Shown here one piece after another: positions 1 to 25,920 of a stretch of 25,920 nucleotides of DNA (position 1 is the first letter of the stretch; the number at the start of each line of letters is the position of its first letter). The notes under the pieces are model-generated. The model saw nothing but the letters and a program-made list of their open reading frames with translations. It did no database searches and was not told the DNA's origin. The stretch lies in IMG/VR virus record IMGVR_UViG_3300044682_000169, positions 1-25,920 of that record; one strand, written 5' to 3'. The stretch is from a virus. The position numbers and the translations under genes were made by a program.

Positions 1-323
1 CTCGTCCCTTTCTCGTTGGGCTGCTCCCTGCCAGGCAGGGCGCAGCGCGGGTTCCGGACGGGTGTGCTCACGAACCAGCGAGCACCGAGGCGCCATAAGG
101 CACGCGGCCGGGAGCAAGATCAACCCCGAATCCCCGCCACGCCGGCATGGACCACGCCAATCATCGAGCGAGCGGCGGACGGGGCCAGCAGAGCAGTGGC
201 TTCCGCAGACTCAGCAACATTGATGATGGGTTGGCGTGCAGCCTGGCTTGATTGGGGCAGTATTGTGGCGAACTCCAGAGGCGACCTTCGCGGACAGCCC
301 TAACCGTTTGCTCTTCATGTTTT

Positions 324-338
324 TTCTGCGGAGCAGAA
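324..338. promoter_or_regulatory. Inverted repeat, possible regulator site
   Basis: TTCTGC-GGA-GCAGAA is a perfect 6-bp inverted repeat with a 3-base centre. It lies about 50 bases upstream of the -35 box at 389, in an A/T-rich stretch. The geometry would suit a dimeric regulator. It is not a terminator on either strand, because no T-run follows either arm in the reading direction. The function is inferred from position only. Confidence 0.25.
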
Positions 339-388
339 CGAGCCGTCCGGGGTTCCCTGAAAAAAATCTCCCCAGCGGAAGTTTTTCC

Positions 389-418
389 TTGACCGGATGG
401 ACCAGTCCGGGGTATAGA
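389..418 (+). promoter_or_regulatory. Sigma70-type promoter for the late operon
   Basis: TTGACC at 389-394 and TATAGA at 413-418 are separated by 18 bases, close to the housekeeping sigma factor consensus and its preferred 17-base spacing. A T-tract (382-386) and an A-tract (361-366) upstream resemble an UP element. Transcription would start near 425, leaving a leader of about 60 bases before the terminase start at 487. It stands out in otherwise very GC-rich DNA and is the only good promoter I see in the window, so it could drive the whole block or at least the packaging genes. Confidence 0.55.
393..410. promoter_or_regulatory. Candidate operator in the promoter spacer
   Basis: CCGGA and TCCGG form a 5-bp inverted repeat around an 8-base centre that itself contains TGG-A-CCA. 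It occupies almost exactly the gap between the -35 and -10 boxes, so a protein bound here would block RNA polymerase or, as with MerR-type activators, could reshape the spacer. No regulator gene is in the window to pair it with. Confidence 0.3.
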
Positions 419-486
419 TTTCGCCATGATCGGCGGCGTGCGGGCGAGGGCCCCGGCGCCGCCGTTTGCATTTGAGACGAGGCACC

Positions 487-1854
487 ATGACGCAGCGGCC
501 GCAACGAGACGCGCGGCCGATGGGCCTGCACGCCTGGGCGCGCCTGGTCATGCAGCCCCGCGCGCCGGCAGCGCACCACCGCCTGCTGCTGGACCGGCTG
601 ACACGCCTGGCGGACGGGCGCAGCGACCGGCTGCTGGTGGCTATGCCGCCGGGCAGCGCCAAATCGACCTATTGCAGCATCGTCATGCCGCCCTGGTGGC
701 TGGCGCGCCATCCCGGCGCGCAGATCATCGCCACCGGCCATACCGAGGCACTGACCACGATGTTCGGTCGGCGCGCCCGCGGCATGGTGCAGGAGCATGG
801 CGAGGCGCTGGGGCTGACGCTGGAGCGCGATCAGCGCGCCCGGCTGGATTGGAGCGTCGGCGGTGGCGGCAGCTATTTCGCGACGGGCGTGCGCGGCCCG
901 ATCGTCGGGCGCCGCGCAGATCTGATCGTGATCGACGATCCCGTTAAAGGACACCTGGAGGCGGACAGCGCCACGGCGCGCGACACGCTGTGGGATTGGT
1001 ATCGGGCTGACCTGATGCCGCGACTGAAGCCGGGCGGCCGCGTGGTGCTGGTGATGACGCGCTGGCACGTGGACGATCTCGGCGGCCGGCTGCTGGCCGC
1101 GGGCCACGACTGGGACACGCTGATCCTGCCGGCCATCGCCGGTGAGGACGATCCGCTGGGCCGCGCGCCCGGCGCGCTGCTGTGGCCCGAATGGGAGGGC
1201 GCGGAGGCGCTGGCCCGCAAGCGCCGCGATGTCGGCGAACGCCACTGGCAGGCGGAATACCAGCAGCAGCCGCAGCCGGACGGCGGCACCTTGTTCTCGG
1301 CCGATCGGATCGCGCTGGTGGATCGGCCGCCCGACGGCCCCGCGGTGCGCGCGTGGGATTTGGCGGCGACCGAGGCGGCCGACGGGCGCGACCCGGACTG
1401 GACGGTGGGTCTGAAGCTGGTGCGCAGCGCCGCCGGCTATTGCGTGACCGACGTGGTGCGCCTGCGCGGCAGCCCGCTGGCCGTGGAGCAGACGGTGAGG
1501 GCCACTGCTGCCGCCGACGGCAGCGGTGTGCGCATCGGCCTGCCGATCGATCCCGGGCAGGCCGGCAGCTATCAGGCGGAGCACCTGGAGCGGCTGTTGC
1601 CCGGCTACAGCGTGACCAAGACCCGGGAGAGCGGCAGCAAGATCGCCCGCGCCGGCCCGGTGAGTGCGCAGGTCGAGGCCGGTGCGCTGACCGCGGTGAA
1701 TGCGCCATGGACCGCCGCGCTGCTGAATGAGCTGCGCGAGTTTCCGCGTGGCCGCAAGGACGATCAGGTGGACGCGCTGTCGCATGCCTTCCAATTGCTG
1801 AGCACGGCGCCCGCCGCGGCCCGCCGCGCAAATTTTGTTTTCATGGGCCGCTGA
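487..1854 (+). CDS. terL: Phage terminase large subunit
   Basis: This is the motor that translocates phage DNA into the prohead and cuts it. The 455-residue product has both expected parts. The N-terminal ATPase has a Walker A loop (PPGSAKST, about residues 54-61) and a Walker B strand ending in two acidic residues (LIVIDDP, D150-D151). The C-terminal RNase H-like nuclease has candidate metal-binding acids D291 (in AWDLAAT), D355 (in IDPGQAG) and D425/D426/D429 (in KDDQVDAL). The length and motif order match the family described as putative large terminase with its C-terminal domain. I chose the ATG at 487 because GAGG lies six bases upstream (477-480) and the protein then begins MTQRPQRD; an in-frame ATG at 466 lacks such a site. 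The portal gene follows after 23 bases. No small subunit gene is seen upstream. Confidence 0.93.
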   Translation: MTQRPQRDARPMGLHAWARLVMQPRAPAAHHRLLLDRLTRLADGRSDRLLVAMPPGSAKSTYCSIVMPPWWLARHPGAQIIATGHTEALTTMFGRRARGMVQEHGEALGLTLERDQRARLDWSVGGGGSYFATGVRGPIVGRRADLIVIDDPVKGHLEADSATARDTLWDWYRADLMPRLKPGGRVVLVMTRWHVDDLGGRLLAAGHDWDTLILPAIAGEDDPLGRAPGALLWPEWEGAEALARKRRDVGERHWQAEYQQQPQPDGGTLFSADRIALVDRPPDGPAVRAWDLAATEAADGRDPDWTVGLKLVRSAAGYCVTDVVRLRGSPLAVEQTVRATAAADGSGVRIGLPIDPGQAGSYQAEHLERLLPGYSVTKTRESGSKIARAGPVSAQVEAGALTAVNAPWTAALLNELREFPRGRKDDQVDALSHAFQLLSTAPAAARRANFVFMGR

Positions 1855-1877
1855 CGCGACCTTCCGGAGACTCGCCG

Positions 1878-3269
1878 TTGTTCCAGACGATCTGCAATCA
1901 AATCGGCAGCGATGCCGAACTGGGCGAACGCGTGCGCCGATTGGACATCCTGCAACGCGTGCTGGATGGCCGGCTGTATGACGTGCTGCCCTATGAGTTC
2001 CACGAGGAGCGGGGCGCCGGCGGGGAATACATCCCGCTGCGCGAGCGACGCCCCAGCGTGCGCTATTGCCTGGCCCGCATCGTGGTGGACGATTCCGTCA
2101 GCCTGCTGTTCGGCGACGGACATTTTCCCGCCATAGAAGCCTCCGACGGGCGGGTGCGCACCACGCTGGGCGATATCGTCCGCGAGAGCGGGCTGAACGC
2201 GGTGATGCTGGAAGCCGCGCGCGTGGGCAGCATCGGCAGCGTCGCCATGTGGTTCCGCGTGCTGCGCGGCCGGCCGTTCTTCAGCGTGCTGGATCCGAAA
2301 TACCTGACGCCGGAATGGGATCCGCAAGCGCCGGACACGTTGCTGCGGGTGACCGAGCGCTACAAGGTGCAGGGCGCGGTGCTGGCGGCGCGCGGCTACG
2401 ACGACTGCGAACCGAACGCGCTCTATTGGTTCACGCGGCAGTGGGACGAGCAGGCGGAGAACTGGTTCGTGCCGGCTCCGGTGGGCACGGCGAGCGAGCC
2501 GCTGCTGGACGCCGAACGCAGCGTTACCCACGCGCTTGGCTTCGTGCCGGTGGCGTGGATCCGCAACCTGCCGGGCGGGGACGGGGTGGACGGCGGCTGC
2601 ACGTTCTCGTCGGCCATCGAAACGACCATCGAGATCGACTATCAGCTCTCGCAGGCGGGACGAGGCCTGAAATACTCATCGGACCCGCAGCTCCTGATCC
2701 GCGAGCCGGCCGCGCCCGGCCAGCCCCTGCTGCGCGGCGCCGGCAATGCGCTGGTGGTGAGCTCCGGCGGCGACGCGCGATTGCTGGAGATCGACGGCAC
2801 CGCCTCCCAGGCGGTGATCGACTACGTGCGGGCGCTGCGCGAATACGCGCTGGAGGGCGTGCACGGCAATCGCTCCAGCGCCGACCGCATCGCCGCGGCC
2901 CAGAGCGGGCGCGCGCTGGAGCTGATGAACCAGGGCCTGATCTGGCTCGCCGACCGATTACGCGTGAGCTACGGCACCGCGCTGCTGCAGCTCGCGGCGA
3001 TGGTGGTGCGTGCCTCCAACGTGTTTCCGCTGCGGGTGCTGGGCCAGACCATCGAGCCGCTGGATGCGGCGGCGCGGCTAAGCCTGCGCTGGCCGCGCTG
3101 GGTGACGCCGGGCGCCGACGATCGCAACCGCGACGCGCAGACGCTGGCGACACTGACCGGCGCGGGGCTGCTGAGCGCCGACACGGCCGTGAAATCAATA
3201 GCCGACGTGTACGACATCGAGGACGTGCCGGGCGAGCTGGCGCGCATCAGGGAGCAGGAGAGGGCATGA
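1878..3269 (+). CDS. Phage portal protein (SPP1 gp6-like)
   Basis: The portal forms the dodecameric channel at one capsid vertex through which terminase pumps DNA and to which the neck attaches. The 463-residue product has the usual portal length. Its helical stretch with SSADRIAAAQSGRALELMNQ (around residues 333-352) is characteristic of the SPP1 gp6-like portal family, and an acidic, charged N-terminal region precedes it. Translation probably starts at the TTG at 1878, with GGAG at 1866-1869 eight bases upstream; the next in-frame ATG would remove conserved-looking sequence. The stop overlaps the next start as ATGA at 3266-3269, which suggests translational coupling. Its place directly after terL is the standard packaging-module order. 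The family call is from sequence recognition, not from a search. Confidence 0.85.
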   Translation: MFQTICNQIGSDAELGERVRRLDILQRVLDGRLYDVLPYEFHEERGAGGEYIPLRERRPSVRYCLARIVVDDSVSLLFGDGHFPAIEASDGRVRTTLGDIVRESGLNAVMLEAARVGSIGSVAMWFRVLRGRPFFSVLDPKYLTPEWDPQAPDTLLRVTERYKVQGAVLAARGYDDCEPNALYWFTRQWDEQAENWFVPAPVGTASEPLLDAERSVTHALGFVPVAWIRNLPGGDGVDGGCTFSSAIETTIEIDYQLSQAGRGLKYSSDPQLLIREPAAPGQPLLRGAGNALVVSSGGDARLLEIDGTASQAVIDYVRALREYALEGVHGNRSSADRIAAAQSGRALELMNQGLIWLADRLRVSYGTALLQLAAMVVRASNVFPLRVLGQTIEPLDAAARLSLRWPRWVTPGADDRNRDAQTLATLTGAGLLSADTAVKSIADVYDIEDVPGELARIREQERA

Positions 3270-3649
3270 GCGACGAGCCGACCGCCGAGGAGCGCGTGGC
3301 GGCGCTGGAGCGGCAGCTTGCCGAACTGGAGCAGACGCACCATGCGTCGCTGCTGCGTTCGGCGCTGCGGGCGGAAGCCGTGCGGGCCGGGATGATCGAC
3401 CTGGACGGGCTGAAGCTGATGGACGCCAGCGAACTCGCGCTGGACGAGGCCGGCGACGTGGTCGGCGGCGCCAAGGCGATGGCCGCCATGAAGCGCAGCA
3501 AGCCGTGGCTGTTCGGCCTCCCGGGCGCTGCCTCATCCTCCAGTGCTGCGAGCGCGCCGCCGGCGCAGCCGCCGCGCCCGCGCCGCGCCACCGAGATGAG
3601 CCACGAGGAGTGGCGGGCCGCGCGCGCCGAGCTGCTGCGCCGCCTCTAG
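3266..3649 (+). CDS. Small scaffold-like protein before the capsid gene
   Basis: The 127-residue product begins with a charged, probably coiled-coil helix (about residues 6-40, rich in Glu, Leu and Arg). A middle helix with GLKLMDASELALDEAG follows, then a low-complexity Ala/Ser/Pro linker (about residues 88-110), and the protein ends with an Arg/Glu-rich helix. Small helical proteins of this kind between portal and capsid genes are usually scaffolds or assembly chaperones for the shell, so that is the best guess from position and composition. I see no protease motif, so it is not a prohead protease fusion. The start is coupled to the portal stop (ATGA). It ends in TAG, which matters for interpreting the TAG in the spike gene further down. 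Confidence 0.6.
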   Translation: MSDEPTAEERVAALERQLAELEQTHHASLLRSALRAEAVRAGMIDLDGLKLMDASELALDEAGDVVGGAKAMAAMKRSKPWLFGLPGAASSSSAASAPPAQPPRPRRATEMSHEEWRAARAELLRRL

Positions 3650-3676
3650 CCCCCCGCACACACAGGACACACGGAC

Positions 3677-4996
3677 ATGGGTATCCAGAACTTTCCGCCG
3701 CAGTTGCAGGCGATCATTCAGCAGGGCTTCCTGGAGCGCGAGTTCGAGCACGCGCTGACCTCCAAGCTCGGCTACCGCGCGGTGGCCGATCGGGAGAAGT
3801 TCTCCGTGGGCATCGGCGAGACGCTGACAAAGACCCGCGCCGGGCTGAAATCGGCCGTGACCACGCCAATGGCGCCGAACAGCAACACCAACTTCGACAA
3901 CGGGCTGACGCCGACGGATTTCTCGGTCGAGCAGTACACGATCACGATCAACAACTATGCGGCCACCACCGACCTCAACATGGTGACGAGTCGCGTGGGC
4001 ATTGCCGATCAGTTCCTGCTGAACGCGGCGATCAACGGCGAGCAGGCGGCGCGCAGCCTGGACGAGTTGGCGCGCAACGCGCTGTTCAACGCCTATTTCG
4101 GCGGCAACACATGGGTGCGCGTGGGCTTGACCACCGCCGAGACCACGCTCTCGGTGGACGACATCCGGGGCTTCCAGACCGCGTTCGTGAATGGCGTGCA
4201 GGTGCCGGTGAGCAGTGCGAACCCGCTTTCGGTGAGCGTGGGAGGCACGGCCTACACGCTGGTGGGGGCAACGCCCGACGGTTCGAACCAAACCAACACA
4301 TGGGGGGGCATCAGCGGCGTGCTGACCTTCTCAAGCGCCGTGGCGACGCCGAACGGCGCCCAGTACAGCACCATTACGGCGACCACGGCCAGCACCATCG
4401 TGCGGCCGAACGCACGCCTCAACACCAACCAGATCGTCAGCGGCGACGTGCTGGACATGGCGACCCTGCTGAACGCGGTGGCGGCGCTGCGGAGCAATGC
4501 GGTGCCGGAGATCGACGGTGCCTACAACTGCTATCTGGATCCGGTCAGCGCCCGGCAGTTGTTCGCCGACGAGGCGTTCCGCCAGTTGTTCACCGGCGCC
4601 ACCAGCGCCAATCCGGTGTTCAAGCGCGGCATGGTGAACGACTTCCTGGGCCTGCGCTTCATCTCCACGACCGACGCGATCGTGGGGACCTGCGAGTCGA
4701 GCAGCCTGACCATCCGGCGGCCGATCGTGTGCGGCAAGGGCGCTCTGATCGAGGCGGATTACGCCGGCATGGCGGCGGAGGATGTGCGCCCCTCGGACGC
4801 CATCGTGACGATGATCGACGACGTCTGCATGGTGACTCGCGAGCCGATCGACCGGCTGCAGCAAATCATCGCGCAGAGCTGGTACTGGATGGGCGGATTC
4901 TGTGCGCCGAGCGACACCACGACGACGACCGCGCAGGTCGCGACCTCCAACAACAGCACCTACAAGCGCGCCGTGCTGATCGAGCACCAGGGCTGA
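3677..4996 (+). CDS. Major capsid protein
   Basis: This 439-residue protein is the likely shell subunit. It sits directly after the portal and scaffold genes. It opens with an amphipathic N-terminal segment, then a section with NNYAATTDLNMVTSRVGIAD (around residues 93-112) like coat proteins of the HK97 fold. The C-terminal half has DGAYNCYLDPVSARQLFADE and VFKRGMVNDFLGLRF, resembling the part of N4 gp56-like and P22-like coat proteins that describes subunit contacts. A Thr/Ser/Gly-rich beta stretch at about residues 152-245 looks like an inserted domain. I do not see a cleaved N-terminal delta domain, and no protease gene is nearby, so maturation without proteolysis is plausible. The exact coat-protein family is uncertain; the role is not. 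Confidence 0.82.
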   Translation: MGIQNFPPQLQAIIQQGFLEREFEHALTSKLGYRAVADREKFSVGIGETLTKTRAGLKSAVTTPMAPNSNTNFDNGLTPTDFSVEQYTITINNYAATTDLNMVTSRVGIADQFLLNAAINGEQAARSLDELARNALFNAYFGGNTWVRVGLTTAETTLSVDDIRGFQTAFVNGVQVPVSSANPLSVSVGGTAYTLVGATPDGSNQTNTWGGISGVLTFSSAVATPNGAQYSTITATTASTIVRPNARLNTNQIVSGDVLDMATLLNAVAALRSNAVPEIDGAYNCYLDPVSARQLFADEAFRQLFTGATSANPVFKRGMVNDFLGLRFISTTDAIVGTCESSSLTIRRPIVCGKGALIEADYAGMAAEDVRPSDAIVTMIDDVCMVTREPIDRLQQIIAQSWYWMGGFCAPSDTTTTTAQVATSNNSTYKRAVLIEHQG

Positions 4997-5027
4997 TTTC
5001 GGGGGCCATCAGCGGGCGGAGCGCATC

Positions 5028-5405
5028 ATGGCTTTCCTGGAGACGCAACTGGTGGATATCCGCCGGTTCTGCGGCTACCCCGCCTATGGCGCGGGCGCCG
5101 CGGGCTTTCAGGGCTGGCGGTTCTTCCAGGCCTACGGGCTGCTGGAATACCGGATGCAGAACCTGGCCGCCGAGGAAGAGACGGTGGTGCTGAACTACCT
5201 CACCCAGCTTTACGCGCTGGAGGCGGCGGTGGTCGGCACCTCGGCCCGGCTGGATACCGAGCAGGCGGCGGTGTGGACGCGCAATCCGAACGAGGTGCGT
5301 GAGCGCACGCTGCTGTTCGACGACTGGCGGCGGCGGCTGGCCGCCTTCATGGGCGTGCCACCCGGACCGGCGCTGGGCGACGGCAACATCGCGCTGGTGG
5401 TGTGA
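5028..5405 (+). CDS. Head-tail connector (adaptor) candidate
   Basis: A 125-residue helical protein without a motif I can name firmly. Its place right after the major capsid gene, and its size, are those of the adaptor proteins that dock onto the portal to extend the DNA channel (in the style of SPP1 gp15 and HK97 gp6). A run of aromatic residues (WRFFQAYGLLEYRMQ, around residues 27-41) precedes a long helix with EEETVVLNYLTQLYALEAAV. GGAG at 5017-5020 supports the ATG at 5028. It ends in a TGATG overlap with the next gene. The role is inferred from order and size. Confidence 0.55.
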   Translation: MAFLETQLVDIRRFCGYPAYGAGAAGFQGWRFFQAYGLLEYRMQNLAAEEETVVLNYLTQLYALEAAVVGTSARLDTEQAAVWTRNPNEVRERTLLFDDWRRRLAAFMGVPPGPALGDGNIALVV

Positions 5406-6037
5406 TGGATTACGATCGGTTCGACGACCTGATCCAGGCCGGGCGGGGGCGCGCCGCCATCGCCGTCGGCGACTGGCACGATCTGCATCGCCCACGCGAT
5501 CCATTCAGGCCGCTGCGCGGCGGCACCACGCGGATGCGGATGCAGGCATTCTTCACGCCCAGCGAGGCGCGCGGCCTGGGCTATGGCCATCCGCTCTACG
5601 AGGGCGTGCTGGACGCGTCCTACACGCAGCCGGGCGATTACCTGGTGGGGCCGCTCTACACCTGGTTCGTGGCAAGCCAGCAGCAGTTCCTGCCGGTGCT
5701 GTGCGTGAAGGCGACGCGGACCGTGACCGTGCAGCGGATGCAGCCGCGGCCACCGGCCGGGCTCGGCGCGTATGGCGGGCTGCAACGTGACGCAGCCGTG
5801 CCGGTGCTGACCGCTTGGCCCGCGAGCATGGTGTCGCACGGTTTCGGCATGGATCGCGTCAACCTGCCGGGCGACGCGCAGCTTGGCGGCTGGAGCGTGC
5901 TGCTGCCGCCGCTACCCGGGATCATGCTGCGCACCGGCGACCTGCTGACGGACGATCTGGGGCGCGCGGGCGTGGTCTCCTGGGCCGAGCTGTCGGACCT
6001 GGGATGGCGGCTCTTCGTGCGCCAGGCGGCGAGCTGA
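5405..6037 (+). CDS. Head-closure / neck protein candidate
   Basis: A 210-residue protein of mixed beta character. It has a compact region with TPSEARGLGYGHPLYEG and TYTQPGD-like turns near residues 45-80, then a hydrophobic strand segment with GPLYTWFVASQQQFLPVLCV. The C-terminal third contains LPPLPGIMLRTGDLLTDDLG. I do not recognise the family. In phages with this order the slot between adaptor and tail completion holds the stopper that closes the filled head, so that is a positional guess. The ATG at 5405 overlaps the previous stop; a GTG three bases earlier is possible but less likely. It overlaps the next gene by one base. Confidence 0.45.
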   Translation: MDYDRFDDLIQAGRGRAAIAVGDWHDLHRPRDPFRPLRGGTTRMRMQAFFTPSEARGLGYGHPLYEGVLDASYTQPGDYLVGPLYTWFVASQQQFLPVLCVKATRTVTVQRMQPRPPAGLGAYGGLQRDAAVPVLTAWPASMVSHGFGMDRVNLPGDAQLGGWSVLLPPLPGIMLRTGDLLTDDLGRAGVVSWAELSDLGWRLFVRQAAS

Positions 6038-6876
6038 TGGCCGACCAGAGCGACGTGGAGCAGGTGCTGGCGACGATCGTCTCCGGCGTGCTGTATCCGC
6101 AAGGCACCGACGCGGACAGCCTGGTCGGAGCGCCTTGCGGCGTGTTCCGCGGCTGGCCCGATGCGGCGGGGCTGGATGCGGCGCTGCTGGGTGGCCAGGT
6201 GACGGTGACGGTTGCCGCCGACCCGCGCACCCAGCGCACCACCACGCGCTATCCGGACATCTGGCGCGCGCGGGCGCCCGCGCCGGCGACACTGCTGGCC
6301 AGCGTGGACGCGCAGACCGTGACGTTCTCCGGCACGGCGGCGCTGGGGCAGGTGGCGGGCATCCTGGTGGATGGGGTCGCGGCCGTGCACCGCACCGTGC
6401 CGGGCGACACGCCGGCTGCGGTGGCGACCACACTGGCGGGGTTGCTGGCCGGGATGCCGGGCGCGCTGGCCATGACGACGGTGCAGGGCGCCACCGTGGC
6501 GCTGCCGCCCGGCGCGCAGCCGGTGGCGCGGGTGGAGCCAGACCAGCCCAGCATCCGCGAGACGCGGCGGCAACTGCAGGCGTTTCGCGTGGTGTGCTGG
6601 TGCGGCGACCCGGCGACACGCGACCAGGTGAGTGCCGCGATCGACACGGCGCTGTCGGCCTGGGACTTTCTGGGTCTGCCGGACGGCATGGCCGGTCGTC
6701 TGCGGTTCATCGGCACGACCTCGACCGATCGGGCCGAAGCGGCGGCGCTGTACCGGCGCGACCTGATCTACACCGTGGACTACGCCACCACGATCTCGGC
6801 CAGCCTGCCGCGGCTGCTGGCCGAGGGCACGCGGGTGTTTGGCGACGGCGCGCTGATCAAAATCCTTCTGAGCTGA
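6037..6876 (+). CDS. Tail completion / neck protein candidate
   Basis: A 279-residue protein. The N-terminal part (to about residue 85) has IVSGVLYPQGTDADSLVGAP and FRGWPDA. A middle beta-rich section follows, with VTFSGTAALGQVAGILVDG and an adjacent helix GDTPAAVATTLAGLLAG. The C-terminal part has RQLQAFRVVCWCGDPATRDQ and ALYRRDLIYTVDYATTIS, where tail-terminator-like folds in other phages have a similar strand-helix-strand pattern. The middle resembles the fibre modules further down (beta hairpin plus helix), so it may be an inserted decoration domain. Its position just before the sheath genes supports a tail completion or terminator role. Function is inferred, and the family is unnamed here. 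Confidence 0.5.
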   Translation: MADQSDVEQVLATIVSGVLYPQGTDADSLVGAPCGVFRGWPDAAGLDAALLGGQVTVTVAADPRTQRTTTRYPDIWRARAPAPATLLASVDAQTVTFSGTAALGQVAGILVDGVAAVHRTVPGDTPAAVATTLAGLLAGMPGALAMTTVQGATVALPPGAQPVARVEPDQPSIRETRRQLQAFRVVCWCGDPATRDQVSAAIDTALSAWDFLGLPDGMAGRLRFIGTTSTDRAEAAALYRRDLIYTVDYATTISASLPRLLAEGTRVFGDGALIKILLS

Positions 6877-6887
6877 ACGGGGATTCA

Positions 6888-7067
6888 ATGGACATCAAGC
6901 TGGTGGTCGTGCGCGCCTTCGGGCGGCACGCGCGCGGCGACGCGATCGACGACGCGCGCGAAGTGGCCGAAGTGCTGCAGGGCGCGCACGCGGCGAGCGT
7001 GGTGCGCGTCTACGCGCCCGGCGTGGCGCCGGTGGCGCCGGCGGCGTCTGCCGCGAAGGAGGGCTGA
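6888..7067 (+). CDS. Small pre-sheath protein
   Basis: A 59-residue product with basic and acidic helices around FGRHARGDAIDDAREVAEVL and a Val/Ala/Pro-rich tail. GGGGA (6879-6883) precedes the ATG. Mu-like phages also carry a roughly 60-residue gene immediately before the sheath gene (a DUF2635-type protein), so the position matches, although I cannot match the sequence to that family. It probably helps tail assembly. Its reading frame and codon bias agree with its neighbours, so I regard it as real despite its size. Confidence 0.55.
   Translation: MDIKLVVVRAFGRHARGDAIDDAREVAEVLQGAHAASVVRVYAPGVAPVAPAASAAKEG
7056..7063 (+). promoter_or_regulatory. Strong ribosome binding site of the sheath gene
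   Basis: AAGGAGGG lies eight bases before the ATG at 7072 and inside the end of the preceding gene. It is the closest match to the Shine-Dalgarno consensus that I see in the window, fitting a protein needed in very high copy number. Confidence 0.6.
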
Positions 7068-7071
7068 CGCC

Positions 7072-8643
7072 ATGCCGATCGTCCAGCAGGGCAGCATCAA
7101 CACCACCGCGCTGGTGGTGCCCGATCTCTATGTGCAGATCGTTCCGCCTCAGAACCTGTTGCTGAACGGCGTCCCGACCGACGTCGTGGGCGTGGTCGGC
7201 ACCGCGAATTGGGGACCGATCGGCCAGCCGGTGATCGTTGCCACAATGGCCGACTACGCCAGCAATTTCGGCTCCGTCCAGCCGCGCAAGTTCGACATGG
7301 GCACGGCGGTGGCGTGCGCGGTGCAACAGGGCGCCGGCAATTTCCGCTGCGTGCGGGTGAGCGACGGCACCGACACCGCGGCGAGCCTGCAACTGCCGGG
7401 CACCAACGTGGTGCTGACGGCGCTCTACACTGGGTCGCTGGGCAACTCGATCGGTGTGACGCTTGGCACCGGCAGCCAGGCGGGCAGTTGGCGGCTGACG
7501 GTGGGACTGCCGGGCCTGACGCCGGAGGTTTACGATAACGTCGTCGGCACGGGCGCCGGGTTCTGGGCGGCGTTGGCGAGCGCCGTGAATGCTGGGCAGG
7601 GGCCGCAGCGCGGGCCTTCGCAACTGACCGTGGTGAACCCCGGCTCGACCACGGTGGCGCCCGCGGCGGTGTCCGCCAGCTTTGCCAAGGGCAGCGCCGG
7701 CACCGACGGAGCCACCGCTGTGACGGCGGCAATGCTGGTCGGCGTGGACGTGCCGCCGCGGCGCGGAATGTATGCGCTGCGCTCCCAGGGGTGCAGCATC
7801 GGCGTGCTGGCGGATACCGACGACCCGACGCAGTGGACCACGCAGGCTGAGTTCGGCCTTTCCGAAGGCCTCTACATGATCCTGACGGGACCGGCCAGCG
7901 ACGTGATCGAGAATGCGGTCGCGGCCAAGCAATCCGCGGGGCTCGACACCTACGCGGCGAAGCTGATGTTCGGCGACTGGATCTGGTGGAACGACCAGGT
8001 GAACGGCGTGCTGCGGGTGGTCAGCCCGCAAGGCTTCGTGGCGGGCCGGCTGGCCAATCTCTCACCCGAGCAGAGCAGCCTGAACAAGCCGCTGTATGGC
8101 GTGGTGGGCAGCCAGAGTTCCGGGCAGCCGGGCAGCGCGCAGGCCAGCACCTACTCGGCGGCGGAGCTGACGGTGCTGCTGCAGGCGGGCATCGACGTCA
8201 TCACGAACCCGCAGCCGGGCGGCTATTTCTGGGGCGTGCGCGGCGGCCACAACAGCAGCAGCAATGCCGCGGTGGACGGCGACAACTACACGCGGATGAC
8301 CAACTATATCGCGGCAACACTGTCCGCCGGCATGGGGCAGTATGTGGGCCAGGTCATCACCGCTGACCTGTTCCGCCGCATTCGCGCGACGCAGATGGCC
8401 TTCCTGCAGGGGATGCTGTCGCAGGGCTTGCTGGGCAGCACCGACGGCAGTCTGCCGTTCAGCGTCGTGTGCGACATCAGCAACAATCCGCCCAGCCGGA
8501 CGGGACTTGGTTATGTGCAGTCGGACGCGCAGATCCAGTATCAGGCCATCAACGAGAAGTTCATTGTCAACATGGAGGGCGGCCAGACCGTGCAGGTGCA
8601 GCGGCAGACGCTGCCCAGCACGCCCGGCGCCCTCTCGGCCTGA
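7072..8643 (+). CDS. Contractile tail sheath protein
   Basis: The sheath surrounds the tail tube and contracts to drive it through the host envelope. The 523-residue length is typical. The N-terminal segment contains TDVVGVVGTANWGPIGQPV, followed by FDMGTAVACAVQQGAGNFRCVRV, the conserved beginning of contractile sheath proteins. The middle (about residues 105-225) is a variable Ser/Thr/Gly-rich domain facing outward in known sheaths. The C-terminal domain has GGYFWGVRGGHN, MTNYIAATLSAGMGQYVGQV and a final FIVNMEGGQTVQVQRQTLPS, the region that interlocks neighbouring subunits. The tube gene follows after 12 bases. This protein establishes that the tail is of the myovirus type. Confidence 0.92.
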   Translation: MPIVQQGSINTTALVVPDLYVQIVPPQNLLLNGVPTDVVGVVGTANWGPIGQPVIVATMADYASNFGSVQPRKFDMGTAVACAVQQGAGNFRCVRVSDGTDTAASLQLPGTNVVLTALYTGSLGNSIGVTLGTGSQAGSWRLTVGLPGLTPEVYDNVVGTGAGFWAALASAVNAGQGPQRGPSQLTVVNPGSTTVAPAAVSASFAKGSAGTDGATAVTAAMLVGVDVPPRRGMYALRSQGCSIGVLADTDDPTQWTTQAEFGLSEGLYMILTGPASDVIENAVAAKQSAGLDTYAAKLMFGDWIWWNDQVNGVLRVVSPQGFVAGRLANLSPEQSSLNKPLYGVVGSQSSGQPGSAQASTYSAAELTVLLQAGIDVITNPQPGGYFWGVRGGHNSSSNAAVDGDNYTRMTNYIAATLSAGMGQYVGQVITADLFRRIRATQMAFLQGMLSQGLLGSTDGSLPFSVVCDISNNPPSRTGLGYVQSDAQIQYQAINEKFIVNMEGGQTVQVQRQTLPSTPGALSA

Positions 8644-8655
8644 GGAGCATAGCGC

Positions 8656-9090
8656 ATGAGTGGGACGACGAATGCGTTTTCTGTCGGGCGCGACTGCCAG
8701 CTCGTGGTGATCACGCCGAGCGGCCGGCTCGATCTGGAGCACGTGACCGGCTTCGAGGCGCGGCAGTTGACCGCGCCGGTGCGCGTGGACCGGATCGACG
8801 GCGTGCAGCTTGCGGCGGAGCTGCCGAAGGGCTGGGACGGTCAGTTCGACCTGGAGCGCGGGTCTTCGGCGGCAGAGGACTTCATTGCCACCCTGGAGGC
8901 ACAATACTACCAGGGAGCGGCGCTGACGCAATCAACGCTGTATCAGTATATAAACGAAACTGACGGGAGCACCTCGACCTATCAATTCCAGGGTGTGGTT
9001 TTCAAACTGACGAGCGCTGGGGCCTGGCGCGGCGACGCGAGCGTCAAGCAACGGCTCGAGTTCTTCGCCTCCACCCGGGTGCGCGTCTGA
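8656..9090 (+). CDS. Tail tube protein
   Basis: The 144-residue product is the stacked-ring subunit of the inner tube. It is the right size, directly follows the sheath and contains the alternating strands expected of the fold: CQLVVITPSGRLDLEHVTGF, then RVDRIDGVQLAAELPKGWDG, and near the end STYQFQGVVFKLTSAGAWRG and ASVKQRLEFFASTRVRV. GGAG at 8644-8647 precedes the ATG by eight bases. The stop overlaps the start of the chaperone gene by one base (TGATG). Confidence 0.85.
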   Translation: MSGTTNAFSVGRDCQLVVITPSGRLDLEHVTGFEARQLTAPVRVDRIDGVQLAAELPKGWDGQFDLERGSSAAEDFIATLEAQYYQGAALTQSTLYQYINETDGSTSTYQFQGVVFKLTSAGAWRGDASVKQRLEFFASTRVRV

Positions 9091-9428
9091 TGGAGACGCC
9101 CTCGGCGCGCATCGTGGCGGCGGCGCAGGCGACCAGCGAGGTGGCCGATGCGGAGGGCCGCCGGCTGACGCTGCGACGGCTGAATGCCTTGGACCGGCTG
9201 CGCCTGTTCAAGGCGGCGGGTGCGACGCTGGCCGGCAATCCGGGCTGGATGGGGCTTGCCACCCTGGCCTTCAGCGTGACGGCGATCGACGGCGTGCCGG
9301 TGCCGCAGCCGGCCAGCGAGCCGCAGGTGGAGGCGGTGGTGGCGAGGCTGGGCGATGCCGGCCTGGCGGCGGTGGCGGCCAAGCTGGCGCCGGCCGCTCC
9401 CGCCGCCGCGGACCACGCAAAAAACTGA
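9090..9428 (+). CDS. Tail assembly chaperone, zero-frame product (G-type)
   Basis: A 112-residue helical protein between the tail tube gene and the tape-measure slot, where long-tailed phages keep the chaperone that coats the tape measure during tail assembly. The region with GRRLTLRRLNALDRLRLFKA (around residues 24-43) resembles such chaperones. The frame ends at 9426-9428 immediately after GCA AAA AAC, which contains the slippery heptamer A_AAA_AAC in the correct register. Most ribosomes would stop here and give the short product; a minority would shift to -1 and make the extended form. It overlaps the tail tube gene by one base. Sequence similarity alone would be moderate evidence; position plus the frameshift signal make the assignment strong. 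Confidence 0.85.
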   Translation: METPSARIVAAAQATSEVADAEGRRLTLRRLNALDRLRLFKAAGATLAGNPGWMGLATLAFSVTAIDGVPVPQPASEPQVEAVVARLGDAGLAAVAAKLAPAAPAAADHAKN

Positions 9429-9598
9429 TCCGGCACCCCGATCTGGTGGATAGCCTGTTCCTGATCCGGAACGGGGTGCCGTTCGACGTGGCGTTTTCGC
9501 TGCCGGTGGAGGACCGCACCGCCTGGGTGATCGCCCTGGGCACGTTACAGGGCCGCCGCTTCGACTTCGAGGCGATGTGCTGGGAGCAGCCGCCATGA
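9090..9598 (+). CDS. Tail assembly chaperone, -1 frameshift product (GT-type)
   Basis: After decoding AAC at 9423-9425, a ribosome that slips back one base continues with CTG at 9425-9427. It then reads 57 more codons to TGA at 9596-9598, giving a product of about 169 residues. The extension reads LIRHPDLVDSLFLIRNGVPF, then DVAFSLPVEDRTAWVIALGT and a short end with FDFEAMCWEQPP, a well-behaved protein sequence with no start codon of its own. It occupies the gap that would otherwise exist between 9428 and 9595 and ends in an ATGA overlap with the next gene. In lambda the equivalent GT product binds the tape measure and recruits tube subunits; P2 uses E/E' in the same way. Confidence 0.85.
9419..9481 (+). 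promoter_or_regulatory. Programmed -1 ribosomal frameshift signal
   Basis: The heptamer A_AAA_AAC occupies 9419-9425 in the zero-frame register GCA AAA AAC. After a 5-base spacer (9426-9430) the sequence CGGCACCCCG (9431-9440) is perfectly complementary to CGGGGTGCCG (9472-9481), giving a 10-bp GC-rich stem with a 31-base loop. Slippery site, spacing and stem are all textbook values for bacterial and phage -1 frameshifting. The loop is large enough to contain further structure or a pseudoknot. The TGA follows the heptamer directly. Confidence 0.85.
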
Positions 9599-10671
9599 GC
9601 GAGATCACGGACGCGTCGCCGGCTGAGCCGGATGCGGCGGCGATCGGCTTCGCCGTGCTGGCATCTGGCATGGAAGAGGCGTTCGCGGCCGTGCAGGCGG
9701 AGATCGCGATGCTGTCGCGGGTGCTCCAGGACTCGCGGGCTGCACCCCATGCGGCGCTGCCGTCGCCGACCCAAGTTCCCGCGAAGCCGCAGCCGCCGGA
9801 TTCGCCGGCGCGTGCGGCCCCCAGTCCTTCGACGGAGGCTGCAGGCTCAGACGTTGTGATTCCTGCGCGGTCGCCGCCGGTGCGCGCACCGGTCGAGGCT
9901 AGGCCCGGGCCGACCGCGGCACGCGACACTTCGCCGCAGGTTGCAGTCCCGGTTCGTTACGAGAGGGTTGCTGCATCGGCTGCGCCCATGCCGGAGGCGG
10001 CATCGCAGCCACGCACGACCGACGCCTGGACGACGCTGCCGCCGGTGGCCAATCCGCCGGCAACCCCGACGCCCATGCAACCCCCCGACGTTCCGACATG
10101 GGAACCGCCGCAGCCGATGCCGAGCGCTCCGCTGGCGCATGGGGTCGGGGACGTTTTGACTCCCCCCGAGCCCGGTGGGCCCGCGGAGCTGCCCTGGGTG
10201 CAACCGAGTCCGGTGGCGAGCGTGCTGACCGCGGCGGTGCCGACACCGGCGCGGCCGATGCAGCGGCCGCCGTGGCCGCTGGAGCGGCCTGCTATACCAA
10301 GTACGCCGGCAACGCGCGCGGTGATTGCAGGTGCGGAGGCACCCTGGCCCGGCAGCGCGATGGCACCGGCCTGGGCGCCGATGCCGATGCCGATGCAGAT
10401 GGCTCCGGTGGCGCCGGACATGGCGCCGGTGGGGCCGCAGGCATCGGCCAGTGCGCCCGATACATCCATGACGCGGAACACGACGCATCAGCATCACCAC
10501 GCATCCGATCGCTCCGCGCCGCTGCATGGCGACGTGTTCCTCGATGGGATGCGGGTGGGCCACTGGCTTGCGGAAACGCTAGCGCGCGAGGCCGGCGGCC
10601 CGGCGGCAGGCAGTACCTCGTTCGACCCACGCCTGGGACCGCGCTGGCCGGGTGCCTTGCAGGGACAATGA
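9595..10671 (+). CDS. Short proline-rich protein in the tape-measure slot
   Basis: This 358-residue product lies where the tape measure gene belongs, right after the frameshifted chaperone. It is atypical. A likely helix covers about residues 13-46. Residues 50-295 are dominated by Pro, Ala, Met, Thr and Ser (for example MQPPDVPTWEPPQPMP and WAPMPMPMQMAP), with no visible coiled coil or membrane segment. A His cluster (HQHHH, residues 298-302) follows. The C-terminal 50 residues form a compact motif with HGDVFLDGMRVGHWLAETLA, which looks like the end of tape measure proteins I have seen, where V-LDG-VG is common. I chose the ATG at 9595, with GGGAG at 9582-9586, over one 18 bases upstream. 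It could be a shortened tape measure, or another tail protein if the true tape measure is missing. Confidence 0.55.
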   Translation: MSEITDASPAEPDAAAIGFAVLASGMEEAFAAVQAEIAMLSRVLQDSRAAPHAALPSPTQVPAKPQPPDSPARAAPSPSTEAAGSDVVIPARSPPVRAPVEARPGPTAARDTSPQVAVPVRYERVAASAAPMPEAASQPRTTDAWTTLPPVANPPATPTPMQPPDVPTWEPPQPMPSAPLAHGVGDVLTPPEPGGPAELPWVQPSPVASVLTAAVPTPARPMQRPPWPLERPAIPSTPATRAVIAGAEAPWPGSAMAPAWAPMPMPMQMAPVAPDMAPVGPQASASAPDTSMTRNTTHQHHHASDRSAPLHGDVFLDGMRVGHWLAETLAREAGGPAAGSTSFDPRLGPRWPGALQGQ

Positions 10672-10672
10672 C

Positions 10673-11359
10673 ATGAGCCTGATGCTGGGACCGGTCGTCT
10701 TCGGTGCGTTTGAATTGCCAGCCAGCATCGGCTTCGGCGGCCGGCAGCGATTGGCGGTGCATCAGCTTCCGGGCGGCGACCGCGTTGTGGATGCAATGGG
10801 GCGCGATGACGCGCCAATCTGCTGGAACGGCGCGTTTAGCGGACCGGACGCCACGCCACGCGCCCTGATGCTAAACCTGCTGCGGGCGCAGGGCGCGGCG
10901 CTGCCGCTGACCTGGGACGTGTTCGCCTTCACCGTGGTGATCGCCGAGTTCACCGCTCGCTACGACCGGCAGAACTGGATCCCATATCGGATCACCTGCT
11001 CCGTGGTGGCCGACGATTCGTTCCCGTCGGTGATCCTGGGGACTCCCGTGCTGTCCAGCATCCTGGGCGATCTGGCGATCGCCGGGGGTGCCGGGCTGGT
11101 CAACGTGGCGGCTGCGACCTCAGCCCTGGGGGCGACGGATGCCTTGGCGGTGGGAACGCCGGCCTGGAGCGCGGCCGGAATGGCGCTCGCCGCCGCCACT
11201 GCCGGGGTGGGTGGCGCACTGGCTAACGCCGGCACCGCCCTCGCGGCGGCGACCAGTTTCCCCGCCGCCGCAAGCGCGGCGGGGCAGTGCGCGCAACTGG
11301 CCAATGCGCAAGGCTACGTGCGGCGCGCGCAAACGAACTTCATCAACGCCGGAGCATGA
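10673..11359 (+). CDS. Baseplate hub-associated protein (Mu N / circularisation-like)
   Basis: A 228-residue protein with two parts. The first ~115 residues contain PVVFGAFELPASIGFGGRQR and TPRALMLNLLRAQGAALPLTWD, then RYDRQNWIPYRITCSVV, compatible with a beta-rich tail or baseplate domain. The second half is almost entirely Ala, Gly, Thr and Val, probably helical, ending with GYVRRAQTNFINAG. In Mu-type clusters the slot between tape measure and the LysM/D genes is occupied by the N (DNA-circularisation family) protein, which joins baseplate and tube; assignment here is by order. AGGGA at 10661-10665 supports the ATG at 10673. The stop overlaps an ATG, but the next gene more likely starts three bases further on. 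Confidence 0.5.
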   Translation: MSLMLGPVVFGAFELPASIGFGGRQRLAVHQLPGGDRVVDAMGRDDAPICWNGAFSGPDATPRALMLNLLRAQGAALPLTWDVFAFTVVIAEFTARYDRQNWIPYRITCSVVADDSFPSVILGTPVLSSILGDLAIAGGAGLVNVAAATSALGATDALAVGTPAWSAAGMALAAATAGVGGALANAGTALAAATSFPAAASAAGQCAQLANAQGYVRRAQTNFINAGA

Positions 11360-11361
11360 TC

Positions 11362-11547
11362 ATGGCGACGCTGACGGTGGCGGGCGGCAACCTGTTTCAG
11401 ATCGCGGCGCAGCAACTCGGCGACGCGACGCAGTGGATCCGGATCGCCCAGCTCAACAATCTGACGGACCCGATGCTGTCCGGCCTGGTGACGCTGACCA
11501 TGCCGCCGGTCGACCCCACCGCCGGAGGTGGCATTGCCATTCAGTGA
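11362..11547 (+). CDS. LysM tail protein X-like
   Basis: A 61-residue protein that is essentially one LysM-like unit: GNLFQIAAQQLGDATQWIRI, then AQLNNLTDPMLSGLVTLTMP, with the family's pattern of two helices between short strands. In P2-type tails the small LysM protein X helps tether the baseplate hub to the tube. I chose ATG 11362 because GGAG (11351-11354) is seven bases upstream; the ATG at 11356 is too close to it. The 3' end overlaps the next gene by 14 bases. Confidence 0.75.
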   Translation: MATLTVAGGNLFQIAAQQLGDATQWIRIAQLNNLTDPMLSGLVTLTMPPVDPTAGGGIAIQ

Positions 11548-12589
11548 GGCAAGGCTGCCAGCGCTGCTTGCTCTGGCCAACGGTGTGCCGGTGGCGGGTG
11601 CCATCGAGGCGCATGTGACCAGCACAGGCTGCCATGCGGCGGATCGCTTCGAGCTGCGCGTGGCCAGTTCGGCGGATCCGATGATGGGGCTCGCGTTCTG
11701 GGCCGATGCGGCCAGCGTGCAGATGAATATCCGGTTCAGCGGCGGGACGGGCTTTCAGAGCGCGATCGTCGGCAACGCGGACACGATCACGCTCGATCCG
11801 CTTGCCGGCACCGTGTGCATTGGCGGGCGCGATCTTTCCGCGGGACTGATCGAGAGCCCGACGCAGGAGACGTTCGCCAACCGCACGTCCAGCGAGATCG
11901 CGGCGATCCTTGCGGTGCGGCATGGACTTGGTGCCGTCGTGCAGCCCACGACGACGATGGTGGGCCGTTACTGGGAGCTTGAGCACGACCACATCACGCT
12001 CAATCAGTTCAGCCGCACCACGACGGAGTGGGACCTGCTGGTAGGCCTTGCCGAGCGCGAAGGCTTCGACGTGTGGGTTGCCGGCCAGACGCTGTTTTTC
12101 CAGCCGCCGTCTGCTGAGGTGCTGCCCGGAGCGACCATCAGCCCGGTGGCGACGCCGGGCGGCCCGGCGAACGTCACCCGCCTGCGGCTGGAGCGGGCGC
12201 TGACGCTGGCTCGCCCGCTGAACGTATCCGTCAAAAGCTGGAACAGCCGCATGGCGCAAGGCTTCGTACAAACCGCCAGCGTCGGCGGAAGCGCCGGCGG
12301 CACCGCCGCGCAGTATTCGTTCGTGCTGCCGAACCTGACGCCCGACGTGGCCATGCAGATCGCGCAGCAGCGCCTGCAGGAGCTGGTTCGCCATGAGCGG
12401 GTGGTGTCCGCGGAGATGCCGGGCGAGATGGTGATCAGCGCGCACGGGCCGGTCGCACTGGTGGGCACCGGGACTGCCTTCGACCAGACCTATTGGGTGG
12501 ATGAGATCGTGCGGAGCATCGATGTGCGGCAAGGATTTCGCCAGATGCTGCGCGCGCGCAATGCGTCGAGCGGCACGGCGGTGTTGTGA
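11534..12589 (+). CDS. Baseplate hub protein, late control D-like
   Basis: The ~351-residue product matches the size and layout of the phage D / gp27-like hub family, which forms the ring between the tail tube and the spike. The N-terminal part has beta character (IEAHVTSTGCHAADRFELRV). A central domain includes LGTTWDLLVGLAEREGFDVW-like sequence near residue 170. The C-terminal part has LARPLNVSVKSWNSRMAQGF and a long helix DVAMQIAQQRLQELVRHERV, both typical of the family. The start is probably the TTG at 11534 (GGAGG at 11524-11528); a GTG at 11528 is in the same frame but overlaps that ribosome binding site. The gene begins inside the LysM gene and ends in a TGATG overlap with the spike gene. 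Confidence 0.8.
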   Translation: MPFSEARLPALLALANGVPVAGAIEAHVTSTGCHAADRFELRVASSADPMMGLAFWADAASVQMNIRFSGGTGFQSAIVGNADTITLDPLAGTVCIGGRDLSAGLIESPTQETFANRTSSEIAAILAVRHGLGAVVQPTTTMVGRYWELEHDHITLNQFSRTTTEWDLLVGLAEREGFDVWVAGQTLFFQPPSAEVLPGATISPVATPGGPANVTRLRLERALTLARPLNVSVKSWNSRMAQGFVQTASVGGSAGGTAAQYSFVLPNLTPDVAMQIAQQRLQELVRHERVVSAEMPGEMVISAHGPVALVGTGTAFDQTYWVDEIVRSIDVRQGFRQMLRARNASSGTAVL

Positions 12590-13119
12590 TGCAGCGGTTT
12601 CTCAATGCGATGAAGGCGCAGGCGCAGGCGATGGACCGCGCCGCCGCGCAGCCGCGGTTTGCGACCGTGACCAGCGTCGACCCGTCACGGCCAGCGGCGC
12701 GTGTGGCGTTGCAGCCTGAAGGTGTGGTCACCGGCTGGCTGCCAATCCTGACCGGGTGGGTGGGCAGTGGTTGGGGCATGGCCTGTCCGCCGGCGGTCGG
12801 CGACCAGGTGCTTGTGCTGGCGCAAGAAGGCGCGAGTGATCACGGCGTGATTGCCGGGCGGGCCTGGAGCGATCGGGCACCGGCGCCGCAGGCGCCCGTC
12901 GGCGAATTCTGGCTGGTGCACAAATCGGGCAGCTTCATCAAGTTGTGCAATGACGGCACGATACAGATGCAGGGGGACCTGCATGTGAATGGCGACGTCT
13001 ATGACCGGCACGGCAGCCTGGACCGTCTGCGCCAACACTATGACGCGCACGGCCATCCGTATCTCGCCGGCCTTGCCCCGGCCACGACGCAACCGCCCGT
13101 GCCGCAGGATCCCGAGTGA
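12589..13119 (+). CDS. Baseplate spike protein (V/gp45-like)
   Basis: A 176-residue trimeric-spike candidate. The N-terminal half is an OB-fold-like domain (RFATVTSVDPSRPAARVALQ, then WLPILTGWVGSGWGMACPPA and GDQVLVLAQEG), the hallmark of P2 gpV and Mu gp45. The C-terminal part has short strands ending in HVNGDVYDRHGSLDRLRQHY and HGHPYLAG. The H-x-H pair in the last segment fits the metal-binding tip of these spikes, where three copies co-ordinate an iron ion. The tip pierces the outer membrane when the sheath contracts. ATG 12589 overlaps the previous stop. Confidence 0.85.
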   Translation: MQRFLNAMKAQAQAMDRAAAQPRFATVTSVDPSRPAARVALQPEGVVTGWLPILTGWVGSGWGMACPPAVGDQVLVLAQEGASDHGVIAGRAWSDRAPAPQAPVGEFWLVHKSGSFIKLCNDGTIQMQGDLHVNGDVYDRHGSLDRLRQHYDAHGHPYLAGLAPATTQPPVPQDPE

Positions 13120-13490
13120 TGGCCGATCTCTGGCACCAGTTCGGCTCCGACCTGGCGGCGGCGGCCAATGGTGATCTTGCCACCGTGATCGGATCGGCCT
13201 TCGGCCAGCAGCGGGTGCTTCGGCGTCTGCTGACCAACCCGGGCGACTACATTTGGCAGCCCGACTACGGGGCGGGGCTTGCGCAGTTCATCGGGCAGCC
13301 GGTGGATGTGGCGGCCATCCAGGGACGCATAGGCAGCCAAGTATTCCTGGAAGCAGCGGTGGCACGGTCACCTGAGCCGATGATCGACGTGCAGGCGGAC
13401 GAGGCCGGACGGGTTTTCGCCCAGGTGACGTATAGCGACGCGACGACCGGCCAGACGCAGGTGCTGAGTTTCTCTGTGGGAGGATCGTAA
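13119..13490 (+). CDS. Baseplate wedge protein W (GPW/gp25-like)
   Basis: The 123-residue protein has the gp25/W signature region LRRLLTNPGDYIWQPDYGAG followed by LAQFIGQPVDVAAIQGRIGS. It attaches the first sheath ring to the wedge and starts sheath polymerisation in known phages. It follows the spike gene by a TGATG overlap and precedes baseplate J with a one-base overlap (TAATG), exactly the V-W-J order of P2 and Mu. Confidence 0.87.
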   Translation: MADLWHQFGSDLAAAANGDLATVIGSAFGQQRVLRRLLTNPGDYIWQPDYGAGLAQFIGQPVDVAAIQGRIGSQVFLEAAVARSPEPMIDVQADEAGRVFAQVTYSDATTGQTQVLSFSVGGS

Positions 13491-14614
13491 TGCAGCTTCC
13501 ACTGCAGAACTTTTCTACCCTGGTGGCCAATGCCGCGGCCGCCGTGCAGGGTGCCGCGGAGCAGTTGATCGACCTGACGGTCGGTAGCGTGCTGCGCGCC
13601 GTGCTGGAAGCAAATGCCAGCCTGGCACTTTGGATGCAGTGGCTGATCGTTCTCGTGCTGCAGACGACACGGGCCGCGACCAGCACCGGCGTCGATCTCG
13701 ATACGTGGATGGCAGATTTTGCGCTGACGCGGTTGCCGGCATCCGCGGCCGCGGGACAGGTGCAGTTCTCCCGCTTCGAGCCGACCGCCTCGGCCCTGGT
13801 GCCCGCAGGCACGCAGGTGCGCACAGCGGACGGCAGCCAGACGTTCACCGTCGGCGTGGATACCACGAATCCCTTGTCGCAGGCTTCCCTGAACGGCTAC
13901 TTGCTTCCGGCCGCGACGGCCAGCGCATCCGTGCCGATCACGGCTGTCGTCGCGGGCAGCGCGGGGAATGTGCTGGCCGGCAGCATCACGCTGATCGCGG
14001 CGGCGCTGCCTGGCATTGACACAGTGGCCAACGCGGCGCTGACAACCGGCGGCCTGGATGCCGAGAGCGATGCCGCGCTGCGTGCGCGCTTCCAGCTCTA
14101 CATTGCGGCGCTCTCGCGCGGCGTGCCGGCCGCGATCGGTTCCGCGGTCACCTCAGTGCAGCAAGGCCTTTCGTATGCCGTGCTGGAGAACACTGCGCCC
14201 GATGGCGTTCCGATGCCCGGCGTGTTCGTCGTGGCGGTGGACGACGGCAGCGGCACGCCCCCGCAGTCGCTCCTTGATCAGGTTGCACAGGCGGTGGAGC
14301 CGGTGCGCCCGGTGGGCACCAGCTTCTCTGTTGTCCCGCCCACCCTGGTCGCCGCCACCGTCAGCATGGTACTGGCCGTGCAGCCGGCCTACGATCCGGC
14401 GGTGGTGATCGCCGCGGTGCAGAACGCGCTTCTGCTGTTCATCAACGCGCTGCCTGTCGGCGCGGCTTTGCCGTACAGCCGCCTGGCGCAAATTGCCTAC
14501 GACGCGTCTCCCGGCGTGACCAACGTGTCGGCGATCGGACTGAATGGAACCACCAATGACCTGGTGCCGGGTGCCGCGGGCGTGGTGCGGACGTCCGCCG
14601 TGCTGGTGAACTGA
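13490..14614 (+). CDS. Baseplate J-like protein
   Basis: A 374-residue wedge component. The N-terminal helix (LQNFSTLVANAAAAVQGAAE) is followed by TVGSVLRAVLEANASLALWM and then by ATSTGVDLDTWMADFALTRL, which is the diagnostic beginning of the baseplate_J family. The middle section (about residues 85-185) is strand-rich. Later comes a helix-and-strand section with LDAESDAALRARFQLYIAAL, and a C-terminal domain with NALLLFINALPVGAALPYSR. Together with W and I it builds the wedge that changes shape on receptor binding. Confidence 0.9.
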   Translation: MQLPLQNFSTLVANAAAAVQGAAEQLIDLTVGSVLRAVLEANASLALWMQWLIVLVLQTTRAATSTGVDLDTWMADFALTRLPASAAAGQVQFSRFEPTASALVPAGTQVRTADGSQTFTVGVDTTNPLSQASLNGYLLPAATASASVPITAVVAGSAGNVLAGSITLIAAALPGIDTVANAALTTGGLDAESDAALRARFQLYIAALSRGVPAAIGSAVTSVQQGLSYAVLENTAPDGVPMPGVFVVAVDDGSGTPPQSLLDQVAQAVEPVRPVGTSFSVVPPTLVAATVSMVLAVQPAYDPAVVIAAVQNALLLFINALPVGAALPYSRLAQIAYDASPGVTNVSAIGLNGTTNDLVPGAAGVVRTSAVLVN

Positions 14615-14616
14615 AC

Positions 14617-15285
14617 ATGATCGGCGACCAGAACGATATGGCATCACGCCTGCGGGCGGTGCTGCCGGCGCAGTGGTTCCCCGACGCGGCGCCGATGCTG
14701 TGCGGCCTGCTGGCCGGGCTCGGGCAGGCGGCGTCCTTCGTCTACGGGCTGATCGGCTATGCGCAGGAGCAGACCCGAATCGCGACCGCAATCGACGGCT
14801 GGCTCGACCTGGTGGCTCAGGACTACTTCGGTGCCAGGCTGGTGCGACAGGACGACGAAAGCGACACGTCGCTGCGGGCGCGGATCGACCTCGAGTTGCT
14901 GCGCCCACGGGTGACACGCGCAGCCTTGGTGAAGCAGATCGAGGATCTCACCGGGCGCACGCCCTGGCTGTTTGAGCCGATGCGGCCGGAGGATACCGGC
15001 TGCTGGAACAGTATGCTCAGCTACGGCGGCACCGGTGCGCCCGGCTATGGCGGCTATGGATGCGCGCTGATGCCGTTCCAACTGCTGGTCGTCGTATACC
15101 GCGCCGCAGTCGGGGGGGTTCCGGACAGCTCCGGTTATGGGGAGCCGGCCGGGGGCTACGGCATGGGAAGTCTGGAATACGCGCCCTCGTCGGTCACGGG
15201 AACGGCTGCCGACTCGCAGATCCTCGCGGCTGTGGCATCGGTGACGCCGACCTGTGGCGTTGCCTGGACCCGCCTCGCCTCCTGA
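14617..15285 (+). CDS. Baseplate/tail protein I-like
   Basis: The 222-residue product occupies the I slot after J and has the expected features: an N-terminal region ending in DGWLDLVAQDYFGARLVRQD, then DESDTSLRARIDLELLRPRV and a wedge-like helix TRAALVKQIEDLTGRTPWLF. After about residue 128 comes a Tyr/Gly-rich segment (YGGTGAPGYGGYGCAL and GYGEPAGGYGMGSLEY) that is probably the connection to the fibres. P2 I and Mu gp48 carry the fibre attachment function. An 87-base gap follows, in which I see no promoter or terminator. Confidence 0.75.
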   Translation: MIGDQNDMASRLRAVLPAQWFPDAAPMLCGLLAGLGQAASFVYGLIGYAQEQTRIATAIDGWLDLVAQDYFGARLVRQDDESDTSLRARIDLELLRPRVTRAALVKQIEDLTGRTPWLFEPMRPEDTGCWNSMLSYGGTGAPGYGGYGCALMPFQLLVVVYRAAVGGVPDSSGYGEPAGGYGMGSLEYAPSSVTGTAADSQILAAVASVTPTCGVAWTRLAS

Positions 15286-15372
15286 CCGGCGATCCCGCAG
15301 GCCGAGGCCGGCCCGCAGCCCTTCATCCCGCATCAGGCATGCACGAGGTGCTGCCGACTCACGAGGCAATTC

Positions 15373-16626
15373 ATGGATCGGATGATCGTCTACCCGGGCA
15401 GCATCCCGCTGGATACGGACCTGCTAAATACAAATCGCAACGTCATGGTCGCGATCGGCGCGCTGGCGGCGGCGACAATCGGAACGGCGCCGGTGATCGA
15501 CGGGCTGGCGGTGGTTCCCGCGCCCACAGGTGGCCTGGCGGTGCAGGTGCAGCCGGGAAGCGTTGCGGCGCTGCAACCCGTGGACCAAAGCGCTTATGGC
15601 TCGCTGCCGGCGGACATCACCGACAGCACCGTGAAGATGGGCATCAACACGGCGCCGGTGACGCTGACGCTCTCCGCACCGACGACGGCGAATTACGTCA
15701 CGACATATCTGATCCAGGCTCTGCTAGAGGAAATCGACTCCAACCTCTCCGTGCTGCCGTACTACAACGCGGCCAATCCCTCGCAGCCTTTCCTGGGCTC
15801 CGCTAATAACGGCGCAGCCCAGGCGACCACGCGCATCCAGCGCGTCGCACTGAACGCAAAGGCAGGTCTGGCGGGCGTTGCCGGCAGCAACCAGGTTCCG
15901 ACGCCCGACCCCGGCTACGTGGGTGTGGCCCTGGTTACCGTCGCGGCAGGACAGAACACCATCATTGCGGCTGACATCGCGCCGTTTCCAAACTCCCGCT
16001 CGGTCGCCATCAAGCTGCCCGATCTGCGGCCGGGCTTCGGCTCCGCCACCGTCTTTACGTCGTCCGGCTGGTTCGTCGTGCCACCTAACGTGACTTCACT
16101 GCGCGTGACGACGATTGCGGGCGGCGGGGCCGGTGGCACGCACAGCGTATTTCCGGGCGGCGGCGGCGGCGGCGGTGGGTGCTGTGTGGGCTGGTTCACC
16201 GACATCGTGCCGGGTTCCTCCTACTACGCAACGGTGGGCGCGGGTGGCGTCGCGTCCACGGCGCCGGCGGCCGGCGGCGTGGGCGGCAGCAGCGGCTTCA
16301 GCGCATTGCTCGCCGCGACTGGCGGCCAGGGCGGCGGCGGCGGGACGGTATTGACCACGCCGGCCGGGGGTGCCGGCGGCACTCCTTACGGCGGCACGGT
16401 CGGCTACGCAGGTTCGTGGGGTTCGGACGGAGTGCCGATCGCCTGCTTGGGAGGCGGCGGCGGCGGCTCGGGCGCCGGCAAGGGGGCAACCGGGACCGCT
16501 GCGGGGGTGCCCGGAATGGCATTCGGCGCGGGCGGCGGAGGCGGCGGATCGACCCAGCCCAACGGCGGCGGCGTTGGTATGCCGGGCGGAAACGGTGCGC
16601 CTGGTCTTGTCATTGTGGAGTATTGA
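15373..16626 (+). CDS. Tail fibre with glycine-rich C-terminal domain
   Basis: A 417-residue protein. The first ~225 residues are an attachment region with YPGSIPLDTDLLNTNRNVMV and a shaft-like part including NYVTTYLIQALLEEIDSNLS. From about residue 227 the sequence becomes a glycine-rich domain beginning with FTSSGWFVVPPNVTSLRVTT, with several poly-Gly tracts, and ends with GNGAPGLVIVEY, the standard ending of this type of domain in phage fibres. Glycine-rich domains of this sort can fold into polyglycine-II bundles whose loops bind receptors, as in the S16-type adhesin; that analogy is inference. GAGG at 15363-15366 supports the ATG at 15373. One stretch (about residues 262-269) is encoded by six successive GGC codons plus GGT. 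Confidence 0.75.
   Translation: MDRMIVYPGSIPLDTDLLNTNRNVMVAIGALAAATIGTAPVIDGLAVVPAPTGGLAVQVQPGSVAALQPVDQSAYGSLPADITDSTVKMGINTAPVTLTLSAPTTANYVTTYLIQALLEEIDSNLSVLPYYNAANPSQPFLGSANNGAAQATTRIQRVALNAKAGLAGVAGSNQVPTPDPGYVGVALVTVAAGQNTIIAADIAPFPNSRSVAIKLPDLRPGFGSATVFTSSGWFVVPPNVTSLRVTTIAGGGAGGTHSVFPGGGGGGGGCCVGWFTDIVPGSSYYATVGAGGVASTAPAAGGVGGSSGFSALLAATGGQGGGGGTVLTTPAGGAGGTPYGGTVGYAGSWGSDGVPIACLGGGGGGSGAGKGATGTAAGVPGMAFGAGGGGGGSTQPNGGGVGMPGGNGAPGLVIVEY
16156..16173 (+). repeat. (GGC)6 triplet microsatellite in the fibre gene
   Basis: Six consecutive GGC codons, in frame, followed by GGT GGG. Slippage here would add or remove whole glycines without breaking the frame, so it could vary the receptor-binding loops. 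Other, shorter GGC runs occur nearby (for example around 16336-16344). Confidence 0.6.
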
Positions 16627-16629
16627 TCG

Positions 16630-16905
16630 GTGAAGACCTACGCGCGCGTGGTGAATGGCGTGGTGATGGAGCTGTTCTCCACTGCCGCCAACATCGCGAC
16701 ACTGTTTCCAGCAAGCATTGTCTGGGTTGACGTCACCAACGTGTCCGGCGTGCAGGTTGGCTGGGTGCAGCAGCCTGGCGGCGGCTTTGCGGCCCCCGCG
16801 GCACAGACGCCGACCGTGCCGGTGGTGACGCTCGCCAGCGTCCAGGCGCAGTTGGCGGCCCTGCAGACCGAAGTGAATCAGCTCGCCGCCGCAAACAGCC
16901 ACTGA
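16630..16905 (+). CDS. Small fibre-associated protein
   Basis: A 91-residue protein beginning MKTYARVVNGVVMELFSTAA, then a Val-rich stretch with WVDVTNVSGVQVGWVQQPGG, and ending in a helix (SVQAQLAALQTEVNQLAAAN) that looks like a short coiled coil. Small proteins of this make-up follow fibre genes in many phages and are thought to assist fibre assembly or cap the fibre. The start is a GTG at 16630 with GGAG at 16617-16620. I place it in the fibre region by context and cannot name the family. Confidence 0.55.
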   Translation: MKTYARVVNGVVMELFSTAANIATLFPASIVWVDVTNVSGVQVGWVQQPGGGFAAPAAQTPTVPVVTLASVQAQLAALQTEVNQLAAANSH

Positions 16906-16913
16906 GGGGTGCA

Positions 16914-17429
16914 ATGTCCGCAACCACATCTCCGCCGGTGGCGCACGCCTGGAAGCCGAGTATCGCACGGTGCGTGACGCTCGACGGCTTCCTGCCGGTG
17001 CCGCGCGGTGCCGCCTTGCCGGCCCCGGTGCCGCTGACGTGGCCGCCTAAGGATCCTTCCGACGTACTCGATTACGAGATCGATGCGACGCAGGCCCTGC
17101 TCGGCAACGACGGCGACGTGATCACCAGCGTATCGGTGTTGATCGAGCCGCCTGATGAGCTGCTGCCGGGCCAGGTTTTCGCCGACGGGCCAGTGGCGGT
17201 GATGTGGTTCTCCAATGGCCTGGCGGGCACGACCTATGTGGTGCAGGTGACCCTGGGCACGGCGGCTGGGCGGGTGATCGGCCGCGCCGTGCTGCTGCCG
17301 GTGCAGTCGCTGGCGACCGCGCCCGCGCAGCCGGCGACGCCCGGCGCCTCTGCCGCGGCGGCGCTGAGCACGCAGGCCGGCGTGGTCGTCACCGACCAGA
17401 ACGGCAACCCGATCCTGGTGGCTGGCTGA
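16914..17429 (+). CDS. Fibre/tail adaptor-like protein
   Basis: A 171-residue protein. The first part has LTWPPKDPSDVLDYEIDATQ, then a strand-rich core (VITSVSVLIEPPDELLPGQV and AVMWFSNGLAGTTYVVQVTL) and an Ala/Pro-rich linker at about residues 135-155, with a terminal VVVTDQNGNPILVAG. The core looks like an immunoglobulin-like or similar beta sandwich, common in phage adaptor and decoration proteins. GAGGGG (16904-16909) lies just before the ATG, overlapping the previous stop. It sits between the first fibre and the 1010-residue fibre, so a role in joining fibres to the tail is the most natural guess. Confidence 0.5.
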   Translation: MSATTSPPVAHAWKPSIARCVTLDGFLPVPRGAALPAPVPLTWPPKDPSDVLDYEIDATQALLGNDGDVITSVSVLIEPPDELLPGQVFADGPVAVMWFSNGLAGTTYVVQVTLGTAAGRVIGRAVLLPVQSLATAPAQPATPGASAAAALSTQAGVVVTDQNGNPILVAG

Positions 17430-17483
17430 TCCTGGCCACCGCCGTGCGCCGCTGAGCGCGCCCCGCACCATCCGGAGACGAGT

Positions 17484-20400
17484 ATGCCGACCGTTCCGCA
17501 ATTGCCGGCGGCTGCCGCCGTTTCGGCTGACAACCAGCTGCTGCTCTGGCAGGGCGGCCAGACCGTATCGGTGACGACGGAAGTGCTGCTGGCTTCCGTT
17601 CAACCGCAGCTAACCCTCTCGGCCGGCGCGCTGCTGGGCCGCGTTGCCGCCGGCGTGGGCACTCCGCAGGCGGTACCGGTTGGCCCCGGACTGGTGCTGA
17701 ACAGCGCCGGCATTGCCGTGGATACGACGGCGGTGGCGATGCTGGAGAGTCCGGCATTGGCCGGCCGCCCCACCGCGCCCACGCAACTGGCGGGCGACAA
17801 CTCCGACGCGCTCGCCACGACCGCTTTCGTCAGCAATTCGAGCCCACCGCTGACATTCGTCGGCGACGTGACCGGCAGCGGCACGTCGCCAATCACCCTG
17901 CTGCTGCCGCCGATCTCCGCGCCCGGCGTGTACAGCAAGGTTACGGTAAACGGCAAAGGCCAAGTGACGGCCGGCGGCAGCATTGGTGCCGCCGATGTCA
18001 TTGCCGCACTCGGCTACACGCCGGCGTCCTCCACTACGTCGACGGTGCTGGCCGGTGCCGACGCGTCGGCGGCCGTGGTCTATGCGACCGGTGCGACAAC
18101 GCCACGCAGCTTGGCCTCGGTGGCCGCCGACCGCATCACGCCGCTGAGTTTCGGGGCCGATCCCACCGGCAACGCCGATTGTGCCCCGGCCTTCGCGGCG
18201 GCGATGTCGGAAGGGGCGGCGACCGGGGTGTTCCGGCTGTTCGTGCCTCGCGGCACCTACCTGCTGAACAGTGCCGTCAATCAGCCGGCCGGGCGATCGA
18301 TCACCATCGAGCTGGATGAGGGCGCGGTGCTGACCGGCCCAGGATACCTTGGTGTCGACCGCGTGGAATCGCATCAGGGTCCGTATCGCATCTCACAGGT
18401 GTCCGGCGGGTTCTTCTTCCAGTCAAGTGCTGTCGGCGCGATCACCAACCCGGGCTTCGACACTCAGATCATCGGCAACACGCCGCAGAACTCGGGTGCG
18501 GCCCGAGCCGGCTGGATGCGCAACTACACGAACTCCAACCTGTATTCAAAGTACAGTGGTGGAGAAGACTTTGCTGAGCAAAATGTATACTCCTGGCCGA
18601 GTCTGCTGGACGGCACTGCGGGATTCGGTCACTGGGACGTCGTTGCCGGGGCGACCTATGACGAAGCGACTGCCGCTCAGGCAGGCCTAAGCGCCTCCTG
18701 CGAGCAATCCCAGCACGACGTCGTCAACAACGGCCCAGAGAGCGGGTGGTCTTACGCGCCAGGCATCGGCAATCCGGTGCAGGGTATCTCCGTCGACCCT
18801 TGGGGTCAGAACGGCGCCTATGGTGGGCACCTGCTCTATGCCTATGGCTCGGTAGGCTCGTTCGACGGCACGAATGGCGGATTAAACCAGCGCTGGATCT
18901 CATATCCGGCGGTTTATGGCACGCCGAACGGCCCTGCGGTGCCGCAGGGAAGCTCGCTGACCATAACAATGGACGTCACCGCAAAGGGGACGGCGATTGT
19001 CGGCACTGCCGGCACCGTGACCGGGGTGACGATCACGCAGAGCGGCGGCGCCTATACCGGCGCACCCACAGTGACCTTTACCGGCGGGGGCGGCAGCGGG
19101 GCTGCGGCGACGGCGATCCTGCTGGGGGGCTTTGTGGTTGGCGTGGCGATCACCAACCCTGGGGCCAATTACAGCAGCGCGCCGGTGGTGAGCTTCAGCG
19201 GTGGCGGCGCGCCAGCCGCCGCACCCGTCACCGTGGCGTTGAACGGGGATGGTGCTCACGGCGATCCGGCCTCGGTCGCGGCGGCCATCCGGGCGGCTGC
19301 CATTCCGATGGTGGACGCTGCGGTTGCCCGTTGGGGCGGCGTCGTCGCCAGCTTGGTAATTTTCGGTACAGCGCCAGGTGATGTCGGCACGCTGACACTG
19401 TCCGGGAGCGCGCTCCCGGCGCTTGGGATTGCCGCCCAGCCTTACACGACCGACCGCCAGGACACCGCCCTCGCCATTGGCGGTCCTGGACCCGTTGCGG
19501 AAACGGACCAGTTGATGGTCAACGGCACGACCGTGACGGTGGGCGGTGCGGGAGCACTGAGCGACGTGGTTGCGGCGATCAACCGCGCCACCCTGCCCGG
19601 CATCCATGCCGACGTGGCGTCCAGCGGAAATCTGGTCCTTACGGCGTGGACGGTGCAGCAACCCTGTGGGTTGGTACTGTCCGAACCGGCCGGATGCACC
19701 ACGCTGCAGAAGTTGCGGCTGGTTTCCGGCACCACACTGCCCCCCACGCCGCCAAAGGCCTTTGCTACGGCCTATGGCGAGATGGGCGCCGGCGCCTGCA
19801 AGGTGACGGACGCGATCAGCGTCGCCGCCACTGATCTGGCCGGCAACAGCTATGGCCCGCTCAGCGTGACCCTGAACGGCGGCGGTGCGACCGGCAGTGT
19901 GGCCGACGTCGCGGCATCGCTCAAGGCCGCACTCGCGACCGCCGGTTGGGGCAGCGCGGCTATTGCGACGTTGACCTCGGCCCCGCAGATCGTGAGCGTG
20001 TTGGTGCATGGCAGCGGAGCCGCCAGCGGCCTGCTGATCCGCAACACTGCCGGCGGAACCCTGACGATCTCCAATGCCGCCGGCCAGCCGCTGGACACGC
20101 TGGGCGTCGCGGCCGGCACGTATCAGCCCGGCGGCTACTCCGCCGGTTCGCAAACCGTGTTCCACGTCGCTCCAAATGCGCTGGCGCCGCAAGGGCGCGG
20201 TGTTTTCATTGGCGGCAGTTCGGTGCCCGACGCGACCGTGTGGCCACATGCGCCGGCCGAGTTCCGCGGTAACTTCTCGCATGGGCTGCGTACCGACAAG
20301 GCGAGCTTCGGCGACAACAACGCCTTGCTGCTCGGCGCCGGGCAGGCCATCGGCTGGGGCCTCGGCGGTGCCACGCTGACGGCGGCCGGCGGGCAGATCG

Positions 20401-20516
20401 CGGCGAGCGTTCCGGCCAGCCTACCGGGCCTTTCGCTGACTGCGCTGCCGACCACCGCGCTGGGCCTGCCGGCCGGCACGGTATGGAACAATGGCGGCGT
20501 GCTCTCCATCGTTTGA
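17484..20516 (+). CDS. Large tail fibre with pectate-lyase-like and hook-IN-like modules
   Basis: A 1010-residue fibre, probably receptor-binding. Modules in order: an N-terminal attachment part with the phage-fibre motif GDNSDALATTAFV (about residues 104-116); a beta-helix start, ITPLSFGADPTGNADCAPAF (from about 218) and VPRGTYLLNSAV, like the pectate-lyase superfamily; a middle domain; two tandem copies of a Gly-rich beta repeat (about 510-586); three modules resembling flagellar hook-IN motifs (about 581-655, 677-745, 793-870); and the common fibre ending LPAGTVWNNGGVLSIV. GGAGA at 17474-17478 supports the start. No catalytic residues can be assigned by eye, so enzymatic activity on a polysaccharide is only possible. 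An adaptor-like gene precedes it and the signal-peptide spike follows after ten bases. Confidence 0.75.
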   Translation: MPTVPQLPAAAAVSADNQLLLWQGGQTVSVTTEVLLASVQPQLTLSAGALLGRVAAGVGTPQAVPVGPGLVLNSAGIAVDTTAVAMLESPALAGRPTAPTQLAGDNSDALATTAFVSNSSPPLTFVGDVTGSGTSPITLLLPPISAPGVYSKVTVNGKGQVTAGGSIGAADVIAALGYTPASSTTSTVLAGADASAAVVYATGATTPRSLASVAADRITPLSFGADPTGNADCAPAFAAAMSEGAATGVFRLFVPRGTYLLNSAVNQPAGRSITIELDEGAVLTGPGYLGVDRVESHQGPYRISQVSGGFFFQSSAVGAITNPGFDTQIIGNTPQNSGAARAGWMRNYTNSNLYSKYSGGEDFAEQNVYSWPSLLDGTAGFGHWDVVAGATYDEATAAQAGLSASCEQSQHDVVNNGPESGWSYAPGIGNPVQGISVDPWGQNGAYGGHLLYAYGSVGSFDGTNGGLNQRWISYPAVYGTPNGPAVPQGSSLTITMDVTAKGTAIVGTAGTVTGVTITQSGGAYTGAPTVTFTGGGGSGAAATAILLGGFVVGVAITNPGANYSSAPVVSFSGGGAPAAAPVTVALNGDGAHGDPASVAAAIRAAAIPMVDAAVARWGGVVASLVIFGTAPGDVGTLTLSGSALPALGIAAQPYTTDRQDTALAIGGPGPVAETDQLMVNGTTVTVGGAGALSDVVAAINRATLPGIHADVASSGNLVLTAWTVQQPCGLVLSEPAGCTTLQKLRLVSGTTLPPTPPKAFATAYGEMGAGACKVTDAISVAATDLAGNSYGPLSVTLNGGGATGSVADVAASLKAALATAGWGSAAIATLTSAPQIVSVLVHGSGAASGLLIRNTAGGTLTISNAAGQPLDTLGVAAGTYQPGGYSAGSQTVFHVAPNALAPQGRGVFIGGSSVPDATVWPHAPAEFRGNFSHGLRTDKASFGDNNALLLGAGQAIGWGLGGATLTAAGGQIAASVPASLPGLSLTALPTTALGLPAGTVWNNGGVLSIV
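19011..19241 (+). repeat. Tandem Gly-rich beta repeats in the fibre
   Basis: Two copies of about 38 residues. The first contains GVTITQSGGAYTGAPTVTFT and the second GVAITNPGANYSSAPVVSFS, each followed by a Gly/Ala-rich turn region. The conserved pattern is V-x-I-T-x-x-G-x-x-Y-x-x-A-P-x-V-x-F-x-G. Such units occur in extracellular and fibre proteins and probably stack as beta hairpins along the fibre. Confidence 0.65.
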
Positions 20517-20526
20517 AAGGCATCCT

Positions 20527-23500
20527 ATGCAAAGGATTCTTGCCGCCGCGGCGATGGTGCTGCTGGCCGGCTCCGCTGCGGCGCAGACGCTGCCATCGCC
20601 GCAATTCGCAAACCCGCCGGTGGGCGACTCGTCCAATGCCGCCGCGACCACGAGCTGGGTGCGCAGCCAAGGATTTTCCACCGGCAGTGCGGACGTCGGA
20701 ACGACGCCCGTGCTGATCCCGGGCAGCACCGTGGCGCGCACCGTGGTGCAGCGTGCCGCCACGACGTTCAACGTGCTGGATTATGGTGCGGTCGCGGACG
20801 GCGTGACCGATCTCGCCCCCGCACTGAACGCGATCGCCGCGCAAATGCCGGCGAACACATCGAACGAGGTCCTGATCCCGGCCGGCAATTATGCGCTGAA
20901 GAGCCCGGTGGTGTTCAACGGAGTGGCACCGATCATGGAGGGCCAGGGTTTCACCGCTGGCCCCAACGCCAATGGCGCGAGCGGCACCTGGATCACCATC
21001 TCGGGGACCGGGTACACGCCGATCCTGTTCGAGAGCACCAACGCACGCGGCGCCCAGATCAGGGACATCGCGTTTTCCGAGGTGCAGCCGGCGCCGGCTG
21101 CCGGCTGGACGCCCGCCCCCTATGACTACGTCATCCGCGTTCAGAATGCGCTCGGCCAGGTGACGATCGACAACGTGCTGATGTCCGGCGTGACGCAGGG
21201 CCTGTACGCCGACAACAGCGGACGTATCGACGTCAAGAAGCTCGACGGGCAGTTCTTCAAGAGTGCCGTGGAACTGGACGACTGTCTGGACATCCCGCAC
21301 ATCGGTGAGCTGCACGCCTGGTCATACTCTACGAGCAATGCCGCAGTGATCGCCTATCAGGAGGCCAACGAGAACACGCTGATCCTGCACCGTGTCGATG
21401 GCATTTTCGTTGACGATCTCTTTTCCCTCGCCGCTCACGCCGCGGTCTACATTACCAACAACGCGACAGGCAACAATCCCGGAACGCTGACCAAGGGCTA
21501 CTTCTCCAACCTCTACGCCGACTTTGTGACCTATGGCGTGTGGATCGATTCGAGCGCGGGGGTCACCGCCCAATTCGCCAACGTGACCACTCAGAACAAT
21601 GACCAGACAGCGCCGGGCAGCACGCTCGCCGGTGGCCGTGGCCTCTACGTGACGGGCAACACCGTGGGCCTGCAGATCGATCACTGGCGCAGCAACATCG
21701 TCGCCGGCGCAGCAATCGACCTTGAGGGCTATGGTGCCAATATCCGCGTCGGCAGCCTCTGGGCGAATACGTTTGGCACGCCCGGATCCGGCACGCCGGC
21801 GGTGATGAATGCCACTACCGGCAGCAATCCGCCCAACACGATCCAGATAGACCATTCCTGGCTGCAGGGCGTCGCACCGCTTTACTTGTTTGCGGGCAGC
21901 AACGGCGGCCAGGAGCAGCCGGTGCTCATGAACGCGGCGGGCGACGATGCGAACAGCCCACGCGCATATAGCGTGAGGGCGGGTGCGTCGCCAAGCGTGG
22001 CCGCGATAGGCAGCGATGCGAACATCAACCTGTCCTTGAACGGCAAAGGCACGTCCGGCGTGCAGCTTCAAAGCTCGGGCCAGACCGTGCTGCGCGTCGA
22101 TGGGCTCAACAGCGGCACGGACGACATGCTGTTCCGATCCGGTGCAGGCACGATAAACCTGATTGCCGAGGGTGGCGACACCAGTATCGACGACTACCTG
22201 ATCGCTAAGGGGACGTCCGGCGGCGTTCGGCTGCAGGCCAACGGCAGCACCTCGTTTCGGACGGACAACCCAAGTGCCGTGGCCGACGACCTCTTGGTCC
22301 GCCCCGGAAGCGGGACGATGTCGCTGACGGCCGAGGGGGCGGACACCAACGTCAACGTGGTGGTGAATGCCAAGGGCAGCGGCAAGTTTGAGGCGCCGGT
22401 GATCCCGACGGGTGGCACGGTGGTGCGCCTGCTGTCGGACACACTGGGCGATTACCTATCGGGTAAGGATTGCGGCATGGCGTTGGACGGCACGACGGAC
22501 GACGAGGGTGCTCTCCAGACCTGTCTCAACAACGTCGTCCAAGGACAGGTGCTGTTCGTGCCGCCTGGCTTGATCCACCTGGGCGGTGTGCCGAACAACT
22601 TGCGCAACGCAATCGTCCGGCTTTCAGGCAACACCTACGGCAACAACGGGTCGCCGGGGACGGTGATCACGGAAATCGCTCCGGACACGCTCACCGAAAG
22701 CTACCTGCCGAGCGCCACCTCGGAAGTGAAGTTCGCGGGCAAGAAGAACTCCTTGGCCGAACCGAGCCCGGTGGTTCGTATCGACGGGCTCTTCAATGCG
22801 CAGGGCACGACCACGACGAACACGGTGAATGCGCTGCAAGTGAACTGCAGTGTCAATGCGCCGGCGGCGGTCGGAAGCAATTCGACGGACTACGTCTGGT
22901 GCCAGAACAACACCGTGACGGATAACGGCACCGGCGGCGCGCAGGACGTGGCCTATGCCGCCAACATCCTACGGCCCGCAGGAACATCGGCGGGGCGCAA
23001 CAACACCTGGGCGATCTACGGCATGAACAGCGACCAGGGTGGGCAGGGCTATGGCAGCCCATACTTTAGCGGTGGTCAAACGACGGAGCTGGATTATCAG
23101 GCCAACGGACTCGACAACAGCACGACGGGGTCGAACGGGATCAACGGCGTTCGCATGGTGGCCCATCTCGGCGGTGGCCGGTGGCCCGGGCAGCCGAACT
23201 ACCCTGTGCAGATAGGCAATCTACTGGTGCTGACCACGGGCGGCTACAACATCGGCTGCCAACACCCGGGCTGTGCTTTGCCTGACTTCGTCAACCATGC
23301 CATCAACGTCAACAGCGAGTGGGCGATCTCGGGCATCGACTTCACGCAAGGTCAGCCGCTTTCCACCACGCTGGCGACCGCGGCCGACCAGGGCGGCGCC
23401 GGCACTGCCCTTCAGTTCTCCGTGGCGGCAAACCCGCTGGTGACGGTGATGGCTGGAATGCAGGTTGCCGGGACCAACATCCCGTCCGGAGATATCGTTT

Positions 23501-23607
23501 CGGCGGTCAACAACGCGACGGGCGTTGTGACTCTTGCCACAGCCACCATCGGTAACGTGCCGTCGGGCACGAGCGTCGCCTTCACGTCCACGGCGCCGGC
23601 GGTTTAG
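20527..23607 (+). CDS. Tail spike with Sec signal peptide, ending at an in-frame TAG
   Basis: As read to the TAG at 23605-23607 the product has 1026 residues. Residues 1-19 form a clear Sec signal peptide: Arg3, a hydrophobic run (ILAAAAMVLLAGS) and AAA before Gln20. A fibre motif follows (VGDSSNAAATTSWV, about 32-45). A first pectate-lyase-like beta-helix starts near residue 79 (TTFNVLDYGAVADGVTD). Tandem repeats span about 499-625. A second beta-helix start lies near 639 (DYLSGKDCGMALDGTTDDEG), and a strand-rich domain ends at the TAG. AAAGG at 20516-20520 supports the ATG; an earlier in-frame start would bury the signal peptide. Beyond the TAG the same frame stays open for 184 codons (listed separately), so this may be a truncated gene or one read through. 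Confidence 0.7.
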   Translation: MQRILAAAAMVLLAGSAAAQTLPSPQFANPPVGDSSNAAATTSWVRSQGFSTGSADVGTTPVLIPGSTVARTVVQRAATTFNVLDYGAVADGVTDLAPALNAIAAQMPANTSNEVLIPAGNYALKSPVVFNGVAPIMEGQGFTAGPNANGASGTWITISGTGYTPILFESTNARGAQIRDIAFSEVQPAPAAGWTPAPYDYVIRVQNALGQVTIDNVLMSGVTQGLYADNSGRIDVKKLDGQFFKSAVELDDCLDIPHIGELHAWSYSTSNAAVIAYQEANENTLILHRVDGIFVDDLFSLAAHAAVYITNNATGNNPGTLTKGYFSNLYADFVTYGVWIDSSAGVTAQFANVTTQNNDQTAPGSTLAGGRGLYVTGNTVGLQIDHWRSNIVAGAAIDLEGYGANIRVGSLWANTFGTPGSGTPAVMNATTGSNPPNTIQIDHSWLQGVAPLYLFAGSNGGQEQPVLMNAAGDDANSPRAYSVRAGASPSVAAIGSDANINLSLNGKGTSGVQLQSSGQTVLRVDGLNSGTDDMLFRSGAGTINLIAEGGDTSIDDYLIAKGTSGGVRLQANGSTSFRTDNPSAVADDLLVRPGSGTMSLTAEGADTNVNVVVNAKGSGKFEAPVIPTGGTVVRLLSDTLGDYLSGKDCGMALDGTTDDEGALQTCLNNVVQGQVLFVPPGLIHLGGVPNNLRNAIVRLSGNTYGNNGSPGTVITEIAPDTLTESYLPSATSEVKFAGKKNSLAEPSPVVRIDGLFNAQGTTTTNTVNALQVNCSVNAPAAVGSNSTDYVWCQNNTVTDNGTGGAQDVAYAANILRPAGTSAGRNNTWAIYGMNSDQGGQGYGSPYFSGGQTTELDYQANGLDNSTTGSNGINGVRMVAHLGGGRWPGQPNYPVQIGNLLVLTTGGYNIGCQHPGCALPDFVNHAINVNSEWAISGIDFTQGQPLSTTLATAADQGGAGTALQFSVAANPLVTVMAGMQVAGTNIPSGDIVSAVNNATGVVTLATATIGNVPSGTSVAFTSTAPAV
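22021..22395 (+). repeat. Degenerate tandem repeats in the spike
   Basis: About two and a half copies of a ~55-residue unit. Matching pieces are NINLSLNGKGTSGVQLQ, TINLIAEGGDTSIDDYLIAK and TMSLTAEGADTNVNVVVNAK, each preceded or followed by a Gly/Ser-rich turn and a segment such as DDMLFRSGAG or DDLLVRPGSG. The last copy passes into GSGKFEAPV, a motif common in phage fibres. They link the two beta-helix modules. Confidence 0.6.
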
Positions 23608-24162
23608 CTTGGGACCGGGCAGAGCATCTGCCTGCAGCAGGGCGCCGGCGGCTGCATCGCCTTCGATGCAGCCAACGGCGCCGTGCAAGCGAACGTGCCT
23701 TTGGAGGTACCCGGCGGTTCACGCGTTATTGGAGCCTCTCCTGGAGCCGGCTTTGCTCGCAGCGGCACCTATGTGCTGGAAGCGGTGACCAGCAGCACAG
23801 GGACTGCGCGACTGACAAGCAATGGCGCTGCGCCCGGCAGTAGCAACTGCATCAATCCACCAGCGAATGTCGCAATGGACATGTTCATCGAGGTCGTCGG
23901 CATCGATACCTCCAACGCGGGCAACGTGGCGCGCTATCGGCTGCTTGATGGCCTGCTTTACAGGGGCGCCACTGCCGCGGCGACGCAGGTGGTCAACGGC
24001 GCGAGCAATGCCCCGCCGAACGGCAGCATCGGCAGCGGGAGCGCGGCCGCGTTCACGACTGTTGCCGACACGACCAACGGCTGCCTTGCTTTGTCCGTCA
24101 CGCCCCCCAACGGGGACGCCTGGCACTGGGCGGCGCGCGTCCGAACGACCGAAGTGCAATGA
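23608..24162 (+). pseudogene. C-terminal part of the tail spike, beyond the TAG
   Basis: The 184 codons after the TAG are in the same frame as the spike and read as protein throughout: LGTGQSICLQQGAGGCIAFD, PLEVPGGSRVIGASPGAG, NVAMDMFIEVVGIDTSNAGN, ARYRLLDGLLYRGATAAATQ and a final GDAWHWAARVRTTEVQ, a typical fibre ending. There is no independent start: the first ATG is at 23875, deep inside, and the GTG at 23683 has no ribosome binding site. The frame ends in an ATGA overlap with the holin gene, the same coupling used elsewhere in this operon. This is therefore the original C-terminus of the spike, either disconnected by a single-base nonsense change or made by stop-codon readthrough. With readthrough the spike would have about 1211 residues. 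Confidence 0.75.
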
Positions 24163-24461
24163 AGCCGCCCGTGCAGCCTCCCCCGTCGGCGACCGAGCGG
24201 GCGATCGCGAGCCTGGTCGACGACATGACGCCGCTCAGCTTCGTGGAGCGGGTAGCGCGGCTGGAAGAGCGCATGACGACCCTCGTCACCATGCTGGATG
24301 AGATCCGCCGCGACCAGAAGGAGTTCGCGGAGATCGTCGCCCGCGCCTCCGGCGGGTTTCGAGTGCTGCTGCTGCTGGGCGGTCTTGCGGGGCTCGTTGG
24401 CGCGCTGCGGAACATGATGTCGTGGACAAACACGTTGTTCTCCTCCAACCACGGGAACTGA
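24159..24461 (+). CDS. Putative holin (one membrane segment)
   Basis: A 100-residue protein directly before the endolysin gene. Residues 28-62 are charged and likely coiled-coil (FVERVARLEERMTTLVTMLD). One hydrophobic segment spans about residues 67-83 (FRVLLLLGGLAGLVGAL). Short charged or polar ends complete it. Holins form the inner-membrane holes that release endolysin, and their genes usually sit next to the endolysin gene. One segment and a long N-terminal soluble part fit class III-like holins or anti-holins, and a membrane tether for the lysis complex is also possible. Its ATG overlaps the stop of the spike frame (ATGA). Confidence 0.6.
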   Translation: MKPPVQPPPSATERAIASLVDDMTPLSFVERVARLEERMTTLVTMLDEIRRDQKEFAEIVARASGGFRVLLLLGGLAGLVGALRNMMSWTNTLFSSNHGN

Positions 24462-24464
24462 AAG

Positions 24465-25001
24465 ATGGACCTGTTTCAGCAGGCGTTCGCCGTGGTGGTT
24501 GGTCACGAGGGCGCCTACGACGTGACACGCGCGGATCCGGGCAATTGGACGGGCGGGCGGGTTGGCGAGGGCAGACTGCTCGGGACGAAATACGGACTCT
24601 CCGCGGCTAGCTATCCGGACCTGCATATTGCCGCGCTAAGTCTCGAAGATGCGCAGGCGATCTACCGCCGCGACTATTGGGACCGGATGAGCGCAGACCG
24701 CCTTCCGCCGGCGCTCGCACTGTTGATGCTAGATGCGGGCATCAACAATGGCGTCTCGCGCGCCTCGTGCTGGCTGCAGAGCATCGTAGGCGCCGAAATC
24801 GACGGGCGCATCGGCGACAAGAGCGTCGCCGCAGCGGCCGCTTACGTGGCGGCGCACGGTGCCGCCGCACTTTGCGTCGAGCTGCTGGCACAACGGCTGA
24901 TCTTCATGGCCGGGCTGCCGACGTGGCCGATCTTCGGCCTCGGTTGGGGTCGACGACTCTGTGCGCTTCCGTATCAATCATTGGCCTTCGGAGTGCAATA
25001 A
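24465..25001 (+). CDS. Endolysin, glycoside hydrolase family 108
   Basis: A 178-residue peptidoglycan-degrading enzyme. The N-terminal catalytic motif is present, with the family's catalytic glutamate candidate E15 in GHEGAYDVTRADPGNWTGG, followed by LLGTKYGLSAASYPD. The helical core contains AQAIYRRDYWDRMSADRLPP and LALLMLDAGINNGVSRASCW, highly characteristic of GH108. The C-terminal part has IVGAEIDGRIGDKSVAAAAA, the small peptidoglycan-binding subdomain seen in this family. There is no signal peptide, so export depends on the preceding holin-like protein. The gene starts 3 bases after the holin stop, forming a lysis pair. Confidence 0.9.
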   Translation: MDLFQQAFAVVVGHEGAYDVTRADPGNWTGGRVGEGRLLGTKYGLSAASYPDLHIAALSLEDAQAIYRRDYWDRMSADRLPPALALLMLDAGINNGVSRASCWLQSIVGAEIDGRIGDKSVAAAAAYVAAHGAAALCVELLAQRLIFMAGLPTWPIFGLGWGRRLCALPYQSLAFGVQ

Positions 25002-25002
25002 A

Positions 25003-25920
25003 ATGCGCGCAGACCAGCTTTACGTCGTGACCGCGATCGCTAATCCACTACTTTGGCGGAGCCGCGGGACGCTATATCGCTTGTTCGAGCAGCATATGCT
25101 CGACAGCGGCGTCGACTTGACCGTCGTGGAGTGCGCCTATGGCGATCGTCCGTTCGAGTTTGGCGGCGCGCCGAGTGTCCGGCACATTCCGGTTCGGGCG
25201 CGGACCATGGTGTGGGTCAAGGAAAATCTGATTAATCTCGGCATTGCCCGCCTGCCGGATCAGGCGAAGTACATTGCCTGGATTGATGCCGACGTGACGT
25301 TTCGCCGCGCCGATTGGGCGGCGGCCACGGTGGATGCGCTGCAGTTCTATGACGTTCTGCAGCCCTGGTCGGACTGCTACGATCTCGGGCCGCGCGGGGA
25401 GCACATGCAACTGCACCGCAGCTTCTGCCGGCAGTGGCGGGACGGGAAGCCGATCGGCAATCCTTATGCGACGTTTGCGCACCCGGGCTATGCCTGGGCT
25501 GCGACGCGCCAGGCGCTGGAGTGGCTCGGGGGGCTGGTTGAGACCGCGGCCCTAGGTGCGGCCGATCACCATATGGCAATGGCCTTGATCGGCCGCGTTG
25601 CAGGCAGCGTCCCGAGCGCGCTGAAGCATCCGTATTTGCGTCCTCTTCACGCCTGGCAGCAACGGGCGGCACATCATGTTGCCGGGAACATCGGAGTGCT
25701 TGATGGCACGATCGAGCACGGCTGGCACGGCCAGAAGAAGCTGAGGCGTTATGTGGAGCGGTGGGACGTGCTGGCCGAGCACGACTTCGACCCTGAAACC
25801 GATCTTCGCCGCAATACTCACGGAGTGCTGGAACTGGCCGGCAACAAACCCGCCATGCGCCGCGCTATTGAGGCGTACTTCCGCCAGCGCGACGAAGATG
25901 CCAACTCGATGGAGGCGTGA
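25003..25920 (+). CDS. Glycosyltransferase-like protein
   Basis: A 305-residue protein. The N-terminal half resembles a GT-A fold: LYVVTAIANPLLWRSRGTLY at the nucleotide-sugar side, then YIAWIDADVTFRRADW, where D95-A-D97 is a plausible DxD metal-binding motif. Further along are FAHPGYAWAATRQALEWLGG and the acidic/His-containing AADHHMAMALIGR, and a C-terminal HGWHGQKKLRRYVERWDVLA. No membrane segment or signal peptide is visible, so it would act in the cytoplasm. It starts one base after the endolysin stop, so it is expressed with the late genes. The substrate is unknown: it could glycosylate a virion protein or modify host surface sugars. I chose ATG 25003; an in-frame ATG at 24961 lies inside the endolysin gene and is less likely. 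Confidence 0.6.
   Translation: MRADQLYVVTAIANPLLWRSRGTLYRLFEQHMLDSGVDLTVVECAYGDRPFEFGGAPSVRHIPVRARTMVWVKENLINLGIARLPDQAKYIAWIDADVTFRRADWAAATVDALQFYDVLQPWSDCYDLGPRGEHMQLHRSFCRQWRDGKPIGNPYATFAHPGYAWAATRQALEWLGGLVETAALGAADHHMAMALIGRVAGSVPSALKHPYLRPLHAWQQRAAHHVAGNIGVLDGTIEHGWHGQKKLRRYVERWDVLAEHDFDPETDLRRNTHGVLELAGNKPAMRRAIEAYFRQRDEDANSMEA

Follow-up and report, generated by a model that had tools for sequence, protein, structure and literature searches.

A probable programmed −1 frameshift site with a conserved, covarying hairpin in the tail genes of a family of phages

Tail genes and the site between them

The window analysed in this study is the whole 25,920-nt stretch of the IMG/VR virus record IMGVR_UViG_3300044682_000169. 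Its plus strand carries, in order: (i) a tail sheath gene (7072-8643; phrog_23 tail sheath, E 1e-47), whose counterpart in phage phiKX1 is annotated as "phage tail sheath protein", (ii) directly after it, a probable tail tube gene (8656-9090; phrog_12993, a family of unknown function, E 3.5e-40), for which the tube identity is deduced from gene order, (iii) a 0-frame, G-like open reading frame (ORF) of 112 aa, the putative tail assembly chaperone (9090-9428; phrog_20383, also of unknown function, E 4.9e-20), (iv) a T-like extension in the −1 frame, composed of 57 codons and a TGA (9425-9598), and (v) a 358-aa proline-rich gene in the tape-measure slot (9595-10671), for which a function is proposed from position only. 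The extension, which translates to LIRHPDLVDSLFLIRNGVPFDVAFSLPVEDRTAWVIALGTLQGRRFDFEAMCWEQPP, ends in an ATGA overlap with this last gene (9595-9598).

Database matches of these proteins are sparse. The chaperone relatives match phrog_508 "tail assembly chaperone" weakly in 26 of 56 cases (best E 0.0013), phrog_344 in 2 and Pfam Gp41_Mu in 1 (E 0.04), and a PDB sequence search with the chaperone protein returned nothing useful. Searches with the extension gave no hit in Pfam or NCBIfam, and in PHROGs nothing scored better than E 0.07. A tblastn search of sequenced phages with the chaperone and extension of the window gave no match; searches with the tube and sheath proteins led to the Komagataeibacter phages phiKX1 and phiKX2, which have the same gene order. 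The phiKX1 site reads A_AAA_AAC TGAGC AGGCACCCCG...CGGGGTGCCC, and a 742-aa phrog_28 tape measure is encoded downstream, with one gene between. The chaperone reading is thus supported by the order of genes in the phiKX phages and by the published review of G/GT systems, with gene order weighing most and sequence homology being weak.

In the phiKX1 record (LC644975, 31376-31917; locus L082, 6414-6955) the chaperone and the extension are two hypothetical proteins, a joined CDS is missing, and the extension is annotated with a start downstream of the 0-frame stop. The first-pass annotation had predicted that the extension would be missed by automated pipelines, and this holds in both phage records found (phiKX1 and phiKX2), in which the two products are unjoined hypothetical proteins. 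The source strains of these phages, Komagataeibacter xylinus NBRC 13772 and 13773, are inducible with mitomycin and yield particles with contractile tails (PMC8566455).

Two other features of the window were recorded. The product of 9595-10671 contains 19% proline and has no Pfam or PHROG match; a proline-rich ORF is also present in 70 of 88 relatives (188-510 aa, measured between stop codons), its C-terminal residues being conserved (GDVFLDGxRVGRW...FDPRL..WPG), and a similar motif closes the 742-aa tape measure of phiKX1. Small size and a high proline content would be unusual for a tape measure. Further downstream, two consecutive genes of more than 1000 codons (17484-20516 and 20491-23607) overlap by 26 bases; both contain a pectate-lyase-like stretch (PF12708, in the first gene below the Pfam cut-off) and probably encode tail fibre or depolymerase proteins.

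Reading of the window, with both frames translated, revealed that the chaperone ORF is closed by the codons GCA AAA AAC TGA. The heptamer A_AAA_AAC (9419-9425) is in register and is immediately followed by the 0-frame stop codon TGA (9426-9428), which opens a 5-nt spacer, TGATC (9426-9430). Next come the 5' arm of a stem, CGGCACCCCG (9431-9440, with a core at 9432-9440), a 31-nt loop (9441-9471) and the 3' arm, CGGGGTGCCG (9472-9481, core 9472-9480); the two arms form 10 base pairs. When RNA 9426-9500 was folded, this stem formed with an energy of −35.0 kcal/mol; relative to dinucleotide shuffles, z is −3.15. The heptamer, TGA, spacer, stem, 57-codon frame and ATGA overlap had all been described beforehand, and each coordinate proved correct base for base.

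Taken by itself, the hairpin is unremarkable in this GC-rich window, where a perfect 10-bp inverted repeat with a loop of 3-45 nt occurs 7 times in 25.9 kb. By folding energy the 75-nt segment ranks at the 15th percentile within the window, and since 15% of all 75-nt stretches fold equally well, hairpin strength was dropped as stand-alone evidence. The sequence A6C occurs twice on the two strands, against 0.20 expected. The window sequence alone therefore hints at a frameshift without proving it, and it is the conservation over 257 distinct homologous sites that places the site beyond chance. Promoters and terminators were scanned for near the site and none was found; an intrinsic terminator was rejected on this negative scan and on the lack of a T-run after the stem. 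A search of Rfam with the site returned no family.

Homologous sites and the slippery heptamer

The 57-residue extension, used as a query, identified at least 443 encoding stretches in IMG/VR, and a profile search with it found 109 relatives in GTDB genomes; the comparative set, which includes distant relatives, comprises 257 distinct homologous sites of 66 nt. The extension is present in 160 of the 397 genomes (~40%) sampled from the family of the L120 genome (Acidisphaera rubrifaciens; family taken as Acetobacteraceae), in 2 of 385 sampled from the class of a Rhizobium genome and in 1 of 392 sampled from the phylum of Limnoglobus, this one genome having two copies. The planctomycete relatives (L154, L161, L411 and L417) belong to Limnoglobus roseus (two copies) and Zavarzinella formosa, and two of them, L154 and L161, retain both heptamer and stem at a large distance from the Alphaproteobacteria that are the usual hosts.

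A heptamer of the form X_XXA_AAC, with AAAC as its last four bases, is in register at 242 of the 257 distinct sites. It was found in 80/80 of the first viral loci and in 77/80 genome loci, the exceptions being L146 (AAAAAAA), L150 and L162. The first triplet is GGG at 162 of the 257 sites and AAA at 88, and in-place mixed triplets (e.g. AGG or GAA), looked for among the same sites, were not seen. A change from AAA to GGG requires three substitutions, and at least 8 such concerted A/G switches are required by a FastTree phylogeny from which the heptamer codons had been left out. In L154 and L161 AAAAAAC is retained although the first residue in the −1 frame is Arg and not Leu, so the C of AAC is not maintained for a Leu codon. 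Among the homologues tallied, the 0-frame stop lies 0-13 codons beyond the heptamer, and no fused chaperone-extension gene was observed.

Outlying members of the family carry other motifs: A_AAA_AAG (L259 and L396), A_AAA_AAA (L146 and L398), A_AAA_AAT (L462), G_GGA_AAT (L489) and, in L162 and L243, GGGGGAA, which seems to correspond to the "fivetwo" type of PRFect (PMC10885494); L150 has no recognised slip motif. Locus L317 is one base short, which breaks the 0 frame and may reflect a sequencing error. A separate lineage without AAAAAAC (L461 and L501) carries C_CCT_TTG in register inside the common sequence GGCCCTTTGGCC, and hence a different slip site that serves the same two-gene arrangement.

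These counts bear on two other ways in which the extension might be produced. Firstly, the polymerase could add or drop an A within the A-run, giving a fusion from edited mRNA; the site in the window is a run of six A, and slippage on such runs is known in bacteria (PMC5009743). Most relatives, however, read GGGAAAC, in which the runs of three are too short for transcriptional slippage, and a conserved, covarying downstream hairpin is not expected under this mechanism, which makes it highly improbable. Secondly, the −1 ORF could be a gene in its own right, initiated at its own start codon, with the hairpin either controlling its translation or linking it to the gene upstream. The −1 frame of the window extends open well beyond the heptamer in the upstream direction, the two ORFs of phiKX1 are annotated as separate genes, an ATG is located at the junction in L146, and in L504 the extension stands in a +1/−2 relation to the chaperone with an in-frame ATG of its own and may there be translated separately. 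Nevertheless, in 191 of 237 loci the −1 frame, followed from its upstream stop to residue 5 of the conserved domain, contains none of the start codons ATG, GTG and TTG (L146 and L504 are among the exceptions), and an in-register heptamer would be purposeless under a separate start. As a general explanation, independent initiation is very unlikely.

Conservation and covariation of the hairpin

All pairs of the 9-bp stem core are formed at 208 of the 243 AAC sites. In a set of 175 sites that are at most 90% alike, all nine core pairs are formed in 159 and eight in a further 11, most changes being from C-G to U-G or from G-C to G-U; the outermost pair (9431-9481) is not conserved in this set. As the first-pass annotation had pointed out, the stem bases also encode protein, and both arms fall within strongly conserved motifs of the extension (RHPDL and NGVPFDV). 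The stem could accordingly be regarded as a by-product of conserved peptides in a GC-rich genome, the more so as hairpins are common in the window. Codon usage argues otherwise: in the 175 sites, with silent-site counts and binomial values that ignore shared ancestry, the codon for Gly 9473 is GGG in 97% (22% at the remaining Gly codons of the extension), that for Val 9476 is GTG in 98% (37% elsewhere) and that for Pro 9437 is CCC in 91% (22% elsewhere). The frozen silent positions are confined to the arms, no comparable freezing being found in the extension outside them, and when the same extension peptide was recoded synonymously, the 9-bp core survived in only 20 of 2000 trials.

Covariation was assessed on an ungapped alignment (A4) of 48 divergent sequences, in which the named structure was compared with 500 shuffles and with slid controls. 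In this set 85.2% of cells are paired, both-side changes number 27, there are 19 further pair types, and the covariation score is 0.202; none of the 500 shuffles matches any of these four values, and the real stem lies above every slid control. That 5 pairs show a both-side change is in itself not unusual, as this number was reached in 82/500 shuffles. RNAalifold recovered only 5 of the 10 pairs from the divergent set, and the count on the named structure was used instead. Covariation of the stem in homologues had been proposed earlier as a check of the cassette, and the outcome is favourable: compensatory changes maintain the pairing, to a score that no shuffle reaches.

Individual loci illustrate this. 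In L399 the arms are changed to GGGAACGCCG/CGGCGTTCCC and in L498 to CGGCACGCCC/GGGCGTGCCG, with 10/10 pairs kept in each; L463 has double changes at two stem pairs, and in L519 one C-G pair is replaced by U-A. In L460, L468 and L485 the distance from the heptamer to the 5' arm is shorter by one base and 8/8 pairs still form, although GGC(A/G)CCCC is there read in another codon frame, as G-T-P or G-A-P rather than R-H-P. This change of frame may be regarded as direct evidence that the RNA rather than the peptide is conserved. Together with the frozen silent sites and the compensatory changes that alter amino acids, it refutes coding alone as the origin of the stem, an explanation to which we give practically no weight. 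Selection on the heptamer and the stem thus appears to act at the RNA level.

Relatives without the stem are L150, L162, L243, L259, L398 and L484. Grouped by motif, the two AAG sites retain 4/9 core pairs, the two GAA sites 4-6 and the one AAA site 3; L484 has AAC without a stem, and L150 neither motif nor stem. Homologues with the stem lost and the gene order kept, which the first-pass annotation had held to speak against frameshifting, thus do exist. As they are few and mostly have other slip motifs (A_AAA_AAG, GGGGGAA or A_AAA_AAA), they do not refute it.

The 31-nt loop is long, and its length is constant in nearly all relatives, which leaves room for a pseudoknot, rather than a plain hairpin, as the stimulator; extra pairing of the loop had also been suggested from the window. 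However, the best helix between the loop and the downstream sequence near the stem has 5 bp that are 83% paired, compared with up to 84% for unrelated distant matches and 98% for the main stem, and these five pairs are not fully formed by the bases of the window itself. The suggestion was not borne out, no conserved helix rising above background; nor is an inner helix conserved within the loop. A pseudoknot is consequently rather unlikely.

Proposed function and relation to known systems

We conclude that the site is, with a probability of about 94%, a programmed −1 ribosomal frameshift signal that would yield a tail assembly chaperone and an extended form of it, as in lambda G/GT. This reading agrees with the conservation of the heptamer, spacing, stem and frame relation, with the covariation, and with the gene order of sheath, tube position, chaperone and −1 extension in the window. 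In the proposed mechanism, ribosomes near the end of the 112-residue ORF would reach A_AAA_AAC and meet the resistance of a hairpin of 9-10 bp, which begins 5-6 nt beyond it. In a minority of them tRNA-Lys and tRNA-Asn would re-pair one base back (AAA AAA) and so bypass the TGA; at GGG-type sites tRNA-Gly would take the place of tRNA-Lys in the tandem slippage. After translating a further 57 codons, the shifted ribosomes would release a chaperone-extension fusion of ~168 residues. On the model of lambda gpG/gpGT, the tape-measure protein may be coated by the short form, and the extended form may recruit the tube subunit. The slippage, its efficiency and the roles of both products are inferred.

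In Escherichia coli A_AAA_AAC is much less shift-prone than A_AAA_AAG (PMC5009743), so the rate of frameshifting could be low. Hundreds of alphaproteobacterial phages pair AAC with a hairpin under selection, which suggests that sites with AAC need the hairpin. The less usual feature of the signal seems to be this coupling of an Asn-AAC A-site with a selected, covarying hairpin. It is possible, and we propose it tentatively, that such sites form a separate class of bacterial cassette, in which an AAC A-site heptamer, of a type best suited to mammalian ribosomes, functions in alphaproteobacterial phages with the help of an obligatory covarying hairpin; stemless relatives, of which the sample is small, would then have switched to other slip motifs (e.g. 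A_AAA_AAG or GGGGGAA), a trade-off between site strength and hairpin setting the ratio of the chaperone forms.

What is described here is probably a known mechanism in an unannotated family, as Pfam, NCBIfam and PHROGs name no function for it, with a signal that is unusually well conserved. A function can be proposed for phrog_20383 and for an extension family absent from the three databases. The family also provides a rich comparative case of a stimulatory hairpin in phage tail genes, with hundreds of variants, two interchangeable heptamers and natural compensatory mutants, and frameshifting could be measured in the inducible phages phiKX1 and phiKX2.

The tail g-t genes of the haloarchaeal viruses HCTV-1 and HCTV-2 use G_GGA_AAC and A_AAA_AAC (PMC5009743). 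These are the same two heptamers as here, but HCTV-1 and HCTV-2 are archaeal siphoviruses. In phage Mu, gp41/gp42 involve a −2 shift, in contrast to the −1 relation in the window and its close relatives; a +1/−2 relation was found only in L504. Bacterial dnaX resembles the present site in its A_AAA_AAN heptamer and in a GC-rich hairpin shortly downstream. It has an AAG A-site and an upstream Shine-Dalgarno-like stimulator; here, an upstream Shine-Dalgarno-like 4-mer is present at 56 of the 175 sites against 35 expected, a mild enrichment only. The E/E' genes of P2, likewise a phage with a contractile tail, share the position of the frameshift between the tube and tape-measure genes and the same order of neighbours. 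The slip site of P2 is T_TTT_TTG, and no P2 gpE/gpE'-type family was among the Pfam, NCBIfam or PHROG matches of the window proteins and their relatives. In lambda the slip site is G_GGA_AAG, whereas the present family has A_AAA_AAC or G_GGA_AAC, a strictly conserved hairpin and a contractile tail, and no sequence similarity to the lambda proteins was found. The organization of the lambda gpG/gpGT genes is shared: a short chaperone ORF follows the major tail (tube) gene, a −1 slip, predicted in the present family, is placed near its 3' end, and a short extension is followed by tail assembly genes downstream (PMC5009743).

Follow-up and report, generated by a model that had tools for sequence, protein, structure and literature searches.

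The window analysed here is the whole stretch of 25,920 bases of the IMG/VR virus record IMGVR_UViG_3300044682_000169, in which no end repeats were found. Its genes run in the order terminase, portal, scaffold-like, capsid, sheath, baseplate J, fibres, holin-like and endolysin, and from this order the phage is judged to be contractile-tailed. The baseplate protein showed up to 61% identity to relatives in genomes that belong mostly to Acetobacteraceae and other Rhodospirillales, including the genera Acidiphilium, Acidocella, Acidisoma and Rhodopila, and 45% identity in comparison with the Komagataeibacter phages phiKX1/2. The parts of the spike locus described below, with the holin-like, endolysin and scaffold-like genes, lie on the forward strand. 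The last gene (24961-25920), for which no Pfam or PHROG match was found, has a 48% relative in locus L171 (1357-2289), some 8 kb upstream of that locus's baseplate gene, and the end of the record coincides exactly with the stop codon of this last gene.

Near the end of the window, the 5' part of a spike gene (20527-23607, with an alternative start at 20491) ends in an in-frame TAG at 23605-23607, which terminates the ORF 20491-23607. This part encodes a signal-peptide-like N-terminus, a pectate-lyase-type beta-helix and then a second region related to phiAO1 gp380. Behind the TAG the spike frame continues from 23608 to 24162, comprising 184 codons (23608-24159) and a TGA at 24160-24162. The TGA overlaps, in an ATGA, the ATG at 24159 of the holin-like gene (24159-24461), which has no clear ribosome site at its start and is followed by an endolysin gene of the glycosyl hydrolase 108 type (24465-25001). 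The original prediction had described both the open frame of 184 codons and its overlap with the holin-like start, and both were confirmed. The frame behind the TAG gave a coding signal of +0.19 per codon, while the other five frames were negative. When the stretch was shuffled by mononucleotides, 0.9% of the shuffles remained open, and long chance ORFs were present on both strands; because the DNA is GC-rich, the open frame alone is modest evidence, and the decisive support for the continuation is the coding signal together with homology. No second lesion was found behind the TAG, and the neighbouring genes were open with normal overlaps. In-frame GTG/TTG codons occur at 23683, 23695, 23701, 23773 and 23785, with no Shine-Dalgarno sequence visible upstream of them, and the earliest in-frame ATGs (23875 and 23881) fall within a conserved C-terminal domain, so the statement that the continuation has no start of its own was right in substance.

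The C-terminal fibre domain spans 23746-24159. The stretch behind the TAG had no match in Pfam, PHROGs or the phage collection, and no Pfam or PHROG model covers the domain. A search of 397 family genomes with the read-through protein gave matches in 47 genomes, many of which extended over at least the final 140 residues, with identities of about 29-42%, and lay mostly in open frames of 600-1100 aa, and no stop was found inside any of these matches. An alignment search with the domain returned 385 matching stretches in IMG/VR; the domain is thus widespread, yet without a Pfam or PHROG model. In 108 of 108 copies examined, only 0-6 residues separated the domain from the stop codon, so that it formed the extreme C-terminus, which bears out the earlier description of a normal fibre ending. 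Five of the copies were cut by a contig end; in all of the remaining 103 the domain was joined in frame to at least about 100 upstream residues, and in none did it form a stand-alone gene. Copies of the domain are present in L183-L200 and L207-L286, and the domain is predicted as a compact beta fold. In L124, from the same phage group, the domain ends an intact spike of 1447 aa, which is followed by a holin-like homologue. AlphaFold predicted a confident beta-rich fold for residues 50-184 behind the TAG. Searched against BFVD, this fold matched phage fibre ends (E 2e-13), and against the PDB the best hit was the Fri1 tailspike, a weak match (E 8e-3); a search of the PDB by sequence returned only UspA1 (E 0.05). 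The C-terminal domain of fibre proteins from uncultured Caudovirales in BFVD, such as A0A6J5L0H3, resembles it in sequence, at 42% for the best of them, as well as in predicted fold. The domain is divergent, with the second lowest score of 43 in leave-one-out scoring, where the intact gene of L124 scored lower still. By these comparisons, what follows the TAG is the usual end of the spike protein and not a separate gene.

We then compared the position of the stop with the corresponding position in relatives. The TAG splits a conserved fibre module (23560-23715) of the pattern A-P-x-x-[X]-L-G-x-G-Q, in which X is a sense codon in relatives. Among relatives of the second spike region, L178 and L179 aligned through the TAG with E about 1e-19 and 22-27 residues beyond it, L176 also aligned through this position, and in the alignment with L191 the segment FTSTAPAV-X-LGTGQ stands opposite FTSDAPAY-R-LGNGQ. 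The codons aligned to the TAG encode Arg (CGT, CGC, CGG), Leu (CTG) and Lys (AAG, AAA); L057 and L017 have Trp at this position, in alignments that are weak on their own and are given no weight here. None of the relatives spanning the TAG has a stop at the aligned position. This comparison of residues, which had been proposed at the outset, favours mutation, and the opposite pattern, in which homologues all stop at this place and keep the second part as a separate gene with its own start, was not seen in the relatives. No single relative combines the second spike region, the module and the C-terminal domain; since such genes are mosaics, the evidence for continuity comes from two sets of relatives that overlap. 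In combination these sets argue that neither a joining of two genes nor an ancestral end at 23605 is likely. Close relatives of either spike half were absent from the viral contigs, and no intact allele of this very phage was found in any close relative among the viral contigs searched. No match was obtained at 1e-5 in 385 genomes drawn from the class, nor for the precise sequence pattern flanking the TAG when any codon was allowed in its place, in a scan that may omit the record of the window and those near to it.

The stretch directly behind the TAG is also distinguished by its RNA structure. An 8-bp hairpin (23616-23634) begins 8 nt behind the TAG and is followed by a large hairpin (23637-23686) with 23-nt arms of 87% complementarity and a 4-nt loop, which tops the list of inverted repeats in the window. 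The 80 nt from 23608 gave -55.3 kcal/mol with a z of -6.3 to -6.4, none of 200 shuffles was as stable, and by shuffle z this segment ranked first for structure among 1292 windows of the contig. Ten relatives that carry a sense codon showed no comparable structure (z -1.7 to +1.2), and neither did the sequence behind the TAG of the scaffold-like gene. When synonymous codons were drawn according to the codon usage of the phage, 7 of 2000 sequences were as stable, and in a synonymous-codon ranking the stretch was 6th of 631 windows; the protein sequence itself explains much of the fold. The same palindrome was found in five viral contigs, which represent one unrelated coding sequence with similar residues and no stop near. 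The window holds no second copy of the hairpin and no intrinsic terminator behind the TAG, where a T-run is lacking, and the structure had no Rfam match above chance. The structure was sought late, after the fact and only behind the stop at 23605, and the coincidence of the TAG with the strongest fold is taken as roughly 1 in 100. The fold could resemble a readthrough stimulator. The runner-up by shuffles was the 80 nt at 9408-9487 (z -5.0), at the end of ORF 9090-9428, and this stretch carries an inverted repeat at 9431-9481.

Taken together, the stop is probably explained by a single nonsense change that arose recently in a spike gene with no other damage. This explanation is favoured because no relative stops at the site or has the second part as a separate gene, and it is supported by the retained coding signal, the lack of a second lesion and the fact that TAG is a normal terminator in this phage; against it stands the fold of the 80 nt directly behind the TAG, the strongest in the contig and absent in the ten relatives. 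The stop is probably young, since the sequence behind it retains its coding signal without a further lesion, and since the domain, though divergent, still scores above that of the intact gene of L124. The original prediction had left two readings, mutation or a suppressible stop giving two spike lengths. The sense codons in relatives favour the former, while the two lengths found no comparative support; the choice between them is still not completely settled, given that the RNA fold ranked highest in the contig starts immediately after the TAG. We consider it rather unlikely that the TAG is a consensus or sequencing error, in which case a sense codon would be present in the virus population and the assembly would carry an incorrect or minority base. 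The gene is intact in every other respect, the record is an assembled virus sequence without read data, and the strong inverted repeat at 23637-23686 lies nearby; strong inverted repeats are known trouble spots in sequencing. There is, on the other hand, no direct sign of poor quality, as the neighbouring genes are open and their overlaps normal.

Stimulated readthrough of the TAG, in which the two hairpins, located 8 nt and 30 nt downstream of it, would slow or divert termination and a minority of spikes would carry the C-terminal domain, is unlikely. In its favour are the first rank of the 80 nt from 23608 by shuffles, the lack of this fold both in the ten sense-codon relatives and after the TAG of the scaffold-like gene, and an intact extension that runs into the coupled holin-like start. 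Against this, no relative has a stop at the site, which contradicts a conserved signal; the fold is less exceptional under the synonymous controls, was sought after the fact, and has its palindrome made by an unrelated phage protein without a stop; and no suppressor tRNA was found either in the window or among the few tRNAs in the related loci. With the coincidence taken as about 1 in 100, readthrough is placed no higher than this. That the TAG and hairpins form a lineage-specific readthrough signal, giving a short spike and a minority of long ones with the C-terminal domain, is also graded as unlikely. A restart, by which the part behind the TAG would be made as a separate protein from an internal start, could use the in-frame GTG/TTG codons available from 23683 on, but no ribosome site is visible before these candidates, the first ATGs lie inside the domain and no relative has the domain as its own gene, and we regard it as very improbable. 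General recoding of TAG in this phage is more improbable still. Such recoding is known in some phages, as genetic code 15, with TAG read as Gln, in crAss-like phages (PMC9523058); the window resembles these in having an in-frame TAG in a structural gene. It differs from the cases described there in that this TAG is single, one among about 24 genes, another gene still terminates with TAG, and no suppressor tRNA was found. The scaffold-like gene (3266-3649) ends in a TAG at 3647-3649, 27 nt ahead of and in frame with the capsid gene (ATG 3677), into which it would otherwise run, and this contradicts general recoding, which had rightly been rejected from the same gene. The other confident genes terminate mostly with TGA and in a few cases with TAA. 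No tRNA was found in the window, which may be a fragment, and no suppressor tRNA with a CUA anticodon was present among the few tRNAs in 60 related loci. Because the scaffold-like TAG is in frame with the capsid ATG, suppression of TAG in this phage would also yield a scaffold-capsid fusion.

If the stop is a plain nonsense change, ribosomes would stop at 23605 and release a spike that lacks its last 185 residues, which comprise the remainder of the module as well as the C-terminal domain. The shortened spike would probably fold, trimerise or bind poorly, and synthesis of the holin-like protein may drop too, since its start overlaps the normal spike stop without a clear ribosome site and translational coupling is possibly broken. 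A plain nonsense change would be of little importance, the spike being possibly non-functional; for annotation, 20527-24162 is to be treated as one interrupted gene. If readthrough were true, the locus would represent structure-stimulated UAG readthrough in a spike of a dsDNA phage, with two receptor-binding lengths made directly from one gene.

Classical phage genetics knows nonsense (amber) mutations in the genes for tail fibres and tail spikes, and they likewise place one in-frame TAG in an otherwise intact structural gene. In contrast to these mutants, the present case is a sequence record only, and an unusual hairpin lies behind the stop. Structure-stimulated stop-codon readthrough is established in plant and animal RNA viruses, and A1 of Qbeta is an example of readthrough in a phage. 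These structure-stimulated systems share with the locus a stop, a stable RNA structure, here after 8 nt, and an intact in-frame extension, whereas here the stop is not conserved, the phage has dsDNA and the case is known from sequence. Among in-frame stops in prokaryotes, the mobilome category is the most frequent, and such stops are mostly short-lived (Belinky et al. 2021, PMC7918605). As in those cases, the gene is interrupted, the downstream frame is preserved and the state is probably short-lived; unlike them, the stop found here is common to no orthologue.

The name tail spike, which had been given to the interrupted protein, is uncertain in view of its signal-peptide-like N-terminus. From the ATG at 20527, the protein begins with MQRILAAAAMVLLAGSAAAQT (20527-20590 of the window). 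Judged by eye, this start is signal-peptide-like, as are those of the examined relatives of the spike middle region, namely phiAO1 gp380 and prophage copies; besides the window, the observation covers L082, L144, L176 and L303-L306. Such spikes may be exported or membrane-anchored and not plain parts of the virion. Relatives that share only the C-terminal domain mostly start with M-P-D-x-R-I-S-E-L-P.
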